Position numbers and translations under genes: made by a program. A model generated the notes under the pieces. That model made no database searches and was not told the origin of the DNA. It was given only the letters and a program-made list of their open reading frames with translations. From an uncultured Prochlorococcus sp. (GTDB taxonomy: Bacteria > Cyanobacteriota > Cyanobacteriia > PCC-6307 > Cyanobiaceae): a stretch of DNA of 64,000 nt. Positions 1 to 64,000 of the stretch are shown piece by piece (the stretch's first letter is position 1; the number at the start of each line of letters is the position of its first letter). The stretch spans positions 62,001 through 126,000 of the forward strand of contig CACBEF010000003.1 in the NCBI GenBank assembly GCA_902538225.1, read 5' to 3'.

Positions 1-320
1 AATTTTGCTTTTTGATTGGTGTAGACAATTGGTCAATCGAGTTACAAAAAAGTGAATTCAATTCACTGTACCTTCTTCTTTTAAGAATCAATGAACAACT
101 ATTAGTTATTAAAGATGAACTAATGGATGAAGAATCTATTACTTTAGAATTAGAACAATTACCTTGGTATATTCACTTAGAGGGAAAAAAAAATGAATGG
201 AGTTTAAGGTTTGTTTATGAAAGTCAAGACCAAACTAGATCCTTCGAAATGTATTGGCCGATACCAATAGCACAAAATTTATTTTATGAAATAAAAAACA
301 TGTGGGAATCAATGGATTAA
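1..320 (+). CDS. DUF1818 family protein, 5' end cut by the window
   Basis: Conserved cyanobacterial protein of unknown function. The open frame runs to the left edge without a stop, so the TTG start listed at base 12 is probably an artefact and the real N-terminus lies outside. Recognisable DUF1818 blocks are the NWSIEL start, the acidic MDEESITLELEQLPW stretch and the C-terminal MYWPIP plus final MW. The family is normally about 115-125 residues, so only a short N-terminal piece should be missing. No catalytic motif is visible. Followed by a 313-bp non-coding gap. Confidence 0.75.
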   Translation, partial: FCFLIGVDNWSIELQKSEFNSLYLLLLRINEQLLVIKDELMDEESITLELEQLPWYIHLEGKKNEWSLRFVYESQDQTRSFEMYWPIPIAQNLFYEIKNMWESMD

Positions 321-633
321 AAGATAAATAAAATTGGAAATTTTAGAAAAAATTTCCCCTTCCCAAAAAAAATTTTTCACAACTTTTCCACAGTATTTTA
401 AAAAAAAATATCTGATGATCTAAAGCATGTGGAAAACTTCTGATTTTATATAAATCTTTATATTTAAGTAAGATTTAAATTTACAATATTGATTTCCATG
501 ACTTCCCTATTTATGACTGAATTCTCATTATTCTATAACCTGAGACTGTCTCATAATAATGCTTGTTGACGATTCAGTAATTTTGGAGAAAACTACACCT
601 TGTAGATTTAAATCCCATTAAAGTTTTTTCAGT
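321..633. other. Intergenic region with DnaA-box-like cluster
   Basis: No ORF is seen. It holds TTTTCCACA at 384-392, the inverted copy TGTGGAAAA at 428-436, and a weaker TTTTTCACA at 373-381, all in very AT-rich DNA. TTTTCCACA is the usual cyanobacterial DnaA box. No dnaN or dnaA is nearby, so an origin is not claimed. The last 100 bases presumably carry the promoter of the DUF2811 gene. Confidence 0.4.
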
Positions 634-885
634 ATGCAAGAGTTAAATTACGACGAAAATTCAAAAGTATTAAATCATAAAGATGAAGTAATAAGTTTCA
701 AATGTGAACTTCAAGAAAATCTTCAAAAGGCTATGAAAGAATTCGTTGAGGATCATCCTAACTGGGATCAATACAGAATACTACAAGCCGCCATAGCAGG
801 ATTTTTGATGCAAAAAGGATTTCAAAATAGGGATTTAACGAGACTTTATATTGGCAATATGTTTTCAATGGATTTTAAGGATTGA
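634..885 (+). CDS. DUF2811 family small protein
   Basis: An 83-residue soluble protein of a cyanobacterial family of unknown function. The diagnostic core is visible: FKCELQENLQKAMKEFV, then HPNWDQYRI, then an AAIAGFLMQ helix, ending in TRLYIGNMF. The size fits the family. The ATG at 634 is the only start before the conserved core. It converges on the EVE-domain gene with only 7 bases between stop codons, so the two may share terminator space. Function unknown. Confidence 0.8.
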   Translation: MQELNYDENSKVLNHKDEVISFKCELQENLQKAMKEFVEDHPNWDQYRILQAAIAGFLMQKGFQNRDLTRLYIGNMFSMDFKD

Positions 886-892
886 AAATTTT

Positions 893-1351
893 TTATATTT
901 TTTCTAGTAGTATTTTTGCAATATCATTTCTGACTGGTAGTACAGATAACCTATTTCCTTTTTTTACAACTAATAACTCATCCTCATTAAATAAAATCTT
1001 TAATTCAGGTAAACTTAAAATCTTATCTGATTTAAATTTATATTCTACTTTTACACAATCCCACCTCGGATTATCAGGTTTCGATTTTGGATCAAAATAT
1101 TTTGAATCTTGATCAAATTGAGTAGGATCAACAATGTTTAGATCTATTACCTCCATAAGTCCCACAATACCTGGAGGTTTACAATTCGAATGATAGAAAA
1201 AAATTTTATCTCCTTTATTCATTTTTCTCATAAAATTTCGAGCCTGATAATTTCTTATTCCATCCCATAAAGTTACACCGTCATTTTTTAAAGTATCTAT
1301 GCTGTAAGCATCAGGCTCACTTTTCATTAGCCAAAACTTTTCTTCAGTCAT
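893..1351 (-). CDS. EVE domain-containing protein
   Basis: A 152-residue single-domain EVE (PUA-like fold) protein, the thymocyte nuclear protein 1 type. Family marks are WLMKSEPDAYSID near the N-terminus, GVTLWDGIRNYQARNFMR, and KIFFYHSNCKPPGIVGLMEV. EVE domains are thought to bind modified bases in DNA or RNA; the target here is unknown. The first 13 codons and about 100 bases of upstream DNA recur in diverged form near 6287-6452, where they form a truncated gene start. Same family as restriction-associated EVE proteins, but no restriction genes are adjacent, so a housekeeping role is more likely. Confidence 0.85.
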   Translation of the reverse strand: MTEEKFWLMKSEPDAYSIDTLKNDGVTLWDGIRNYQARNFMRKMNKGDKIFFYHSNCKPPGIVGLMEVIDLNIVDPTQFDQDSKYFDPKSKPDNPRWDCVKVEYKFKSDKILSLPELKILFNEDELLVVKKGNRLSVLPVRNDIAKILLEKI

Positions 1352-1461
1352 ATCAAGGGATTTAGAGTAATTTATCTGCTAGAATTTTGCTAGAATCAGA
1401 ATTTCATTTATATGTTTATTATCCATTAAAGTTCCTATTTAGGAAAGTGATGGGTGGTATG
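1313..1461. repeat. Diverged duplication, copy A (EVE gene start plus upstream DNA)
   Basis: GGCTCACTTTTCATTAGCCA and CAGTCATATCAA occur here with the same spacing as in copy B at 6293-6336. Further on TTATCCAT and TTAGGAAAGTGATGG plus TGGTATGGG match 6408-6452. The copies are in the same orientation about 5 kb apart. Copy A belongs to the intact EVE gene and its upstream region. Confidence 0.75.
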
Positions 1462-1518
1462 GGGTCAATGTGACCGTGCTGAATCGTTTATATTACATAA
1501 CAATTTTCTGTTGAAAAT

Positions 1519-1668
1519 TTATGGGTATAGCCTTTCAATAGCTTCTTTCTGTTCTTGCTTTTTTATCTCTTCAGCATCTAAAACAGGGCAGGTATTTTGA
1601 TTCAGTGATGAAAAGAAAGTGCTTTTATTGAATAGTTTGAAAAGTGGTGGGAGAAGTTGGAGTTTCAA
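1519..1668 (-). CDS. Microprotein of 49 aa, translationally coupled (TTGA overlap)
   Basis: Not in the ORF track. It starts with TTG overlapping the TGA stop of the upstream membrane-protein gene (TTGA), a coupling layout also seen at 44938 in this window. The product begins with a basic hydrophobic stretch (KLQLLPPLFKLF) and ends in a charged helix CPVLDAEEIKKQEQKEAIERLYP. No known family. The reading frame, coupling and protein-like composition support it; a chance ORF cannot be excluded. Confidence 0.5.
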   Translation of the reverse strand: MKLQLLPPLFKLFNKSTFFSSLNQNTCPVLDAEEIKKQEQKEAIERLYP

Positions 1669-2060
1669 TTTTTATTGTTAACTAATCCATAAATACATAA
1701 AAGAGGATTCACTATTAAAATAATCCAAAAAGGCGGAGGAGGTCCTCCATCAACAATTGTTCCAGCATTAAAAGTATTGAATAGAGCAACTGCTAAAAAA
1801 CAAAACATCAAAGCTAATTCACCTAATAAAACTTTTCTTAAAGAGGCTTTATCTTTTATGGAACTACAAATAATCAATAACCAACCAATTCCAATATTAC
1901 TGGCTGCTACAACATCTGCAGTACCTCTAACAAGAAGCAATGTTTCAGTTGAAGCGTTGCCTGCAATAGTTTCCACAGAAAAAATTAGTAGGAAAATAAT
2001 TAAAACTCCCAATAGAAAATGAAGTGACCCAGTAGTTTTTAAAATATTTTTTAACTTCAT
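1665..2060 (-). CDS. Small polytopic membrane protein, unknown function
   Basis: A 131-residue protein with about four predicted membrane segments: residues 13-33, 50-66, 78-97 and 110-127. The last two flank a proline-rich loop GGPPPPFW. I do not recognise a family. The ATG start has no close alternative. Its stop overlaps the TTG start of the 49-aa microgene downstream, suggesting a two-gene operon. Confidence 0.65.
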   Translation of the reverse strand: MKLKNILKTTGSLHFLLGVLIIFLLIFSVETIAGNASTETLLLVRGTADVVAASNIGIGWLLIICSSIKDKASLRKVLLGELALMFCFLAVALFNTFNAGTIVDGGPPPPFWIILIVNPLLCIYGLVNNKN

Positions 2061-2112
2061 ATAAAATCAGCTAGTTCTTCTTATTTTAGATCGACTGAAA
2101 ATCAATAACAGG

Positions 2113-2250
2113 CTACATCATCTCGTAGCTATCGAATTTATTTTTTAACTTTGCGGCCTTATGTAATAGTCGAACGGCTTCTTTTCTACCAATAGCTTGT
2201 TGCGCCTGATGCATTAATTCAGCATATTTTTTTTCGATTTTCTTTCCCAT
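2113..2250 (-). CDS. Charged microprotein, 45 aa
   Basis: Missing from the ORF track because it is short. ATG start at 2250, product begins MGKKIEKKYAELMHQAQQA and continues with GRKEAVRLLHKAAKLKNK. It is a lysine- and glutamate-rich, probably all-helical soluble protein. The codon use resembles its neighbours. No family recognised. Confidence 0.55.
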   Translation of the reverse strand: MGKKIEKKYAELMHQAQQAIGRKEAVRLLHKAAKLKNKFDSYEMM

Positions 2251-2508
2251 GGTTTAAAATTAAATGAAGACCGTTTTTAAATCAGAACTAGTGAATCACA
2301 ACTAGAAGATAAGGAATCAACGGTAAAACCTCAGAGTCAACAAATTGGAACGGGTTAACTCGTGTTTTTAATTTATAATCAATTAGCTAAATACCTGTTG
2401 GTATCTACAATTACATTGTCTTCAAATCCTGATAACTGATTAACTCAAGATGAACCTTAAATTTAAGAATTTATATTAAAAGTAATTTAATTAAGCAAAT
2501 TTAGAGAA

Positions 2509-2841
2509 TTGAGTTCCTTAATTATCACAAAGGCTGCTTCAAATGAATTGCTAAGGCAATCGATATATCGTGGTACACCTGGAAAAATATTTTTATATTT
2601 GCAACAAGATAATCTTGATGTTGGATGGATGTTTTTAAGAGTAAATGTTTGGCAAGAATCAGGAATTCCTGTTGCTAGAACAGACGGCTTAACTGTTTAC
2701 GCCCCAGATTCTCAAAAAAGTTTATTAGATGATCTTACTCTTGACCATTATCAAGATTTAACAGGAGGAGGATTTTTAATAAGTGCTCCAAAAGGAGCTA
2801 CAAAAAGTTCATGTGGATCAGGTTTTAAATTTATAAAATAG
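2509..2841 (+). CDS. HesB/IscA-like protein lacking most iron-sulfur ligands
   Basis: A 110-residue protein with the layout of A-type Fe-S carrier proteins: ITKAASNELLRQ at the start, DGLTVYAPDSQKSL in the middle, and a C-terminal GGGFLISAPKGATKSSCGSGF. IscA proteins normally have one internal Cys and a C-terminal CGCG pair; here the internal Cys is absent and only one C-terminal Cys remains. It is therefore a divergent, possibly non-canonical member. Start is TTG at 2509; there is no ATG before the conserved core. Confidence 0.6.
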   Translation: MSSLIITKAASNELLRQSIYRGTPGKIFLYLQQDNLDVGWMFLRVNVWQESGIPVARTDGLTVYAPDSQKSLLDDLTLDHYQDLTGGGFLISAPKGATKSSCGSGFKFIK

Positions 2842-2882
2842 CAGTTGCGATTTTAATAGGGTGCAAGTAAAAAGTTTTAAAT

Positions 2883-3068
2883 TTATTCCCAAGTTTTCGT
2901 ATCAGAGAAATCGCTCGCTATTGCATGAAGCATCCCTCCTACAAATGATCTTGGACAATCAAGTTTGTTAACTAAAACTTCTGATTGTTTTTTGATATCT
3001 TCCCATGTAGGTCTTATATCCTCATTTATTTGTTTAAGGCTAGGTTTAAATCCTTCAGAATCATTCAT
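2883..3068 (-). CDS. Conserved small protein, 61 aa, unknown function
   Basis: Soluble acidic protein beginning MNDSEGFKPSLKQINEDIR, with a central helix (WEDIKKQSEVLVNKL) and a CPRSFVGGMLHAIASDF segment. No family recognised. It lies convergent to the HesB-like gene and in the same direction as the 51-aa gene upstream. Confidence 0.6.
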   Translation of the reverse strand: MNDSEGFKPSLKQINEDIRPTWEDIKKQSEVLVNKLDCPRSFVGGMLHAIASDFSDTKTWE

Positions 3069-3146
3069 ATAAAAAGGTATTAACTCATTGAAATTAAATT
3101 GATAGTAAAGAAAATCTCATTTATTTAAATAGATATTAAATAAGAA

Positions 3147-3302
3147 TTACAAAATAAATTCTTTTGAAATTATTCTAAGCTGATTTAAATTCAGATTATT
3201 TAAATAATTATTTGCAATCAATTTTTCCTCATTAATTTCGAGATCTTTAATCTCAGAAATAATGCTATTAGATATTAAATCAATTAAATGTTCTTTATCC
3301 AT
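3147..3302 (-). CDS. Microprotein of 51 aa, MDKxHLIDLISNS family, copy 1
   Basis: Not in the ORF track. The product begins MDKEHLIDLISNSII and ends NLNQLRIISKEFIL. A second 51-residue protein at 36996-37151 shares MDK(E/D)HLIDLISNS and NL(N/D)QLR..SKEFIL, which strongly supports both as real genes. Predicted soluble, helical. Function unknown. The 14-bp palindrome at 3361 lies 58 bases upstream of the start. Confidence 0.75.
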   Translation of the reverse strand: MDKEHLIDLISNSIISEIKDLEINEEKLIANNYLNNLNLNQLRIISKEFIL

Positions 3303-3360
3303 TACATATATATAAACCTAAAACGAACATTAATTATTTAAAGTCTTCAACTCAACATAT

Positions 3361-3374
3361 AAGTAAAAATACTT
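3361..3374. promoter_or_regulatory. Palindrome AAGTAWAAATACTT, occurrence 1
   Basis: AAGTAAAAATACTT, an imperfect palindrome found four times in intergenic DNA of this window (also 22626, 30398, 51976). It lies between the divergent 51-aa microgene and the CobW-like gene. A regulator site is inferred. Confidence 0.35.
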
Positions 3375-3541
3375 AGATAAATAGAAAACTCAAGGGTTAG
3401 CTAAATTACTTTAATAGTTTGAAATTTCAAGGCAGTTTTAATAACATCAATATCATATATTTTGGTAGAAATATAATACTCAGTGAATTTTAATTCCAAA
3501 AACCTATTCATTTTTGTCAATCAATATCTAAAAATTAAAAC

Positions 3542-3560
3542 AAAAATGATTTTCATTTTC
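3542..3560. promoter_or_regulatory. Fur/Zur-like box upstream of the CobW-like operon
   Basis: The 19-mer matches the classical Fur consensus GATAATGATAATCATTATC at 14 of 19 positions by eye, including the TGAT...TCATT core. It is about 40 bases before the CobW-like start, where a metal-responsive repressor would act. AT-rich DNA makes chance matches easier. Confidence 0.4.
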
Positions 3561-3598
3561 ATTATGGTGTAAATTTTATACATAAGTTAGTATTTTTT

Positions 3599-4381
3599 AT
3601 GAGTCAAGTTTGTTTAATATCAGGTTCACCTGGATGCGGCAAGACAAATTGGATACTAAATACTTTTAAGAATTATTCTGGTAATTGTGGTTACTTACGT
3701 CTTGGAGGGTATTCAGAAATTAATTTAGAGCAAGCTTTAAATTCAAAAATTGATTTTGCTTTTTTGAAAGATCAAATTCCTAACTTATTAGACTTATCTA
3801 CTGCAAACTCAATATCAGAGAAAGATAAAGAAAATATTTTAATTATTATTGAATTTCCGCAATTTTTTATACCTAAATCTCAAGGTATTAATGGAGTTGA
3901 TCTGAGAATTATTAATGAACTTGAAAAATATAATCTCCAGCCAAATAGATATCTTCATTTTGGTAGAGATCCAGAATTATCAATTAAAGATACTCTAGAT
4001 TTTAAAGCAATTGAATCAATAAGCCTTGATCTTAAAAAGCATATTTGGGATCCTGCAAGCTTGAATACTTTTTGGTTTGAATTAGTTAATGGTGCTTATG
4101 GGGATGTATATAGAGCAAAAGCATTAATGAACTTGCCGGATGGGCGTTACATCTTGTTTAACTGGATAGTCAGTCAGCAAGGATCTCAATATCAAACATT
4201 AAACCAAGTTGCCCCTCTTAATGGAAGACCAGAAAGATGTTCTGAAATTGTTATACAAGGGAAAAATTTAAACTTCGAGTCAATAAAATCAACAATTCAT
4301 AATTGTCTTCTTAATGATACTGTACTAGATCATCATCAAACTTCACTTAGAAATTCACAACTACAAACTGCTCGCCGTTAA
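3599..4381 (+). CDS. CobW/COG0523-like P-loop GTPase (divergent)
   Basis: A 260-residue protein with a clear Walker A at residues 8-15 (GSPGCGKT), a possible Walker B around IIIEFPQF (residues 82-90), and a C-terminal region containing LPDGRYILFNW and PLNGRPERCSEIVIQG, like the C-terminal domain of CobW-type metallochaperones. The usual CxCC metal motif after strand 2 is not seen, so metal delivery is inferred from family and context. It is followed at 7 bases by a metallophosphoesterase and preceded by a Fur/Zur-like site, consistent with a metal-homeostasis operon. Start ATG at 3599. Confidence 0.65.
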   Translation: MSQVCLISGSPGCGKTNWILNTFKNYSGNCGYLRLGGYSEINLEQALNSKIDFAFLKDQIPNLLDLSTANSISEKDKENILIIIEFPQFFIPKSQGINGVDLRIINELEKYNLQPNRYLHFGRDPELSIKDTLDFKAIESISLDLKKHIWDPASLNTFWFELVNGAYGDVYRAKALMNLPDGRYILFNWIVSQQGSQYQTLNQVAPLNGRPERCSEIVIQGKNLNFESIKSTIHNCLLNDTVLDHHQTSLRNSQLQTARR

Positions 4382-4388
4382 CTTAAAA

Positions 4389-5204
4389 ATGAATCAAGCT
4401 ATCATCTCATGTCTACATGCAAATCTACCTGCAGTAGAGGCTGTCTTAAAAGATATTGAACTTCAAGGAATTACAAATATTACCTGTCTTGGAGATCTAG
4501 TGGGTTATGGTCCTCAACCTAATGAGGTTATTGAGTTAATAAGAGATAAAAAAATTCCTACTTGTCAGGGATGTTGGGACGAAGACGTTGTTGATGGATT
4601 AGATGCTTGCGATTGTAGTTATCCTTCTCAGCTTGCTGAAAGGAGAGGTCATTTTGCTCATCAATGGACTACGGATAAATTAACTAAAGAAAATAAGGAT
4701 TATCTAGCTAATCTACCCTACTCAATACGTAAAGATAAGTGTCTTTTTGTTCATGGTAGTCCTAATAGTCAACATGAATATCTTCTACCCGATATGGATG
4801 CATTCGCAGCTCTTGAGAGAGTTGAAAATGCCAGAGCAGAGATTCTATTTTGTGGTCATACTCACCAACCTTATATTCGCGAATTAGCAGATGGTTCAAT
4901 TGCTGTAAAGATCAAAAACGCTGTTCCCAAAGATACTCAAGAAAAAGAAATTCAATTGCCGATGCGAAGAATAGTAAATGCAGGTTCAGTTGGAGAGCCA
5001 AGACATGGAGGAACTAAAGCTACTTATGTTGTTCATAACGAAGTCACTAATGAAGTAAAAATTAGAGAAGTGGAATATGATATTGAACTTACTTGTAAAG
5101 CAATTATAGATTCCGGTCTTCCTCCGATTTTTGCATGGCGTTTAAAAAATGGATTCGAATTTGCAGAACAAGCTGAAGATGCATCTCATGTTTGTGAAAG
5201 ATGA
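4389..5204 (+). CDS. Calcineurin-like metallophosphoesterase
   Basis: A 271-residue phosphoesterase. Signatures in order: SCLHANLPAVEAVL (residues 7-20, with the first Asp of the usual DxH replaced by Cys), GDLVGYGPQP (GD motif, 36-45), HGSPNSQ (near 122), GHTHQPY (GHxH, near 157), and NAGSVGEPRHG (near 196). Most di-metal ligands are present, so it is probably active on a phosphate ester, substrate unknown. Its last bases overlap the next ATG (ATGA), so the two are translationally coupled. Confidence 0.8.
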   Translation: MNQAIISCLHANLPAVEAVLKDIELQGITNITCLGDLVGYGPQPNEVIELIRDKKIPTCQGCWDEDVVDGLDACDCSYPSQLAERRGHFAHQWTTDKLTKENKDYLANLPYSIRKDKCLFVHGSPNSQHEYLLPDMDAFAALERVENARAEILFCGHTHQPYIRELADGSIAVKIKNAVPKDTQEKEIQLPMRRIVNAGSVGEPRHGGTKATYVVHNEVTNEVKIREVEYDIELTCKAIIDSGLPPIFAWRLKNGFEFAEQAEDASHVCER

Positions 5205-5920
5205 TAGAACGCTGGGCACTCGTGAGCGGTCTTAAAGGGGATCTAGATACTTATGAACTTATTCAAAAAGACTTAAAAAAAACTCCAGGTAATATATCTC
5301 TTTTTGTTTTGGGGGATATGATAGGTCCTGAAAAAAACTGTAATAAGCTTCTCCATAGATTAATTAATCCAAAAAGTAATGATTTACAACCATGGTGTAT
5401 ATATGGTTGGTGGGAAGAACAAATCCTCTTGGAAAGTGGTTACCGTGGTGATCAAAGAGCTGAAGCTTTGAGAATAAATAAGGGTGAAGAATTAGTTAAG
5501 TCTCTTACGAATGCTGTAGACAAATCATTTCTTGATTGGATAGCAGCACTTCAATTTGGATTTGTTGAACTTGATTGTGGTTTAATTCACGGAAGCTCAA
5601 AAGATGTTGGCGAAAATTTAACATTAGAAACTGCGCCATTGACACTCCTTGATAGACTTACTCGTCTTCAGGTAAACAGATTATTTACTGCAAGAAGCAA
5701 ACAACAGTTTCATTTGGAATTGAAAGAGGGAATTGTTAATTCTGAAGTAGAAGATTTAAATGGAAATCGTAAGAAAGAGCAGAAAGTTCCGCAAAAAGCT
5801 GTTATTGGTATTGGGGCAGGAAAAAATTATACTCTTTATGATGTAGGGACTGATAATACTCAATTCGTACAAGCAGGATATAAATCAGAAAAAAGAATTA
5901 AGGGATTTGGAAGGCTTTAG
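5201..5920 (+). CDS. Degenerate metallophosphoesterase-like protein
   Basis: A 239-residue protein that follows the fold landmarks of its upstream neighbour but with altered motifs: SGLKGDLDTYELI where the first metal motif should be, LGDMIGP for the GD motif, IHGSSKD for the HGS motif, and IGIGAGKNYTLYDVG near the C-terminus in place of GHTH/NxGS. The HxH ligands are missing, so I infer a non-catalytic or reprogrammed partner of the upstream enzyme. The ATGA overlap indicates coupled translation, compatible with a heteromeric complex. Confidence 0.6.
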   Translation: MIERWALVSGLKGDLDTYELIQKDLKKTPGNISLFVLGDMIGPEKNCNKLLHRLINPKSNDLQPWCIYGWWEEQILLESGYRGDQRAEALRINKGEELVKSLTNAVDKSFLDWIAALQFGFVELDCGLIHGSSKDVGENLTLETAPLTLLDRLTRLQVNRLFTARSKQQFHLELKEGIVNSEVEDLNGNRKKEQKVPQKAVIGIGAGKNYTLYDVGTDNTQFVQAGYKSEKRIKGFGRL

Positions 5921-6075
5921 TTTTAGCTAGTGAATCAAGTTACCTAAACTTGTTATAAAAATGTTTTATCGGTATAAGTGGTCTAAGGACTTGTCCTTTT
6001 TGTAAGGACTTGAGCCTAGCGGTTTCAAGGTTAACCCCGCACTCCTGCACACGAGTACAAAAACCTTTTTAATTA

Positions 6076-6147
6076 ATGAAGATTACTTCCAAGACACTTA
6101 GCTTGCTACTTAATGTAGTTTTTGTTCTTTGTGTCTTTGTTATTTAA
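6076..6147 (+). CDS. Possible hydrophobic microprotein, 23 aa
   Basis: ATG ORF giving MKITSKTLSLLLNVVFVLC and a short hydrophobic tail, a single membrane-segment-like peptide. It sits just upstream of a rho-independent terminator. Too short to be certain. Confidence 0.3.
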   Translation: MKITSKTLSLLLNVVFVLCVFVI

Positions 6148-6196
6148 AGGCTATTCATCAAAAGAGATTAATAGTTTCCGGGTTTTATTACTTCGA

Positions 6197-6221
6197 ACCG
6201 AACGCAATATCGGTTTTTTTT
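6197..6221 (+). terminator. Rho-independent terminator
   Basis: ACCGAACGCAATATCGGT hairpin (stem ACCGA/TCGGT) followed by a run of T. It would end a plus-strand transcript covering the 23-aa ORF or a small RNA. Confidence 0.7.
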
Positions 6222-6286
6222 TAGTCTGTAAAAGTGTGAATAAAGTGTGAATAGAAAATTTAGAATGCTTGAAATTCTAGTAATAG

Positions 6287-6331
6287 CTAGACTGGCTCAC
6301 TTTTCATTAGCCAGTAGTTAGGTTCAGTCAT
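6287..6331 (-). pseudogene. Fossil start of a second EVE-domain gene
   Basis: The reading frame MTEPNYWLMKSEPV then stop matches the first residues of the intact EVE protein (MTEEKFWLMKSEP) and nothing downstream does. Upstream non-coding DNA to about 6452 also matches the region upstream of the intact gene. It is a truncated copy from duplication or the residue of an excised locus. Confidence 0.7.
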
Positions 6332-6452
6332 ATCAAATAGTTATAAGAAAATTACAATGTGCGAACGGTGTGTGAACAGAATACTAAAAAACGTTCAATT
6401 CTAGGTTAATTATCCATCAAATTATATATTTAGGAAAGTGATGGTTGGTATG
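6293..6452. repeat. Diverged duplication, copy B
   Basis: Partner of copy A at 1313-1461: shared blocks GGCTCACTTTTCATTAGCCA, CAGTCATATCAA, TTATCCAT and TTAGGAAAGTGATGG in the same order and orientation, with diverged DNA and a 9-10 base length difference between. Confidence 0.75.
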
Positions 6453-6569
6453 GGTGCAAGCGATCTGAGGAAATCATAAAGATGACTTTATAAATTTCTG
6501 TCAAATTATCAGCTACTCACACTTGAGCTTTTTATGTAACATAATAAGTTTACATAAAGTAACAATTAA

Positions 6570-6764
6570 ATGAAAAGACTTTTTCCTTATATCGCCTTTG
6601 CATGTATAACTGGTTTTACGGCTACAATCGGTTTACCAGTTAAAGCTGGCGGTTGCAGTAGCCAAATGAGCAAAAAAGCTGAAATTAAATGCGCTGAAGA
6701 TGATACTGAATGTCAAATTGAAAAAGCTGAAAAGTTTGATTTTAAAGATTCTCTAAAGTCATAA
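6570..6764 (+). CDS. Small secreted/periplasmic Cys-containing protein
   Basis: A 64-residue protein with a Sec-type signal peptide (MKRLFPYIAFACITGFTATIG, cleavage likely after VKA near residue 26). The mature part is about 38 residues, strongly charged, with three cysteines (GGCSSQ, IKCAEDD, TECQIE). I do not recognise a family. The ATG start is supported by the signal peptide. Confidence 0.65.
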   Translation: MKRLFPYIAFACITGFTATIGLPVKAGGCSSQMSKKAEIKCAEDDTECQIEKAEKFDFKDSLKS

Positions 6765-6992
6765 AATTATTACTCAAATCGGTTTATTTATGAACTCTGC
6801 ACAAGAGATTTGATTGAGTTTACATTCTTTGCTGCTGTTGGTTTTACTGTAGGATTATTGGGATTAATTTAGTTATAGAAAATTGACCCATTTTTTTTCT
6901 CCTAACCTTATCAAGTCTTTCTTTCTTTTATGTGAAGGCGGCTTGCTTATGGAGAGATTTAAATAATCAAAAGTAAAAAATTTTTTTTTAAA
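6765..6992. other. Short gap with possible 20-aa hydrophobic ORF
   Basis: A TTG-initiated frame at 6812-6874 would give a 20-residue membrane peptide beginning LIEFTFFAAVGFTVG. It has no convincing ribosome site. Otherwise AT-rich DNA with no clear signal. Confidence 0.2.
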
Positions 6993-7136
6993 TTACCTTT
7001 TATAGATAAATTTTTGTATGTCTTCGAATAGATTAGATTTTGATTTAAAAAATCCATTACTTTTTAAATAAGATTTTCCTTTTTCTATATTTTCAATTCT
7101 TTTTTCATAAGAATTTTCATCTAAATTTTTTTGCAT
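6993..7136 (-). CDS. Charged microprotein, 47 aa
   Basis: Not in the ORF track. ATG at 7136; product MQKNLDENSYEKRIENIEKG followed by KSYLKSNGFFKSKSNLFEDI and a basic end. Lysine/asparagine-rich and soluble. No ribosome site is obvious, which is common in this genome type. Function unknown. Confidence 0.5.
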   Translation of the reverse strand: MQKNLDENSYEKRIENIEKGKSYLKSNGFFKSKSNLFEDIQKFIYKR

Positions 7137-7270
7137 AAAAAAATAGTCGGACTCTTATTCTGAATAGTACTAACAAAAAAGCGGTTACCTTAAATACAAA
7201 ATTAAAATCTTTTTTGTTTTGCTTCTCATTTAAACTCAAGAACCGATAAAAAAGTTTCTTTCTTAAATTT

Positions 7271-7408
7271 CTAAGAATCTTTTGATATCTTGTTCTTCAT
7301 GTCCTCAATATTATTAATTAATTTGTCTACCCATTCTTTATTTTCTTCTGGTTTTAGATATGTAATTTTTGGTTGATTAATTTCAAGAGTCTCAAAATCT
7401 CCACTCAT
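7271..7408 (-). CDS. Microprotein of 45 aa, EW(V/L)DxLINxIExMKNKIS family, copy 1
   Basis: Not in the ORF track. A good ribosome site (TAAGGAGAATTT) precedes the ATG. The C-terminal part EWVDKLINNIEDMKNKIS is nearly the same as EWLDELINKIENMKNKIS in the 38-aa protein at 11072, so the pair are diverged paralogues. Predicted amphipathic helix; function unknown. Confidence 0.7.
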   Translation of the reverse strand: MSGDFETLEINQPKITYLKPEENKEWVDKLINNIEDMKNKISKDS

Positions 7409-7637
7409 AAATTCTCCTTAATAAATTATTCTAAACTTTACATATGTTCTAATTGATTTGAACAAAACATTGCGTATCTAATTTGTGCGGTTTGATGAAC
7501 ATATAGGTACGGAAAGAGGTATCTTTTTTTTAGCCATTTAAATCTTTGGCTGACCTATATTAAAAATATGGTTGTCATGAGTCGGTTGCGTTGCTAAAAC
7601 TGAAATCAACCATAAACTTTAAATTGCATTAAATAAA

Positions 7638-7820
7638 ATGACTTACTACACTTGCTTTGATCAAAAAGGAAACATAATTGCTCGCTGTCAAACTAAAGAA
7701 GATATAAATGTTCTTAAGAAAATGGGCAGACCAATAATGGAAATAAAAGAAATGAAAAAAGAGGAATCAGTTGTTTGTTCTTTAACTGGTAGTCCATCCG
7801 ATTACAACGAAGAATATTAA
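7638..7820 (+). CDS. Conserved small protein, 60 aa
   Basis: Begins MTYYTCFDQKGNIIARCQTK, then an EDINVLKKMGRPIMEIKEMKK segment and an acidic tail. Two early cysteines (residues 5 and 17). No family recognised. A 43-aa ORF starts 4 bases after its stop, so the two are probably co-transcribed and end at the 8007-8038 terminator. Confidence 0.65.
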   Translation: MTYYTCFDQKGNIIARCQTKEDINVLKKMGRPIMEIKEMKKEESVVCSLTGSPSDYNEEY

Positions 7821-7824
7821 AAGT

Positions 7825-7956
7825 ATGACTCAAAGAACACTTCAATTAAATCAACATGGAAGATCAGTAGTTCTTTTGTTGGTTGCATTGAATAGCATTT
7901 GTACTTTTTTTTCTACTTTTGAAAAAGCATTAACTGATTGCGAAAGAGCTAGATAA
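7825..7956 (+). CDS. Membrane microprotein, 43 aa
   Basis: Not in the ORF track. ATG 4 bases downstream of the preceding gene; product has a basic-polar N-terminus (MTQRTLQLNQHGRS), one hydrophobic segment (VVLLLVALNSICTFF) and a short tail ending in CERAR. Inferred single-pass membrane protein in a two-gene operon. Confidence 0.55.
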   Translation: MTQRTLQLNQHGRSVVLLLVALNSICTFFSTFEKALTDCERAR

Positions 7957-8006
7957 AAATATTTAGTTATTTGTGGATTAACAGTCAATCAATAAAATTT
8001 AAGACA

Positions 8007-8038
8007 TAAAAAAAGACCCTGTTACAGGTCTTTTTTTA
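8007..8038 (+). terminator. Rho-independent terminator
   Basis: AAAAAAAGACC - CTGTTACA - GGTCTTTTTTT hairpin with T-run, directly after the 60/43-aa gene pair. Confidence 0.85.
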
Positions 8039-8040
8039 AT

Positions 8041-8426
8041 GGTGACGACAGAAAGGAGATCTATTTAATAATCAGATTAAGAATTTTCTTAGAAATTAGT
8101 TTTGAAAGTAAAAGTGATTTCTCACTTCTTCATGCTTTACAAACGACTTTATTTTTAAAATAGTTCAGAATTAATCCCGAAAGTTTAATTTCTGATCATT
8201 TAACTTTCTTTCCTTAAAGGCTAGATAAGTTAATTTACCTTGGTTTTTCAAACCATATACTAGTGAAGATCTAGTTGGTCAACCTTGGTCTAGTTGATCA
8301 CCACAACTGTCGTATAAATAAAGTAATCGCTCTCAAATATTTTGCATGAATCCTTAAGATTGATTTAATCATGATTAATTAAATCTTTAATCTGCGAACC
8401 ACATCATCACTTAGTAAGCATTTTAT
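8041..8426. other. Intergenic region with inverted repeat
   Basis: 386 bases, no gene found. Around 8272-8307 there is an imperfect inverted repeat (TTGGTCAAC ... GTTGATCACCA) that could fold as RNA. No T-run follows it. Confidence 0.3.
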
Positions 8427-8780
8427 TTATTTTGTTTTACAAAGAATATAAAGCCAACCAAAGAAAGTAGCAAAAGCAATTATTAAAGCAATATCATTAT
8501 TCAATGGACTTAAATATCTTTCTATTGAAAGTGGTACATGGAGAATAACAAAATACCAATATAGAGCAGATATTAATCCAAACAATAAAGCCAGAAGAAT
8601 ATAAAAAGGCAAGATATATAATCTTCTTTTTTTTATTCTTTCATCTGTAATATTTTCGGTTAAACCAATTCTTGACCAATAACCACCATTTAATTTAAGA
8701 AAAAACTTTAAAAATATTCCGTAAATATTTATAAAAAACCTAGATAAAGCAAATAACGGTGAAATTATAAATCTTTGCAT
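8427..8780 (-). CDS. Small membrane protein, 117 aa
   Basis: At least two strong membrane segments (about residues 55-82 and 95-112) plus an N-terminal amphipathic hydrophobic region (FALSRFFINIYGIFLKFF), and a basic linker (DERIKKRRLY). No family recognised. Its ATG overlaps the TAA of the upstream 63-aa gene by one base (TAATG), so both are coupled. Confidence 0.6.
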   Translation of the reverse strand: MQRFIISPLFALSRFFINIYGIFLKFFLKLNGGYWSRIGLTENITDERIKKRRLYILPFYILLALLFGLISALYWYFVILHVPLSIERYLSPLNNDIALIIAFATFFGWLYILCKTK

Positions 8781-8971
8781 TAATGATTTAAAAATTTAAT
8801 TTGTTCAGTTATGGAAATCTGACTTATATTATTAACTTTTTTTTCTCTATATTTCGTTAGGAAAAATACCATTGAGCTAAAAACAACTAAAAATCCTATT
8901 AATGATATTCGATAGAAAAGGTCATCAGACATCTCAAAAAAAGCTGATATTTTAAATTTGTTTCTCATCAA
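8780..8971 (-). CDS. Single-pass membrane protein, 63 aa
   Basis: One hydrophobic segment at about residues 22-39 (ISLIGFLVVFSSMVFFL) followed by a basic stretch TKYREKKV, so the C-terminus is probably cytoplasmic. First gene of a two-gene minus-strand operon with the 117-aa membrane protein. Function unknown. Confidence 0.6.
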   Translation of the reverse strand: MMRNKFKISAFFEMSDDLFYRISLIGFLVVFSSMVFFLTKYREKKVNNISQISITEQIKFLNH

Positions 8972-9115
8972 AAAAAGAAGATTGTTTACTCTCTAATGTA
9001 GATCCACAGTCAATTACTAGCTTTTAGCTATGCAAGTATTAAGCGTTTCATAAAAAAACAGCTAATGAAAATAGATTTTATTTAGGATATAAAAACAAAA
9101 TTTAGGGAGGATTAA

Positions 9116-9493
9116 ATGTCTATCATTACCGACAATACATTGTTAGTTCATATTTACAGCGGTTTAGAATCCAAAAATAAAATAACTTTAGGTTTATTGG
9201 CTGCCCTTACTGCAGAAAAAAACGATCATAAAGTAACACTTTTTCTAGCAGGAGACGGAGTACAAATATTAAATTGTAAAAATGCTGGTGAAATAGTTGG
9301 TCAAGGTACTGGAGATTTATACGAACATCTTCAAAATTTAAAGAATTCAAAAATTACCATATATGTCTCAGGAATGTCTGCTAAATCTAGGGGTTACGAT
9401 GAGAAGCTTCTAGATGGATACACTGCAGAGTTTGTTATGCCAGATGTTCTAGTTGAAGAATCAATTAAAGCGGATAGCGTACTTTGCTATTAA
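9116..9493 (+). CDS. DsrE/DsrF-like family protein
   Basis: A 125-residue protein with the DsrE fold pattern: NTLLVHIYSGLESKNKITLGLLAALTA, then KVTLFLAGDGVQIL, then a segment with KITIYVSGMSAKSRG. The family includes sulfur-relay and peroxiredoxin-like proteins; the usual active-site cysteine after the SGMSA position is absent here, so sulfur transfer is uncertain. A strong ribosome site (GGGAGG) lies 6 bases before the ATG. Stand-alone gene. Confidence 0.75.
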   Translation: MSIITDNTLLVHIYSGLESKNKITLGLLAALTAEKNDHKVTLFLAGDGVQILNCKNAGEIVGQGTGDLYEHLQNLKNSKITIYVSGMSAKSRGYDEKLLDGYTAEFVMPDVLVEESIKADSVLCY

Positions 9494-9560
9494 AAAAGGA
9501 GCTAATTGCTCCTCATTTTAGTTTGAATGTCAATCAAAAAAATTGATTTAAGATTAAAAT

Positions 9561-9989
9561 TTATCCTTCAGCGGGAATTAAAATTGGAACATCTTTTGCT
9601 CCAATTGCTGCGAACCAAACTATTGCGTTATCAGTTTTTGCATTACCCATTGTATGTTTTGGTGTCTTAGGACCAACTATAAAAGTATCCCCTGCCGTAT
9701 AGGTAAGATCTTCCATCCCTTGTCTTTTGACAACAATCGTACCTTGCTCAACATTGCCTAATAATGGAATTGGATGAGAGTGGAGCGGAACTATCCCTCC
9801 TTCAGCCAACTCGACTCTTTGTAATCTTATTTCTGCTTTTCCTTTTGGGTATTTAAGAGCATCTCCATCCATAGTCTCAGAACCTACAAAGACTTCTTGT
9901 ACATCAACAGGATATTCTGCAGCTATAGAAATGCTTGGATTGATAAGCATTAATGCAAAAGCTAATGTGATGAATAACTTCTTGATCAT
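9561..9989 (-). CDS. Exported cupin-domain protein
   Basis: A 142-residue protein with a signal peptide (MIKKLFITLAFALMLINPSI, cleavage likely after IAA near residue 24) and a single cupin barrel. The metal motif G-x5-H-x-H is seen as GGIVPLHSHPIP, and a second block has PKTPKHTMGN with the fourth ligand His. A periplasmic metal-dependent cupin is implied; substrate unknown. Convergent with the DsrE-like gene. Confidence 0.75.
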   Translation of the reverse strand: MIKKLFITLAFALMLINPSISIAAEYPVDVQEVFVGSETMDGDALKYPKGKAEIRLQRVELAEGGIVPLHSHPIPLLGNVEQGTIVVKRQGMEDLTYTAGDTFIVGPKTPKHTMGNAKTDNAIVWFAAIGAKDVPILIPAEG

Positions 9990-10373
9990 GAATTTTAATT
10001 TCTATAAAATTATTTAGACTTATAGTATTTATTTTTGAAATATCTGTCTGTACTTGATTTAACTTTTTATGTTTTTGTATAAATCTTTTATAAGGATTTA
10101 GCGCCTCTTATCTTAAATAAAATGTTAGTGTAAATTTTTTCTTATTTTTTTATAAATTAAATCTTAAATTATGAAGAGAAACTTATATGGAAGCCGTTTT
10201 ATATAAGTTATATAAATCACATTAAGTAGTCTTTTTTACCAATTAAATATACCTGTTGTTAAATAAATATATTTGTCCCTGAAAAGCTCCTAAAAAATAC
10301 TTTTTCTTGAAATAAAGATTGACAAGACATTCATAAAAAAAACTTTTATAAAACATTAACTTCTTTTATAAAT
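9990..10373. other. AT-rich intergenic region
   Basis: 384 bases without a supported ORF. A TTGACA at about 10320 could be the -35 element for the downstream 102-aa gene. I see no hairpin terminator or repeat. Confidence 0.3.
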
Positions 10374-10682
10374 ATGTTTCTAACTAACAAGACTCGTTTG
10401 AAAATTAAGGATATTGTAAAGAGGATTTCACTAGATGAACCTGTCGCATTGGAAGAAAGAATTTATGTAGAAAAGTTTGCAAAACATAATTCAACTATAT
10501 GGACATGGCTTAAGAAAGCTAATAGCTTGAGGAGATATGGCAAGCAAAAAACAGATGGAATAAATGGACTTATCCAGAATCTTGGCCTTGATGGTTTAGA
10601 AACTGAAAATCATTTCGATCCCCAAAATGATGATCTTGCTGATTGGTTTAGTGGATCTCCTGATTGGGTGAGAAGAAGTTAG
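10374..10682 (+). CDS. Conserved protein, 102 aa, unknown function
   Basis: Soluble helical protein: an N-terminal basic region (KTRLKIKDIVKRI), a LEERIYVEKFAKHNSTIWTW block, then GINGLIQNLGLDGL and a C-terminal DLADWFSGSPDWVRRS. The tryptophan-rich C-terminus looks conserved rather than random. I cannot assign a family. No close neighbours in the same direction. Confidence 0.65.
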   Translation: MFLTNKTRLKIKDIVKRISLDEPVALEERIYVEKFAKHNSTIWTWLKKANSLRRYGKQKTDGINGLIQNLGLDGLETENHFDPQNDDLADWFSGSPDWVRRS

Positions 10683-10741
10683 ATCTAAAATTAATAAAGC
10701 TAGAAGTATAGTTACAATAATAAAAATAAACTCCAGCAAAT

Positions 10742-10849
10742 CTAAAAATAAGGCGTATATGGAATTTCTGTTTTCATTGATTCGCCATAGTAACTTTCAG
10801 CTGACTTTAGTAAGATCCAATAAATGAAATTTAGAAATGATTTTTCCAT
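10742..10849 (-). CDS. Microprotein of 35 aa, YWxLxxSAESxYGES family, copy 1
   Basis: Not in the ORF track. ATG at 10849; product MEKSFLNFIYWILLKSAESY then YGESMKTEIPYTPYF. The protein at 21830-21949 shares EK..xNF.YW.L..SAES.YGES, giving independent support to both. The hydrophobic start followed by a conserved SAES-YGES block suggests a membrane-surface peptide. Function unknown. Confidence 0.7.
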   Translation of the reverse strand: MEKSFLNFIYWILLKSAESYYGESMKTEIPYTPYF

Positions 10850-10962
10850 AGGAAGACCTATATCTATCCCAATTCAACTCAGAATCGCAAATAAAAACAT
10901 CGTAGAAAATACTTAATTGAAGAGATTTAGATTTTCTTAGATATATGTGATGACTAGCTTTC

Positions 10963-11019
10963 TATGAAATGCTACTAAAGCTTTTCTTATCAATCGATTT
11001 GGTACTATTGCTTATTGAT
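10963..11019. repeat. Conserved non-coding block with ATCAAT-N19-ATTGAT, copy 1
   Basis: ATGCTAC followed by ATCAAT, 19 bases, ATTGAT; a homologous block at 22264-22320 has the same dyad and spacing and about 70% identity by eye. Both lie upstream of the SAES microgenes. Possible RNA hairpin or regulator site. Confidence 0.55.
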
Positions 11020-11071
11020 TCCTTTAATTTCAAAAGGTATATTTAATGGACTATCTTAATATAATAAATTT

Positions 11072-11188
11072 ATGAGTACTCAAAGTAGACAGCACCATAA
11101 AAGACAAGAGCAAAATAATACAGAATGGTTAGATGAATTAATCAATAAAATTGAAAATATGAAAAATAAAATATCTAATACCTATTAA
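11072..11188 (+). CDS. Microprotein of 38 aa, EW(V/L)DxLINxIExMKNKIS family, copy 2
   Basis: Not in the ORF track. Product begins MSTQSRQHHKRQEQNNTEWL and shares EW.D.LIN.IE.MKNKIS with the 45-aa protein at 7271-7408. N-terminus is polar and basic, C-terminus an amphipathic helix. It is followed by a terminator-like hairpin and then the guanidine operon. Confidence 0.65.
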   Translation: MSTQSRQHHKRQEQNNTEWLDELINKIENMKNKISNTY

Positions 11189-11237
11189 TTAATTACGTCT
11201 TCTGTCGTTTATTACGCTATTAAATACGTTTGTCATT

Positions 11238-11274
11238 AAGTCAGCTTTTAGTAATAAAGGCTGGCTTTTTAAAT
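11238..11274 (+). terminator. Terminator-like hairpin
   Basis: AGTCAGCTTTTAG ... AAAGGCTGGCTTTTT: a G-U-tolerant stem with T-run, after the 38-aa gene and before the guanidine operon. A very similar hairpin occurs at 31756-31795. Confidence 0.6.
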
Positions 11275-11405
11275 GGAGTTATTTTTCTGATTTTTGCGAA
11301 AAGTTATTTAACAATGTTCCAATGAGGTTCTTTTTAAGCAAGTTTATGGTTCATTTTTATTTTTATTGACAATATTGAAATAAGTGAAAAAAAGAATTTT
11401 AAATT

Positions 11406-12596
11406 TTGACTACTGAATCATCTCAAAATCAAGACTTTACAAGGAAGCATCCTAGCGAAGGAATGGATGCTTTAGAAAAAGAAGCAAAATTACCTCTAAA
11501 AGGATGGGAAAACGAAGTTGCCCGAGCAAAGGAATATGGTTTAGAAGCAGCTAAAAGCATTGTCGATAGAAAAATATCTACATTTTCTAGAGGAGAATTG
11601 CCTCATTTTGCGGGTATCAATACCTTTATGAAATCTCCATATGTTGAAAATATAAATGAAGTTGGAAATTATGATGTTGCTATAGTTGGTGTACCTCATG
11701 ATTCCGGAACTACTTATAGACCAGGTACAAGATTTGGACCTCAAGGAATAAGAAAAATTTCTGCTCTCTATACTCCTTACAATTACGAAATGGGAGTTGA
11801 TCTGAGAGAGCAGATTTCTATATGTGATGTAGGAGATATTTTTACAATTCCAGCAAATAATGAAAAAAGTTTTGATCAAATTTCAAAGGGGGTGGCTCAT
11901 ATTTTTGCTAGTGGTGCATTTCCAATTATTTTAGGTGGAGATCACTCAATAGGGTTTCCCACAGTTAGAGGTGTTTGCCGCCATTTAGGAGATAAAAAAG
12001 TAGGGATCATTCACTTTGATAGACATGTTGATACTCAAGAAACAGATCTAGATGAAAGAATGCATACCTGTCCATGGTTTCATGCCACTAATATGAAAAA
12101 TGCACCTGCAAAAAATCTTGTTCAATTAGGAATTGGAGGTTGGCAAGTACCAAGAGAAGGAGTGAAAATTTGTAGGGAACGAAGTACAAATGTTTTAACT
12201 GTTACTGATATTTGCGAAATGGGTTTAAGAGAGGCTGCTGATTTTGCGATTGAAAAAGCTACTGATGGAACTGACTGTGTATATATTTCTTTTGATATTG
12301 ATTGTATTGATGCTGGATTTGTCCCTGGAACTGGTTGGCCTGAACCTGGAGGTTTATTACCTCGAGAGGCATTAAAACTTTTGGAGTACATTATCAGAAA
12401 AGTAAATGTATGTGGAATTGAGCTTGTTGAGGTTTCGCCTCCATATGATGTAAGTGATATGACTGCTCTATTAGCTACTAGAGTTATTTGTGATTCAATT
12501 GCACATCTTGTAGTAAGTGGTCAGCTCCCAAGAAAATCTAAACCAAAATGGATTTCAGATAAATGCAATATGTCAGTTGATCAAAAATGGAGATAG
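11406..12596 (+). CDS. gdmH: Guanidine hydrolase (ureohydrolase family, GdmH type)
   Basis: A 396-residue ureohydrolase. Metal ligands are intact: GGDHS (His180), FDRHVDT (Asp205, His207, Asp209) and SFDIDCID (Asp297, Asp299). Compared with agmatinases it has a long N-terminal extension of about 85 residues, DRH for DAH, and PGTGWPEPGGL, all as I recall for the Synechocystis Ni-dependent guanidine hydrolase, which splits guanidine into ammonia and urea. The decisive context is that HypA- and HypB-like nickel chaperones and an ABC importer follow in the same order. TTG is chosen as start because a stop lies two codons upstream and the next Met removes conserved sequence. Agmatinase or arginase activity remains the alternative. 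Confidence 0.85.
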   Translation: MTTESSQNQDFTRKHPSEGMDALEKEAKLPLKGWENEVARAKEYGLEAAKSIVDRKISTFSRGELPHFAGINTFMKSPYVENINEVGNYDVAIVGVPHDSGTTYRPGTRFGPQGIRKISALYTPYNYEMGVDLREQISICDVGDIFTIPANNEKSFDQISKGVAHIFASGAFPIILGGDHSIGFPTVRGVCRHLGDKKVGIIHFDRHVDTQETDLDERMHTCPWFHATNMKNAPAKNLVQLGIGGWQVPREGVKICRERSTNVLTVTDICEMGLREAADFAIEKATDGTDCVYISFDIDCIDAGFVPGTGWPEPGGLLPREALKLLEYIIRKVNVCGIELVEVSPPYDVSDMTALLATRVICDSIAHLVVSGQLPRKSKPKWISDKCNMSVDQKWR

Positions 12597-12602
12597 ATCA
12601 TT

Positions 12603-12959
12603 TTGCATGAGGTAGATATGACAAAATGCCTTATACTTTCAATAGAAGAGTGGGCAGAGAAAAAAAATAAAGAAAAAATAGTTGTTGAAAAGATTAATCT
12701 TAAAATTGGCGAATTTACTTGCGTAGAGCCAATATCATTAATAAATACTTTTAATGCTGCAGTCCTGGGTTCTTGGTTAGATTCCTCTGAGATAACAATT
12801 GAGAAAATACCTTTTGAAGGAAAATGCTCTAAATGCAATAGATCATATTTCCCAAAGAAAGAGAATGGTTATAAATCTCCATGTTGCAATTTTAATTTAG
12901 AGGAAATTATTAGCGGGAGGGAATTAAAAATCGCATCCATTGACTTTAAAGAAAAGTAG
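12603..12959 (+). CDS. hypA: HypA-like nickel chaperone for guanidine hydrolase
   Basis: A 118-residue HypA family protein (GhaA in guanidine systems). The TTG start at 12603 is selected because it yields the obligatory Met-His-Glu N-terminus (MHEVDMTKCL), whose His binds nickel; the internal ATG would delete it. A zinc site is indicated by CSKC near residue 78 and a second cysteine pair, SPCC, near 95; the second pair is CC rather than the usual CxxC, a divergence. No hydrogenase genes are in the window, so the client is inferred to be the upstream hydrolase, 6 bases away. Confidence 0.85.
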   Translation: MHEVDMTKCLILSIEEWAEKKNKEKIVVEKINLKIGEFTCVEPISLINTFNAAVLGSWLDSSEITIEKIPFEGKCSKCNRSYFPKKENGYKSPCCNFNLEEIISGRELKIASIDFKEK

Positions 12960-12999
12960 AAATTTAGTATCTAGAATAAAGATGTATTTTCAAATATAA

Positions 13000-13680
13000 A
13001 TGCATTTACCAATTTCAGACAAAATTGAATTAAATATTCTTCATCAAAATAGTCATCAAGCTGAGAAAAATAAAGTTAAGTTTAATAATTATAATTTGCT
13101 TTGCTTGAACATAATGAGTAGTCCTGGTGCAGGAAAAACGAGATTACTTGAATTAACTTTAGAAGATATTTCAAAAGAATTTCAAAGTGCTGTTTTAGAG
13201 GGTGATATGACTACTAATCTTGATGCGGCAAGATTAGAAAAATTAAATATTCCAGTAGTACCAATCACAACTGGAAGAGCGTGCCATCTTGATGCAAATA
13301 TGGTTAGTGGAGGTTTGAAATTACTAGAAAAAAAAATAAATCCTGATTTACTAGATATTTTGTTAGTGGAAAATGTAGGAAATTTAGTTTGTCCTGCAGA
13401 ATTTGAGATTGGGGAACATTTTAAAGTTGCACTTTTAAGTATTACTGAAGGTGAGGATAAACCTTTAAAATACCCAATCATGTTTAGAGAAGCAGATTTA
13501 ATTTTGATTACTAAAGTTGATTTATTACCCTTCTTGGATTTTGATATTAACGAATTAAAATCAAATATAACATCTACTAATCCGAATGCAGATGTGATAG
13601 AAATTTCTTCGATAACCAAGTCTGGATTTGATTTATGGCAAAATTGGATTAGTAAAAAGATTCTGATATTTAAAAAATAA
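13000..13680 (+). CDS. hypB: HypB-like nickel-insertion GTPase
   Basis: A 226-residue SIMIBI-class GTPase (GhaB in guanidine systems). Walker A SSPGAGKT at 40-47, switch I around EGDMTTNLDAAR, the nickel-binding CH pair at TGRACHLDANM (Cys95, His96) and Cys131 in NVGNLVCPAEF, and a TKVDLLP base-recognition motif near 170. There is no His-rich N-terminal extension, so it does not store nickel. It would hydrolyse GTP to place Ni into the hydrolase together with HypA. Forty bases separate it from hypA. Confidence 0.88.
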   Translation: MHLPISDKIELNILHQNSHQAEKNKVKFNNYNLLCLNIMSSPGAGKTRLLELTLEDISKEFQSAVLEGDMTTNLDAARLEKLNIPVVPITTGRACHLDANMVSGGLKLLEKKINPDLLDILLVENVGNLVCPAEFEIGEHFKVALLSITEGEDKPLKYPIMFREADLILITKVDLLPFLDFDINELKSNITSTNPNADVIEISSITKSGFDLWQNWISKKILIFKK

Positions 13681-13785
13681 GTAATATTGATTAATTAATA
13701 GTAATCTCTTAAAAGTATCAGTCATTACAACTTTAGATTTACTTTTTCTTAAGTATTGATAGTACATAAAATTTTTTTTTCAATA

Positions 13786-14784
13786 ATGTTCAAAAAATTG
13801 AGAGTTTTTGCTGCCTCTTTGCTTGCTCTGATATTAGCGATTTCATTAAGTACATTATCAAGTCCTGCCGCTCCAAAAGGAGAACCTATCACTTTGGGAT
13901 ATAGTAACTGGGCAGGATGGTGGCCGTGGGCGATAGCTGTTGATCAAAAAATGTTTGAAAAAAATGGAGTTAATGTTCAGATGAAATGGTTTGATGGATA
14001 TGTTCAATCTATGGAAACTTTTGCTGCTGGAAAAATCGATGGGAATTCGCAAACTCTTAATGACACTATTTCGTTCTTACCTGGAGAGAATGGAGGGGAA
14101 GTAGTTGTTTTAGTTAATGATAATTCTGCAGGGAATGACCAAATAATTGCAGATAAATCAATTAAAAGTGTTGCTGATTTAAAAGGTAAAACAGTAGCAG
14201 TAGAAGAAGGTGTTGTTGATGATTTTTTACTTGTTTTAGCTCTGAATGATGTTGGATTAACTAGAGATGATGTAATTATTAAAGGTCTGCCAACTGATCA
14301 GGCTGCAACTGCGTTCGCAGCAGGAAAAGTTGATGCAGTTGGTGCATTTCCTCCATTTACCGGAACTGCAATGAAGAGGCCTGGAGCCAGAGTTATTGCT
14401 AGTTCAAAAGAATATCCCGGTGCAATCCCTGATTTATTAGCTGTAAGCGGAGATTTAATTTCGGAAAGACCAGATGATGTTCAAAAAATTGTTAAAACTT
14501 GGTGGGATGTGAGAGAATTTATGGAAAAAAATCCAAGAAAATCTGAAAAGATTATGGCAAAGCGAGCTGGTATCCCAACTCGCGAATACAAACAATATAA
14601 GGGTGGAACTAGGTTCTTCTCTTTGGAAGAAAATCTAGAAGCTTTTAGTGAAGGGTTCGGCATGAAACATATGCCTTATGCAGCGAAACAAATGGCAGAC
14701 TTTATGGTAAAGGTAGGATTTATTCCTGAAAAACCAGATATGAGTAAACTATTTGATTCTTCTTTTGTTGAAAATATTAGTTAA
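13786..14784 (+). CDS. ABC transporter substrate-binding protein (NMT1/TauA/NrtA type)
   Basis: Periplasmic binding protein of about 332 residues. The ATG at 13786 is preferred to the upstream TTG because it gives a clean signal peptide (MFKKLRVFAASLLALILAIS, cleavage near SPAA); there is no lipobox cysteine. The mature part starts ITLGYSNWAGWWPWAIAVDQ and contains LKGKTVAVEEG, typical of the nitrate/taurine/thiamine-precursor binders. From the operon I infer guanidine or a guanidino compound as ligand; the tryptophan cluster could form the cation site. About 100 bases follow hypB, so an internal promoter is possible. Confidence 0.85.
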   Translation: MFKKLRVFAASLLALILAISLSTLSSPAAPKGEPITLGYSNWAGWWPWAIAVDQKMFEKNGVNVQMKWFDGYVQSMETFAAGKIDGNSQTLNDTISFLPGENGGEVVVLVNDNSAGNDQIIADKSIKSVADLKGKTVAVEEGVVDDFLLVLALNDVGLTRDDVIIKGLPTDQAATAFAAGKVDAVGAFPPFTGTAMKRPGARVIASSKEYPGAIPDLLAVSGDLISERPDDVQKIVKTWWDVREFMEKNPRKSEKIMAKRAGIPTREYKQYKGGTRFFSLEENLEAFSEGFGMKHMPYAAKQMADFMVKVGFIPEKPDMSKLFDSSFVENIS

Positions 14785-14800
14785 TTAATAAAAAATTAAA

Positions 14801-15619
14801 ATGGTTAGTTCGAAATTAATCAAGAGGGATAAATATTTTTTATCCCTCTTTTCATTTGGTAGTGAACCGAAAAAATTAAATAAAATATTTCTTCAAATAG
14901 CCTCACTTTTGCTACCACTTTTAATTTGGACAATAGTGTGTCAATTAAAACTTGTGAGTGAAATGTTTTTACCATCACCTTTAGCAGTCTTTTATTCTCT
15001 TTTAGATATGGCTGAAAGTGGAATATTATTTGAAGATATTTTTGCAAGTACTGGTAGGGTATTTGCTGGTTTTATAATTGCGACAATTTTTTCAGTTCCT
15101 TTAGGAATTTTAATGGGTGCTTTCCCTTCTTTTTGTGCTTTATGTGAACCATTAATTGCAATGCTTAGATATATGCCTGCAGCTGCTTTTTCTCCTTTGC
15201 TAATTATTTATTTAGGCATTGAAGAGGCTCCAAAAATCGCATTAATATTCATTGGTACCGTTTACTTTAATGTTTTGATGGTTATGGATTCAGTAAAATT
15301 TGTACCCAAAGAACTTATTGAAACAACGCTTACTTTAGGAGGAAATACAAAAGATTTATTGATCAGAGTAATAGCCAGATATTCATTGCCTAGTATTATT
15401 GATACTTTAAGAATTAATATTGCAACTTCATGGAATTTAGTTATTGTTGCAGAGTTAATTGCAGCAGAAGTTGGTTTAGGTAAAAGGATTCAACTAGCTC
15501 AAAGATTTTTTCGTACAGATCAAATATTTGCAGAATTAATAGTTCTTGGATTAATTGGATTTGCTTTGGATATGAGTTTTAGATTTCTACTAAGACGCAC
15601 ATGTAAATGGGCTGTTTAA
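14801..15619 (+). CDS. ABC transporter permease (SsuC/TauC/NrtB type)
   Basis: A 272-residue inner-membrane permease with about six membrane helices. The binding-protein-dependent transport signature is seen around MAESGILFEDIFASTGRVFAG... and the EAA loop region KELIETTLTLGGNTKDLLIRV, which contacts the ATPase. It ends immediately before the ATPase start (TAAATG), so the two are co-translated. It forms the membrane channel of the proposed guanidine importer. Confidence 0.87.
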   Translation: MVSSKLIKRDKYFLSLFSFGSEPKKLNKIFLQIASLLLPLLIWTIVCQLKLVSEMFLPSPLAVFYSLLDMAESGILFEDIFASTGRVFAGFIIATIFSVPLGILMGAFPSFCALCEPLIAMLRYMPAAAFSPLLIIYLGIEEAPKIALIFIGTVYFNVLMVMDSVKFVPKELIETTLTLGGNTKDLLIRVIARYSLPSIIDTLRINIATSWNLVIVAELIAAEVGLGKRIQLAQRFFRTDQIFAELIVLGLIGFALDMSFRFLLRRTCKWAV

Positions 15620-16384
15620 ATGAAATTAGATGTTAATAATATTTCAAAATATTTTGGGGAAGGTTCAAATAGAAAAAAGGCAATTGAGGGAATAAGCTTT
15701 TCAATAAGTTCTGGCGAATTTAAAACTCTTGTTGGGAGCTCTGGATCAGGTAAAAGTACTATATTGAGGATTATTGCTGGGCTTGATAGTCCATCTAAAG
15801 GGAACGTAAAAGTAGATGGAAAAATAGTTAGTGGACCGGGATTGGATAGAGGAATGGTTTTTCAGAAATATAGTCTTTTCCCTTGGCTCACTGCATCTGA
15901 GAATATTGCATTTGGAATGAATTTAAATTCTTACAAGTTAAAAGAAATAAAATATAGGACATCTTATTTATTAGAAGTAGTAGGTCTTCAGGATTCGGGA
16001 AATAAGTATCCAAAAGAATTATCTGGAGGAATGCAACAAAGGATAGCAATTGCAAGAGCTCTAGCGACTAACCCTAAAATTCTACTTTTAGATGAACCTT
16101 TTGGAGCCTTAGACTTACAGATAAGAGAATCTATGCAGAAATTTCTCTATGAATTATGGAAAAAAACTTCATTGACAGTTTTACTTATAACCCATGATAT
16201 TGAAGAAGCATTAGCTCTCTCTCAGCAAATATGTATTTTGGCACCTAATCCTGGAAGAATCATAAAAGAAGTTAAGGTAGATCTACAAAAAGGAGATTTA
16301 GATAAATTGAAACTTGATTCGGATTTTGCAAAATTAAGATATGAGTTATCTGATTTTTTAAGAGGCCTCCAAAAAAATAAATAA
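15620..16384 (+). CDS. ABC transporter ATP-binding protein (SsuB/TauB/NrtD type)
   Basis: A 254-residue ATPase with all motifs: Walker A GSSGSGKST, Q-loop VFQKYSLFPWLT, signature LSGGMQQR, Walker B ILLLDEPFGALD and switch His in THDIEEAL. It powers the importer formed with the two genes before it. Its stop overlaps the next ATG by one base (TAATG), coupling it to the Rieske gene and showing the latter belongs to the operon. Confidence 0.9.
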   Translation: MKLDVNNISKYFGEGSNRKKAIEGISFSISSGEFKTLVGSSGSGKSTILRIIAGLDSPSKGNVKVDGKIVSGPGLDRGMVFQKYSLFPWLTASENIAFGMNLNSYKLKEIKYRTSYLLEVVGLQDSGNKYPKELSGGMQQRIAIARALATNPKILLLDEPFGALDLQIRESMQKFLYELWKKTSLTVLLITHDIEEALALSQQICILAPNPGRIIKEVKVDLQKGDLDKLKLDSDFAKLRYELSDFLRGLQKNK

Positions 16385-17406
16385 TGTCAACTAGTTTTTT
16401 GCCTACTTGGCTTTATAGCGACCAAAAAATTTTTGAACTTGAATTAGAAAAATATTCAAAAAATTATTGGCACCCATTGATTTTCATAGGAGAAATTAAA
16501 CCTGGCGAAATATTGGAAAAAAAATTCTTTAATCAATCATTATTTATCTCTTGTTCAGAAAAAAATTTAATAACTGTTTTCAAAAATAGATGCCCTCATC
16601 GGGGGTCAAAATTGTGTTTGCCAAAAACAAAAATAAATCCTACTAAAAATATTTTTTGTCCTTACCATGGATGGACTTTTGATAGTTTTGGCAAACTTAA
16701 AACCTTGCCATTAAAGTACGATTTTGAAACAAAAATAGAAACAGAGGATTTTTTTTTAGAAAAAGTTAACTCTTTAATAAATGGACCTTTAATTTGGATT
16801 AATTTCAGCAAAAAACCAATATCTATAGATGATCAAATTGATCTTGTTGGGAGAAAATGTAATGATCAATGGGATATGAATTACAGTATTTTTTCTGAAT
16901 TTTCTGATACCTTAAATTGCAATTGGAAAATTGCCCATGACAATACACTGGACGATTATCATGTAGCAATAGCTCATAAAGATACCCTACATAAAGAACA
17001 AGGTCCAATTAAAAACTACAGGTATTTCTTCAGTGAATTTTGTAATGTACTTGTTACCCCTCTTAGTATTGAAGGAAATCTATATACCTTTGGATTACTC
17101 CCATGGACCCATCTAATAATCTGGCCTGGTAAAGGGATTGTTTTAATAAATTATCTTCCTAAAAATATTGGTCAGTGTATTATTGAAATTAAATTAGCCT
17201 CTTCTTCTTTATGTGAAAATGATTTAGAAAATTGGAAAAAAAGTATATTAGAATTTCTTGGAGAAGATAAAGTTATTGTCGAATCAGTTCATAAATCTTA
17301 TCTGGAAAATTTTAAACTTGGTCCGCCTAATAGACTTGAACAAAGGATTACACACTGGCAAAATATTTATAAAGATTTTCTAAATGCATCAGGCATTTCT
17401 TTCTAA
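16384..17406 (+). CDS. Rieske non-heme iron oxygenase, operon-linked
   Basis: A 340-residue ring-hydroxylating-oxygenase alpha subunit. The N-terminal Rieske domain has both 2Fe-2S motifs, CPHRG and CPYHGW; the catalytic domain has the bridging and iron-binding segment NWKIAHDNTLDDYHVAIAH with the two His ligands. No reductase gene is adjacent, so electrons probably come from ferredoxin. In this context an N-demethylase or hydroxylase acting on a substituted guanidine, yielding free guanidine, is a reasonable inference but is unproven. Coupled to the ATPase gene by TAATG; last gene of the operon. Confidence 0.85.
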   Translation: MSTSFLPTWLYSDQKIFELELEKYSKNYWHPLIFIGEIKPGEILEKKFFNQSLFISCSEKNLITVFKNRCPHRGSKLCLPKTKINPTKNIFCPYHGWTFDSFGKLKTLPLKYDFETKIETEDFFLEKVNSLINGPLIWINFSKKPISIDDQIDLVGRKCNDQWDMNYSIFSEFSDTLNCNWKIAHDNTLDDYHVAIAHKDTLHKEQGPIKNYRYFFSEFCNVLVTPLSIEGNLYTFGLLPWTHLIIWPGKGIVLINYLPKNIGQCIIEIKLASSSLCENDLENWKKSILEFLGEDKVIVESVHKSYLENFKLGPPNRLEQRITHWQNIYKDFLNASGISF

Positions 17407-17521
17407 AATAATTTTTATTTAGTTCACGTAAATCATTAATTAAATTTTTAATTTGTTAGGGATTTGACTACATATTTAATATGCTTTATTGATAATGTAG
17501 TTAAGTACAAAAAAGTTGATT

Positions 17522-17839
17522 ATGAAAAATTTTATACTAATAATAGTCTCTTTATCTTTCCTATCTTCTTGCAGTAATGACAAAGATTTTTTTCTCACTG
17601 AGGGGAACGCTTTGTTAAGTTGCGGAGGTAAATCTCGTATCATCGAAAATGATAAAGAAGAGATAATTAATACTGAAGTCAAGGATTTAAGAGATGGAAT
17701 TGGTAAATACGTTGAATTTACAGTTGTTGAGACTGATAAAAAAGGAGGCAAATATAGGATTATTAATTGTTTTCCAAGTGAAGAACCACAAGATTCAATA
17801 ATAAAAACTGTTAAAACAAATTATAAATTAAGTAATTAA
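17522..17839 (+). CDS. Small lipoprotein
   Basis: About 105 residues with a lipoprotein signal peptide: MKNFILIIVSLSFLSSC, cleavage before the lipobox Cys. The mature domain has two more cysteines (LLSCGGK and IINCFPS) that could form a disulfide and a beta-rich core (KYVEFTVVETD). The ATG at 17522 is preferred over the TTG two codons upstream. Function unknown. It faces the LOG-family gene convergently. Confidence 0.7.
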   Translation: MKNFILIIVSLSFLSSCSNDKDFFLTEGNALLSCGGKSRIIENDKEEIINTEVKDLRDGIGKYVEFTVVETDKKGGKYRIINCFPSEEPQDSIIKTVKTNYKLSN

Positions 17840-17867
17840 AAGTTATTTAAAAATAATTAGCTTACCT

Positions 17868-18722
17868 TTAAGCTGAGATTTTTGATGATTTGATAATTTC
17901 CCATGCTTCTGATGCGGTGTCTGCATATTGGAAAAGATTTAAGTTTTCATCTGAAATTAATCCAAGATCAGCTAGATATTCGAAGTTAATTATATTATTC
18001 CAATACTCTCTACCAAAAAGTATTATTGGGATTTTAGTTTTCATTCCTGTTTGACAAAGTGTCAATAGTTCAAATAATTCATCTAGTGTTCCAAAACCTC
18101 CAGGAAAAAATACAGCAGCTACTGATCGCATGACAAAATGGATCTTTCTTAATGCAAAATAATTAAACTTGAAGCAAAGACCGGGAGTTATAAAAGCATT
18201 TGGGATTTGTTCATTAGGGAGACTGATATTTAACCCTATAGATTTACAATTTGCTTCAAATGCACCTCTATTAGCAGCTTCCATAATTCCTGGCCCCCCA
18301 CCTGTCACAATCACATGAGAATTACAGTTTTTATTTTGATTACTAATTGAAGCAAGTTTAGAAAACTCCCTTGCGGATTGATAGTAATGACTCATTAGAA
18401 GCAAATTTTCTAATCTATTTAAATTTCGTTTTAAAAGTATTGATTTAGGATTTTTTTTAATCAACTCTTCTATATTTTCAAGTCTCTTTTTTATATTTGA
18501 TTCTTCTGTAATGCTTGCGCCTCCAAAAATAATTATTGTTGAAAGAATTTTATTTTCTCCAAGGATTAAATCTGGTTTAGTAATTTCAAGAAGCATTCTG
18601 ACTCCACGCATTTCATTTCGGCTAAGTAAACCAATATCTTCGTGAGCTAATTTATAAGTATCAGAATTAATAATTAAATTCAGGTTTTTTAAATTATTAC
18701 TAGGGGATATATTTTTTTTCAT
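17868..18722 (-). CDS. LOG family protein (TIGR00730-like nucleotide phosphoribohydrolase)
   Basis: About 284 residues. Contains the two hallmark motifs, GGGPGIMEAANRGA and PGGFGTLDELFE, which form the nucleotide-binding site of lysine-decarboxylase-like LOG proteins; the conserved Arg-x-x is in the ALRKIHFVMRS region. Family members release free bases from nucleoside 5'-monophosphates. The N-terminal 100 residues are an extension as in the longer YgdH-like subgroup. ATG 18722 chosen; the track's TTG would overlap the upstream gene. Confidence 0.82.
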   Translation of the reverse strand: MKKNISPSNNLKNLNLIINSDTYKLAHEDIGLLSRNEMRGVRMLLEITKPDLILGENKILSTIIIFGGASITEESNIKKRLENIEELIKKNPKSILLKRNLNRLENLLLMSHYYQSAREFSKLASISNQNKNCNSHVIVTGGGPGIMEAANRGAFEANCKSIGLNISLPNEQIPNAFITPGLCFKFNYFALRKIHFVMRSVAAVFFPGGFGTLDELFELLTLCQTGMKTKIPIILFGREYWNNIINFEYLADLGLISDENLNLFQYADTASEAWEIIKSSKISA

Positions 18723-18723
18723 T

Positions 18724-19242
18724 TCAAACAAGAGTTTTAACTTTTCTTTCTAGAGGATTAAAATAAACTCTTTTGATTTTGTTATTTTCGTAAATCCAAT
18801 AAACAGGCGGACTTTTTCTTGCCTTAATCAAATTAATTTTGTCTAATTTTTGAGGGGCAAATTCTTTAGAAGGATCAAAAAATTTATCCCTTTTGGGTTG
18901 GTTTAAAACAATACTACCTTCTTTCCCTGAGATAGATCTGTGATAAGTTCCTAGAGGAATTTCTAATGCTCCCATAGATCTATTTAAATAAATCACATGA
19001 TGAGGTTCATCCCAGGAAGGATTTATTAAAACAAATGTCCTTTCTCCAGTGATAACTAAATTGTGGTCAATTTGATGATTGTGAACGTAATATTGCTCAT
19101 CTTTTAAATCATCTGGAGGAGATATAGCTTCCCCAGAATGGATCACAACATCAGAACCATTAGAACTATTTATGTCTGCATCGAAGAATGTGACTTTTGG
19201 AGTCTCCCTAAAAATATTTATTGGGAAGAATCTTAATTCCAT
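18724..19242 (-). CDS. Cupin-like conserved cyanobacterial protein
   Basis: A 172-residue protein with a cupin-type pattern: YYVHNHQIDHNLVITGERTF followed by the second strand set VIYLNRSMGALEIPLGTYHRS. The His residues in HNHQIDHN and TYHRS could be metal ligands. It ends immediately before the LOG gene start, indicating an operon. Substrate unknown. Confidence 0.65.
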   Translation of the reverse strand: MELRFFPINIFRETPKVTFFDADINSSNGSDVVIHSGEAISPPDDLKDEQYYVHNHQIDHNLVITGERTFVLINPSWDEPHHVIYLNRSMGALEIPLGTYHRSISGKEGSIVLNQPKRDKFFDPSKEFAPQKLDKINLIKARKSPPVYWIYENNKIKRVYFNPLERKVKTLV

Positions 19243-19321
19243 AGTGCTAACTCCCTTTTAGAAAATTTATAAATACTAATAAAAATTTATTTACTTTTAA
19301 AAAACAGCTATTTTTTGATTT

Positions 19322-19468
19322 TTAATTGCAACAAACCAGGCAATCTTCTTGATTTGGATAATCTATACATTCTTTATTTAAAATTTCTTCTAAAAAATCT
19401 ACTTTTTTAACATAATAAAGATCTTTTAATTTTTTGTTTGGAACCGTGAACTGAGTTTGTAGTTTCAT
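19322..19468 (-). CDS. Microprotein of 48 aa with C-terminal Cys cluster
   Basis: Not in the ORF track. A ribosome site AGGAGAAG precedes the ATG. Product begins MKLQTQFTVPNKKLKDLYYV and ends NKECIDYPNQEDCLVCCN, with four cysteines in the last 16 residues, a possible metal or redox site. It follows the 33-aa membrane gene in the same direction. Confidence 0.65.
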   Translation of the reverse strand: MKLQTQFTVPNKKLKDLYYVKKVDFLEEILNKECIDYPNQEDCLVCCN

Positions 19469-19483
19469 TTTCTCTTCTCCTAA

Positions 19484-19585
19484 TTAATACTGTTTTTTGA
19501 ATCCATTCCAAGTTTGAGAAAACCTTAATCCCATATAAGAAATTAAAATTGTCCAAAATAAAATTTCTATACCTAAATTAGTCAT
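19484..19585 (-). CDS. Single-pass membrane microprotein, 33 aa
   Basis: Not in the ORF track. Very good ribosome site (AAAGGAGGCC). Product MTNLGIEILFWTILISYMGL then RFSQTWNGFKKQY: one membrane helix with a basic, probably cytoplasmic C-terminus. Forms a two-gene operon with the 48-aa gene 15 bases downstream. Confidence 0.7.
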   Translation of the reverse strand: MTNLGIEILFWTILISYMGLRFSQTWNGFKKQY

Positions 19586-19671
19586 TTGCTTGGCCTCCTT
19601 TCTATCTGATTATTCTTTAGTACGGGTATTATGTAAAAATCAAGCGTAAGAATACCTAAAAGTTAAAGTTT

Positions 19672-19824
19672 TTAATCACAAAAAATCTTGCAATGGTTGT
19701 TACTCGGATGTTCTGTACATTCATTATTCCAATAAACTTCAATTTTTTTGAGCTTATTATCAAATGAAAGTTCTTTTTTATCCAAATTAATTTCTTGGAT
19801 AGTAAATGTGTCATTTAGTGCCAT
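19672..19824 (-). CDS. Conserved Cys-rich small protein, 50 aa
   Basis: The ORF track runs further upstream, but ATG 19824 is preferred: it follows an AGGGG ribosome-like site and gives MALNDTFTIQEINLDKKELS as N-terminus. The C-terminal YWNNECTEHPSNNHCKIFCD has three cysteines and two histidines, suggesting metal binding or disulfides. Function unknown. Confidence 0.6.
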   Translation of the reverse strand: MALNDTFTIQEINLDKKELSFDNKLKKIEVYWNNECTEHPSNNHCKIFCD

Positions 19825-20190
19825 AAGACTTACCCCTTGCCTACAACTATGTTCTAATTCATTTGAATAGTAAATTTCAAGTTTTATGTGTGCGGTTAGA
19901 GGAACAAAATTGTACGGATTAAGGATCAAAAAAAAATCTCAAATTATGAATAATTGCAAGGAAAATATCTTCAAAAAATTTATTCCAACTTTAAAAAATT
20001 TGTATAAATTTTGCTAGAAATTTTATTCTCTTAATACCTTCTTAGGTCTGCTAGTATCTATCATTCATCTAATCTATCTGCATATTATCTTAAAATCTCA
20101 GCCATCTTCTGAGGTGGAATTTCTTTTTGATATTCTCTACAAAAATCAAAAAATTTATCTAAGAAATCTTTATTGAAGAAGATATAAAAA
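19825..20190. other. Intergenic region, mostly empty
   Basis: 366 bases. A minus-strand open frame at 20085-20189 ends with a protein-like sequence (NKDFLDKFFDFC, QKEIPPQKMAEILR) but lacks ATG, GTG or TTG in a suitable place. A 23-codon plus ORF at 19946 is weak. No terminator seen. Confidence 0.3.
20085..20189 (-). pseudogene. Protein-like frame without a canonical start
   Basis: Reads ...FFNKDFLDKFFDFCREYQ then KEIPPQKMAEILR and TAA. It follows the three-microgene cascade and looks coding by composition, but only ATT/ATC/ATA codons are available as starts after an in-frame TGA. Either a decayed gene or non-standard initiation. Confidence 0.3.
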
Positions 20191-20286
20191 TTAGCGTTTC
20201 ATTTTAAAAGTAAAGTATGCAAACCCACCAAGCAATAAAAGACTCACAACCCCATAAGTAATCGCTATTCCGTAGATGTAAGTCAT
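20191..20286 (-). CDS. Membrane microprotein, 31 aa (third of overlapping trio)
   Basis: Not in the ORF track. Product MTYIYGIAITYGVVSLLLLG then GFAYFTFKMKR: one membrane helix with a basic C-terminus. Its ATG overlaps the TGA of the 46-aa gene (ATGA). Size and topology recall small subunits of thylakoid complexes, but no match is recognised. Confidence 0.65.
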   Translation of the reverse strand: MTYIYGIAITYGVVSLLLLGGFAYFTFKMKR

Positions 20287-20423
20287 TTATTTATAAAGAC
20301 ATAAGCAGAATATAAATAAACTAAGAAAACTCCAATGGCTATGGAACTTCCATAAATAAGAAAGTTCCAAAATCTATATAATTTAGGTTTTTTAAATTCT
20401 TTTTCTTCTTCTTTAGTAATCAT
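20283..20423 (-). CDS. Membrane microprotein, 46 aa (second of overlapping trio)
   Basis: Not in the ORF track. Starts with a charged segment MITKEEEKEFKKPKLYRFW followed by a hydrophobic helix (IYGSSIAIGVFLVYLYSAYVF). ATG overlaps the TGA of the 38-aa gene upstream, and its own TGA overlaps the next ATG: a continuous translational cascade. Function unknown. Confidence 0.65.
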   Translation of the reverse strand: MITKEEEKEFKKPKLYRFWNFLIYGSSIAIGVFLVYLYSAYVFINK

Positions 20424-20536
20424 TTATTTTCTTTTTCTTTTCTGGCAGCATTACCTTTTGCTCTTAATACCAAAGTTATCGTAAGGGCAGCGCTTAATAT
20501 CAAAGCATCAATTAATAGGTGCGGGGAAATATTCAT
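20420..20536 (-). CDS. Membrane microprotein, 38 aa (first of overlapping trio)
   Basis: Not in the ORF track. Product MNISPHLLIDALILSAALTI then TLVLRAKGNAARKEKENK: one membrane helix and a strongly basic tail. It leads a three-gene minus-strand cascade joined by ATGA overlaps. The opposite-strand 83-aa ORF in the track overlaps it and is rejected as a shadow. Confidence 0.65.
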   Translation of the reverse strand: MNISPHLLIDALILSAALTITLVLRAKGNAARKEKENK

Positions 20537-20589
20537 CAGCTGAAAAGAGAAATAAGAAGAGTCATTATCTTTTCATCAATAAATCTATT

Positions 20590-20621
20590 AAACATTAAAA
20601 AAGAGGGGTTTTCCCCTCTAA
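20590..20621 (-). terminator. Rho-independent terminator (minus strand)
   Basis: AGAGGGG-TTTT-CCCCTCT perfect hairpin; read on the minus strand it is followed by TTTTTTAATG. It ends the transcript of the 51-aa gene at 20690-20845 and insulates the trio downstream. Confidence 0.8.
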
Positions 20622-20689
20622 GTTTAGATCGACTGTCAATCAAAGTCTATTTTAGCTTTTTGGCTTCTCTTAAAAAAATAGTATTTTAT

Positions 20690-20845
20690 TTAGCCAGAGC
20701 AAGAGAAGGCACCTGCAAGGATATTTTTAAAAATTGGTGCTTGACCCAAGGCATACAAAAAGAAAGTTGATGATGCGAGAGTAATAGCTATTTTTGAAAC
20801 CCTGTTAACTTTCAAATTTGAGACTTTTGCAAATGTAGAGTTCAT
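20690..20845 (-). CDS. Small membrane or exported protein, 51 aa
   Basis: Not in the ORF track. Ribosome site AAAGGAAC before the ATG at 20845. Basic N-terminus (MNSTFAKVSNLKVNRVSK), hydrophobic segment IAITLASSTFFLYALG, and a C-terminus ending AGAFSCSG. A dedicated terminator follows. Function unknown. Confidence 0.65.
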   Translation of the reverse strand: MNSTFAKVSNLKVNRVSKIAITLASSTFFLYALGQAPIFKNILAGAFSCSG

Positions 20846-20921
20846 TTGTTCCTTTATTTAATGATCTTATAATAGCTGCAAAAATTAAATATTCAGCATC
20901 AATATTTACCAAAGAATAATT

Positions 20922-21125
20922 TTATTGCTCCTTTTTCTCGGCTTGCATTTTTACTAGTTCAAATTCTTTTTTAGAAACTATTCTGATTTTGTATGCTGGA
21001 TATCTTGTTTTCCACCATTTATTGATCGAAATAGCTACTCCTTCTAAATTTTGGGTACAAATATTGACCCATAGAATCTTAGTTTCAACTTCTTTGTAGA
21101 ATTCCCAACTTGTAGGTGAAGTCAT
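20922..21125 (-). CDS. Conserved small protein, 67 aa
   Basis: Soluble protein starting MTSPTSWEFYKEVETKILWV, with CTQNLEGVAISINKWWKTRY in the middle and a lysine-rich end. Tryptophan content and pattern look protein-like. No family recognised; no close operon partner. Confidence 0.6.
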   Translation of the reverse strand: MTSPTSWEFYKEVETKILWVNICTQNLEGVAISINKWWKTRYPAYKIRIVSKKEFELVKMQAEKKEQ

Positions 21126-21474
21126 TTAAAAATCGCAAATAAAAAAAAAATTTATAATTGTTTAAAAAATTCAATAAATTTTGGTATATGGTCCATAAGC
21201 TTAAACTTTTGTTTTTTTAATAAGAGGATGCAGTTGAAGATATAGAGTTTTCATTAAGTGGTAATAAAAAACTTTAAACAAAAGATTTATATCACTTTCC
21301 CCTTCTAGGAAAGTATTACTTTAATTTTATAACGAGTTTCAATTAAAAAATATCTCCGCAAAGAAGGGGCCAAAAATTGACCCCTCTTGGTGAAACTCTT
21401 CCAAAGAAACACCATTAAAATCTTACTCTGAAAGTTGCAAAGTTAAACAAATTAACAAAATCAAGATTAACAGT
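21126..21474. other. Intergenic region with one hairpin
   Basis: 349 bases without supported ORF. The only clear signal is the AGGGG/CCCCT hairpin at 21364-21387. Confidence 0.4.
21362..21387 (-). terminator. Probable terminator (minus strand)
   Basis: AAGGGGCCAAAAATTGACCCCTCTT hairpin; on the minus strand followed by TTCTTT. Suited to end the 69-aa gene transcript upstream. Confidence 0.55.
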
Positions 21475-21684
21475 TTATGCGGCCTTTTTAAAAGGGTTCA
21501 TATTCCTTAAAAAGTTATTACTTTTGCCGGTATTCATTTTTCTATATCTTTGATTTATATCCAGGATATACTTTCTAGCTTTTTTATCACTTTCAATTTT
21601 CTTTTTTCGAAGACGTAAAGCCCTTAAATCCTCTATGGACATTAGGCCATCATCTTCATTGAAATTTAAATGATCAAATTGCAT
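21475..21684 (-). CDS. Basic small protein, 69 aa
   Basis: Starts MQFDHLNFNEDDGLMSIEDL and is then lysine/arginine-rich (RLRKKKIESDKKARKY, YRKMNTGKSNN), suggesting nucleic-acid or ribosome association, but this is only from composition. No family recognised. A hairpin terminator lies downstream. Confidence 0.6.
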   Translation of the reverse strand: MQFDHLNFNEDDGLMSIEDLRALRLRKKKIESDKKARKYILDINQRYRKMNTGKSNNFLRNMNPFKKAA

Positions 21685-21829
21685 CAGTTTAAGAAATTAA
21701 GTTTCTTCTTTAAGTGCAAGATTAACAACCTTATCTTTATTTGCAATAGAGATAATTAACCAACTTAACTCAAATTAGTTATTCAATTTTCAGAAAGCTA
21801 TGAATTTAAGTATTAAAAACTTCCTAAAG

Positions 21830-21949
21830 TCAAGAAAAACTTTTGATTGAATTAGTTGGAACTTCTACAGATACAAATGATTCTCCATAATGAGATTCGG
21901 CTGATCTTATCAGTAACCAGTAAAAGAAATTTACTAAAGCTTTTTCCAC
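21830..21949 (-). CDS. Microprotein of 39 aa, YWxLxxSAESxYGES family, copy 2
   Basis: Not in the ORF track. GTG start at 21949; an in-frame stop lies three codons upstream so the N-terminus is fixed. Product (M)EKALVNFFYWLLIRSAESH then YGESFVSVEVPTNSIKSFS. Shares the EK...NF.YW.L..SAES.YGES core with the 35-aa protein at 10742. Function unknown. Confidence 0.7.
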   Translation of the reverse strand: MEKALVNFFYWLLIRSAESHYGESFVSVEVPTNSIKSFS

Positions 21950-22057
21950 GAGGATTTAGTAACTAATTAAAATAAACTCATCATTTTTGTAATAGCAATA
22001 TACAAAATAAATTTATTACGCAATCAAGATATTTTTCTCATAAAGCATAGATTTATA

Positions 22058-22142
22058 TGGAGAGAAAAATTTGCGCTCTCAGGCTTTAGGCAGCGGACTA
22101 AATCCTCGTGGAGAATTGGACTTTAGCCCGCTCTATTTTTTT
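22058..22142 (+). ncRNA. Candidate small RNA with terminator
   Basis: A first hairpin GAGAG(AAAAATTTGCG)CTCTC is followed by a strong hairpin GCGGACTAAATCC ... GGACTTTAGCCCGC and CTCTATTTTTTT, a standard rho-independent end. No ORF fits. Transcript start is not determined. The local GC is well above surroundings. Confidence 0.6.
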
Positions 22143-22263
22143 AGCAAAAGAAAAATAACACTGCAAGGTAACTAGATCACCAATTATTCTTTTTATTCTG
22201 AATAAGCATTTACAGGTTAATTGATCAAAAGTATCTGAGCATAGGTTGATATTGTTTATTGTA

Positions 22264-22320
22264 TAGGAATGCTACAAAACTTAAGTTATATCAATGGATT
22301 CAGTATTTTTGCTCATTGAT
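22264..22320. repeat. Conserved non-coding block with ATCAAT-N19-ATTGAT, copy 2
   Basis: Homologous to 10963-11019: GAATGCTAC..., then ATCAAT, 19 bases, ATTGAT with identical spacing. Both copies neighbour SAES microgenes. Confidence 0.55.
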
Positions 22321-22350
22321 ATATTGATTCTTAGAATAATATTATTATTG

Positions 22351-22467
22351 ATGCCTAAAGAAGGTTTAATTTTGAAAAAAATAATTAAATTTTTTAAACT
22401 ACTTCAGAGACGAATTGACATTCGTAACTCAGAGACTGAATTGAAATTTATATTGGAAAATAAATAA
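22351..22467 (+). CDS. Basic microprotein, 38 aa
   Basis: Not in the ORF track. Product MPKEGLILKKIIKFFKLLQR then RIDIRNSETELKFILENK: an amphipathic basic helix. TAA overlaps the ATG of the next gene (TAATG), indicating coupling. Function unknown. Confidence 0.5.
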   Translation: MPKEGLILKKIIKFFKLLQRRIDIRNSETELKFILENK

Positions 22468-22613
22468 TGGGATTCCCACATTGCCCTATTTGTGTAGTTC
22501 TAGCATTTGTTTCAGTTTTTATGGGAGTTACTCGTAGTTATATGTTCTATATTCTTGTTCGGGAGTTTATGAGAGCCGAATCTACTTTTAAATTGAAGTT
22601 TAGTTTCTATTAA
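22467..22613 (+). CDS. Membrane microprotein with CPIC motif, 48 aa
   Basis: Not in the ORF track. Product MGFPHCPICVVLAFVSVFMG then a region VTRSYMFYILVREFMRAEST and basic end. One membrane helix follows the CPIC pair. Coupled to the 38-aa gene by TAATG. Confidence 0.55.
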   Translation: MGFPHCPICVVLAFVSVFMGVTRSYMFYILVREFMRAESTFKLKFSFY

Positions 22614-22616
22614 TTG

Positions 22617-22645
22617 TTGACATCTAAGTATAAATACTTTATAAA
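22617..22645 (+). promoter_or_regulatory. Strong sigma70-type promoter with palindrome in spacer
   Basis: TTGACA (22617-22622), 17-base spacer, TATAAA (22640-22645). The spacer contains the palindrome AAGTATAAATACTT at 22626-22639, where a bound protein would block polymerase. It drives the riboswitch-microprotein unit. Confidence 0.7.
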
Positions 22646-22667
22646 TAGATTGTAGTGAATACTACAA

Positions 22668-22749
22668 AATCGTCCGATCTACCATCTGATAGACCGCAGT
22701 ACGACTCAAGCCATAGGACGGGGACTTGAGCAAGTTCAGGAGCTGCATC
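22668..22749 (+). promoter_or_regulatory. Candidate glutamine-II (downstream-peptide) riboswitch
   Basis: A compact leader RNA with CGTCC/GGACG closing pairing, an internal hairpin TCTA(CCATCTGA)TAGA, the segment CCGCAGTACGACTC, and a hairpin loop CTGA (22686-22689) that can pair with TCAG (22736-22739) next to the AGGAG ribosome site. Glutamine-II riboswitches of marine picocyanobacteria have this plan: a hairpin whose loop forms a pseudoknot with the Shine-Dalgarno region before a very short ORF. The assignment is from memory of the motif and needs a covariance-model test. Confidence 0.6.
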
Positions 22750-22851
22750 ATGGTAAACATGTATTTCAATGGAAAGTCATTCGTATATTGTAGAAAACAA
22801 GAAGAAAAGATTATAAAGCTTACTTATAGAGGATCTATTTACTTGAAATAA
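22750..22851 (+). CDS. DUF4278-like microprotein, 33 aa, riboswitch-controlled
   Basis: Not in the ORF track. AGGAG lies 7 bases before the ATG. Product MVNMYFNGKSFVYCRKQEEK then IIKLTYRGSIYLK. The C-terminal KLTYRGSIY matches the (M)KLxYRGxxY core of DUF4278 peptides of cyanobacteria. It is the only gene after the candidate glutamine riboswitch, so a nitrogen-linked role is inferred. Confidence 0.65.
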   Translation: MVNMYFNGKSFVYCRKQEEKIIKLTYRGSIYLK

Positions 22852-23251
22852 GATTTCTAATTTCTTTTTTAAAAAAGTTTGGACATTTATTGACGTTTTT
22901 GGATTAAGTATTTTTTAATACTTTATAAGAAAAACTTATTGTTGAGATATTTTTTACCTATTTAAAAATTCATATATTCGTATATTTAGTAACGAGAAAT
23001 AAATTTTAAAATAATTAATTTGTAATTAGATTTTTAAAAGGTTATGCAACCTATTTCTGAGGAACTTTACAAAAAAATAGTTGAGAGTTCTAAAAAATGA
23101 GTAAGTTACTAATTGCTTTATTGGCTTTAGATATAGGCGTTAGTCTGTCTAAAGTTTTTATTTTTACCTGAAAATCAAATTACTTAGCATAAAAGAAGCA
23201 ATTGTTTTCTAAAACAAGAAATAGTTACTGGGTATTATTTATTTGATCTAT
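22852..23251. other. Intergenic region with tiny overlapping ORFs
   Basis: 400 bases. Two tiny plus ORFs (18 codons at 23044 and 24 codons at 23097, ATGA overlap) might be a broken membrane gene. No other signal. Confidence 0.25.
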
Positions 23252-23341
23252 TTATTTTATAAAATAAAAAATTAAACCAACAAAAGAACTTCCTACAAGT
23301 AGTAGCACCATTAAAAGTGCTATTAACTTTGCTAATCCCAT
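23252..23341 (-). CDS. Membrane microprotein, 29 aa
   Basis: Not in the ORF track. Product MGLAKLIALLMVLLLVGSSF then VGLIFYFIK, essentially one membrane helix. Its start lies 10 bases inside the end of the SnoaL-like gene, so it is probably co-translated with it. Confidence 0.55.
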   Translation of the reverse strand: MGLAKLIALLMVLLLVGSSFVGLIFYFIK

Positions 23342-23718
23342 AAAGATAAATCCGAATTTCCTGTAGATCTTTGCATCCAGTGAATTTTCCAAACATTATT
23401 TACTTTTTTAAAAATTGACGTAACTGTTGGTAAGTCATCATTAGATGTCCCTTTATAAGAAAATTTTGAACCTAGTGTAAAAATGCACATTACTATATTT
23501 TCGCTTAAAAATTCGAATCGGTGAATTTTAGTTATTTCTGCCTTTTCTTGAACAATTTCATCAGTAATCATTTGTTCGAAACCTTTTGCATCTATAGGAT
23601 TACCACTCGGTCTTATGAATAAAAAATCTGAAGTCGCATTGTTAACAAAAAATGAGGCCATTTTTTTTGGATTAGCAAACTCATTTAATAATGAAATTAT
23701 TGTTTCTTTATCATTCAT
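23332..23718 (-). CDS. SnoaL/NTF2-like protein
   Basis: A 128-residue cone-fold protein: N-terminal helix ETIISLLNEFANPKKMASFF, then FLFIRPSGNPIDAKGFEQMI, and C-terminal strands TSIFKKVNNVWKIHWMQRS typical of DUF4440/SnoaL-like domains. Such proteins bind small ligands or are stress-associated; no catalytic residues can be assigned. Overlaps the 29-aa membrane microgene. Confidence 0.75.
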   Translation of the reverse strand: MNDKETIISLLNEFANPKKMASFFVNNATSDFLFIRPSGNPIDAKGFEQMITDEIVQEKAEITKIHRFEFLSENIVMCIFTLGSKFSYKGTSNDDLPTVTSIFKKVNNVWKIHWMQRSTGNSDLSLWD

Positions 23719-23838
23719 AAATAAAGGGATGTAATCCTTCTAGTTTAGAACTACTATTTAAAATTTACAAATCGAAATGGGATAATTCTAAAAAAAATTC
23801 GTTAGGATGTTTAAAATAATTAGATTTTAATGTAAATC

Positions 23839-23961
23839 ATGATCAATTCATTAAACAAATTATTGCCTGTTGGCAAAAAGGTCAAAAAATATTTGCCTTT
23901 CTTTATTGGATTTAAATTACTTACTTTTACTGGCTTTCTTACTTATTTAATGAATCGCTAA
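23839..23961 (+). CDS. Membrane microprotein, 40 aa
   Basis: Not in the ORF track. Product MINSLNKLLPVGKKVKKYLP followed by FFIGFKLLTFTGFLTYLMNR: basic N-terminus and one membrane helix. Followed 43 bases later by the 70-aa gene in the same direction. Confidence 0.5.
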   Translation: MINSLNKLLPVGKKVKKYLPFFIGFKLLTFTGFLTYLMNR

Positions 23962-24004
23962 TTGATAAAACCCTAAAAATAAAGTTTAACTAAATTAAGA
24001 TCTA

Positions 24005-24217
24005 GTGAATAAAGAAGAACGAACTAAAAGATTTAAGTCTATGTCAAGTTTGCAAAGACAAGAATTGATATTAAAGAAGATGAAAGAGAGAGGCATAGAG
24101 GTAGGAAGTGGAATTCCTAACAAAAAATACGATAGCAAAGAGGTTTATGAATTAATTCATATTGCTAATTGCTTCCCAGAATTAAGAGATAGGAAAAAAA
24201 TATTTAGTTTTCTTTAA
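24005..24217 (+). CDS. Conserved small protein, 70 aa
   Basis: GTG start. Charged N-terminal half (MNKEERTKRFKSMSSLQRQE) followed by KEVYELIHIANCFPELRDR. Soluble, helical, unknown function. Converges with the DoxX-like gene, 9 bases apart. Confidence 0.55.
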   Translation: MNKEERTKRFKSMSSLQRQELILKKMKERGIEVGSGIPNKKYDSKEVYELIHIANCFPELRDRKKIFSFL

Positions 24218-24226
24218 TTAAGTTAT

Positions 24227-24607
24227 TTATTTTGGTTCCCTTATCGCAGCAATAATTAATCCACCTATCAATCCGAGATTAATAAATAATGCTCTTTGAT
24301 GGAAAGGAAATACATGAAAAATTATTGTTGTTGGAATAAGAAATAGTAATAAAAAGACTGAACCAATTTTTTGTTTTTCTCCAAATATGAAAAATCCGGA
24401 ACCCAAGATAAGACATATAATAGCTCCCACTAGAAGAACAGATGAAATTATTTCAGGGATGCCTTTTGAAGAAATATATTCAACTGTTTTTTCAAAATTA
24501 TTTATTTTGCCAGGTATGTCTGAGATAAATATTGCTGAAATTGATACTCTTGAAAAAAAATCTAAAAAAGATTTGATGCTTTTATTTTTCAAAAAAGAAT
24601 TTTTCAT
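24227..24607 (-). CDS. DoxX family membrane protein
   Basis: A 126-residue protein with four membrane helices and the DoxX pattern: RVSISAIFISDIPGKINNFEKTVEYISSKG, then ILGSGFFIFGEKQKIGS, HVFPFHQRALF and GLIGGLIIAAIREP. DoxX-like proteins are often in redox or stress complexes; specific role unknown. A second DoxX protein of the longer type is at 52069. Confidence 0.75.
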   Translation of the reverse strand: MKNSFLKNKSIKSFLDFFSRVSISAIFISDIPGKINNFEKTVEYISSKGIPEIISSVLLVGAIICLILGSGFFIFGEKQKIGSVFLLLFLIPTTIIFHVFPFHQRALFINLGLIGGLIIAAIREPK

Positions 24608-24806
24608 AAATTTATTATAAGAAAAAAAATTGTTGAGTTTAATAAATACTTAATTAGTCTGAAATACTTTTTAAGTTTTCTCAATGAGGTTTAACTCAAT
24701 TAATAGAAATCTTTTTAATTAATGTGAATCTTTATAAGGTAATTAATAGTAATTGATGAATTGTCTTTTTATATTTATGAAATGATAAATCTAATTAAAA
24801 TAAATA

Positions 24807-25283
24807 ATGTTTAAAAAATTTCTTTTGACTTCTGTTTTACTTTTAAGTTCCCTTATGATCATATATCCTTCAAAAAAAGAAAATACAAATTTTTTCGATT
24901 ATTGTTATTCTCTAGAAAAAATAATTTCTAGAAATGCATTAGAAAAAAGTAAGAATCTATCGAAGAATTTTAAGCCTTTTGCAAAAGATATTACTCTATT
25001 TGGGACTAACAAAACTCAAGGTAATTTCGCTAATAAGATGATTAATCAATATAAAAATTCCAAAAAATTATTTATTATAAATCTTGTTCCAAATCAAATT
25101 TATTGTTTAGCAGGATATTGGATTGAGGAGGTAAGTCCAGGAAAATTTGAATCCATTTTCTATGAGAAAACCAAACAAAAAATAAATGAATATAAAAATA
25201 CAAAAAAAGAAGTAGATGAATTTATTAAAGGAATTAATTTAGAATATAAATCTATAAAAAAAGAAATTAATGAATTTTTTTAG
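24807..25283 (+). CDS. Membrane-anchored or exported protein, unknown
   Basis: 158 residues with an N-terminal hydrophobic segment (MFKKFLLTSVLLLSSLMII), uncleaved anchor or signal peptide. The body is lysine/asparagine-rich with a possible coiled coil at the end (YKNTKKEVDEFIKGINLEYK). Two cysteines (YCYS and IYCLAG). No family recognised; base composition is even more AT-rich than neighbours. Confidence 0.55.
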   Translation: MFKKFLLTSVLLLSSLMIIYPSKKENTNFFDYCYSLEKIISRNALEKSKNLSKNFKPFAKDITLFGTNKTQGNFANKMINQYKNSKKLFIINLVPNQIYCLAGYWIEEVSPGKFESIFYEKTKQKINEYKNTKKEVDEFIKGINLEYKSIKKEINEFF

Positions 25284-25562
25284 AAAATTAAAATCTTAGT
25301 TCTAATAAAATTGATTTATTCGTTATGGTTGATTCATTTTTTTTAGATTGCGAAATAAAAAATAGCAGTAATCCCAAAATAATTACAAATCCAAAAATTG
25401 ATAAAGATTAATTTATTTTCTTTTTGAAATTAAATTTTTCAAGTATTTTATTTTGCTTTAATTAAAAAAATTGCTTATTATACATCTAAATTAGAACTTT
25501 AAAAAGAAAATCACGAATATTATTTAATTAATTTTAGTATTATTTAATTGATATTTAATAGC

Positions 25563-25706
25563 ATGAACATTTACCTATTCTGGATATTATTTTTAGCTCT
25601 ATGGGCAATAGTTCCCTTAATGATTATTAAAGGTAGAGTTGACGAAGAGCCTAAGATTCAGACCTCACCAAAAGTTAAAGCCAAAAAAAAAGGTTGGTTC
25701 AATTAG
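25563..25706 (+). CDS. Membrane microprotein, 47 aa
   Basis: Not in the ORF track. Product MNIYLFWILFLALWAIVPLM then IIKGRVDEEPKIQTSPKV and a lysine-rich end: one N-terminal membrane helix with basic cytoplasmic tail. Confidence 0.55.
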   Translation: MNIYLFWILFLALWAIVPLMIIKGRVDEEPKIQTSPKVKAKKKGWFN

Positions 25707-25870
25707 ATAATTAATAGACTTTAATTTTGATTAATTTCAAATCTTTATAATTAAAGATTTCAAAATCTATCTAGCTATATATCCCCTCCCAATTAATTTA
25801 TTTTTTTAAATTACGTTTAATTATAATTTCAAAATTTTCGAAATAATATATACGTTTTTCGCAGTCAAAT

Positions 25871-25892
25871 AATCTCTTAAGGAGATTTTTTA
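25871..25892 (+). terminator. Rho-independent terminator
   Basis: AATCTC-TTAAG-GAGATT followed by TTTTT, downstream of the 47-aa microgene. Confidence 0.6.
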
Positions 25893-25983
25893 GAAAAAAA
25901 ATTTTGTAATCTTTTATTAGAAAAATTTAAAATTTCTGTGGTAGAGTTTAATTCAAATTGCTTTTAGATAATTTGTTAAATAT

Positions 25984-27069
25984 ATGATATCTATAGTAAT
26001 ACCAACATTTAATGAGATAAAAAATATCTCTGAGATAATAAATCAATTATTAATACTTGATTTTTCATCCGATATCGAAATAATTATAGTTGATGATAAT
26101 TCAAGAGACGGTACAGCAGATAAAGTTAGAGAATTAGTGCATAATGACAAGCGTATTCGTTTGATAAATAGAGTTGGTAGGTCAGGTCTTTCAAGCGCTA
26201 TAAAAGAAGGATGTTTATGTGCTTCTGGTGAGTTAGTAGTAGTTATGGATGCTGATGGTCAGCATGAACCTTCTTACATAAGAAGAGCATTAAAGTATAT
26301 AGAAAGCTCAAAAGTTGATATTGTTGTAGGAAGTCGTTTTACAATAGGATCTAAAATTAGGGGGTTAAGTAAAAGTAGAGAAAGAGGTTCATCTTTGGCT
26401 AATTTTTTAGCTCGGTTGAGTCTATATGGTTACTACAGTTATTTATCAGACTATATGAGTGGATTTTTTGTTTTTAACAGAAAGGTATGTCTTGAATTTA
26501 TAGAAAAAATTGATGTAAATGGGTTTAAATTTTTTTATGAATTATTAGCTGTAAGTAAAGGGAAATTGAAAGTTAATGAAATTCCAATCCATTTTAAAGA
26601 ACGGTTACATGGTTTTTCTAAGCTTGATTTGCCTGTGATATGGGACTTCTTTATTTCGTTAATACATTCTTTCATAAGGAGAATTATTCCAAGAAGGGCT
26701 GTTAGTTTTGCCTTGGTTGGTTCTATTGGAGTATTCGTTCAACTTTTTACAATTTACTTTTTAATGGGAGTTTTAAATTTGGCTTTTGAACAAGTTCTTC
26801 CAGTAGGCGTTATAGTCGCAGCCAGTTCAAATTTTTTAATTAACAATTTACTTACTTTTAGGATAAATAGGTTAGTAGGTAAAAGCTTTTTTTTTGGACT
26901 TTTAAAATTTCTTTTAGTATCTTCCCTCCCAATAATTGCTAATATCGGTGTTACTAATTTATTTTACAGCCAATTATCAGTTAATACATTTATTTCTCAA
27001 ATTGGTGGAATTTTAGTGGTATTTATATGGAATTATGCTGCCTCTTCAAAAGTTGTATGGAATAATTAA
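25984..27069 (+). CDS. GT2 glycosyltransferase fused to GtrA-like membrane domain
   Basis: A 361-residue dolichol-phosphate-mannose-synthase-like enzyme. Residues 1-225 are the GT-A domain: VIPTFNEIKNI, IIIVDDNSRDGT and MDADGQHEP (DxD metal site). Residues about 235-360 hold four membrane helices of the GtrA type (FALVGSIGVFVQLF). Such fusions transfer a sugar to a polyprenyl phosphate and flip it. Convergent with the polytopic gene at 27066 with a 4-base overlap; the pair suggests envelope glycan work. Confidence 0.85.
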   Translation: MISIVIPTFNEIKNISEIINQLLILDFSSDIEIIIVDDNSRDGTADKVRELVHNDKRIRLINRVGRSGLSSAIKEGCLCASGELVVVMDADGQHEPSYIRRALKYIESSKVDIVVGSRFTIGSKIRGLSKSRERGSSLANFLARLSLYGYYSYLSDYMSGFFVFNRKVCLEFIEKIDVNGFKFFYELLAVSKGKLKVNEIPIHFKERLHGFSKLDLPVIWDFFISLIHSFIRRIIPRRAVSFALVGSIGVFVQLFTIYFLMGVLNLAFEQVLPVGVIVAASSNFLINNLLTFRINRLVGKSFFFGLLKFLLVSSLPIIANIGVTNLFYSQLSVNTFISQIGGILVVFIWNYAASSKVVWNN

Positions 27070-28376
27070 CTAAATAAAAATTTAGTATAAAAAATAATAT
27101 TTTTGATACCAAATCCGACTGGGTTTGAGACTAAATATCTTCCAATTGACCAACAACAATGGGGAATACCAAAAAATAAAAGAACATAATTGTAATTTCT
27201 AATTGAAGAAAATTGAGGAATTATTTTTGTAAGAATTTGTTGGCCTTTCAAAGTGGATAAAAAATATGATAGTTTTTTGAAGCCGAATGTTTGGTATAAG
27301 AATGAAAATAATAATGCTGATGATGTAAGCCACATAAATATCCATCTTCCAATATCAACAAATAAAAACATGGGTATGAATGCTAAGAATTGAGAGCAAA
27401 CTATTGTTCTTTTTAATTTTTGGTTAAGGTCTTTTTTCTTACCAATAAAAAGTTTTATAGATATAAATATGGTTAATAACCACATGCCAGGATGCCAAAA
27501 AATAAATAAGTTAAATTGAGATATAAGACTACTTGTAAATACTTGAGAGGTACCCCAACCTATAGCAGCTATTGCGCCTGAAGGTTCTTTTTCATAAAGC
27601 CCAGAAACAGATGGGATTATTTCAGCCAGGGACTGCCAACTTTGGTGAATCATTAATGATTGATTTATATCACCTTTAAAAACCCAACAAAAAACGAAAG
27701 AAAGGATTGCGGGCAACAAAAATAAAGTCGCACAAAAAAATGATTGAAAGATATTTTTTTTGCCTTTTTTCTCAAAAATTGAAGAAATAATTAATAAGCT
27801 TGGCAATCCCCAAATTCCGTAACTTTCATGAGAAAAAATGGCAACTATAGATATGAAATTTACGCTAAAAAATGCAATCAACTTATTGATACTTTTGTGA
27901 TACAGAGCTTTCATTATTAATAGAGAAAGACCATATAAGAGCACTAAAAAAGTATCTTTTCGGACAAAATAATCTTCAGATATTGGTCCAAGTATTATTA
28001 ATTGAGATAATAAAAAAGATTTTTCAAATGAATTCTTACAGAAATATAGAATTAGTACAATTAGGCATACTAAGGAAAATATACTAAAAATCCATACTAA
28101 TAATATTGGAGATATCGAATATTGGTTAGAAATAAAATGAATTAATTCACCTGGTAAGCCTCTTCTTACGAATCCACCTGCATAGGATATAAGCCATTCG
28201 CCAACTGTCCAAGAATTATCATAAAATCTATTTTTATATAAATTTAGAGGTATTCCTAATATTATTAATAAAGTGAATAAGATTTCAAATGAAAATTTTT
28301 GATTAGAAGGTTTGTTAAATGAAAATTGTTTTCTTAAACTATTAATATTAAATTGTTTAATATTGATTATTTGCAT
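27066..28376 (-). CDS. Polytopic membrane protein, possible GT-C-like
   Basis: About 436 residues with roughly ten hydrophobic segments. The loop after the first helix has WLISYAGGFVRRGLPGEL, a conserved-looking GGFVRRG block; a long loop includes HQSWQSLAEIIPSVSG. I cannot assign a family; lipid-linked-sugar transferase or polysaccharide polymerase is inferred only from the neighbouring GT2-GtrA gene. ATG 28376 is preferred over the TTG at 28424, which would overlap the divergent lptF/G region. Confidence 0.55.
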   Translation of the reverse strand: MQIINIKQFNINSLRKQFSFNKPSNQKFSFEILFTLLIILGIPLNLYKNRFYDNSWTVGEWLISYAGGFVRRGLPGELIHFISNQYSISPILLVWIFSIFSLVCLIVLILYFCKNSFEKSFLLSQLIILGPISEDYFVRKDTFLVLLYGLSLLIMKALYHKSINKLIAFFSVNFISIVAIFSHESYGIWGLPSLLIISSIFEKKGKKNIFQSFFCATLFLLPAILSFVFCWVFKGDINQSLMIHQSWQSLAEIIPSVSGLYEKEPSGAIAAIGWGTSQVFTSSLISQFNLFIFWHPGMWLLTIFISIKLFIGKKKDLNQKLKRTIVCSQFLAFIPMFLFVDIGRWIFMWLTSSALLFSFLYQTFGFKKLSYFLSTLKGQQILTKIIPQFSSIRNYNYVLLFFGIPHCCWSIGRYLVSNPVGFGIKNIIFYTKFLFS

Positions 28377-28432
28377 AGTAAATTCATTTCCATATTTTAT
28401 GAATATCGTTTCAAGTGATTTCAATCAAGATA

Positions 28433-29608
28433 ATGTATAAAAACAATATTAAAATTTTTTCAAAACTAATTAATAATATTCCAATTATAGATAGGTGGTT
28501 ATTTGGTCAACTCATACCGCCTTTGTTATTTGCAGTTTCTGCTTTTACAGTAGTTTCCCTTTCAGTTGGGGTTATGTTTGACTTGATAAGAAAAATTGTG
28601 GAATTTGGTTTACCTATAACACTTGCCGTTCAAGTAATGTTCCTTAAACTACCAGGTTTTTTGGTTCTTTCATTCCCAATGTCTGTACTTCTTTCAACTT
28701 TATTAGCTTATGGAAAGATGTCATCTAATTCTGAAATTTTGGCTGCTAGAAGTTTGGGAGTTAAAACTTCTAGACTTGTTATACCAGCAATAATACTTGC
28801 GATATTTATGACTGGATTAACATTTTACTTTAATAATAGTTTGGTTCCTTTAACGAATAGATATTCTGAGATTTTATTAAGAGATGGTTTAGGAAAGTCC
28901 GTTTCTATTGAAAAAGGACATGATATTTTTTTTAAAGGATATGGTTCCTACACTGATCCAAATACTAATGAATCAACTAATAATAATACTTTCTTAAATC
29001 AAATATTTTTTTCTAGGATAGTCGAAGATAACGTTATGAGAAATGTCACTGTTATTGACTTTTCGGTTCTAGGGTATAAACAAATCTTATCAGCTGAAAA
29101 AGGAATCTTTGATGGGCAAGAATCAGCATGGATATTTACTAATGGAAAGCTGATTACATTAGACGAAAGTGGGAAAACAACAACTATAGGTTTTAAAAAG
29201 TATTTGTATCCTTTAGGAGATGGTCCTTTAAGAGTTTCTAAAATTCCTGATGATGCTAACAAAATGACTTTAAATCAGGCTCTTCAAGCGAAAAAACTTT
29301 ATGAAGAGACTGGAGATGCTAGGGAAGCGAGAAAAATGTCCGTAAGAATACAAGAAAAATTTACTTTACCTTGCGCATGCTTAGTATTTGGATTGATTGG
29401 AAGCAGTTTAGGTGCTAAGCAAAATCTAAGAACTTCAAAAAGCCAAGGATTTGGGTTAAGTGTAATATTAATTCTTTTATATTATGTACTTTCTTTCCTA
29501 TCAAGTTCACTTGGTGTGAAGGGAGTTTTAACACCGTTTATTTCAGCTTGGCTACCAGTTTTAACTTCTTTTTCAGGCGGTCTTTATTTGTTAAAAAAAG
29601 CCTCTTAA
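28433..29608 (+). CDS. LptF/LptG family lipopolysaccharide export permease
   Basis: About 391 residues, YjgP/YjgQ family. N-terminal helices start at IIDRWLFGQLIPPLLFAVSAF, a central periplasmic beta-jellyroll region spans about residues 130-290, and three C-terminal helices follow (LVFGLIGSSLGAKQNLR, GFGLSVILILLYYVL). Works with LptB to drive outer-membrane glycolipid transport. Cyanobacteria usually have a single copy. ATG 28433 preferred to the GTG six codons upstream. Confidence 0.85.
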   Translation: MYKNNIKIFSKLINNIPIIDRWLFGQLIPPLLFAVSAFTVVSLSVGVMFDLIRKIVEFGLPITLAVQVMFLKLPGFLVLSFPMSVLLSTLLAYGKMSSNSEILAARSLGVKTSRLVIPAIILAIFMTGLTFYFNNSLVPLTNRYSEILLRDGLGKSVSIEKGHDIFFKGYGSYTDPNTNESTNNNTFLNQIFFSRIVEDNVMRNVTVIDFSVLGYKQILSAEKGIFDGQESAWIFTNGKLITLDESGKTTTIGFKKYLYPLGDGPLRVSKIPDDANKMTLNQALQAKKLYEETGDAREARKMSVRIQEKFTLPCACLVFGLIGSSLGAKQNLRTSKSQGFGLSVILILLYYVLSFLSSSLGVKGVLTPFISAWLPVLTSFSGGLYLLKKAS

Positions 29609-29841
29609 TTGATAAGATCTCTCTAAACATAAATTGGCCTCTCTAACTAAAACAAATAATCTTTTAATATTTCAAATTTTGCTTTTGGATTTCTTTATCT
29701 CAAAATTTTTTATCTATAGTAGATTTTTTTTATAACAAGTTTTTTTACAAGTCCGATTAAAATAGATTTCTTCAGATATTTTATATTAAAGCATTGTATT
29801 TAATCTGTGAATTTGGTTAATTAAAAGAAATACGGTAAATT

Positions 29842-29961
29842 ATGTATTCAAAAAACGCTTTGAGTAGTTGTAAGTGTATTCATTGCCAAGAAAAATTGAA
29901 ACAAATAAATCGCTCAATAGCATATTGGGAAAAATTAATTTTAAGTAAAAATTTAGCCTAG
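29842..29961 (+). CDS. Cys-rich microprotein, 39 aa
   Basis: Not in the ORF track. Product MYSKNALSSCKCIHCQEKLK then QINRSIAYWEKLILSKNLA. C-x-C-x2-C-like cluster could bind a metal. Function unknown. Confidence 0.5.
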   Translation: MYSKNALSSCKCIHCQEKLKQINRSIAYWEKLILSKNLA

Positions 29962-30059
29962 TCATTTTATAAAATCTCAAAATTTTTTAAAACTACTTTG
30001 GAATTAATGCGAATATAAAGATGTTATATTTTCTCTAAATCCTTAGTATCTTGATAAAG

Positions 30060-30161
30060 TTATTTAGCTTTTTGATTTCTTTTGTATATTCTATTTTCTC
30101 TATTTAAAAGAAAAAGGATAATCAAAATACAAGATGGAATGAGAATAAAATCTAAAGACAT
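30060..30161 (-). CDS. Membrane microprotein, 33 aa
   Basis: Not in the ORF track. Product MSLDFILIPSCILIILFLLN then RENRIYKRNQKAK: one membrane helix and a strongly basic tail. The positive-inside tail supports a real membrane peptide. Confidence 0.5.
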   Translation of the reverse strand: MSLDFILIPSCILIILFLLNRENRIYKRNQKAK

Positions 30162-30265
30162 ACATTTTGTTCAGTCTATTATCTATCTAGCAAATAAATA
30201 AATCTTTGACATTAGTAGATGATGTTCAAGATTTAATTCAATAGTTCAAATAATTATCTGTATGC

Positions 30266-30371
30266 TTAGTATATTTGTTTGCTTTTAAAATTGAAAGAGC
30301 CTGCAGGTATCCCACTGGCAAGCTCATGACGACCTAGTTAATTCAGATTTCTGACTTAACCAGCTAAGCAC
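30266..30371 (-). pseudogene. Possible frameshifted small gene
   Basis: A GTG frame reads VLSWLSQKSELTRSS and stops; an overlapping frame continues RHELASGIPAGSFNFKSKQIY. Together they look like one ~38-aa protein broken by a one-base shift. Alternative: a 29-aa ORF MSLPVGYLQALSILKANKYT in the third frame. Low certainty. Confidence 0.3.
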
Positions 30372-30397
30372 TTCCTAGATGCTTTAATCATCTTACT

Positions 30398-30411
30398 AAG
30401 TAAAAATACTT
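30398..30411. promoter_or_regulatory. Palindrome AAGTAWAAATACTT, occurrence 3; overlaps NtcA-like GTA-N8-TAC
   Basis: AAGTAAAAATACTT followed by ACC, which also makes GTA-N8-TAC at 30400-30413, the NtcA half-site spacing. A related GAGTATAAATGCTTA follows at once. Lies about 210 bases upstream of hli. Confidence 0.4.
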
Positions 30412-30618
30412 ACCGTGAGTATAAATGCTTATTTTTAAAAAAATGGATTGCGAATTTGATAATAAAAAAGTGATTTTTTTAAAATGCGACTTGTTAATTT
30501 TTAAACAGAAATGTCACATATTTACTCTTAACATAAAAACTTTCAGGATAATCGTTAGAGTTTTGGTTTACATAAGTTAATATTTGTGTTACTTTAGTTA
30601 ACAATTAATCTTTTTTTA

Positions 30619-30825
30619 ATGACAAAATCAGGAGTTACTACAGAATCAGGTGGAAGACAGAATATGTTCCCATCAGAAACTAGGCCTTATATTGATCAAA
30701 CTGTTTCTTACGATGGATATCCTCAGAATGCAGAAAAAGTAAATGGTAGATGGGCTATGATTGGTTTCGTTGCACTAATAGGCGCCTATGTAACAACAGG
30801 ACAGATTATTCCTGGAATTTTTTAG
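30619..30825 (+). CDS. hli: High-light-inducible protein
   Basis: A 68-residue Hli/Scp protein. The C-terminal chlorophyll-binding helix is intact: EKVNGRWAMIGFVALIGAYVTTGQIIPG, with the ExxNGR chlorophyll-ligand pattern. The N-terminal 38 residues are polar and stroma-facing. Hli proteins bind chlorophyll and carotenoid and protect photosystem II during assembly and light stress. Monocistronic on the plus strand; two more hli lie 600 bases away on the other strand. Confidence 0.93.
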   Translation: MTKSGVTTESGGRQNMFPSETRPYIDQTVSYDGYPQNAEKVNGRWAMIGFVALIGAYVTTGQIIPGIF

Positions 30826-30899
30826 TACCCATATAACTGTTTTTATAAACTCTTTTTTTAAGCTAAATTATCTTGCTTTTTAGAAAAAAATTTAGATTT

Positions 30900-31028
30900 T
30901 TATTTTAAATTTGAAAATAAGAAAAACCAAATAAAAGTCATTGCATTTAGGCTAAATATTATTCCTAGAAATATATATGCAAACTTTTTGCCAATGAATG
31001 CTGTCTCCGGTTCAAGCTTTACTCTCAT
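30900..31028 (-). CDS. Membrane microprotein, 42 aa
   Basis: Not in the ORF track. Product MRVKLEPETAFIGKKFAYIF then LGIIFSLNAMTFIWFFLFSN: polar N-terminus and one long membrane helix. Lies downstream of the hli pair on the same strand, after their terminator. Confidence 0.55.
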   Translation of the reverse strand: MRVKLEPETAFIGKKFAYIFLGIIFSLNAMTFIWFFLFSNLK

Positions 31029-31205
31029 TAAATTCTTGAATTATTTCGATAAAGATAGCATTATTTAAGAAGTAAATTTAAGTTTTAGAGAAGAAGAATA
31101 ATCAAATTAATATTTTATTCTAAAAAGTTAGTAAATATTATCATCTTCCTCTATAAGATTAGATCGTTTTTCGCAAATTTAGATTATTAAATTAGCAAAA
31201 AATCC

Positions 31206-31241
31206 ATAAAAAGAGCCTAATTTAATTTTAAATTAGGCTTA
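31206..31241 (-). terminator. Rho-independent terminator of the hli pair
   Basis: AGCCTAATTTAA-TTTTA-AATTAGGCT long hairpin; on the minus strand followed by CTTTTT. Starts about 20 bases after the hli stop. Confidence 0.8.
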
Positions 31242-31262
31242 TTGGAGATTCAAAAAATTTAT

Positions 31263-31403
31263 TTAGATAAAACCAGGAATAATTTGACCTGTAGTTAAAT
31301 ATGCTCCAACAAGAGCAACAAAACCTAACATTGCGAATCTACCGTTGAGCTTTTCAGCAACGATTTTTTCTTTTTCAACTATTTTTGGCTCGTTATTTTT
31401 CAT
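31263..31403 (-). CDS. hli: High-light-inducible protein (second of tandem pair)
   Basis: 46 residues from ATG 31403: MKNNEPKIVEKEKIVAEKLN then GRFAMLGFVALVGAYLTTGQIIPGF. The ExxNGR...GQIIPG helix is intact. The longer frame in the ORF track reads through the preceding hli in another frame and is wrong. The ATG overlaps the stop of the upstream hli (TAATG), so the pair is translated together and may form heterodimers. Confidence 0.9.
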   Translation of the reverse strand: MKNNEPKIVEKEKIVAEKLNGRFAMLGFVALVGAYLTTGQIIPGFI

Positions 31404-31510
31404 TAGAACCAGCCTGGAATAATTTGTCCTGTAGTGACGTATGCACCAACTGCTGCAACGAAACCTAACATTGCTGCCCAACCGTTAAAACGTTCTGCTT
31501 CTGGAGTCAT
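31403..31510 (-). CDS. hli: Minimal high-light-inducible protein, 35 aa
   Basis: Not in the ORF track. Product MTPEAERFNGWAAMLGFVAA then VGAYVTTGQIIPGWF: the whole protein is the chlorophyll-binding helix, with ERFNGW in place of ExxNGR (Trp replaces Arg). First gene of the tandem hli pair. Confidence 0.88.
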   Translation of the reverse strand: MTPEAERFNGWAAMLGFVAAVGAYVTTGQIIPGWF

Positions 31511-31876
31511 TTTTTTTGTGTAATTTGTAAACAAATATAACATATTTATTTAATAATGTAAAGTAAATTTGAAATTTTTCCTTTTTTTGCCAGTAAAATT
31601 CAAAAAATGCTACATTTATGTGTCGAAATATACTTTATCAGTGTTTTTATTTTTGTTCTGATTTTTTAAACTCGGAAAAAAAAAAAATATGCTTTTCACC
31701 TTGTTTTTTTTACAGTTGCATCCTCATTTAGAGGTAATTTAAATTAATATATTATCAGAGTCAGCTAGTAGGGATACAGGCTGACTCTTTCTTAAGAATT
31801 TTTGGTTTTTGACAAAAAGTAGTTTTTATAATTCAAATAATTGCTATTAATAAATTAGATATATATATATGAATTT
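31511..31876. other. Intergenic region with plus-strand terminator
   Basis: 366 bases. Upstream of the tandem hli pair it must hold their promoter. A 20-codon hydrophobic ORF at 31607 is weak. A terminator-like hairpin lies at 31756-31795, hinting at a short plus transcript. Confidence 0.35.
31756..31795 (+). terminator. Terminator-like hairpin
   Basis: AGAGTCAGC-TAGTAGGGATACAG-GCTGACTCT followed by TTCTT. Closely similar to the hairpin at 11238-11274; no known gene upstream, so it may end a small RNA. Confidence 0.6.
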
Positions 31877-32041
31877 ATGTCATTCGCGACCTACTACATG
31901 CATTTAATTTTTGGAAGGATTCCTTCTCTAATGAGTTCTGATTTAATACTTTATATCTTGCCTGCTCTTACAATTTCAATATTATTCTTTAGTCTTAAAA
32001 TAATGTTTTTTAAGACTCCTAAATTGAGAAAGGTTAAATAA
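31877..32041 (+). CDS. Membrane microprotein, 54 aa
   Basis: Not in the ORF track. Product MSFATYYMHLIFGRIPSLMS then a hydrophobic segment (LILYILPALTISILFFSL) and basic tail (KTPKLRKVK). Precedes the broken methyltransferase gene by 52 bases. Confidence 0.5.
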   Translation: MSFATYYMHLIFGRIPSLMSSDLILYILPALTISILFFSLKIMFFKTPKLRKVK

Positions 32042-32093
32042 TCAAGCATTTTAGAATTATTATTTTTATTGAAGCGCCCAATTTTTTTTAATT

Positions 32094-32711
32094 TTGGATA
32101 ATAGACTTTATTTTTCGGCAACTCAAAGAAATAGAGACTGCATTGGTGATGTACTATCCACAATTATCAAAAAAGGTTCAATATTGGAAATTGGGAGTGG
32201 CAGCGGTGAACATGGAGTGGTTTTTCAAAAACGCTTTCCTGAAATAATTTGGCAAACAAGTGATCCAGAGATAGTGCATAGAGAAAGTATAAGTTCTTGG
32301 ATTGAGTATGAAGACTTAACTAAGAAAATGCCCCAGCCTCTTGAGATTGATGTAGAAAAAATTCCTTAGAAAATTCCATTGAGATTAGCTCATTCTTTGC
32401 AAGGAATAGTCTCTATAAATATGATTCATTTATCAAAGTGGTCATGTACTGTAGCACTATTCATACAGTCAGGAAAATTATTTAAAAAGGGACAATTTTT
32501 GATATTGTATGGGCCATTTAAAATTAATAATAAGCATACAAGTGAAAGTAATTATTTTTTCGATAATTCATTGAAAATGAAAAATGATCTTTGGGGTATT
32601 AAAAATCTTGAGGAAGTTTGTTATGAGAGTAAGAAATATAGTTTTTATCAAGAAGATATTATTGGGATGCCTGCAAATAATTTTTCAGTAATTTATAGAA
32701 AAGTTTCTTGA
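32094..32711 (+). pseudogene. DUF938 SAM methyltransferase interrupted by an in-frame TAG
   Basis: Two consecutive ORFs in the track (91 and 110 aa) are in the same frame, separated only by TAG at 32367. Together they give a ~205-residue DUF938 methyltransferase: LYFSATQRNRDCIGDVL, SAM motif ILEIGSGSGEHGVVF, WQTSDPE, then SINMIHLSKW and a C-terminal VIYRKV. The length fits the family. The TAG probably replaces TGG (Trp) at the ...KIP-W-KIP position. Either a recent nonsense mutation, a sequence error, or read-through. TTG start. Confidence 0.8.
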
Positions 32712-32762
32712 TAAGTCAAATTCAAATATCAATAAGTTATTCAAATTCATAATGATAGATAA

Positions 32763-32924
32763 TCAACCTGATAGTTTTTTGCTCCATTCTTTATGTTTTT
32801 GATCTAAATCTGAAATTTTTTCGCCTAAACTCAATTGTCTTTCTAATAATTCAACTTTTGTAAGTGTTATTTCTTCTGAATAAAATTTAATAGGCTGCTT
32901 GCCATGAAAATTGTCACCACTCAT
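32763..32924 (-). CDS. Small soluble protein, 53 aa
   Basis: Not in the ORF track. Product MSGDNFHGKQPIKFYSEEIT then LTKVELLERQLSLGEKIS and DQKHKEWSKKLSG. Likely a helical hairpin. It lies just upstream (same strand) of nothing obvious; function unknown. Confidence 0.55.
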   Translation of the reverse strand: MSGDNFHGKQPIKFYSEEITLTKVELLERQLSLGEKISDLDQKHKEWSKKLSG

Positions 32925-33043
32925 AGTAATACTTTAATGTGTGTATTATTTAAGATGAAAATTTTGTTATCGCTAATTCTTTTATATTCTTTTCAGATTT
33001 GCGTAAATTAATGTGATAAAGAAGTGATAATTATTGTATTTGT

Positions 33044-34210
33044 TTAATTCTCTATTTTGTATGAAGATTGCCATATATATCTTCCTCTCTTGATGTCTGA
33101 CTTAACAGCAACGCAGTTGCAAGCAATATTCCATAGAGCTTTGTGTATTGGATCAGGATTAAAGAGATATGCTTTTTTAAAGGCTTTTTTAATTAATAAA
33201 GTTGCTTTTTTTGCATGATAATGAGGGATCGTTGGACATACATGATGAACGATATGGCTAGAACCTATATTATGGTGAAGAAAATTAAGGACTCTTCCGT
33301 AAGGCCTGTCAATAGATAGAAATGCGCCTCTCATAAAGGAAAATTCAGTATTTGAAAGGTGAGGTACATCTGAATCTGTATGATGCAGCCATGTGTAAAC
33401 TACTAGCCAACAATTAACCACTAATAAAGGACCAAAATAGAGAGCAATTACTGGCAATAATCCATTGTTAAAGACTAAATACATAATGCTCAATAATGTT
33501 AAACCTACACCAATATCTGATATCCAAACTTTCTTGGCCCATATTGATGGCCATAATGCTTTAGAAAATGGTTTAGTTGGCCAAAAATGATTTGAAGTTC
33601 CATATTTAACACCTCCCGTACTTCCCGTAAGTAAATAAGCAGGCCAGCCAAATATTAGATGTAAAACAAGTTGAAGAATTCCATAATTTTTCTTACCTAG
33701 GGAATTTGAAAAATGTAATTCTTTTTCTCCGCCAACTTTTTCTGTAACTCCATTCCCTTTAATTACTAAAGGTACGTGAGTTTCTCCATTGGTTATGTTA
33801 TTTGTGAATCTATGATGAACTGCATGAGAACGCTGCCAAGAAAAATAGGGGACTAGAAGTAATGAATGTAGTAAATAACCAGTTATAGATTCCAATGTCT
33901 TGTTTTTAGAGAATGCTCCATGTCCACATTCATGCGCAATTACCCAGAATCCCATTGCAGTGGTACCTGATAGTAATGCGTAAATAATCCAAATTGGGAT
34001 CATTTTGGGGGTAAATGGAATAGATAACCCTATCGCAACAACTAATGATTGAATTAAAGCTGATTGTAAAAGATACCTAAATGAAGTTTTGGTATTGCAC
34101 TTAAAGTAGTGTTCTGGGATAACATCCTGAAATTCTTTTATGCTTGGAATATCTTTATCCTCTATTACAAGCGCTTGGCCTTTAAGACCTGAAAAATTTA
34201 TATTACTCAA
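33044..34210 (-). CDS. desA: Fatty acid desaturase, Delta12/omega-3-like (DesA type)
   Basis: A 388-residue membrane di-iron acyl-lipid desaturase. Three His boxes: HECGHGAF (about residue 95), SHAVHHRFTNN (about 129), and HIVHHVCPTIPHYHA (about 322), plus LHHTDSDVPH and SIDRPYG...HHNIGSSH, which resemble plant-type Delta12/omega-3 enzymes. It introduces a double bond into membrane glycerolipid acyl chains using ferredoxin, aiding cold and light acclimation. Regiospecificity cannot be read from sequence alone. TTG start; no earlier alternative. Confidence 0.85.
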   Translation of the reverse strand: MSNINFSGLKGQALVIEDKDIPSIKEFQDVIPEHYFKCNTKTSFRYLLQSALIQSLVVAIGLSIPFTPKMIPIWIIYALLSGTTAMGFWVIAHECGHGAFSKNKTLESITGYLLHSLLLVPYFSWQRSHAVHHRFTNNITNGETHVPLVIKGNGVTEKVGGEKELHFSNSLGKKNYGILQLVLHLIFGWPAYLLTGSTGGVKYGTSNHFWPTKPFSKALWPSIWAKKVWISDIGVGLTLLSIMYLVFNNGLLPVIALYFGPLLVVNCWLVVYTWLHHTDSDVPHLSNTEFSFMRGAFLSIDRPYGRVLNFLHHNIGSSHIVHHVCPTIPHYHAKKATLLIKKAFKKAYLFNPDPIHKALWNIACNCVAVKSDIKRGRYIWQSSYKIEN

Positions 34211-34458
34211 ATTTTTTGGTTAAGAATTTTGTTAAATAAAAGTGAATTTATATATTCTATTATCTATCACAGGATCTCATAATGAAAAGAATTTATAATT
34301 TTTTTTCGATAAAGTTTTTAAGATTTTAATTTCATCTTCAAATAAAACTATCCGTACCAAACATTTTTTATTTTATTCTTTTATCGCAATCTTATTAATT
34401 ATTTATTGATTTCTTTTTTATGCTAGTAGTCTTTGCTCTTCTTTAAAGCTTAATTAAT

Positions 34459-34590
34459 TTAAAGACCACGTATATACCTCTTTGGTAAACCAGATTGTTT
34501 ACGTGGCTTCACTAAAATAGGTAAAACAATAACTCCTACGGTAAAAAGACAGATTGGAGCAACTACCATCAATATAGATTCTAGAGACAT
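34459..34590 (-). CDS. Membrane microprotein, 43 aa
   Basis: Not in the ORF track. Product MSLESILMVVAPICLFTVGV then IVLPILVKPRKQSGLPKRYI: one membrane helix followed by a very basic tail. Lies upstream of the desaturase in the same direction but 250 bases away. Confidence 0.6.
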   Translation of the reverse strand: MSLESILMVVAPICLFTVGVIVLPILVKPRKQSGLPKRYIRGL

Positions 34591-34778
34591 GAATAATTTT
34601 GAATTTATTTATAAATAGCAGGATTTTTTTTTAAAGTCATGCGTATTTATATCTATTTTGTGAGAATAGATTCAAAATTTTTATAAACTATTAAGTAAAA
34701 AAGAAAAAAAGATTAAAAAAATTCAATTTTTTTATAATCCATTCTATTAACTTAATCATTATTTATAAAAAATTAGTT

Positions 34779-34913
34779 ATGGATGAAGAAAAAAAGTGGA
34801 TGCTTATGACTTATTATTGTCCAACTTATGGTGATTCAGGTTTTGTAAAACCAATTCAACTAACAAAAAAAGAAATTAGTAAAACATTCTCAAAAAAAAC
34901 TAGGAGTTCTTAA
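34779..34913 (+). CDS. Small soluble protein, 44 aa
   Basis: Not in the ORF track. Product MDEEKKWMLMTYYCPTYGDS then GFVKPIQLTKKEISKTFSKK. Unknown function; short but with a clear ATG and no competing ORF. Confidence 0.45.
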   Translation: MDEEKKWMLMTYYCPTYGDSGFVKPIQLTKKEISKTFSKKTRSS

Positions 34914-35059
34914 ATTAATTTTTTAAAATAAAACCTAAGATATTTCGAAAATGTTCTAAATCTTGATTGAAATCTGTTTAATTAAAATTGATATCTTACA
35001 AAAATTCGATAAGCTGCTTTTTTATTAGCAGTATTGGTAAATATATTTAAAAAAACAAC

Positions 35060-35212
35060 TTAATTTGTATCAGAATCGCATGTTAATTCACATTGATTAA
35101 GATCATGAGATGATATCTTTTCTAAAATTCTTAACATATCAATTTCTGAAAGCTCTCCATTCGAGTTCCATTTTAAAGTTGTTTTCCTTTGAGGTGAATT
35201 TTTTTTATTCAT
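35060..35212 (-). CDS. Small protein, 50 aa
   Basis: Not in the ORF track. Product MNKKNSPQRKTTLKWNSNGE then LSEIDMLRILEKISSHDLNQ and a tail with two cysteines. Its ATG lies 8 bases inside the end of the twin-Cys protein gene upstream, so translation is coupled. Confidence 0.6.
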   Translation of the reverse strand: MNKKNSPQRKTTLKWNSNGELSEIDMLRILEKISSHDLNQCELTCDSDTN

Positions 35213-35414
35213 TTTGCTCACCCCCCTTTAAATGAACTTCTAAACAACGAGTAATACATTCTTGATGACCATCCACAATACTGCATTCAGTAATACACTC
35301 AAAATATGAATTAATAGAATCTATTTCTGTGTTCTGGTTGGTAGAAACAAATGAATCATTCATAATATTGTCTAATTTATTTGGAATAGAGATATAGCAC
35401 GAATTTATGTTCAA
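35205..35414 (-). CDS. Small twin CX3C protein
   Basis: Up to 69 residues; ATG at 35414 or the internal ATG giving MNDSFVSTNQ... are both possible. The C-terminal half contains FECITECSIVDGHQECITRC, two C-x3-C motifs 9 residues apart, the arrangement of a disulfide-linked helical hairpin. No signal peptide is obvious. A strong ribosome site (AAAGGGGGG) lies within its end, ahead of the next microgene. Function unknown. Confidence 0.6.
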   Translation of the reverse strand: MNINSCYISIPNKLDNIMNDSFVSTNQNTEIDSINSYFECITECSIVDGHQECITRCLEVHLKGGEQNE

Positions 35415-35652
35415 TAATTTAATTTATTAAGTGAATTAGAAAAAATAAGTATTATTTACTAAAGCTATATTTCACCTAGTTTGCATTTAAAAAGGTAGTA
35501 TTATTATTCTTTTAAAAGATAGAAGAAAAAAACACTTTTGATTATTTAATATTAATTTTATCAGTTAATTTTTCAAAAAAATCAGCATAAAGACTGATTT
35601 ACTTTTAAGTAATTTAGTTAGAAGATAAAAAAGTACACTTTTAGATTTTCCA

Positions 35653-35805
35653 ATGAAATCATTAATAAATTGGCTTTCGAAAATGTTAGAGAGTATGGCA
35701 AATGCTTTTATGCATCCTGTAAAAAATGACTTACCTCCATCTATTGGTACTCATGCTTATAGCAGTATTCCCATAAAAAGAAAATTGAGAAGAAAGTTGA
35801 ATTAG
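35653..35805 (+). CDS. Basic small protein, 50 aa
   Basis: Not in the ORF track. Product MKSLINWLSKMLESMANAFM then HPVKNDLPPSIGTHAYSSIP and a basic end. Amphipathic N-terminal helix and a proline-rich middle. Converges with the desaturase gene, three bases apart. Confidence 0.55.
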   Translation: MKSLINWLSKMLESMANAFMHPVKNDLPPSIGTHAYSSIPIKRKLRRKLN

Positions 35806-35808
35806 GTA

Positions 35809-36915
35809 TTAACTTATTGGAATTAATTTTTCATTTTTATTATCCCAAATAATATATTTGAAGCAGTTTGAAAAATCTCTTAATTTTAAGAACTTTGATT
35901 GTTGGAGCAAATGAATGTTTGCTTTATGACAAGCTCTTAAGTTGTAATTTGGTATTCTTTCAGAGAGATGATGAATGCTGTGGAATGATATGTCTGCTAA
36001 AAACCAATTTAGCCAGTTAGGTATATCTAAATTGCTACTACCTAAAATAGCTCCATCGATGAGATCCCAATTCTTTGTATTTTTAGCATATGCATTCTCA
36101 TAGTTATGTTGTACGAAAAAAACACATATTAAAATTGCTGCTGATAAGGTTAATAAAATGGAATAAAATGATAAGAAAAAAACTAACCCCAACCATTTAC
36201 ACATAAAAATCCACCCTATTATCACTACTATGTTATTGATTATTAATTCACATAGTTCACTAAAATTATTTCCATAATCAGAAAAAGGTGGTTTGAATCT
36301 TGAATTAATAGCTAAAAGTTGAGAAATTTCTCTTTTTTTTATTTTGATAAAAGTCTCTTCCAATATATCTTTAATGAAATTAAAAATAATAATGACAAGT
36401 CCTAATCTAGGTTTTAAAACTAAGTAAAAAAAACCGCCAGGGAAAAGCATCATCCAGTTTCGACTTACTTTATAAAATATTTGCTCTCTTTTTGTAAGAG
36501 ATTCATAATCTTCAAGACTTAAAACATCTATCGGACCTTTGTAAATTTCCCAATTTCCATTATTTCTATGATGAAATGCATGATCAATTGACCATGACTT
36601 CTGGGGAATACCATTAACCAATCCAAGTAAAAATCCAAAAAAGCGGTTTAATTTCCGTTTTGTAAAAAGAGAATTATGACCGCAATCATGCATTAATGAG
36701 AACGTTCGAGAAGAGAATAGAGTTAGAAGAACTAAAAAAGGTATTAATAGAAATCCTTTAATCAATAATGAAAAAGGTTGATTTATTATTTGGTGGACGA
36801 TTAACCAAATAGAAAAGATTGGGAAGATGGTAGAAATAATTTGATAAGAAGCTCTAATATTATTTCTTTTTAAAAATGGTTTTATTAAAAAATCACGTCT
36901 ATTTACTTTAAGCAT
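35809..36915 (-). CDS. Fatty acid desaturase family protein (second, divergent)
   Basis: A 368-residue membrane di-iron protein. His boxes HDCGHNSLF (about residue 76), DHAFHHRNNGNW (about 110) and HSIHHLSERIPNYNL (about 308), with QHNYENAYA as an extra His region. Unlike the first desaturase it belongs to the bacterial DesA/MocD-like group, so the substrate could be a fatty acid, sphingolipid-like or carotenoid-type lipid. Ribosome site not evident. Position in an accessory block beside microproteins suggests it is a variable gene. Confidence 0.75.
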   Translation of the reverse strand: MLKVNRRDFLIKPFLKRNNIRASYQIISTIFPIFSIWLIVHQIINQPFSLLIKGFLLIPFLVLLTLFSSRTFSLMHDCGHNSLFTKRKLNRFFGFLLGLVNGIPQKSWSIDHAFHHRNNGNWEIYKGPIDVLSLEDYESLTKREQIFYKVSRNWMMLFPGGFFYLVLKPRLGLVIIIFNFIKDILEETFIKIKKREISQLLAINSRFKPPFSDYGNNFSELCELIINNIVVIIGWIFMCKWLGLVFFLSFYSILLTLSAAILICVFFVQHNYENAYAKNTKNWDLIDGAILGSSNLDIPNWLNWFLADISFHSIHHLSERIPNYNLRACHKANIHLLQQSKFLKLRDFSNCFKYIIWDNKNEKLIPIS

Positions 36916-36995
36916 ATTTCTCTTATTTTTTTGATGCTAACAATTTTTAAAAAGTATTGATTATTTAATAAACAAAAAAATATTTTAAAACCATA

Positions 36996-37151
36996 CTAAA
37001 GAATAAATTCTTTAGACATAGTTCTCAATTGATCTAGATTTAATCTTTCTAAGTAATTTTTAAAGTCACTAAGATTCTTATTAGAGTCAAAATTTTTACT
37101 CTCGTAAAGAAGACTATTAGAAATTAAATCAATAAGATGATCTTTATCCAT
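36996..37151 (-). CDS. Microprotein of 51 aa, MDKxHLIDLISNS family, copy 2
   Basis: Not in the ORF track. Excellent ribosome site TAAGGAGAT directly before the ATG. Product MDKDHLIDLISNSLLYESKN then FDSNKNLSDFKNYLERLN and LDQLRTMSKEFIL. Same length as and clearly homologous to the protein at 3147-3302. Function unknown; conservation of both ends with a free middle suggests a helix-turn-helix-like dimerising peptide. Confidence 0.8.
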   Translation of the reverse strand: MDKDHLIDLISNSLLYESKNFDSNKNLSDFKNYLERLNLDQLRTMSKEFIL

Positions 37152-37237
37152 ATCTCCTTATAGACCAAAATTCCTGTTAAAAAAATTAAGGTCTTGAATT
37201 CGAGATCATTAACTCATCTCTATTTAAAAGGAATTTT

Positions 37238-37456
37238 TTATAAATTTTTTAAATCTTGTTGTATTTTTTCTAATCTTTCATTTAATTCTTTTTGTTCCTT
37301 AATTAAGGCTTTTTTCTTTTCTGCAAGCTCTTTGTTCAAAGGAGAATTGAAATATTTTTGGTAAGAGACAAAAAAAACTGCTATCGCTACTGCAATGCCA
37401 AGAGCACCAATTATTAAAATTGGAGATGAAGGAAAGTCGTAAAATGGAATTGACAA
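37238..37456 (-). CDS. Membrane-anchored coiled-coil protein, 72 aa
   Basis: One membrane helix (LIIGALGIAVAIAVFFVSY, residues 14-32) followed by a coiled coil (ELAEKKKALIKEQKELNERL...). TTG start. Likely a cytoplasmic coil tethered to a membrane. No family recognised. Confidence 0.65.
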   Translation of the reverse strand: MSIPFYDFPSSPILIIGALGIAVAIAVFFVSYQKYFNSPLNKELAEKKKALIKEQKELNERLEKIQQDLKNL

Positions 37457-37662
37457 TGTACTTTACTAAAATAAATTCTAGCTATCTCATAAACAAAAAA
37501 ATGAGTAATAAATACTTATTCTTTTAAAAGCTTTATGGTAATTATGTTAGTTATTTTGTAAAAAAAATAAGTTTAATCTTTAATTGGTTTTTAAAAATAA
37601 GTATTTGTACAGCTGTCAAAGAATAAATAACTAATAATGATTAAACTAGTAAAAATTTTTTC

Positions 37663-37986
37663 ATGAAGAAAATCATAAATAAAAAAAATAATAAAAATGA
37701 ACCATGGTTTAAATGGTTAACAAGAGAACTTAATTCTTATGAAGCTTTCCAGGATTTCGAATCAGGCAAGAATCCACGAGATGTAGCAGAGGATTTTATT
37801 TCTAGAAATAGTACTGCTATTTCAGAAGTTTTCGAGAATTTTGATGAAGAAGATAAAGATACACTCGATCAGTTTCTTAAATTAACCGAATGCGAGATGC
37901 ATGTGTTTAGAATTCTTGAAAAACAAATAGAGTTAAGAAAAAAGGTAAGATTTGTAGATTTTAAAAAGAAAAAATTGAGGAGTTAA
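37663..37986 (+). CDS. Conserved protein, 107 aa, paralogue of the 48453 gene
   Basis: Contains WFKWL, NPRDVAEDFISRN and DKDTLDQFLKLTECEMHVFR, which line up with WFSWF, TPSQIAERFVNEN and NYDALTEFMKLSESELHILK in the 88-aa protein at 48453. Helical and soluble, with a basic C-terminal tail (KVRFVDFKKKKLRS). Function unknown. Convergent with the DUF805 gene, 3 bases apart. Confidence 0.65.
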   Translation: MKKIINKKNNKNEPWFKWLTRELNSYEAFQDFESGKNPRDVAEDFISRNSTAISEVFENFDEEDKDTLDQFLKLTECEMHVFRILEKQIELRKKVRFVDFKKKKLRS

Positions 37987-37989
37987 TTT

Positions 37990-38325
37990 CTATATAAGTT
38001 TATTTTTCCCATTACCAGTCTTACCAAAGCCTAGCCAGATGAACCACAAGATCCATCCTAAGATAGGTATTAAATTAATAAAGATCCATTTCCAGTCTTT
38101 TCCAAAATCTTTGATTCTTCTTACATCAATAGCTATTTGAGGAATGATACAAACTATGCCATAAACATTGAAACCAAATGTTTTTAAAAATATTGGGATA
38201 GTTAGGAAAGAAATTATAAGATTCGCTAGTTGAACTAACCACCAGTCCGATCGAGATGTGAATCCTTTGAAGTCTGTAGCTTTAATCCAAAACTCTTTAT
38301 ATGCGTTTAAAAAGTCATTAAACAT
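37990..38325 (-). CDS. DUF805 family membrane protein
   Basis: 111 residues. DUF805 pattern: FKGFTSRSDWWLVQLANLII at the start, then IPQIAIDVRRIKDFGKDWKW and a last helix with GWILWFIWLGFGKTG. About three membrane helices. Function of the family is unknown; often stress or phage associated. Confidence 0.85.
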   Translation of the reverse strand: MFNDFLNAYKEFWIKATDFKGFTSRSDWWLVQLANLIISFLTIPIFLKTFGFNVYGIVCIIPQIAIDVRRIKDFGKDWKWIFINLIPILGWILWFIWLGFGKTGNGKNKLI

Positions 38326-38393
38326 AAATTAAAAATTCAAAGAATCTAACATTATCAATTTAATCTTTAATTTATCAAAATATTATTTATTTA

Positions 38394-38558
38394 CTAAATA
38401 GGATCAAATAAATTCATATCATTTGAATCTTGTTTTGAAATCTCATCTTGATTTGGTAATGAACAGAATCCGTCTTTGCAAATCATCTTTTCTTTTGCAA
38501 TACCGTCAGTTTTTGAGAATATGTTTTTGTTATTGTTATTTGAAGATTCTTTCAGCAT
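38394..38558 (-). CDS. Small protein with CKDGFC motif, 54 aa
   Basis: Not in the ORF track. Product MLKESSNNNNKNIFSKTDGI then AKEKMICKDGFCSLPNQDEI and an acidic tail. The C-x4-C pair could bind metal or form a disulfide. The N-terminus is asparagine-rich. Function unknown. Confidence 0.6.
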   Translation of the reverse strand: MLKESSNNNNKNIFSKTDGIAKEKMICKDGFCSLPNQDEISKQDSNDMNLFDPI

Positions 38559-38640
38559 TAATATAAAAAAATTAAATCCAATATTAAATTAATAACTCAA
38601 TTTATTTTTATAAGCAACAAAATTAATATTAATTATTTAT

Positions 38641-38736
38641 TTACTTTTTTTGATTTGGCAAGTCTCTCCAAAACAGCGCCATTATGTAAATGAATAAAGA
38701 TATAGAACAAATATAAAGTAAAGAATTTAGATGCAT
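38641..38736 (-). CDS. Membrane microprotein, 31 aa
   Basis: Not in the ORF track. Product MHLNSLLYICSISLFIYIMA then LFWRDLPNQKK: one membrane helix and a polar C-terminus. Confidence 0.5.
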   Translation of the reverse strand: MHLNSLLYICSISLFIYIMALFWRDLPNQKK

Positions 38737-38982
38737 TTTTATTTATTAAAGTAATAACAAAGAAGTCCTATCATAAAAATGGGATTTCAACAGATTGGTA
38801 AATTTTTGACTTAGCAATAAAACAAATTCTAGTATTTATTTAAGTTTTTTATGCCTTCCCCAAACTTTGAGAAGGAAAATTTTTTAAATTTTTGGAATAT
38901 ATCTATTTAGTTAGTAAAACTTATAAATCTAAGAGTTTTATAAAACTAATCAAATTCTACATTTTTGAATATTTATTGTATT

Positions 38983-39123
38983 TCACGATCTATCCTTATT
39001 TATTTCTGTTAGAGCTTTTCTCCCTTCCTTAAGGGTTCTTAAGACGAGCCAGGTTAGAGAGGAAATAATAAGGATGGTAAGTGTAATTAGAGAAATATGA
39101 GTTGTATCAATATTGTTCTCCAA
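38983..39123 (-). CDS. Membrane microprotein, 46 aa (TTG start)
   Basis: Not in the ORF track. AAGGAA lies 10 bases upstream of a TTG start. Product (M)ENNIDTTHISLITLTILIIS then SLTWLVLRTLKEGRKALTEI: one membrane helix and a charged cytoplasmic tail. Confidence 0.5.
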   Translation of the reverse strand: MENNIDTTHISLITLTILIISSLTWLVLRTLKEGRKALTEINKDRS

Positions 39124-39169
39124 TTCAATTAAATTCCTTATGAGTCTTTAATTCAAAAAATTCAAAAAT

Positions 39170-39352
39170 TCAAACGTCTGATCTAGAGTAAGCAGGTATT
39201 AGCATTCCACCATCTTGATCGTCATTATTATCATCATCAAACCCACCCCCCAGAAGTAATTCAATAATTACAAGTACAGCTACTGGATAAAGGCACCATA
39301 ATATCGCAGTAAATGGGCTTACGGAGGAAGAAGCTGAATAAAATTCTGTCAT
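39170..39352 (-). CDS. Membrane protein with acidic DDQDGG tail, 60 aa
   Basis: One membrane helix (residues 16-35, AILWCLYPVAVLVIIELLLG) followed by a glycine- and aspartate-rich tail GGGFDDDNNDDQDGGMLIPA. The tail resembles DDDDQDGGKLI of the 44-aa protein at 40489. Acidic tail could bind divalent cations. No family function known. Confidence 0.65.
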   Translation of the reverse strand: MTEFYSASSSVSPFTAILWCLYPVAVLVIIELLLGGGFDDDNNDDQDGGMLIPAYSRSDV

Positions 39353-39636
39353 AAATTAATATTAATCTAAAGAAACAACAATTGTGGATCCTCTGGGTAG
39401 TGTTTTATTCAATATTTCTATAAATATTTTTCAAAAACTTTTCTCTTTAGCACGAATAGATCTTTGGTATGTATTGATATTTTTATTCTTAAAATCAATT
39501 TGAATAATTATTTTTTTAAACCTACTGAGAAACTAATAATGACATAATGAATCGCGCGATTGTTATTTTTTATACTTAACAATAATTGTACAATTTTGAT
39601 TCAAAAACTATTATTTATCTTGATTTTATAAATTCT

Positions 39637-39768
39637 ATGTTTTCTTTCACTTTTGATCCTTTGGCTGCGATATTTGGTATATCAGGAATTGTAGGCTTCT
39701 TTTTCTTCGTTTCTGCTGCTAAGGGAACTTCCAGTATCAATACAAAACCAAAAAATGAATTAGATTAG
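39637..39768 (+). CDS. Membrane microprotein, 43 aa
   Basis: ATG 39637 is preferred to the upstream TTG in the ORF track. Product MFSFTFDPLAAIFGISGIVG then FFFFVSAAKGTSSINTKPKN: one membrane helix with a polar tail. Unknown function. Confidence 0.55.
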   Translation: MFSFTFDPLAAIFGISGIVGFFFFVSAAKGTSSINTKPKNELD

Positions 39769-39832
39769 AACTTATTGCCTCAGAAAACTAAATTGAAATT
39801 TTAAATTTAGTATTTAAAAGGCTTTTTAATTA

Positions 39833-40003
39833 TTACTTATTCCATTGTTTAGAAATAAATTCAAGAAAATCTTTTAGATCCTCTTCAGGACAATTTGTTT
39901 GTTTTTGTAAATCAATGCAAATTTGCTTAATATTTTCAAAGGCCTTTTTTACTATTTCGTTTTTTTCAATAACCTCAAAATATTCTTGATCAGTAAAAGG
40001 CAT
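39833..40003 (-). CDS. Small soluble protein, 56 aa
   Basis: Not in the ORF track. AAGGA lies about 9 bases before the ATG. Product MPFTDQEYFEVIEKNEIVKK then AFENIKQICIDLQKQTNCPE and a final helix. Helical, acidic; unknown function. Confidence 0.65.
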   Translation of the reverse strand: MPFTDQEYFEVIEKNEIVKKAFENIKQICIDLQKQTNCPEEDLKDFLEFISKQWNK

Positions 40004-40094
40004 AATATTAGTTTCCTTCTTGAAAATTATTTATTAACCATATTTTATCTACATTGACTTAACAGTAAAGAAGAAAAAATCTTTTTTCTTAAAT

Positions 40095-40370
40095 TTAGCT
40101 ACCCAATCGATAATGTTTTTTAATACTTTTGGTTACTTCCCATTCGCAGTTAAGTCCAGCAGGAAACTCAACTAGATCTCCAGCTTTAATCACGTAAATG
40201 TCACCGTTTTGGGTACTTATTTTCGCTTGACCTTCAATAATTAAGCAAATTTCCTTATCATCGTAATTCCATTGAAATTTGCTTGGCTCACATTCCCAAA
40301 TAGGCCAACTTTTTATTCCATACTGAATTATTACGCTTGCACTACAGGGGGAAGTTATTAGAACTTTCAC
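40095..40370 (-). CDS. Cupin_3 (DUF861/EutQ-like) protein
   Basis: 91 residues, a single small cupin barrel of the DUF861 type: WPIWECEPSKFQWNYDDKE, then CLIIEGQAKI and IKAGDLVEFPAGLNCEWEV. The typical Glu/Tyr ligand arrangement of this subgroup is present, few His. Possibly binds a small metabolite; function unknown. Confidence 0.82.
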   Translation of the reverse strand: MKVLITSPCSASVIIQYGIKSWPIWECEPSKFQWNYDDKEICLIIEGQAKISTQNGDIYVIKAGDLVEFPAGLNCEWEVTKSIKKHYRLGS

Positions 40371-40488
40371 GAAATAGTTCGGATGTTTTTTTCATTTTAC
40401 AAATAAAAGAAATATTTATTTTCGAGAATGTGTATTTCTTTACTGTCTTTTAATTTTTTTCGTTTATCATAAAAAAAATTTCTAATTT

Positions 40489-40623
40489 ATGGATGAGCTT
40501 TCTGTATTGTCAATTTCGCTATCTGTAGCTTCTTTAGGAATATTTTTTTTATTTTTCGCTTCAAATGATGACGATGACCAAGATGGAGGTAAGTTGATTA
40601 AATCATTAGAAAGAATTAATTAA
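40489..40623 (+). CDS. Membrane microprotein with DDDDQDGG tail, 44 aa
   Basis: Not in the ORF track. Product MDELSVLSISLSVASLGIFF then LFFASNDDDDQDGGKLIKSL. One membrane helix and an acidic DDQDGG tail like that of the 60-aa protein at 39170. Last 4 bases overlap the convergent 40-aa gene. Confidence 0.6.
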   Translation: MDELSVLSISLSVASLGIFFLFFASNDDDDQDGGKLIKSLERIN

Positions 40624-40742
40624 TTCCAAGTAAATAAAACATTTAGTAGAGATTTATAACCTATAAAGCCTGCATAAATGCAGCTTAAAAAAATAACATA
40701 AACTTCCAATGTGCCGAGTCTTTTTTTCTTTAATGTTTTCAT
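40620..40742 (-). CDS. Membrane microprotein, 40 aa
   Basis: Not in the ORF track. Product MKTLKKKRLGTLEVYVIFLS then CIYAGFIGYKSLLNVLFTWN: basic N-terminus and one membrane helix. Convergent overlap with the 44-aa gene. Confidence 0.55.
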   Translation of the reverse strand: MKTLKKKRLGTLEVYVIFLSCIYAGFIGYKSLLNVLFTWN

Positions 40743-40819
40743 TGTTTTGAGTGTTTATAGGCTAATTTTATTTAATTTGATTTTTATTAACATGAGTATT
40801 TTTTACATTAACTCAGAGA

Positions 40820-41692
40820 TTAAAGAATTATTAATGTCAAGCCAAAAAATAAAAAACAAGTAAAAAATATTATTTTTTTGGTAATTTCTCTTTCCTCAGT
40901 CTTAGCATAAAATAAGGAAATTACTGGAGATATACTTAATAAAGCCCATCCTACCCCTATGGGAAGGGTTTTAAATACAACTTGTTGTAGAAATATTCCT
41001 ACATTTGTTCCAAGAAGTATTGAAATAAAAAATCTTTTTTGTTGTTTTTTGTCTATGTTTTTTAAGAAAAAATTAATCTTAAATCCTTTTAGACTAATTA
41101 AAAAAATTATTGAACCTAATAATCTTATTTCAGTTGTAAGGAAAGGAGATAAATTGCTTTGAAGGAAAACAATCCTTGATAAAAGACCTCCAAGAACAGC
41201 ACATAAAACTGATAAAAAAGGAAAAGCAAAAATCTTAAAGTTATTTTTTTCTGAGAAAGAGGAGTTTTCCTCTTTAAAATCGTTACCTTTTCTGAGAATT
41301 ATGAATAGCGAAATTGTTACTATAATTATTCCAACCCATGATTTAGTTGTTAAATTTTCATTAATAAAAAATTCTCCTGATAAAGCTGCCAATAACGGAG
41401 AAAGAGTTTCTATAGATAAAGTTTTTCTTGTGCCAATTGTTTGAAGTGACTTTAAATAGAAAGTATCACCTAAACCAATACCTATTATTCCACTAATGAG
41501 TAGGATAAATATGTTTTTTAATTCAGTTGTAGAACTTAGATTGATAAAAGCAGGTATAAAAATTAAAAAAGCTATTATATTTTTTATTAAATTAATATCT
41601 ATTGATTTATATTTTTGAGTTTGCGAGCGCCAAATAAAGCACGCATATGTCCAAGATGTAGCAGCTCCAAAAGCAGAAAGGATTCCAATCAA
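40820..41692 (-). CDS. EamA/DMT family transporter
   Basis: A 290-residue ten-helix membrane protein made of two EamA repeats. Helix 1 starts GILSAFGAATSWTYACFIW; the end of repeat one has GLGDTFYLKSLQTIGTRKTLSIETLSPLLAAL, repeated in divergent form as FLQQVVFKTLPIGVGWALLSISPVISL. Likely a metabolite exporter, substrate unknown. TTG start. Confidence 0.85.
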   Translation of the reverse strand: MIGILSAFGAATSWTYACFIWRSQTQKYKSIDINLIKNIIAFLIFIPAFINLSSTTELKNIFILLISGIIGIGLGDTFYLKSLQTIGTRKTLSIETLSPLLAALSGEFFINENLTTKSWVGIIIVTISLFIILRKGNDFKEENSSFSEKNNFKIFAFPFLSVLCAVLGGLLSRIVFLQSNLSPFLTTEIRLLGSIIFLISLKGFKINFFLKNIDKKQQKRFFISILLGTNVGIFLQQVVFKTLPIGVGWALLSISPVISLFYAKTEEREITKKIIFFTCFLFFGLTLIIL

Positions 41693-41713
41693 AACGAATA
41701 ATTTTTAAAAATT

Positions 41714-41812
41714 TTATTTTATAAATTGAGTAAATGCTAAAAAGAATACATAAATAAGAATCAAAATTCCCGGTAAGTACTGAATTAGTGATTTGAAATT
41801 ATTTTTTTTCAT
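41714..41812 (-). CDS. Membrane microprotein, 32 aa
   Basis: Not in the ORF track. Product MKKNNFKSLIQYLPGILILI then YVFFLAFTQFIK: basic N-terminus and one membrane helix. Lies between two minus-strand genes. Confidence 0.55.
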   Translation of the reverse strand: MKKNNFKSLIQYLPGILILIYVFFLAFTQFIK

Positions 41813-41831
41813 GTTTCTAAAATAGTTTATT

Positions 41832-42068
41832 TTAAACAGTTTTTTTATTAGTAGGGTACAAACTCTCTAACTTCTTTCTTCTTTGAACTTTCGCATCAAT
41901 TCTTTCTTCTTTTTCTTTTTTCTTGATCTCATCATTTATCTTATTTTGTCTATATCCAAACCAAAGTAGAACCCAAATAACAGAAGTTATTAAAAGAAGA
42001 GCAGTATATTGACCAGTCATAGGAAAACTGGCCTCAGAATATTTAACGTAAGAAAATAACAAACTCAT
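41832..42068 (-). CDS. Single-pass membrane protein with basic coil, 78 aa
   Basis: One membrane helix (residues 20-38, YTALLLITSVIWVLLWFGY) followed by a charged coiled coil (DEIKKKEKEERIDAKVQRR). Cyanobacterial-looking small protein; unknown function. It is 19 bases upstream of the 32-aa microgene, likely one operon. Confidence 0.65.
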   Translation of the reverse strand: MSLLFSYVKYSEASFPMTGQYTALLLITSVIWVLLWFGYRQNKINDEIKKKEKEERIDAKVQRRKKLESLYPTNKKTV

Positions 42069-42253
42069 TTAATTAACTTAAAGCATAAAAATAACGACTG
42101 TGTTGATTTTTCTAGAAATTTAAAAATTAGCAAATCGTAGCTATTTATTATGTAGTTTTAAAGTTTTATATTTATTTTTTTATGGTTTTTGGACTAATTT
42201 TTCTTTATAACTACTTGCTATTATCAGATTGAAGCATATTAAATAATAAGTTT

Positions 42254-43498
42254 TTGGAACCTTTTGATTTAGCAGTTGTTGGAGGCGGTGCAGCCGGTTT
42301 TATGACAGCAATAACTGCTGCTGAAAATGGAGTAAAAAGCATAATAATTCTTGAAGGCACTTCAAAACTTATGGAGAAAGTAAGGATTAGTGGAGGGGGA
42401 AGATGTAACGTCACGAATGCGACATGGATACCGAATGAACTAATTGAGAATTACCCCAGAGGTGGAATTCAGCTCTTGGAATCATTTAATCGTTTTGCTG
42501 CTGGAGATGTATACGATTGGTTTGAGAAAAAAGGTTTAAAATTAAAAATTGAGGAAGATCTAAGAGTATTCCCAGTGTCTAATTCTTCTTCAGATGTTAT
42601 TGATTGTTTGAGAAAAAGTGCTTTATCAAAAAACGTAGAGATACTAACAAAATTTTTTGTAAAAGAAATTGTAAAAACTCCAGATAATATATTCAATATT
42701 TTTAGTCTTAAAAAAGCAAAGGTAACTGCAAAAAATATTATTCTTTCAACTGGAGGTAATCCAAGCGGATATAAATTAGCTCAAAATCTTGGACACACCA
42801 TTGTTAAACCTGTACCATCGCTTTTTACTTTTTCCACAAAAGAACCAAATTTGGATGAATGTAGTGGGGTATCGATAAGGGGCATAGATATAGAAATTAA
42901 TTTAAACAATAAGAATTTTCAAAATAGAGGCGATTTACTAATAACGCATTGGGGGTTTAGTGGGCCAGCAGTATTAAAACTTTCATCAATTGCAGCAAGG
43001 GAACTTTATAGCCAAAAATATAAATTTAATTTAATCATTAAATGGTCTTCTTTAAGTTATGTGGAGTTAAAAGAAAAAATTAATTATTTAAGATTAAATA
43101 AAGGCAATGTGAATCTTATTAATAGTAGACCTGTTCCACTATTAACAAAAAGATTATGGATTTTTTTATTAAAGAAAATAGGTATTGATAAAGAGAAAAA
43201 GTGGGCTGATTTACTGGCGGATGAAAGAAAGAAAATGATAAATACTCTAATGAGGGATAAATATATAATTTCGGGCAAAGGTCCATTTGGAGAAGAATTT
43301 GTTACTTCCGGAGGCGTAAAAATTAATGAGGTTAATTTTAAAAGTATGGAGAGCTTAATTTGTCCAGGGTTATTTTTTTCTGGAGAAGTTTTGGATGTTG
43401 ATGGGATCACCGGTGGATTTAATTTTCAACATTGTTGGACAAGTGGATGGATCGCTGGGATGGCAGTCTCAAAGTTAAATCAATCAATAATAAATTAA
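42254..43498 (+). CDS. HI0933-family NAD(P)/FAD-dependent oxidoreductase
   Basis: A 414-residue flavoprotein of the HI0933/BaiN type. FAD-binding GGGAAGFMTAITAAE at residues 10-24, ISGGGRCNVTN near 47, the ITHWGFSGPAVLKLS block near 233, and C-terminal GEVLDVDGITGGFNFQHCWTSGW, which completes the FAD site. Reaction unknown; some relatives reduce C=C bonds. TTG start chosen because the nucleotide-binding strand begins right after it. Confidence 0.88.
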   Translation: MEPFDLAVVGGGAAGFMTAITAAENGVKSIIILEGTSKLMEKVRISGGGRCNVTNATWIPNELIENYPRGGIQLLESFNRFAAGDVYDWFEKKGLKLKIEEDLRVFPVSNSSSDVIDCLRKSALSKNVEILTKFFVKEIVKTPDNIFNIFSLKKAKVTAKNIILSTGGNPSGYKLAQNLGHTIVKPVPSLFTFSTKEPNLDECSGVSIRGIDIEINLNNKNFQNRGDLLITHWGFSGPAVLKLSSIAARELYSQKYKFNLIIKWSSLSYVELKEKINYLRLNKGNVNLINSRPVPLLTKRLWIFLLKKIGIDKEKKWADLLADERKKMINTLMRDKYIISGKGPFGEEFVTSGGVKINEVNFKSMESLICPGLFFSGEVLDVDGITGGFNFQHCWTSGWIAGMAVSKLNQSIIN

Positions 43499-43617
43499 TA
43501 AGTAATAAATCAGTAAGTAACAATTCAATAAGTTTATCTTTTTTTTATTAAGTATTAGACGGAAAAAGTTTTTTAGAGAAACTTTAATTTTAAAGTTTTA
43601 ATTATTGGTGAAGATTA

Positions 43618-44367
43618 ATGCAGAATCTTGTATCAAAAAAAGAAGAAGAGGAAAGAAGATTAAAAGCTTTAGCAGAATATAGGATTTTGGGAACCAAGCC
43701 AGAATCATGTTATGACGATATTACAAAAATTGCTGCTACAACCTGTAATGTGCCTATTTCTTTAATGACATTGGTAGACAAAGATAAACAATGGTTTAAA
43801 TCCAAAATAGGTCTTCAAATATCAGAAACTAGAAGAGATTGGTCTTTTTGTACCCATGCAATAAAAGAAAATAGTCCATTAATTATTCATGATGCTTTAC
43901 AAGATGAAAGGTTTATAAATAATCCATTGGTAACAGGAGACCCTAAGATTCGTTTTTATGCAGGTTTTCCCCTTAGAAATAGTGATGGTAATAAACTTGG
44001 AACTCTTTGTGTAATAGACAGAAAGCCAGGAAATCTAACTACACAACAATTCAATATTATGGAATTATTATCCAAGCAAATAGTTTCATTTTTAGAGCTT
44101 AGAAAAAAGTCATTGAACTTGCTAGATGCGTTGTCTAACTTGCATAAACAGGAAGGTATTTTATCTGTCTGTTCATATTGCAGAGAAGTGAAAAATAAGG
44201 AGGGCGATTGGATGCATTTAGAAAAATATCTTTCGAAAATTAGTGATATTAGATTCAGTCATGGGGTTTGTGATAATTGTATGGAAAAATATTTCCCAGA
44301 TGTAATCGAAGTATGGAATAAAAAGGATTTCTTTGAAGATGGTCAAAAAAGGTTTTTAGAGTCCTAG
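43618..44367 (+). CDS. GAF domain protein with C-terminal zinc-like domain
   Basis: 249 residues. Residues about 20-165 are a GAF domain (YDDITKIAATTCNVPISLMTLVD..., GFPLRNSDGNKLGTLCVID). A linker helix precedes a C-terminal Cys domain: VCSYCREVKNKEGDWMHLEKYL and FSHGVCDNCMEKYFPD, four cysteines in two CxxC pairs, as found at the ends of many cyanobacterial and delta-proteobacterial signalling proteins. No output enzyme is present; a sensor or adaptor role is inferred. ATG at 43618. Confidence 0.85.
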   Translation: MQNLVSKKEEEERRLKALAEYRILGTKPESCYDDITKIAATTCNVPISLMTLVDKDKQWFKSKIGLQISETRRDWSFCTHAIKENSPLIIHDALQDERFINNPLVTGDPKIRFYAGFPLRNSDGNKLGTLCVIDRKPGNLTTQQFNIMELLSKQIVSFLELRKKSLNLLDALSNLHKQEGILSVCSYCREVKNKEGDWMHLEKYLSKISDIRFSHGVCDNCMEKYFPDVIEVWNKKDFFEDGQKRFLES

Positions 44368-44455
44368 ATTCAATACCTGACTTTTTATTGTTTAATTTAT
44401 TTTCTAAACAAATTCTTTATTTGGTGGTTAGTATTGTATAAATTTTGACTAGAAA

Positions 44456-44941
44456 ATGTTATTAGGAACTTTATTGACAGGTGAAATTGCTAAAAGTGCA
44501 TTAGTAGCATATGTTCATTATTTAGGAATAATATTGTGTTTCGGTTCTCTTTTGTTTGAAAGATTGACTCTCAAAGTAGGTCTTAATAGAAATGAGACGA
44601 TCTCAATGATAATTGCAGATGTGGTTTATGGTTTAGCAGGAGTTGCGATATTAGTTACTGGTATTTTGCGTGTTAAGTATTTTGGTCAAGGAGGTGATTT
44701 CTATACAGGAAATCCAGTGTTTTGGATAAAGGTTTCTCTTTATATTATTGTGGGATTACTTTCTTTATACCCAACAACAACCTATATCTTATGGGCCATT
44801 CCATTAAGTAAGAATAAATTACCTGAAATATCTGAAAATCTAGTCAAGAGGTTCAGACTAATCATTACTACTGAATTAGTGGGCTTTGCAACAATACCTT
44901 TGTTTGCCACTCTCATGGCTAGAGGTGTAGGTTTAGGTTGA
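44456..44941 (+). CDS. DUF2214 family membrane protein
   Basis: 161 residues, four membrane helices. DUF2214 marks: SALVAYVHYLGIILCFGSLLFE, ADVVYGLAGVAILVTGILRVKYFGQG, FWIKVSLYIIVGLLSLYPT. Function unknown; conserved His and Arg in the helices could bind heme, which is speculative. Its stop overlaps the next start (TTGA). Confidence 0.85.
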   Translation: MLLGTLLTGEIAKSALVAYVHYLGIILCFGSLLFERLTLKVGLNRNETISMIIADVVYGLAGVAILVTGILRVKYFGQGGDFYTGNPVFWIKVSLYIIVGLLSLYPTTTYILWAIPLSKNKLPEISENLVKRFRLIITTELVGFATIPLFATLMARGVGLG

Positions 44942-45474
44942 ATAATTTATTTCTAGAAAGAAATTGTTTAATAAGTGCAAACAAACTATATAGATGGAGT
45001 TTAAGTTATAAGATTTCTAAATCTAAAAAAGAGATTATCTTTATTGGTTTAAATCCCTCATTATCGGATGAAGTTTTCTTGGACAACACAACAAAAAAGA
45101 TAATCAAAATTTCGAAAAACAATAATTACGGCAAAGTAAAATTAATAAATCTATTTGCTCTTATTTCAAGCAAACCAGAAAAACTTTTTAAACATAAAAA
45201 CCCTGTGGGCTATCTAAACAATAATCATATTTATAAAAACTTAAAACACTGGTCTGAAAGTAAAAATTGTGATTTATGGTTAGGTTGGGGTAACAAAGGT
45301 AAATTTCTAAATAGAAATAAAAGAATATCAAAAAAAATAATGCAATATAACTCAATTAGGAAAAATAATTTTGATAATACTCTTGGACCGCTTTTAATTA
45401 AGAAAACAATCAAAGATAATCCAATACACCCTCTATATTGTTCTGATTATTCCATCCTGCAATCTTATTTTTAG
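44938..45474 (+). CDS. DUF1643 family protein
   Basis: 178 residues. DUF1643 pattern: YRWSLSYKISKSKKEIIFIGLNPS near the N-terminus, KLINLFALISSKP, and a C-terminal WLGWGNKG and NPIHPLY. TTG start overlaps the DUF2214 stop, so the genes are coupled. Family function unknown. Confidence 0.85.
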   Translation: MNNLFLERNCLISANKLYRWSLSYKISKSKKEIIFIGLNPSLSDEVFLDNTTKKIIKISKNNNYGKVKLINLFALISSKPEKLFKHKNPVGYLNNNHIYKNLKHWSESKNCDLWLGWGNKGKFLNRNKRISKKIMQYNSIRKNNFDNTLGPLLIKKTIKDNPIHPLYCSDYSILQSYF

Positions 45475-45556
45475 GTAGTAAGGCTCAAATGCAAACCAGT
45501 ATTTTTAGCTAATCCATTAAATATGTGTTAATTTCTATTTGTTAAGTTAACCTAAT

Positions 45557-45685
45557 ATGAAAATTTCAAAGCAATTAAATAAACTAAAAAACTTGAATGT
45601 TGAGGCAGAAAAATGTTCTACAAGAGAAGAAGCAAAAAAAATAATTAATAAAGCAAATAAAGCACAAAGTAAAATCAACAAATAA
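45557..45685 (+). CDS. Lysine-rich microprotein, 42 aa
   Basis: Not in the ORF track. Product MKISKQLNKLKNLNVEAEKC then STREEAKKIINKANKAQSKI: two amphipathic helices, highly basic. Possibly nucleic-acid or ribosome associated; unproven. Confidence 0.5.
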   Translation: MKISKQLNKLKNLNVEAEKCSTREEAKKIINKANKAQSKINK

Positions 45686-45772
45686 ATAAAAAGTAATTTC
45701 ACTTATTCATAAATTATAATTTTCAAAAATATTTAATTTACACAAATACACCATATTTATTTCTTAGTATTT

Positions 45773-46504
45773 ATGTCTTTGAAAATAATTAAAATAAGGA
45801 AATCGCACGAAAGATTTAGATCGACTAGAGAATGGCTAAATTCGATGCATTCATTTTCTTTCGCAGAGCATAGAGATCCAAAATGGGATAATTTTGGGAA
45901 AATTAGAGTTATAAACGAAGATATTATTTCTCCTAATGCAGGATTTAATACCCATTCTCATGCAAATATGGAAATAATTACTGTCGTAACAAAAGGAGCA
46001 ATAACTCATAGAGACTCTTTAAACAATCTTGGAAAAATTCACAAAGATGAAGTACAAGTTATGTCTGCAGGTACTGGAATCTCTCATAGCGAGAAGAATG
46101 AAGAAAATGAGAACTGTAAGTTGTTCCAGATTTGGATATACCCTCAAAAAGAAAATATCAAACCTCGATATGATCAAATTTCTTTAAATGAAAAGTTTTG
46201 GGACAATCTTATTTTTAATTACAAAGACGGTAAAAATAATAAGCTTTTTCTAAATCAAAGTATCTCTTTATGGCGTTGTAAATATAAGCCAATTAAAGAA
46301 AAAAAATTGCCATTAAAAATCGATAAATATAATTGGATACAAATAATAGAAGGTAATCTTTTATTAAAAAGTAACGACTCTAATTCAAATATATTTCTCG
46401 AATCTGGAGATGGTTTGGGTTTTGAAGTTAATTATTATGATGATGTTTCTATAGATACTGAAAAAGATTTAGATTTTCTCTTATTTTCGATGCCTTCCTT
46501 ATAG
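45773..46504 (+). CDS. Pirin family protein
   Basis: 243 residues, bicupin. N-terminal pirin signature: HSFSFAEHRDPKWDNFGKIRVINED, then GFNTHSHANMEIITVVTKG (His-x-His metal ligands), and VQVMSAGTGISHSEKNE (third His and Glu). The second cupin lacks ligands as usual. YhhW-type members are quercetin dioxygenases; physiological substrate unknown. ATG at 45773. Confidence 0.9.
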   Translation: MSLKIIKIRKSHERFRSTREWLNSMHSFSFAEHRDPKWDNFGKIRVINEDIISPNAGFNTHSHANMEIITVVTKGAITHRDSLNNLGKIHKDEVQVMSAGTGISHSEKNEENENCKLFQIWIYPQKENIKPRYDQISLNEKFWDNLIFNYKDGKNNKLFLNQSISLWRCKYKPIKEKKLPLKIDKYNWIQIIEGNLLLKSNDSNSNIFLESGDGLGFEVNYYDDVSIDTEKDLDFLLFSMPSL

Positions 46505-46515
46505 TTGATCTGTTA

Positions 46516-46830
46516 TTACCCATCAACTCCTTTATTAAATGCATTTAAGGCTTGCAAAGCCATGTTAAGATGAACTTCCATAGCACCAAGAGCAATTAAA
46601 GAATTTGGTGATTTATCTTTTAGTAAATTCTCTTTTCTTTTTGATAACTTATTAACTAGCTTCTTAGTTGAAGCTTCCCAATTGTTTATTAATTCTTCAA
46701 ATTCTCTTTTTTCGGGGCTTTCAATTTCTGCTAATTCATCAGAAAAATGAGAATCTTTTTGTGCCTTAAGCATCAAGTAACTTAATTTTTTATGACTTAT
46801 TGCTTGAGGTAAATTGTTAGATTCACTCAT
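46516..46830 (-). CDS. Conserved helical protein, 104 aa
   Basis: Almost entirely helical and charged: LSYLMLKAQKDSHFSDELAEIE, then EFEELINNWEASTKKLVNKL and ALGAMEVHLNMALQALNAF. No family recognised. Convergent with the pirin gene. Confidence 0.6.
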   Translation of the reverse strand: MSESNNLPQAISHKKLSYLMLKAQKDSHFSDELAEIESPEKREFEELINNWEASTKKLVNKLSKRKENLLKDKSPNSLIALGAMEVHLNMALQALNAFNKGVDG

Positions 46831-46915
46831 TACTAGTGGTTAATTTATAGTTAAAATCTAACTAATTAAGTGAATATTTGCTAGGGGGAGACGGTTGTGA
46901 TGACCGACCTGAAAA

Positions 46916-48352
46916 TTACGAAATGATACTTGAACAAAAAATGGATTTATTAACCTTTAATTTTTCACTTATTAGTTTCTTGAAATAATCTCCACGCTCT
47001 TCATAATTTTTAAATTGATCAAAACTAGAGCATGAAGGTGAGAATAATAATGTTTCAACCCTATTATTCTGTAAATAATGAAAAACAAAATTTAAAAGCT
47101 CTTTTAGTTCTGAAAATTCAAAAATATTTTTTTTAAATCCTTCATTAATAAGTGCCATTTTTAGAACTTTTGAGCTTTCTCCAAAAAGGAAAACACATTT
47201 AACTTTTTTCTTTAAAACTTTTATCCACTCACTATATTCATTGCCTTTTAATCTACCCCCAGCAATAATTATTATTTGACCTTCAATTGAACTTATTCCC
47301 GCAATAGATGAATCAAAATTTGTAGCTTTACTATCATTAATTATTTCCAGATCATTATTTTTATAAATTGTTTCCATCCTATGGGGTAATTGTTTGTAAT
47401 TAGATAAAGAATCTTTAATCTTCTTTTCAGATAATCCAACTTTTCTTGCTGCTGCAATTACTAGTAAAAGATTTTGAAGATTATGCTTTCCTTTTAAAGA
47501 AAAATGTTCAAGTTTGAATAGTCTCTTTCCTCTCTCAACAATGAATGCTTGATCATCTATCCAATAATCGCATTGAATAAAATTTGATTTATCGAAACTA
47601 GTTGTTATCCAAACACCTTTTGATAGCGCACTGTAGTGATTTCTTAGGTTTTTATCGTCATAATTATAAATTCTAAAATCAGATTTTTCTAGCAAGCTTT
47701 TTTTTATGTTGAAATAGTTTTCAAGTGTTTTATGCCTTTCAAGATGATCTTCTGTGAAGGTTGTCCAGATTCCAATATTAGGTTTTACTTCTGGAGATAT
47801 TTCTATTTGATAACTGCTTAATTCAGCCACAACCCAATCAATTTTTTTGTATTTTTTGGAGTAAGCATATTTACATAAAGGTGTACCAATATTTCCAGCA
47901 AAAGGAGCATATAATCCAGTATCGCAGAGTATATGGCTTAGTAAATGAGTAACCGTAGTCTTGCCATTAGTTCCAGTAATACCTATCCAATTTGTGTCTT
48001 TTAAAATTTCCCATGCAACATTAATTTCTCCAATTATTTTAATTCCCCTTTTTTTTAATTCAATAATAGTTATGTGGTCATAAGGTATTGATGGACTTAC
48101 AACAACAGATTCAATCTCTTTCACAAAAGGTTGAATTTCTTCAAATACAAATTCTTTATTCAGAGAAACTAGTGTATTAAGCTCTTCTAATTCTGCTTTT
48201 CTTTCTAAGAATTCTATCCCATCTTTACTTTCCCAAACAATTACTCTCTTATTGATGCTTCTCAAATACTTGGCAGCCCAAAATCCAGATTTACCTAATC
48301 CAATTACAAGATTAATATTTTTTCTTTTACTTGAATGATTATTATCTATCAT
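46916..48352 (-). CDS. murD: UDP-N-acetylmuramoylalanine-D-glutamate ligase MurD
   Basis: 478 residues, three Mur-ligase domains. N-terminal Rossmann [20 protein letters not shown]-binding [15 protein letters not shown] near residue 126, central AELSSYQIE and [17 protein letters not shown]-ring site [11 protein letters not shown], and C-terminal [20 protein letters not shown]. Adds D-Glu to UDP-MurNAc-L-Ala in cytoplasmic peptidoglycan synthesis. Normal family length is about 440-470. Confidence 0.95.
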
Positions 48353-48452
48353 TAAATTTATAATTGCATTTATATTAATTGTGTTTAAGGGTTAATTCAA
48401 TCATGAGATCTTTCTTCAGTATTTATAGTATTCGCCAAAGAAAAGTTAATTA

Positions 48453-48719
48453 ATGGAAGATAATACTGCAAAATATTGGTTCTCTTGGTTTTATGAAAAG
48501 TGGGAGAAAAATGCTCCAGGTGAATTAATTGAACAGGGTTTAACTCCGTCTCAGATCGCTGAGCGCTTTGTAAATGAAAACCATGATAGTTTTATTCAAT
48601 TGTCAAAAAAAATTGATGAAAAAAATTATGATGCCTTAACAGAATTTATGAAACTCTCAGAGAGTGAATTACATATCTTGAAGTATTTTCTAAAGTTAGT
48701 AAAAATGAAAAATTTATAA
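48453..48719 (+). CDS. Conserved protein, 88 aa, paralogue of the 37663 gene
   Basis: Shares WF.W, (P)xx(I/V)AExF, and D.L.(E/Q)F(M/L)KLxExE(L/M)H with the 107-aa protein at 37663. Soluble and helical. Six bases of its end overlap the convergent SDR gene. Function unknown. Confidence 0.65.
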   Translation: MEDNTAKYWFSWFYEKWEKNAPGELIEQGLTPSQIAERFVNENHDSFIQLSKKIDEKNYDALTEFMKLSESELHILKYFLKLVKMKNL

Positions 48720-49643
48720 GAAGTTATTAAGTATTTCAAGGCTTTTTTCCCATAAATTTTTTCTATCTTTTTTATTCATGGCGAAAGGAGAAGTAGGGGA
48801 TAGTTTTGGATGACCTCTGAAATTAAATTTAGGACCATAATGATCACCGCCTCTTGCGTCTGGTGAAGTAGCTGCAAATAGTTGAGGTAAAGCACCCATC
48901 TCAGCAGTTTGAAAAATAGGGCTAAATAATTCCAAAGTGAATGTTTCTAATGGACTAGGGTTAGGTTTTTGAGCAGAAAAGAGATTTGTTTTTGCAATTC
49001 CTGGGTGAGCAGCTAAAGAAAGTATATTTTTGTGCTTTAAGTTTTCATTTAGTTCCAAAGCAAACATTACATTTGCCAATTTGCTATTGGAGTAAGATTC
49101 CCATTTGTTGTAGTAGTTCTCGGCTTTCAGATTTTTCCAACCAACTTTGCCAAAAAATTGTGCTCCGGAGGTAACCGTCACTATTCTAGATTCTTCTTTT
49201 TTTTCAATAATTGGAAGTAGCTTTAGGGTCAAAAGCATGTGAGCTAGATGATTAACTGCAAATTGTATTTCATATCCCTGAGCACTAAGAGTTTTAGGCG
49301 GATGCATAATGCCTGCATTATTGATGAGTAAATCCAAATTTTCAAAATTATTAAAAATTTTGGACTCGACTTCAACAATATTTTTTAAATCTGACAAATC
49401 TAATTCTAAAGGTGTAAATATTCCTTCAGGATTAAGACCTTTAAGTTTTTTGATAGTTTGATTAGCTTTATCAAGCGATCTACAAGCTATAACAACATGA
49501 GCATTTTTTTCGGCTAAGGCCTTTGCAGTGTAGTATCCAAGACCACTATTAGCACCAGTAATTAGAGCTGTTTTGCCTGTAAGGTTTGGAATATTAGATG
49601 TTTCCCAGTTAGAGATTTTAGGTCTTGAAATAGTGGCAGTCAT
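48714..49643 (-). CDS. Short-chain dehydrogenase/reductase
   Basis: 309 residues, classical SDR of the retinol-dehydrogenase/protochlorophyllide-reductase-like group. Cofactor site GANSGLGYYTAKAL, NNAGIMHPP, catalytic Ser in VTVTSGAQF and YSNSKLANV (Tyr-x3-Lys). Arg in ACRSLDKA after strand 2 favours NADPH. Substrate unknown; not the light-dependent POR itself, whose motifs differ. Confidence 0.88.
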   Translation of the reverse strand: MTATISRPKISNWETSNIPNLTGKTALITGANSGLGYYTAKALAEKNAHVVIACRSLDKANQTIKKLKGLNPEGIFTPLELDLSDLKNIVEVESKIFNNFENLDLLINNAGIMHPPKTLSAQGYEIQFAVNHLAHMLLTLKLLPIIEKKEESRIVTVTSGAQFFGKVGWKNLKAENYYNKWESYSNSKLANVMFALELNENLKHKNILSLAAHPGIAKTNLFSAQKPNPSPLETFTLELFSPIFQTAEMGALPQLFAATSPDARGGDHYGPKFNFRGHPKLSPTSPFAMNKKDRKNLWEKSLEILNNFL

Positions 49644-49751
49644 TTAATAATCCTGCAAATTGCTTTGGAATTTAACCAAAATTTAATTACTTTTCTACTG
49701 TAAATACTGGAAGTCAGTATCGTGAGCTCTTTTTGAAGGTACTATTTAATA

Positions 49752-50501
49752 TTATTTTTCAATTGCATATTGCCATTCGTTATTTTGAGATAAACTTTTC
49801 TCTCTAAGTAACTGTAATTTCCTACTATTTATTTTTATAACTATTCCATTAGTTGGATATTTCGCAAATATTTTTCTCTCTAACCAATTTTTTTTATATA
49901 TTTGGATTTCGCTTGTATGATTTGTGAAGTAACTTTCAGGGGTGCTGAAGCCACATTTTTTAAGATAGTTAAGTGTTTCGTATTGATTAAGTCTTCCATT
50001 AAGTATTTGGAAACAGCAAAAGCGGAGACTTTCTCCAATCCCTTTCTTATCATTGAGGTATTTTCTTGTAATTCTTTGGGAAATGCCGGCAACCTGGTTT
50101 GTAGCGTATAATTCACCTCTAATTTGAAAATCTCGTTTGATAGGAATACAATCGGGGACATTTTTAATTTGTTTAATTTTGCTTGAGACATCAAATCCTT
50201 TTTTTGTAATAGCTTTATTAAAATTGCCATCTATATATCTAATTGCAATAGCACAGCCATCAATTTTTGGTTGAATGCTTAGTCTTGTTTTTGTTAGTAA
50301 ACTTTCCAAAAATACTTTATAGTTTTCTTTAGCTAATTTTGGCAAAAGTTTATTATTTTTTTGATTAAAGTAATCAGGCTCTGGATCAACATGAATAAAG
50401 AGCTTTTCAAGTTGCTTAAATGCATCATCCGAAATTATGCCTTCACCTATTCTGTATTGTTCATCTAGATACTTAACATCTCTCACTAATAAATTATTCA
50501 T
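49752..50501 (-). CDS. Free-standing NAD-dependent DNA ligase adenylation domain
   Basis: 249 residues that cover only the N-terminal part of LigA: a degenerate Ia domain (QYRIGEGIISDDAFKQLEKL), nucleophile motif I QPKIDGCAIAIRY with the AMP-accepting Lys, IRGELYA (motif III), NGIVIKIN (motif IV) and a final WQYAIEK resembling motif V. The OB fold, zinc finger, HhH and BRCT domains of LigA are absent and the stop comes directly after motif V. Thus an adenylation-competent but ligation-incomplete protein; a nucleotidyltransferase or relic is inferred. Confidence 0.75.
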   Translation of the reverse strand: MNNLLVRDVKYLDEQYRIGEGIISDDAFKQLEKLFIHVDPEPDYFNQKNNKLLPKLAKENYKVFLESLLTKTRLSIQPKIDGCAIAIRYIDGNFNKAITKKGFDVSSKIKQIKNVPDCIPIKRDFQIRGELYATNQVAGISQRITRKYLNDKKGIGESLRFCCFQILNGRLNQYETLNYLKKCGFSTPESYFTNHTSEIQIYKKNWLERKIFAKYPTNGIVIKINSRKLQLLREKSLSQNNEWQYAIEK

Positions 50502-50778
50502 AATAATTTTGATAAATATTTAAAAACCTTTTAGAGAAAATCATTTAAATAAAGATTTGAAAATTAAAATTAGATTTAAAAAGTAATTGACCACTAAATA
50601 TCCTCCTACGCAGAGAGCGATTTAAGAGTATAAAATGTACTCATCAGGCGTTTAAATTAAATACTTCAATCAAACATATTTACTTAAAAGTGAAATAGAA
50701 AATTTTAAGGAATAATTTGGAGATTAATTTTTGAAATTTCTATCAATACAAAAAAAAATTTTTTAAAGTTATGAGAAA

Positions 50779-51933
50779 ATGTCATTTTTATTAAAAGCCC
50801 AAAATACTTGGGCAAATTTTGCGAAATACAAAATTAATGATTATGCAAAATTAAGAAATTTTGATTTTGGGCCAAATAACGAAAATTCAGTTTCAAAATT
50901 ATCGCCTTTCATTACTCATAGAATTTTATCGGAATATGATCTGATTCATGATATTAAAAGTAAGTACAAAATCAAAAATTCAACTAAATTTGTTGAAGAA
51001 ATATTTTGGAGAGTTTACTGGAAAGGGTGGTTAGAAAATAGACCTAAAGTTTGGAGAAATTTTATTTCAGAAAACAATCTCGATTTTGAATATGAGCTAT
51101 ATGAAAGTGCAATTAATGGCAATACAGAATTAGATTTTTTTAATTCTTGGGTCCATGAACTAAAGCAGTACAACTATTTGCACAACCATACAAGAATGTG
51201 GTTTGCGAGTACTTGGATATTTAATTTAGGCCTTCCATGGCAATTGGGAGCAAAGTTTTTCTTTAAATATCTTTTTGATGGTGATGCTGCATCTAATCTC
51301 CTTAGCTGGAGATGGGTCGGAGGATTGCAAACGAAGGGAAAACAATATCTTTTTTCATCATCAAACCTCAGAAAATTTTCAAACAATAGATTTAATGCAG
51401 AAAAAATAATTAATCAAAAAATTTTTCTTGAAGAATCTAATCAAATACCATTAGAAGATGAGATTTATAAAAATGATATGGATCCTAAATCAGATAATCT
51501 GATTATGTTTGAAAATGATCTGCACCTTGCAACCCTTATAAATTTACTTACAAGCTATAAAAAAGTATTTATTATCCTTTTAAAAAATGAACAAAGACAA
51601 ATTAAATTGTCTGAATCTGTTTTGAAATTTAAACAAGATTTGGTCTCTGAATTTGTAGAGCATTTTGATAATGTTGAACAGATTGATCCTTATTCACTGG
51701 AAAATACTCTTAAAAATACCAACGAGATAGACATTATTTATCCTGGAGTGGGAGAAAATTATGATTTCATAACTGAGTTTAAAAATTTACACCATAAAAA
51801 AATTTTTAATCTTGTGAGGGATGAAGATTTATTTGCTTGGAAATTTGCTAAAAAAGGGTTTTTCAAATTTAAAGAAAATATTCCAAAAATAAATCAGAGA
51901 ATATTAGAAAATTATTCAAAAAATAATTTTTAA
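50779..51933 (+). CDS. Photolyase/cryptochrome-like FAD-domain protein, apparently permuted
   Basis: 384 residues. Residues 1-210 match the FAD-binding helical domain of photolyases: LRNFDFGPNNENSVSKLSPFI, EEIFWRVYWKGWLE, YNYLHNHTRMWFAS, LPWQLGAKFFFKYLFDGDAA and LSWRWVGGLQTKG. Photolyases normally carry an alpha/beta domain before this; here such a segment seems to follow instead (NLIMFENDLHLATLINLL ... NLVRDEDLFAWKF). The FAD contacts and the N/D region are kept. Blue-light DNA repair or signalling is inferred. Confidence 0.78.
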   Translation: MSFLLKAQNTWANFAKYKINDYAKLRNFDFGPNNENSVSKLSPFITHRILSEYDLIHDIKSKYKIKNSTKFVEEIFWRVYWKGWLENRPKVWRNFISENNLDFEYELYESAINGNTELDFFNSWVHELKQYNYLHNHTRMWFASTWIFNLGLPWQLGAKFFFKYLFDGDAASNLLSWRWVGGLQTKGKQYLFSSSNLRKFSNNRFNAEKIINQKIFLEESNQIPLEDEIYKNDMDPKSDNLIMFENDLHLATLINLLTSYKKVFIILLKNEQRQIKLSESVLKFKQDLVSEFVEHFDNVEQIDPYSLENTLKNTNEIDIIYPGVGENYDFITEFKNLHHKKIFNLVRDEDLFAWKFAKKGFFKFKENIPKINQRILENYSKNNF

Positions 51934-51975
51934 CTGAGTTAAATTCCTAATCAGAAAATAACCCTTTTGGTAAGT

Positions 51976-51989
51976 AAGTATAAATACTT
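51976..51989. promoter_or_regulatory. Palindrome AAGTAWAAATACTT, occurrence 4
   Basis: AAGTATAAATACTT, 80 bases upstream of the DoxX gene, inside a longer run GTAAGTAAGTATAAATACTTA that also contains GTA-N8-TAC. Confidence 0.4.
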
Positions 51990-52068
51990 ATTTAGGTGCG
52001 ACTTTTGCTCTTTAATCCACGATGGATACTGTAACTAGTTATTTTTACTTAAGGATAAATTTTTTATA

Positions 52069-52620
52069 GTGCTTTCAACAATTCTTACCAAGTCGTTTAG
52101 CAAAGATACTGCTTTATTAATTCTTAGAGTTATAACTGGAACTGTTCTTATTCATCACGGTTATGAGAAATTAGCTAATATAGAAAATTTCGCTGATGCT
52201 TTTGTAAGACCACTACATCTCCCATTCCCAATATTTTTATCATACATAGCGGCATTCTCAGAAATAGGTGGTAGTTGGTTGCTAATTATCGGCTTAGCTA
52301 CAAGATTCGGAGCTTTGGCAATCGTTGGAACAATTTCTGTGGCTATATATCATGCACTTGTTACTTCAGGTTTTAATATTTTCTTACTAGAGCTTTTACT
52401 TTTGTATTTCGCTTCAGCAACTTCAATTGCATTAACAGGGCCTGGTAATTTCTCCTTAGATGAAGTAATTATCAGAATTTTGAAATCAGAAGATGAAGAG
52501 GAAATCATACCTTCAACAAAAGTAAAACCTTCCAAGCAAGTTGAAGTTAAAGAAGAAACAAGCAAAGGTGGTTTATTTCAATTTCTGCAAGCGAACATAC
52601 TCTCAGATACTTCAAGCTAA
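52069..52620 (+). CDS. DoxX family membrane protein with C-terminal extension
   Basis: 183 residues. DoxX core in residues 10-135: ALLILRVITGTVLIHHGYEKLANIENFADAF, PFPIFLSYIAAFSEIGGSWLLIIGLATRFGAL, then four helices. A 45-residue charged tail follows (SEDEEEIIPSTKVKPSKQVE). GTG start. Redox or stress membrane complexes are known for the family. Its 3' end overlaps the convergent 57-aa gene by 9 bases. Confidence 0.85.
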   Translation: MLSTILTKSFSKDTALLILRVITGTVLIHHGYEKLANIENFADAFVRPLHLPFPIFLSYIAAFSEIGGSWLLIIGLATRFGALAIVGTISVAIYHALVTSGFNIFLLELLLLYFASATSIALTGPGNFSLDEVIIRILKSEDEEEIIPSTKVKPSKQVEVKEETSKGGLFQFLQANILSDTSS

Positions 52621-52785
52621 CTTTTTAGGATAGAGACTATTTATTAGTTCTAACCTTTTTCGATAACTGTTTCTCTTCTCATTTTTTATCTTAATAGTTG
52701 CTTCAGAAAGACTTATAAACAGCCCTATAGCAGTCACCCAAGATAAAAAAATAAAAGGGTTTTCAGGAATTTCTGAGAAATTCAT
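52612..52785 (-). CDS. Membrane microprotein, 57 aa
   Basis: Not in the ORF track. Product MNFSEIPENPFIFLSWVTAI then GLFISLSEATIKIKNEKRNS and a basic tail ending KKLA. One membrane helix, positive-inside tail. Convergent overlap with the DoxX gene. Confidence 0.6.
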   Translation of the reverse strand: MNFSEIPENPFIFLSWVTAIGLFISLSEATIKIKNEKRNSYRKRLELINSLYPKKLA

Positions 52786-52859
52786 ATAAATAATACTTCT
52801 TTTTTAAAACTTACTTATCACTATATGTTTTTCAACCTAAATATACAATTTAGAAATAT

Positions 52860-53411
52860 TTAAGGATTAATTTCAACTTTTTCCCATTTTTTAACCTTTT
52901 CCCAAAGATATCGTTTATGAACAGGCTTTTCTAATTTAAGAAGATCTACTGAATCGATTTCAAAATTTAGAACCACAAAATTTTCTGACTTGGGTAGATT
53001 GGATAATATTTCATGAGTAGATTGGAGTTTTGGGTTTATTTTCTCTCCAGGAGATCCCCAAAACCAAGAAGTTTTTGATTTTTCTGATAATAAATCCCAA
53101 TAATTTTTGTTATCACTTAATTCACTTATTTTCCCTTTGAATCTATATTGTGATTTGGTTTTCAAAAAGAACCATAATATTTCTGCATTAGGGTTAGATT
53201 TTAAATGCCCAATTTTTTCACTTCTTCTATCTGTAAAAATAATCATTGAACTATCTTTATTCCACCCTCTGAAAACAACTGTTCTTAATCTTGGCTCATT
53301 TTCTTCGCTGACTGTTGCAAGCTGTATCCATCTATTAGAGGGTGATTTGCCCTCTTTTTTTCTAGAAGATTTTAAATCTTGCCTCCAACTGGGTAAGTTG
53401 TTATCAGGCAT
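52860..53411 (-). CDS. Alr4036-type pyridoxamine 5'-phosphate oxidase-like flavoprotein
   Basis: 183 residues of the PNPOx-like split-barrel family. Pattern: WRQDLKSSRKKEGKSPSNRWIQLATV, PRLRTVVFRGW, IIFTDRRSEKIGHLKSNPNAEILWFF, and a C-terminal VHKRYLWEK. FMN-binding residues Arg and Lys in RTVVF and RRSEK are present. Not the canonical PdxH, substrate unknown. Its start overlaps the end of the upstream gene by 8 bases. Confidence 0.82.
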   Translation of the reverse strand: MPDNNLPSWRQDLKSSRKKEGKSPSNRWIQLATVSEENEPRLRTVVFRGWNKDSSMIIFTDRRSEKIGHLKSNPNAEILWFFLKTKSQYRFKGKISELSDNKNYWDLLSEKSKTSWFWGSPGEKINPKLQSTHEILSNLPKSENFVVLNFEIDSVDLLKLEKPVHKRYLWEKVKKWEKVEINP

Positions 53412-54021
53412 TTAATTTAGGAAAGATAAAACCACTTTTCTTTTTATATTCTTCGAATGAATCATATTTTGAGAGCGATTTATCTTTTTTTATCATTCTT
53501 GGCAGAAAAACTATAGAGAAAAATATTGCAAGAATTACTAATGGAATGAAACTCATTGAAAGTATGGCGAATGATAGATAAATTAGTATTTCCCCTAGAT
53601 AATTTGTATTCCTTATATTTTTGAAAAATCCTTCTTTAATTAGATCTTTTTTTAATTTAAGAGAAAAATATTTTTGGGCATCACTAGCAAAGTGTAGAAA
53701 CACACCAATTATGTTTATAGATACAGATGCAGCTATTACGATATTTGGAACAGATTTCTGAGATGAGATAAGAATGTATGGAGCCACCCAGTAACTTCCA
53801 AGGAAAATAAAACCAGTAACTGAAGTTAAAAAATTGATTTTTTCTTTAAAATAAGGATCTGGGAATATCTTTTCTTTAAGAAGCCAAAGTAATCCATAAG
53901 TACCATGCAGAGCTAAATAAACGTAGGGAGCGATCGTAAAATTATCAAAAAAAATCATAAGACCTATCACTACAAATGCAGTGAGGCCCTTATGTAGATT
54001 AATTATTTGATTAAGTTTCAT
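53404..54021 (-). CDS. DUF1295/ICMT-like membrane protein
   Basis: 205 residues with about five membrane helices. C-terminal part has the steroid-reductase/isoprenylcysteine-methyltransferase pattern: GFFKNIRNTNYLGEILIYLSFA and YDSFEEYKKKSGFIFP. NADPH- or SAM-binding at the C-terminal helices is typical of the family; substrate unknown. Overlaps the flavoprotein gene downstream, so one operon. Confidence 0.75.
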   Translation of the reverse strand: MKLNQIINLHKGLTAFVVIGLMIFFDNFTIAPYVYLALHGTYGLLWLLKEKIFPDPYFKEKINFLTSVTGFIFLGSYWVAPYILISSQKSVPNIVIAASVSINIIGVFLHFASDAQKYFSLKLKKDLIKEGFFKNIRNTNYLGEILIYLSFAILSMSFIPLVILAIFFSIVFLPRMIKKDKSLSKYDSFEEYKKKSGFIFPKLNA

Positions 54022-54090
54022 TTTTTTTTTAATAATCTAAAAAATGAAATTATTTTCTGTGGATATAACCTAGATAGTCAAAAGTTTTAA

Positions 54091-54162
54091 TGGGCGATAC
54101 TGGATTCGAACCAGTGGCCACTACCGTGTCGAGGTAGTGCTCTACCACTGAGCTAATCGCCC
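54091..54162 (-). tRNA. trnV-GAC: tRNA-Val (anticodon GAC)
   Basis: 72 bases on the minus strand folding as a cloverleaf: acceptor GGGCGAT/ATCGCCC, D-arm with TAGCTCAGTGGTAGAGC, anticodon stem CTACC/GGTAG with loop TCGACAC (anticodon GAC), T-arm CTGGTTCGAATCCAG, discriminator A. CCA is not encoded. Confidence 0.96.
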
Positions 54163-54211
54163 AAATTGAAGAATTTTTAATCCCCCTTATAAGAAAATAG
54201 CAGGTTGCGTT

Positions 54212-55003
54212 TCATTTTCTAAGTAATTTAACTTTCCATCGTTCTCTTTTGGTCATTTCTAAATTGAGAATTTCAATAAATCCTTTATTTTCAAGTTCTA
54301 GTTTGTCGCCAATTTTTAGATTAATAGTTGGCTTATTAATTTTGCTTCCATTTAGTCTGAGCATTCCATTTCCTATCCTTTCAATGATTTTGGTTCGTGA
54401 TACCCTAAAGCCCGCTGAAGCTATAGCATCTAATCTTTTTGAAGCTTCTACTGTATTGACAAGTTTTTTTGATCTTCCAGAAGGTATTTGTAATTCATCT
54501 ATATCTACTACATTAACTTTTACTTTTACGTCTCTCAAATAAAAAATCTTTTCATCTAGATGCTTAATATCTGAATTATCAATTATCCCTTGTGCTCCCC
54601 TATCGCCAATAGTCCATATATCTCCAATTTTTATTTGATTAACCCCATTTTCAATTAAGAGGGTTCTAAAGTCGTCTTGTGTAGCATTATCAAATAAAAA
54701 ATTTCCATTAATTTTTATTCCTTGAGCTGGAAAATTACTTTTTAGCGCATCCTCTTCGGGAATATTATCTCCTCTAAAGCAAGCTATCATTGATCTTTGA
54801 GAAGAGGAGAATCCTCCATAAATAAAAAATTTGAAATCATTTAAATTTTCAAAATCTTTTAAAATCTCTTCGCAAACATAAGTTGAATTAAACCCAGTCC
54901 AATAAGTTTCCCAGTGTTTATAAGCTAAGTTAGCAATATTTATTAATTCCTCAGTTTCTTTTTTGTAGTTTGAATTTATTAAGATTTCTTTTAAGTCAAT
55001 CAT
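54212..55003 (-). CDS. Photosystem II S4 domain protein (YlmH-like)
   Basis: 263 residues. C-terminal S4 RNA-binding domain from about residue 180: EASKRLDAIASAGFRVSRTKIIERIGNG and LRLNGSKINKPTINLKIGDKLEL. The N-terminal part (YWTGFNSTYVCEEILKDF, FIYGGFSSSQRSMIACF, IGDRGAQGII) is that of the cyanobacterial/plastid PSII S4 family, linked to photosystem II accumulation. Stop codon of the upstream gene directly abuts its start. Confidence 0.88.
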   Translation of the reverse strand: MIDLKEILINSNYKKETEELINIANLAYKHWETYWTGFNSTYVCEEILKDFENLNDFKFFIYGGFSSSQRSMIACFRGDNIPEEDALKSNFPAQGIKINGNFLFDNATQDDFRTLLIENGVNQIKIGDIWTIGDRGAQGIIDNSDIKHLDEKIFYLRDVKVKVNVVDIDELQIPSGRSKKLVNTVEASKRLDAIASAGFRVSRTKIIERIGNGMLRLNGSKINKPTINLKIGDKLELENKGFIEILNLEMTKRERWKVKLLRK

Positions 55004-55570
55004 TTAGCTTTCTAAAAAAATTATATCTTTTGCTTCTGATTGTTTTATCAAAGCCCATGGTAATTCAGTTCCAATTTGATTTTCAAGTAGAACAAGCCAT
55101 TTACCCTCTTTATTAAAATTAATGATTGTTCTTAACTCTTTATTTCTATTAATGTTGATACTTGCAGAAGAAACAATGCTCCCTAAATATCCTGAACCCA
55201 TTCCTAAAAGACCCCCAATTAATGATTCCCCGATGTTATTTAAACCAAGAAAGCTGAAGGTAGATAAATTTGTCATATTAGAAAAAGCTATTCCAGCTAT
55301 AAAACCAAATGGCATTAGCCATCTACTCATATCTTTTTGTCTGATCTTTCTATCAAGTTTAGGATTTAAGATTCTTATATCTTCAAAATTTTGAGATTTG
55401 AATAATATATTTGCTTTCGCATCTAGCAATTCTGTTTCATCTGATGATATTTTCTCACTTATTGGCGGGATCAAAATAGCTTCAGAGAGCATTACTGATT
55501 TTTCTTTGAAAACATCAAATAGCTGGATACATTTATCGATGTCTTCAAATATCACAATACTTTTAGTCAA
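55004..55570 (-). CDS. Conserved cyanobacterial protein with glycine-rich hydrophobic centre
   Basis: 188 residues: N-terminal alpha/beta-like part (KSIVIFEDIDKCIQLFDVFK), two hydrophobic segments at about 88-105 and 110-135 with GGLLGMGSGYLGSIVS, and a soluble C-terminal strand region (NKEGKWLVLLENQIG). The layout resembles small stress/general-stress-17M-like proteins, but I cannot confirm it. TTG start. Directly abuts the PSII S4 gene, so co-transcribed. Confidence 0.65.
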   Translation of the reverse strand: MTKSIVIFEDIDKCIQLFDVFKEKSVMLSEAILIPPISEKISSDETELLDAKANILFKSQNFEDIRILNPKLDRKIRQKDMSRWLMPFGFIAGIAFSNMTNLSTFSFLGLNNIGESLIGGLLGMGSGYLGSIVSSASININRNKELRTIINFNKEGKWLVLLENQIGTELPWALIKQSEAKDIIFLES

Positions 55571-55669
55571 ATTTCAACCCTCAAATGTTTGTGTGTTATT
55601 CAAATTAATAAAATAAGATACATACACTATAGATTAAGTTAAAGTAAAAGATTAAAGAACCAATCTTAA

Positions 55670-57256
55670 ATGACAAAAGTTCTCATTACAGATCCAATTG
55701 ATCAAACAGGAATCGATATTCTTTCACAAGTTGCTCAGGTTGATCAGAAGATAGGAATCTCAGACTCTGAGTTAGCTTCCATTATTAAAGATTATGATGC
55801 TTTAATGATTCGTTCTGGTACTCAAGTGACTGAAGAGATTATTAACTCTTCAAGTAAACTGAGAATTATTGGAAGAGCTGGAGTGGGAGTCGATAATGTA
55901 GATGTTAAGGCTGCTACACAAAAAGGAGTTCTTGTTGTTAATTCTCCAGGAGGTAATACAATAGCTGCTGCTGAACATACTATAGCTATGATGTTGGCTT
56001 TATCTAGACATATTCCAATTGCTAATAGGAGTACTTTGTCAGGTAAATGGGAAAGAAAGAAATTTGTTGGTAATGAGCTTTATAAGAAAAAATTAGGTGT
56101 AGTAGGTTTAGGGAAAATTGGTGCTCATGTAGCGAAAGTTGCTAATGCATTAGGAATGGAAGTTTACGGATATGATCCCTTTGTTTCAACTGAAAGAGCT
56201 CAACAAATACAAGTTAAACTATCTGAACTAGAGGATTTATTCAAACAATCCGATTATGTAACTTTGCATTTGCCTCGCACACCAGAGACAGAGAATTTAG
56301 TCAATATAGATGTCCTTAAAAGTATGAAAAGTAGCGCAAAATTAATTAATTGTGCTCGAGGAGGCTTAATTGACGAAGATGCATTAGCAGAAGCTTTAAA
56401 TAAATCATTGATTGCAGGTGCTGCAATAGATGTCTTTTCAAAAGAACCTTTGGAATCTAATTCACCACTTTTGAAGGTTGAAAAGAATCTTATACTTACC
56501 CCACATTTAGGAGCATCTACTCGGGAAGCACAAGAAAATGTAGCTGTTGATGTTGCAGAGCAAATAAGAGATGTCTTGCTTGGTTTATCTGCTAGAACTG
56601 CAGTAAATATTCCAGGTTTGAGCCCTGATATTATGGATAGTCTAAAACCTCATCTGCAGTTGGCTGAAACAATGGGTTTGCTTATAAGCCAGCTTTCAGG
56701 TGGACAGATACAGAAACTAGAAGTAAAGCTTCAAGGTGAATTTGTTCAACATCCTTCTCAGCCATTAATAATAGCTAGTCTAAAAGGCCTTCTAAGTAAA
56801 GCTTTGGGAGATAGGATTAATTATGTGAATGCTTCGCTAGAAGCAGATTCAAGAGGTATTTCAGTAGTCGAGAATAAAGATGAGGCGAGACCTGAATTTG
56901 CTAGTGGTTCGCTTCAGTTAACCACTCATGGAGATAATGGCGACCATAGCGTAGCAGGAAGCATTTTTGCTGATGGGGAATTAAGAATTATTAGTATTGA
57001 TCAATACCCAGTTAATGTATCGCCAAGCAGATATATGTTGGTTACTAGGCATAGAGATATGCCAGGCATTATTGGCAAGCTGGGGTCTTTATTAGGTAGC
57101 AACAATGTAAATATTGCCTCAATGCAAGTTGGGCGCAAAATTGTTAGAGGAGAAGCTGTTATGGTTCTAAGTATTGATGATCCAATACCTAATAAGTTGC
57201 TTGACACCATTATTGAAGTAGATGGGATTACCAACGCTAATCCAGTTACTTTATGA
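55670..57256 (+). CDS. serA: D-3-phosphoglycerate dehydrogenase SerA
   Basis: 528 residues, the long form with intervening and ACT domains. N-terminal LITDPIDQTGIDIL, NAD-binding GVVGLGKIGAHVAKVA near 147, catalytic RGGLIDEDAL (Arg), Glu near EPLES, and His in LTPHLGASTREAQENV. Residues about 455-528 are an ACT domain (YMLVTRHRDMPGIIGKLGSLLG). Catalyses the first step of phosphorylated serine synthesis. Followed by prmA after 18 bases. Confidence 0.96.
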   Translation: MTKVLITDPIDQTGIDILSQVAQVDQKIGISDSELASIIKDYDALMIRSGTQVTEEIINSSSKLRIIGRAGVGVDNVDVKAATQKGVLVVNSPGGNTIAAAEHTIAMMLALSRHIPIANRSTLSGKWERKKFVGNELYKKKLGVVGLGKIGAHVAKVANALGMEVYGYDPFVSTERAQQIQVKLSELEDLFKQSDYVTLHLPRTPETENLVNIDVLKSMKSSAKLINCARGGLIDEDALAEALNKSLIAGAAIDVFSKEPLESNSPLLKVEKNLILTPHLGASTREAQENVAVDVAEQIRDVLLGLSARTAVNIPGLSPDIMDSLKPHLQLAETMGLLISQLSGGQIQKLEVKLQGEFVQHPSQPLIIASLKGLLSKALGDRINYVNASLEADSRGISVVENKDEARPEFASGSLQLTTHGDNGDHSVAGSIFADGELRIISIDQYPVNVSPSRYMLVTRHRDMPGIIGKLGSLLGSNNVNIASMQVGRKIVRGEAVMVLSIDDPIPNKLLDTIIEVDGITNANPVTL

Positions 57257-57274
57257 AGAGGCTTGTCCTAATTA

Positions 57275-58186
57275 ATGAAAACTAAAGATTGGTATAAACT
57301 AACTTTTCTAATAGAAAGTGATTCTGAAGAAATTATTATTTGGAAATTAAATGATCTGGGAATATTAAGTTTTTCATTTGAATATTTAATTAAAAATGAA
57401 AATAAAAAAGAAGTGAATATATGGCTTCCAATTGATGATTGGGGCGAGAGTTCTAGAAGTGGTTTTGAAAAAATAATTAGCAAACTTCTAAACATTAATC
57501 CCACTAAGAATCAATTTTTTGATTGGAGTATTATTAAAGAGGAGGATTGGTTAACAAGCTGGAAGAAATATTGGGCTCCTGAATTAGTAGGGAATCATTT
57601 TTTAATATTGCCTTGTTGGATAAATCTAAATGAAAAATTTAAAGATAAACAAATTATAAAAATTGATCCTGGAGCAGCCTTTGGTACAGGAAGTCATCCT
57701 TCGACTTATCTTTGCTTGGAAAAAATGGAGAATATTTTATTTTCTGATAAAAAGGTATTAGATATTGGGAGTGGTAGCGGGATTTTGAGTGTCGCCGCAA
57801 AATTACTTGGCGCTAAGGAGGTTTGTGCAGTGGATAATGATTATTTAGCTATAAATTCAACTAACTCTAATTTTCAACTAAATTTCGGTAATTTAAAAAA
57901 CTTAAATACATATTTGGGACCTTTTAATGAAGTATTTTTAAAAAATCAACTTAAACAATTTGATTTTGTTTTATGCAATATTCTTGCTGAAGTAATAAAA
58001 AAAATGATTCCAAATATTTATAAGTGTTTGAAAAACAATGGAGAAGTAATTTTCAGTGGAATTTTGAATTCACAAAAGGATGAAATTATAAAAATATTAA
58101 TTCAGAATGACTTGAAATTATTGGATGTATCAACTAGAAAAGATTGGGCATGCATTTCTGCGCAAAAGACCAGCGATCCAGCCTAA
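57275..58186 (+). CDS. prmA: Ribosomal protein L11 methyltransferase PrmA
   Basis: 303 residues. [20 protein letters not shown] and SAM motif [19 protein letters not shown] are the PrmA signature; [11 protein letters not shown] (NxL/P-type motif IV) follows. N-terminal 110 residues are the substrate-recognition domain. Tri-methylates L11. Downstream of serA, possibly the same transcript. Confidence 0.94.
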
Positions 58187-58320
58187 GTATAAGTTTTTCT
58201 TATAGATACTCTTTCATACATTTTATTGTGTCATTTTTTACTTCAAAATCTCACATATCGACCCAATCGATGTTAAAAATGTAGTTGATAGGTATTAACT
58301 ACCAACAATTTTTTTTTTAA

Positions 58321-58620
58321 ATGGCTTCTTACAAAGTTACACTCATCAACGAAGGTGAAGGTCTTAATTCAACTATCGAAGTACCTGATGACCAGTACAT
58401 CCTTGATGCTGCTGAAGAACAAGGTATAGACCTTCCTTATTCCTGCAGAGCTGGAGCATGTTCAACATGCGCTGGAAAAGTTACATCAGGTAGTGTTGAT
58501 CAATCAGATCAAAGTTTCTTGGATGATGACCAACTTGAAGCTGGTTTTGTACTTACATGTGTTGCTTATCCAACATCTGACGTAACAATTACAACTCATG
58601 CTGAGGAAGAATTGTATTAA
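58321..58620 (+). CDS. petF: 2Fe-2S plant-type ferredoxin
   Basis: 99 residues, typical photosynthetic ferredoxin: [13 protein letters not shown] holds three cluster cysteines (with the loop Cys), the fourth in VLTCVAYP. Carries electrons from photosystem I to FNR, nitrite reductase and others, and may serve the desaturases and Rieske enzyme here. GC content is a bit higher than neighbours, as usual for highly expressed genes. A terminator follows. Confidence 0.97.
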
Positions 58621-58660
58621 TTATAAAAAATTAACTTTTCTAAGTTGATTATTCATTATT

Positions 58661-58694
58661 TCTCTGCCACCCTCTATAAAGGTGGCTTTTTTTA
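58661..58694 (+). terminator. Rho-independent terminator after petF
   Basis: GCCACC-CTCTATAAA-GGTGGC followed by TTTTTTT. Confidence 0.9.
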
Positions 58695-58697
58695 TGG

Positions 58698-59066
58698 ATG
58701 AATAAATTTGAATTTTTCAAGACTGGTAGTGTTCAATCAAGTTATGGAGGTCAGTACAGTTATAGGGTAATTGGACCATGTTGCAGACTATATGATAGGG
58801 AAGAGTTACCCTGGCCCTGTTCAAGACTTGCTTGGAGAAGTAAGGAGCCTAGTTGGAGAAGAATAGGCTCTAGGTTCGTTGCTGATATGGCTTCACGAAA
58901 ATGCCCATCTTACTCAGTTCAGATTTTGGAGCCTGGATCAAAACCTGTTGAAACAGTTATAACTTTTTTTTCGAAGAAATTTTCTTCTGATATACAAGAA
59001 TGGTGGTATAGCAAAAAACCAGACTCAAAAGAGCCTGGTAATATCTTCCCATCTGAAGTTAGTTAG
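58698..59066 (+). CDS. Conserved cyanobacterial protein, 122 aa
   Basis: Soluble; has a GPCCRLYDREELPWPCSRL block and RKCPSYSVQIL, Cys- and Trp-rich, GQYSYRVIG at the start. It looks like a conserved picocyanobacterial family of unknown function. ATG at 58698 overlaps the petF terminator T-run by none; an earlier ATG at 58694 gives a three-codon dead end. Confidence 0.7.
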   Translation: MNKFEFFKTGSVQSSYGGQYSYRVIGPCCRLYDREELPWPCSRLAWRSKEPSWRRIGSRFVADMASRKCPSYSVQILEPGSKPVETVITFFSKKFSSDIQEWWYSKKPDSKEPGNIFPSEVS

Positions 59067-59075
59067 CTTAAAATC

Positions 59076-59624
59076 TTATGCTTTTGGCTTTGGTGGCATG
59101 TAACCTTTTAAGCCAGTGCATTCAAGACTATCAATTGTATTAACTCCAGTTTGTGGGTTAGTTCCACTAGCTCTTTCACATAATGATTTTCTCTGAGAAA
59201 GATCAAGATTTGCATCTGTAAAGTCTGCACCATCTATAATTGCTCCATCAAAAACACTTTTCATTAGCTCACCATTTGTAAGATTCGCATCAGATAAATC
59301 AGCATTATCAAAACGTACAGCATATGCAATAAGATCTTTCATGTTGGCGCTTTTGAAACTAGAATTCTTTGCAGTTGTCACGCTCATATAGGCGCCTTGA
59401 AGATTAGCCTCTCCTAAATCTTGATAAGATAAATCATATTTTACAAATTCATTATTTTGAAGATCTGCTCCATGAAGATCTTCTTTCAATCCATCTACTG
59501 ATGAAGGATCACTAGGATAAAGTGCATTAGCAGAAATTGGATTAATAAGTAAACCAACAATTAAAGGAAGAAAAATAAATAGTCTTTTGAAAGACTTATG
59601 TAGTGATGAAAAAATAGAGACCAT
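59076..59624 (-). CDS. Exported pentapeptide-repeat protein
   Basis: About 182 residues from ATG 59624 (the track's TTG adds five residues). Signal peptide LFIFLPLIVGLLINPISANA, then pentapeptide repeats of the A(D/N)Lxx type (HGADLQNNEF, DLGEANLQGAY, NADLSDANLTNG, DGADFTDANLD). A C-terminal domain with a Cys pair (KSLCERASG and LECTGLKGY) resembles thylakoid-lumen pentapeptide proteins. Location in the lumen is inferred. Confidence 0.82.
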   Translation of the reverse strand: MVSIFSSLHKSFKRLFIFLPLIVGLLINPISANALYPSDPSSVDGLKEDLHGADLQNNEFVKYDLSYQDLGEANLQGAYMSVTTAKNSSFKSANMKDLIAYAVRFDNADLSDANLTNGELMKSVFDGAIIDGADFTDANLDLSQRKSLCERASGTNPQTGVNTIDSLECTGLKGYMPPKPKA

Positions 59625-59710
59625 TTCGATCGACGTCAAATAGAAAAACCTAAGACTATTATTTCATGGGTTGGTCATTTACAACGCTCCTGCTAACGAA
59701 CTGTTGCAGT

Positions 59711-60649
59711 TTATTTAATTTCTGCAGTTAGAAAATCTTTGGCGAGGTGAGTATTTGGAAAAACTTTTTGCGCCTCTTTAAGTAAATCGCTTGGTGTGAT
59801 TGAATTTTTATTAGTGTATCTTGGACTTAAATGAGTAATAATTAATTTTTTTGTATTAGATAATAATGCTGTTTTGGCAGCCATGATTGTTGTGGAATGT
59901 AATTTTTCGTAGGCCATGCTTTCATCCTCTTCTGAAAAAGTCGATTCATGTACTAGTAAATCAGCATTTTTTGATAGTGAAACAGCTGATTTGCTAAAGA
60001 TTGTATCTGTGCAATAAACAAAACTTTCACCCTCTCTAGGAGGTCCACAGAATTCTTTCCCATCAAATGTCCTGCCATCCGCTAATACGACTTTTTTACC
60101 TTGTTGCAGTTCTGAATAAATTGGTCCAGGTGCTATGTTTAGAGACTCTGCTTTTTTGATATCAAATATACCTGGTCTATCTTTTTCACTAACTCGATAT
60201 CCATAAGCAGGTATTTTATGTTTAAGGCAGGCGCAATTTACTTTTATTTTGTTATTTTCAAATAAAATTTTATTTTCTGATGCAAAATCTTCAACTTCCA
60301 CAAAATGCAACGGGAAAGATAATTTGCAAAAACTACTTTTAAGTGCAGAATTTATAAAACTTCGCAACTCTGAAGGACCATAAATTTCAATACCCTTACT
60401 ATTTCCTGATAAACCTAAGGTAGCCAGAAGTCCAGGTAAACCATAAATATGATCTCCATGCATATGTGTGATAAATATTTTCTTGATTTGTGAAGATTTA
60501 ATATTGCTTTTCATTATTTGATGTTGCGTTCCTTCCCCACAATCAAAAAGCCAAACTTCTGATGACTGTGATAATTTAAGTGCTAGGGAAGAAACATTTC
60601 TTGTTAAGGATGGGACTCCTGAGCTTGTTCCTAAGAAGGTGATATTCAC
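59711..60649 (-). CDS. rnz: Ribonuclease Z
   Basis: 312 residues, metallo-beta-lactamase fold. ITHMHGDHIYGLPGLLATLGL (HxHxDH), YCTDTIFSKSAV, VHESTF and final ITHLSPRY match tRNase Z motifs; GTQHQIMKS is the exon-side loop. Trims 3' ends of tRNA precursors, relevant as the tRNA-Val here lacks an encoded CCA. GTG start. Confidence 0.93.
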   Translation of the reverse strand: MNITFLGTSSGVPSLTRNVSSLALKLSQSSEVWLFDCGEGTQHQIMKSNIKSSQIKKIFITHMHGDHIYGLPGLLATLGLSGNSKGIEIYGPSELRSFINSALKSSFCKLSFPLHFVEVEDFASENKILFENNKIKVNCACLKHKIPAYGYRVSEKDRPGIFDIKKAESLNIAPGPIYSELQQGKKVVLADGRTFDGKEFCGPPREGESFVYCTDTIFSKSAVSLSKNADLLVHESTFSEEDESMAYEKLHSTTIMAAKTALLSNTKKLIITHLSPRYTNKNSITPSDLLKEAQKVFPNTHLAKDFLTAEIK

Positions 60650-60714
60650 TTATTTATGATATTTTTATTTTTATATCTGGATTAAATCTAGACTTTTAGT
60701 CAAACTTAGGCAAA

Positions 60715-61914
60715 TTGAGCATTTGTTTTTTAAACAAAGTGATACTTAAATTTAAAAATAATTATAGTAAATGTTGCCTGATTACCATTTTATTTATTTG
60801 TGTTTTTCAGAGTCAAAGTGTTTTTGCATCTAGAGAGCCAAGAATTAGAGTTTTGATATCAAAAAATAACAATTTAAGGATTAGATCAGATAGATCAATT
60901 CCTTTAATCATAGAGGGGGAATTTTTTTCAAGTAAAAAAATAAAAGGCTTAACTTTGAAAAATGAGAAAAATAGAAAAATTTTATACTTTGATAAAAATA
61001 AACAAAAAAAATATGACTTAAAAAATAATCAACAATTTCAAATTAGATCTTTTGATGGAAGAGGTATATGGGTAGGTCAGAAAAGATTTTCTGGTAAACT
61101 TAATCTCTTCGTACTTGATTCTGAAATATTGGTAGTGAATGTTTTAGGAATAGAAAAATACTTAAGTAGTGTAGTGGGCTCAGAGATGCCAACAAAATGG
61201 CCTATTGAAGCATTAAAAGCACAAGCAATTGCCTCAAGAACTTATGCTTTAAAGCAAAAGGGAAATAATTTATTTGATATAGATTCAACCCAGAAAAACC
61301 AAGTTTATAATGGGCTGGAGTCCAGAACTTATAAAACTATCAGAGCCGTTAAAAGTACTAGATCTTTAGTTTTGACGTATAAAAATAAATTAATTAATGC
61401 TTTGTTTCATAGTAGCTCAGGTGGAATGACAGAAAATAGTCAAGATGTATGGAAGAATAAATATCCATATTTATCAAGTGTGAAAGATTTTGATAAAAAT
61501 AATCCAAAATTTAGATGGCAAAAAAAAATTTCGAGTAATGAATTAATAGATTTATTCCCCAAGATTGGAGGTTTAAAAAATATAGAGATTCTAGATATTA
61601 CTAGTACCGGGAGGGTAAAAAATGTAAAACTTATTGGGGTTTATGGTTCTGATCAAATATCTGGGGTAGTTTTAAGAAAAAGATTAGGTCTCAAAAGTAA
61701 TTTTGTGAGATTTAAATTTTTTGAGGAAGAATTAAACAATAAATTTCCTTCAAAAAAAGGTTTGATAGTTTTTGGTCAGGGATCAGGTCATGGAGTAGGA
61801 ATGAGTCAATGGGGTGCTAAATATCTGGCGTCTAGGGGCCAAAAAGCTGAAAGAATATTAAAGCATTTTTACAGGGGTGTGCAGATTAAACCTTTTAGAA
61901 AAGATTACTTATAG
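60715..61914 (+). CDS. SpoIID/LytB domain protein
   Basis: 399 residues. N-terminal signal or anchor CCLITILFICVFQSQSVFAS, then the SpoIID domain: LGIEKYLSSVVGSEMPTKWPIEALKAQAIASRTYAL and a SSGGMTENSQDVW block, ending GQGSGHGVGMSQWGAKYLASRG. SpoIID-like proteins are peptidoglycan lytic transglycosylases or amidase enhancers. TTG start. Convergent with truB. Confidence 0.88.
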   Translation: MSICFLNKVILKFKNNYSKCCLITILFICVFQSQSVFASREPRIRVLISKNNNLRIRSDRSIPLIIEGEFFSSKKIKGLTLKNEKNRKILYFDKNKQKKYDLKNNQQFQIRSFDGRGIWVGQKRFSGKLNLFVLDSEILVVNVLGIEKYLSSVVGSEMPTKWPIEALKAQAIASRTYALKQKGNNLFDIDSTQKNQVYNGLESRTYKTIRAVKSTRSLVLTYKNKLINALFHSSSGGMTENSQDVWKNKYPYLSSVKDFDKNNPKFRWQKKISSNELIDLFPKIGGLKNIEILDITSTGRVKNVKLIGVYGSDQISGVVLRKRLGLKSNFVRFKFFEEELNNKFPSKKGLIVFGQGSGHGVGMSQWGAKYLASRGQKAERILKHFYRGVQIKPFRKDYL

Positions 61915-61917
61915 AAG

Positions 61918-62841
61918 TTATTTAGCATTAAGGACTAATTTTGGATTTATATTAGATAGATCTTTATTTAAGAAGCCAATCCCGAGTAGTTTTTGTTTTT
62001 TATCTATCACTTTTATAGGTTTTTTACAATCAAAAGACTTGCTTTTCATTAAGTAATTAATATCAACTCTAATTGCTCTTCCTGTTTGCCAAAAGTTAAT
62101 TTGTTTTTCATTACTTAAGGTAAATGTTGAAATGTGATTAAGAGCAGAAATTGTTGGAACAATAAAATTTTTCGATCTTTCCCCCCCTTTTTCTTTTTCG
62201 ATATCAGATATTTTTATCGAGTTTTGTTCATCAAAGCCACAAGCTGAAATTCTTTTAAGTTGTAGAAGGCAACCTTCAGAATTAAGAATTTCTCCTAAAT
62301 CTCTTGCAATTGCTCTTATATATGTGCCAGCTGAACATTTGATTTTTATTTCTACAATTCCGTTTATTTGGTCCCATTTCATTAAAGTAAGTTCGTCTAT
62401 TTTTACTTTTCTTGCCGGTAATTCAAAATTTTCATTCCTTAAAAATTTTTTGTAAGCTCTCTCACCATCAACGTGCACACTAGATACTTTCGGCGGCATT
62501 TGTTTAATAATTCCTCTAAATCTATTTAAGTATTGATCTATTTTTTCTTCACTGATTTTAGGCCAACTTTTTTGATTAATTATTTCCCCGTGAATATCAT
62601 CAGTATTAGTTCTTATCCCTAATTTAATTTGTCCTATGTAAGTTTTACCCTGAGGAAGATATTGAATAAATCTTGTTGCACTGCCTATCGCGATTGGTAA
62701 TGTTCCTATAACTTCTGGGTCAAGAGTTCCTGTGTGACCGACCTTTTTTGTATTAAGTAACTTTCTTATTTGTTTAACACAATCATGGGAGGTACATCCT
62801 TTATCTTTATTAATTACTAAGAATCCATCTTTAGTTTCCAT
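61918..62841 (-). CDS. truB: tRNA pseudouridine55 synthase TruB
   Basis: 307 residues. Catalytic block [20 protein letters not shown] (Asp nucleophile), [17 protein letters not shown] at the start, [15 protein letters not shown] and [18 protein letters not shown]-terminal PUA-like domain follows. Isomerises U55 in tRNA T-loops. Confidence 0.94.
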
Positions 62842-62917
62842 TTTTAATATTAAGAATACTTTGAGAAAGATTTATAACCATCCTATGATTTTGGTATCGG
62901 AAATTTAGAGAAAAAAA

Positions 62918-63658
62918 TTGAAAAACAATATTTTTATTGTAAAAGAGTTTTTAGACAATGCTTTTAATTTGAAATCACATTTAATGGAATACTTATCTAT
63001 TAAAGAATGTGATTTAGATGGATTCCTTGCAAATGCAAAGATGAATTTGGCAAATTCACATCCTGGAGATGCTTTGAATGATGTTTCAGATTTTTATACT
63101 GAGATTGTAGGAGATAGGCATGTAGCTGATTTAGCTGCTTGGCACATCACAAGTAGGGACTACATTGCTGATACTTTAAAACTTCAGCAGAGATTTTCTA
63201 GAGATTTAGTTTTGGATTTTGGAGGAGGTATTGGTACGCATGCCTTAGCTAACGCTATGTCTTCAAAAGTCGAACATGTTTTTTTTGTAGATATTAATCA
63301 AACAAATAGAAATTTTGTTGAATACAGGGCTAAGAAATTAGGAGTCGAAAAAAAACTTACTTTCTGTAAGACAATTGAAGAAACACAAATATTGAAATTT
63401 GATACGATAGTTTGTCTTGATGTTTTGGAACATCTTTCAGATCCAACTTCTCAAATTAATAATTTCTTTGAGATTATGGATAGTAATTCTATTGCTCTAT
63501 TTAATTGGTATTTTTACAAAGGGGATAAGAATGAATATCCGTTTCATATCGATGATATTCAAATTGTTGAAAAGTTTTTTGAGACTCTTCAATCAAATTT
63601 TTTAGAAGTATTTCATCCAATTCTTATAACTACAAGAGCTTATAAGAAAATTAGATAA
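62918..63658 (+). CDS. Class I SAM methyltransferase, unknown substrate
   Basis: 246 residues. SAM motif [17 protein letters not shown] at about residue 94, acidic end of strand 2 [11 protein letters not shown], and [15 protein letters not shown] (motif IV). The N-terminal 90 residues form a specific domain. The last 8 bases overlap the 3' end of rpmA on the other strand. Position beside truB and rpmA hints at a ribosome or tRNA target but gives no proof. TTG start. Confidence 0.75.
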
Positions 63659-63911
63659 CTATATTAACTTTTTTTCTATTTCTTAAATTTCTTTTAATGC
63701 TTTCGAAACTTACGGTCCCTTCTTTAAGTGCAAAAAGAGTGTCATCTTTACCTTTCCCGACGTTGATCCCCGGCAAAAAAGATGTACCTCTTTGGCGAAT
63801 TATAATTGATCCAGCAGTTACTTTTTCTCCTCCATAAGCTTTCACACCCAATCTTTTGGAATTTGAATCTCTTCCGTTTCTAGTAGAACCTGTTCCTTTT
63901 TTATGTGCCAT
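63651..63911 (-). CDS. rpmA: 50S ribosomal protein L27
   Basis: 86 residues: [20 protein letters not shown] and [20 protein letters not shown] are the L27 signature. N-terminal tail reaches the peptidyl-transferase centre. Downstream of rplU (L21), the usual rplU-rpmA operon. Confidence 0.97.
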
Positions 63912-63920
63912 TAGAAGTGT

Positions 63921-64000
63921 TTAATTTGTAGATTTTTCGGATTTTGGTTTAGTTTCCTTTTTAACAGTTTCTTCCTTTTTAGAAGAAGACTTAGGAGCAC
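63921..64000 (-). CDS. rplU: 50S ribosomal protein L21, C-terminal end only
   Basis: Only the last 25 codons are in the window: a Lys/Ser/Thr/Glu-rich tail APKSSSKKEETVKKETKPKS. Identity is inferred from the position directly upstream of rpmA and the basic C-terminal extension common in cyanobacterial L21. Confidence 0.75.
   Translation of the reverse strand, partial: APKSSSKKEETVKKETKPKSEKSTN

Follow-up and report, generated by a model that had tools for sequence, protein, structure and literature searches.

A 64,000-nucleotide stretch of DNA from an uncultured Prochlorococcus sp. (the window) probably encodes an mRNA in which a type-2 glutamine riboswitch precedes a 33-aa microprotein, with NtcA blocking transcription and glutamine turning translation on, and which is one of several paralogous copies. 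The covariance match at 22668-22730 (+) identifies the riboswitch as a new copy of a known kind, and the riboswitch class, the short ORFs behind it and its multi-copy nature are already described in the consulted portions of PMC2864571 and PMC6316151. A conserved dyad in the promoter, which also stands before several electron-transport genes, seems less known than this kind of riboswitch and offers a fresh lead.

Glutamine-II aptamer and its paralogous classes

The region 22668-22730 (+) matched the Rfam covariance model RF01704 (Glutamine-II/Downstream-peptide riboswitch) with 58.4 bits against a gathering cut-off of 33 (E 1.5e-11 with the whole window as search space), which bears out the Glutamine-II assignment of the original prediction. 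On the plus strand the aptamer comprises the 5' pseudoknot strand CGUCC (22671-22675), the P1 hairpin (22678-22693, with 22678-22681 paired to 22690-22693), the linking strand GCAG (22696-22699), P2 (22705-22730, with 22705-22711 paired to 22723 and 22725-22730) and the 3' pseudoknot strand GGACG (22716-22720), which pairs with the first. Pairing and covariation were scored in an alignment of 24 aptamers representing all six classes defined below. P1, P2 and the pseudoknot together had 93.8 % of cells paired, a value that fell to 50.3 % or less when the 3' partners were slid as a control, and 69 cells were changed on both sides, against a shuffle mean of 19.4. Compensatory changes were found in 11 of the 17 aptamer pairs, with four of four pairs in P1 (84.9 % of cells paired), six of seven in P2 (93.9 %) and one in the pseudoknot (100 %). 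The conserved long-range C of the linking strand (section 12 of PMC6698751) is C22697, and its C:G pair is present in 23 of the 24 sequences. Positions C1, G2, G18, C39, G40 and C19:G41, given as ligand-contact or core positions in sections 12 and 17 of PMC6698751, are present in the alignment, and the glutamine contacts named in the discussion of that paper are unaltered in class C, to which the window copy belongs.

Class C differs from the other classes within the pseudoknot, which reads CGTCC/AGGACGGG in 26 of 27 class C copies and CGTTC/GGAACGGG in 90 of the 91 copies of other classes, so that U4:A37 with G35 becomes C4:G37 with A35 (26/27 copies). Section 12 of PMC6698751 describes a G35>A37:U4 base triple in the crystal structure; all three changes fall on this one triple, so that class C appears to have exchanged an entire base triple. 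Neither such an exchange nor the promoter dyad was met in the consulted portions of the cited riboswitch and Yfr papers. A match of the 5' hairpin to the cyano-S1 leader, which reached 21.2 bits with a cut-off of 39.9, was dismissed, as were other sub-threshold Rfam matches.

The riboswitch was found in all 37 genomes of the same genus (1-5 copies each) and in none of 23 genomes of other families, 60 genomes having been searched; within the family, all 16 genomes from five genera carried it in 3-7 copies. The ORF behind the riboswitch was used to sort 118 of 119 RF01704 matches into six classes. Match L119 (24.9 bits, below the cut-off), which lies within apparent histidine kinase coding sequence, was excluded from the class counts. 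Class A (28 copies, 33 aa) and class B (28 copies, 57 aa) encode proteins with a Pfam DUF4278 match, class C (27 copies, in 25 of the 37 genomes) encodes 33 aa, class D (6 copies) 109 aa, and class E (24 copies, L094-L116 and L118) and class F (5 copies, L086, L087, L089, L091 and L093) each 54-56 aa. The class E and F proteins (MNNLLQIREKI.., MNELSQIREKI..) match no Pfam family above the cut-off, and their 29 copies have no GTA-N8-TAC box. Two class C copies lie about 9-21 kb apart in G144, G083, G084, G117, G150, G163, G074, G171 and G185, which suggests a local duplication or an old pair. In class D (L046:1567-1896, L320:9949-10278) the riboswitch and a GTA-N8-TAC box precede the 109-aa protein at the end of an apparent nitrate island with a molybdopterin oxidoreductase, an MFS transporter, moeA and moaA; the reductase occurs in 4 of 24 same-genus genomes searched, and class D in three of these four and in none of the other 20, making its protein a candidate glutamine-ON modulator of nitrate use.

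The genome that contains the window (1.06 Mb, 67.5 % complete; window GC 26-34 %) has three RF01704 copies, of which the window copy scores lowest. Its low rank and the incompleteness of the genome are what could be said for a chance or decayed intergenic copy, an explanation that is scarcely credible given a score far above the cut-off and the conservation of promoter, box, aptamer, Shine-Dalgarno (SD) sequence and ORF in relatives. Conservation outside the aptamer was assessed in 139 distinct class C leaders from related strains, which are not independent of one another. Many of these leaders were found by a pattern scan requiring AGGACGGGGACTTGAGC, and an ORF-start pattern was also used for selection; conservation within the AGGACGGGGACTTGAGC stretch is not counted as evidence because the scan required it, and the promoter, the GTA-N8-TAC box, the SD and the ORF all lie outside that stretch.

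Promoter, box at the probable start site and spacer dyad

The consensus promoter TTGACA-17-TATAAA that had been proposed upstream of the leader is present at 22617-22645 and is kept in relatives: of the 139 leaders, 124 have the -35 element TTGACA (22617-22622, +) and 108 the -10 element TATAAA (22640-22645, +) at an unchanged offset, and 127 have the looser form TTGACR-16..18-TAWWWW. It was not listed by a simple promoter scanner, because the scanner demands T as the last -10 base. Directly upstream lie two overlapping short ORFs (22294-22467, 57 aa; 22467-22613, 48 aa) with no Pfam match.

Between the promoter and the aptamer, at 22652-22665, stands a GTA-N8-TAC box, GTAGTGAATACTAC, presumably the NtcA consensus. 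The box is found in 133 of the 139 leaders at a fixed position, its end lying 5-6 nt upstream of the pseudoknot strand, and in all 89 class A-D copies; the whole 64-kb window contains 13 such sites. Yfr6 is the class A paralogue, and when its coordinates in the consulted part of PMC1242208 are placed on G015 (taken as MED4), its mapped 5' end coincides with the initial G of its own box. By homology G22652 would be position +1 and the probable start of transcription in the window copy. The nitrogen-type element of this promoter is predicted to be the GTA-N8-TAC box, as an NtcA site, and not the spacer palindrome. Two-layer control of the microprotein by nitrogen status, as originally put forward, remains plausible with this correction, the box in 133 of 139 leaders having gone unnamed in that proposal and the palindrome having stood in its place. 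A comparable arrangement is given in section 13 of PMC6316151, in which the type-2 copy PMM1846 has an NtcA motif and its expression is boosted in nitrogen excess. Under nitrogen scarcity, NtcA activated by 2-oxoglutarate would cover +1 to +14 and so prevent use of the promoter, this being a repressing position if transcription starts at G22652.

The palindrome claimed for the promoter spacer proved to be real. The 17-nt interval between TTGACA and TATAAA holds the dyad AAGTATAAATACTT (AAGTA-TAAA-TACTT) at 22626-22639, a perfect 5+4+5 inverted repeat of a kind present in 114 of the 139 leaders, compared with 11.8 % of shuffled promoter intervals. RAGTA-N4-TACTY occurs in 116 of the 139 leaders and, by class, in 23 of 27 class C copies against 0 of 91 others. 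The arms co-vary (AAGTA/TACTT, GAGTA/TACTC, AAATA/TATTT), with an outer pair of A-T in 90 and G-C in 19 of 132 parsed leaders, and because the dyad lies upstream of the predicted start its symmetry would be one of the DNA. The dyad is a proposed operator.

Searches for further dyad sites gave no clear excess of RAGTA-N4-TACTY in the genome of the window (18 sites, 12 in the control). In five more complete genomes, both strands of which were searched, TAAGTA-N4-TACTT was found 16, 11, 15, 14 and 13 times against 1, 5, 5, 5 and 4 times for the control. Sites lay 3-80 nt upstream of ndhI (5/5 genomes), ndhD (5/5), a gene for a 137-aa protein (5/5), DoxX (4/5) and an AOX-family oxidase (2/5), the names ndhI and ndhD being a reading of family matches and the flanks in same-genus strains being shared by descent. 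Some orthologous sites differ in the N4 but not in the arms, and in G106 three of 11 distinct sites are inside long ORFs. The exact TAAGTA-N4-TACTT pattern precedes class C in two of the five genomes; the L084 leader of G015 (taken as MED4) has the GAGTA/TACTC form, and class C was not found in G022.

Three genes in the window itself have the dyad, namely the class C gene, Yfr20 and DoxX. The Yfr20 small RNA (Rfam match RF02367) is at 30298-30384 (-), with the dyad AAGTATTTTTACTT (read on the minus strand) in its promoter at 30398-30411, and a second copy of AAGTATAAATACTT at 51976-51989 stands upstream of the DoxX orthologue (52069-52617, +). Among 17 distinct upstream regions of Yfr20, 15 have the dyad at positions -28 to -15 relative to the start, and G015 (taken as MED4) has two dyads before Yfr20. 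According to the consulted part of PMC2518516, Yfr20 has its own promoter and is the only MED4 ncRNA that rises from darkness to high light. The occurrence of the dyad before ndhI, ndhD, an AOX-type oxidase, DoxX and Yfr20 suggests a third input, from redox state or light, for which the dyad in the microprotein promoter would be the candidate operator.

Microprotein and proposed translational switch

The ORF predicted behind the leader, with a protein ending in KLTYRGSIY, is present at 22750-22851 (+; ATG at 22750, stop ending at 22851) and encodes the 33-aa microprotein MVNMYFNGKSFVYCRKQEEKIIKLTYRGSIYLK, with the C-terminus KLTYRGSIYLK. Its length is within the 17-100 aa range of the definition given in PMC2864571, as far as consulted, for short ORFs directly behind the riboswitch in marine cyanobacteria. 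The ORF is conserved and under purifying selection, with a pN/pS of 0.225 against 114 other distinct ORFs and pS greater than pN in 106 of the 114 comparisons. A search of 150 genomes of the order detected the class C protein in 45, which belong to two genera, and sister-genus copies are 61-67 % identical. This selection, the persistence of the frame in the sister genus and the fact that the Yfr6 papers concern the class A paralogue rather than the window copy together make it quite improbable that the transcript is a bifunctional or mainly regulatory small RNA with a secondary ORF, as was once proposed for Yfr6; what favours such an RNA, in the consulted parts of the two papers, is that Yfr6 was initially reported as a long ncRNA containing a 33-aa frame (PMC1242208) and that an antisense RNA, Yfr14, overlaps it (PMC2518516). 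The minus strand carries TATAAG within the window ORF (22823-22828), roughly matching the position of the Yfr14 start with respect to the paralogous Yfr6.

The description of the ORF as DUF4278-like holds in part: the window protein had no match to Pfam DUF4278 (PF14105) up to E 5, whereas classes A and B do match, and a weak relationship may be reflected in the alignment of the window-class profile with the DUF4278 paralogues (hhalign probability 73.6, E 2.9e-5, from very short profiles of six and five sequences). No tblastn match to the 33-aa protein was found in 50,697 phage records, a weak test with so short a query.

The structured leader and AGGAG ribosome site of the original prediction are likewise present, with AGGAG at 22738-22742 (+) and an SD-like motif in 137 of the 139 leaders. 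Next to the SD stands CUGC (22743-22746, +), complementary to the linking strand GCAG and its proposed partner in glutamine-free RNA. Of the 139 leaders, 128 have CTGC no more than 12 nt from the ATG, and it persists when the final SD base or the spacing of the SD is altered; it is missing in 11, mainly from the sister genus. Minimum-energy folding without pseudoknots paired GCAG with CUGC in the four class C leaders inspected. Complementarity between linking strand and ribosome binding site was only weakly better than in shuffles (median fraction as low, 0.09-0.11 for class C; across the remaining five classes, 0.14-0.52), which counts against a linking-strand platform. In a partition-function estimate (n=137) the SD was not freed by the aptamer, its mean unpaired probability being 0.66 when the aptamer could pair and 0.43 when the aptamer was masked, which is opposite in sign to the ON model and also counts against this platform. 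On balance, GCAG:CUGC pairing may be the likeliest expression platform; it is the least certain step of the mechanism, with about equal chances of being right or wrong.

A different contact had been proposed between the CTGA of the P1 loop (22686-22689) and TCAG (22736-22739), which overlaps AGGAG. The window does contain these complementary stretches, P2 is followed by the SD after only a few nucleotides, and four pairs can form in 76 of 129 usable leaders if G-U is allowed, so that glutamine might sequester the ribosome site, for example through this CUGA:UCAG pairing, in an OFF switch with the microprotein made under nitrogen limitation. No co-variation accompanies it, however: 5 of 28 distinct loop/ribosome-site combinations can pair, against a permutation mean of 4.9 (129 of the 139 leaders usable), and CTGA:TCAG was rejected as the switch for this reason, the predicted switch pseudoknot being CGUCC:GGACG. 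Type-2 glutamine riboswitches are moreover reported as ON switches in the consulted portions of PMC6316151 and PMC6698751, and the position of the GTA-N8-TAC box at +1 points to expression when nitrogen is in surplus. An OFF switch is accordingly judged unlikely.

In the preferred glutamine-ON reading, ample nitrogen would allow glutamine to close the CGUCC:GGACG pseudoknot, which would capture the linking strand GCAG and keep it off the CUGC beside the SD. GCAG:CUGC and the glutamine-bound form would be mutually exclusive, and CUGC released from GCAG would turn translation on. The structural work in PMC6698751, as far as consulted, places the ligand in the pseudoknot helix and the linking strand in the pseudoknot groove, and suggests that the ribosome site is otherwise hidden by an alternative structure. 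Because both layers would act in the same direction, the microprotein would be a nitrogen-surplus product, and by analogy it might serve as an IF17-type modulator of nitrogen metabolism. A fuller reading with three inputs, in which the dyad (T)AAGTA-N4-TACTT(A) is the operator of a redox- or light-responsive regulon (ndhI, ndhD, AOX/PTOX-type oxidase, DoxX, Yfr20) and the linking strand is the anti-ribosome-site strand, is tentative and somewhat more likely wrong than right. If true, Prochlorococcus would use a glutamine-switched microprotein to connect its nitrogen status to the state of electron transport, and capture of the linking strand by the glutamine pseudoknot would explain how type-2 riboswitches turn on.

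Prochlorococcus has few regulators. By sequence the dyad ties one microprotein to NDH-1, to an alternative oxidase and to a high-light RNA, so that a link between nitrogen and redox control could be tested on a single promoter. Control of glutamine synthetase in Prochlorococcus is described as unclear in section 13 of PMC6316151, where inhibition by an IF7/IF17-type factor is left open for picocyanobacteria, and glutamine-switched microprotein paralogues with shared NtcA-type boxes provide a direct place to test it.

Comparison with known systems

Yfr6 of MED4 and SS120 (PMC1242208, PMC2518516, as far as consulted) resembles the window copy in its riboswitch, its start-site box and a 33-aa ORF at about nt 98. 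The two are not the same gene, because the published MED4 and SS120 coordinates of Yfr6 give the class A paralogue (MTLIYRGQKY..., with a DUF4278 match) in G015 and G061 (taken as MED4 and SS120), whereas the window copy is class C; identity with Yfr6 was rejected. As a marker of the Yfr6 neighbourhood nrdJ could not be placed, PF02867 having been found in 0 of 13 genomes, and no 6S RNA was found near class C in seven stretches.

PMM1846 of MED4, a 7-kDa DUF4278 protein in the consulted part of PMC6316151, shares the type-2 glutamine riboswitch and an NtcA motif in the promoter; judging by size, its counterpart is likely the 57-aa class B paralogue, whereas the window protein has 33 aa and only one clean LTYRG repeat. 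The gifB/IF17 system of Synechocystis likewise combines NtcA and a glutamine-ON riboswitch with a small protein that has a DUF4278 part, but IF17 is under a type-1 aptamer and the window protein is without the rest of IF17. The window copy is like RF01704 itself in covariance match, P1, P2, pseudoknot, ligand-contact positions, a short downstream ORF and occurrence in marine cyanobacteria, from which the window class departs in having C4:G37/A35 instead of U4:A37/G35, together with the dyad in its promoter spacer.
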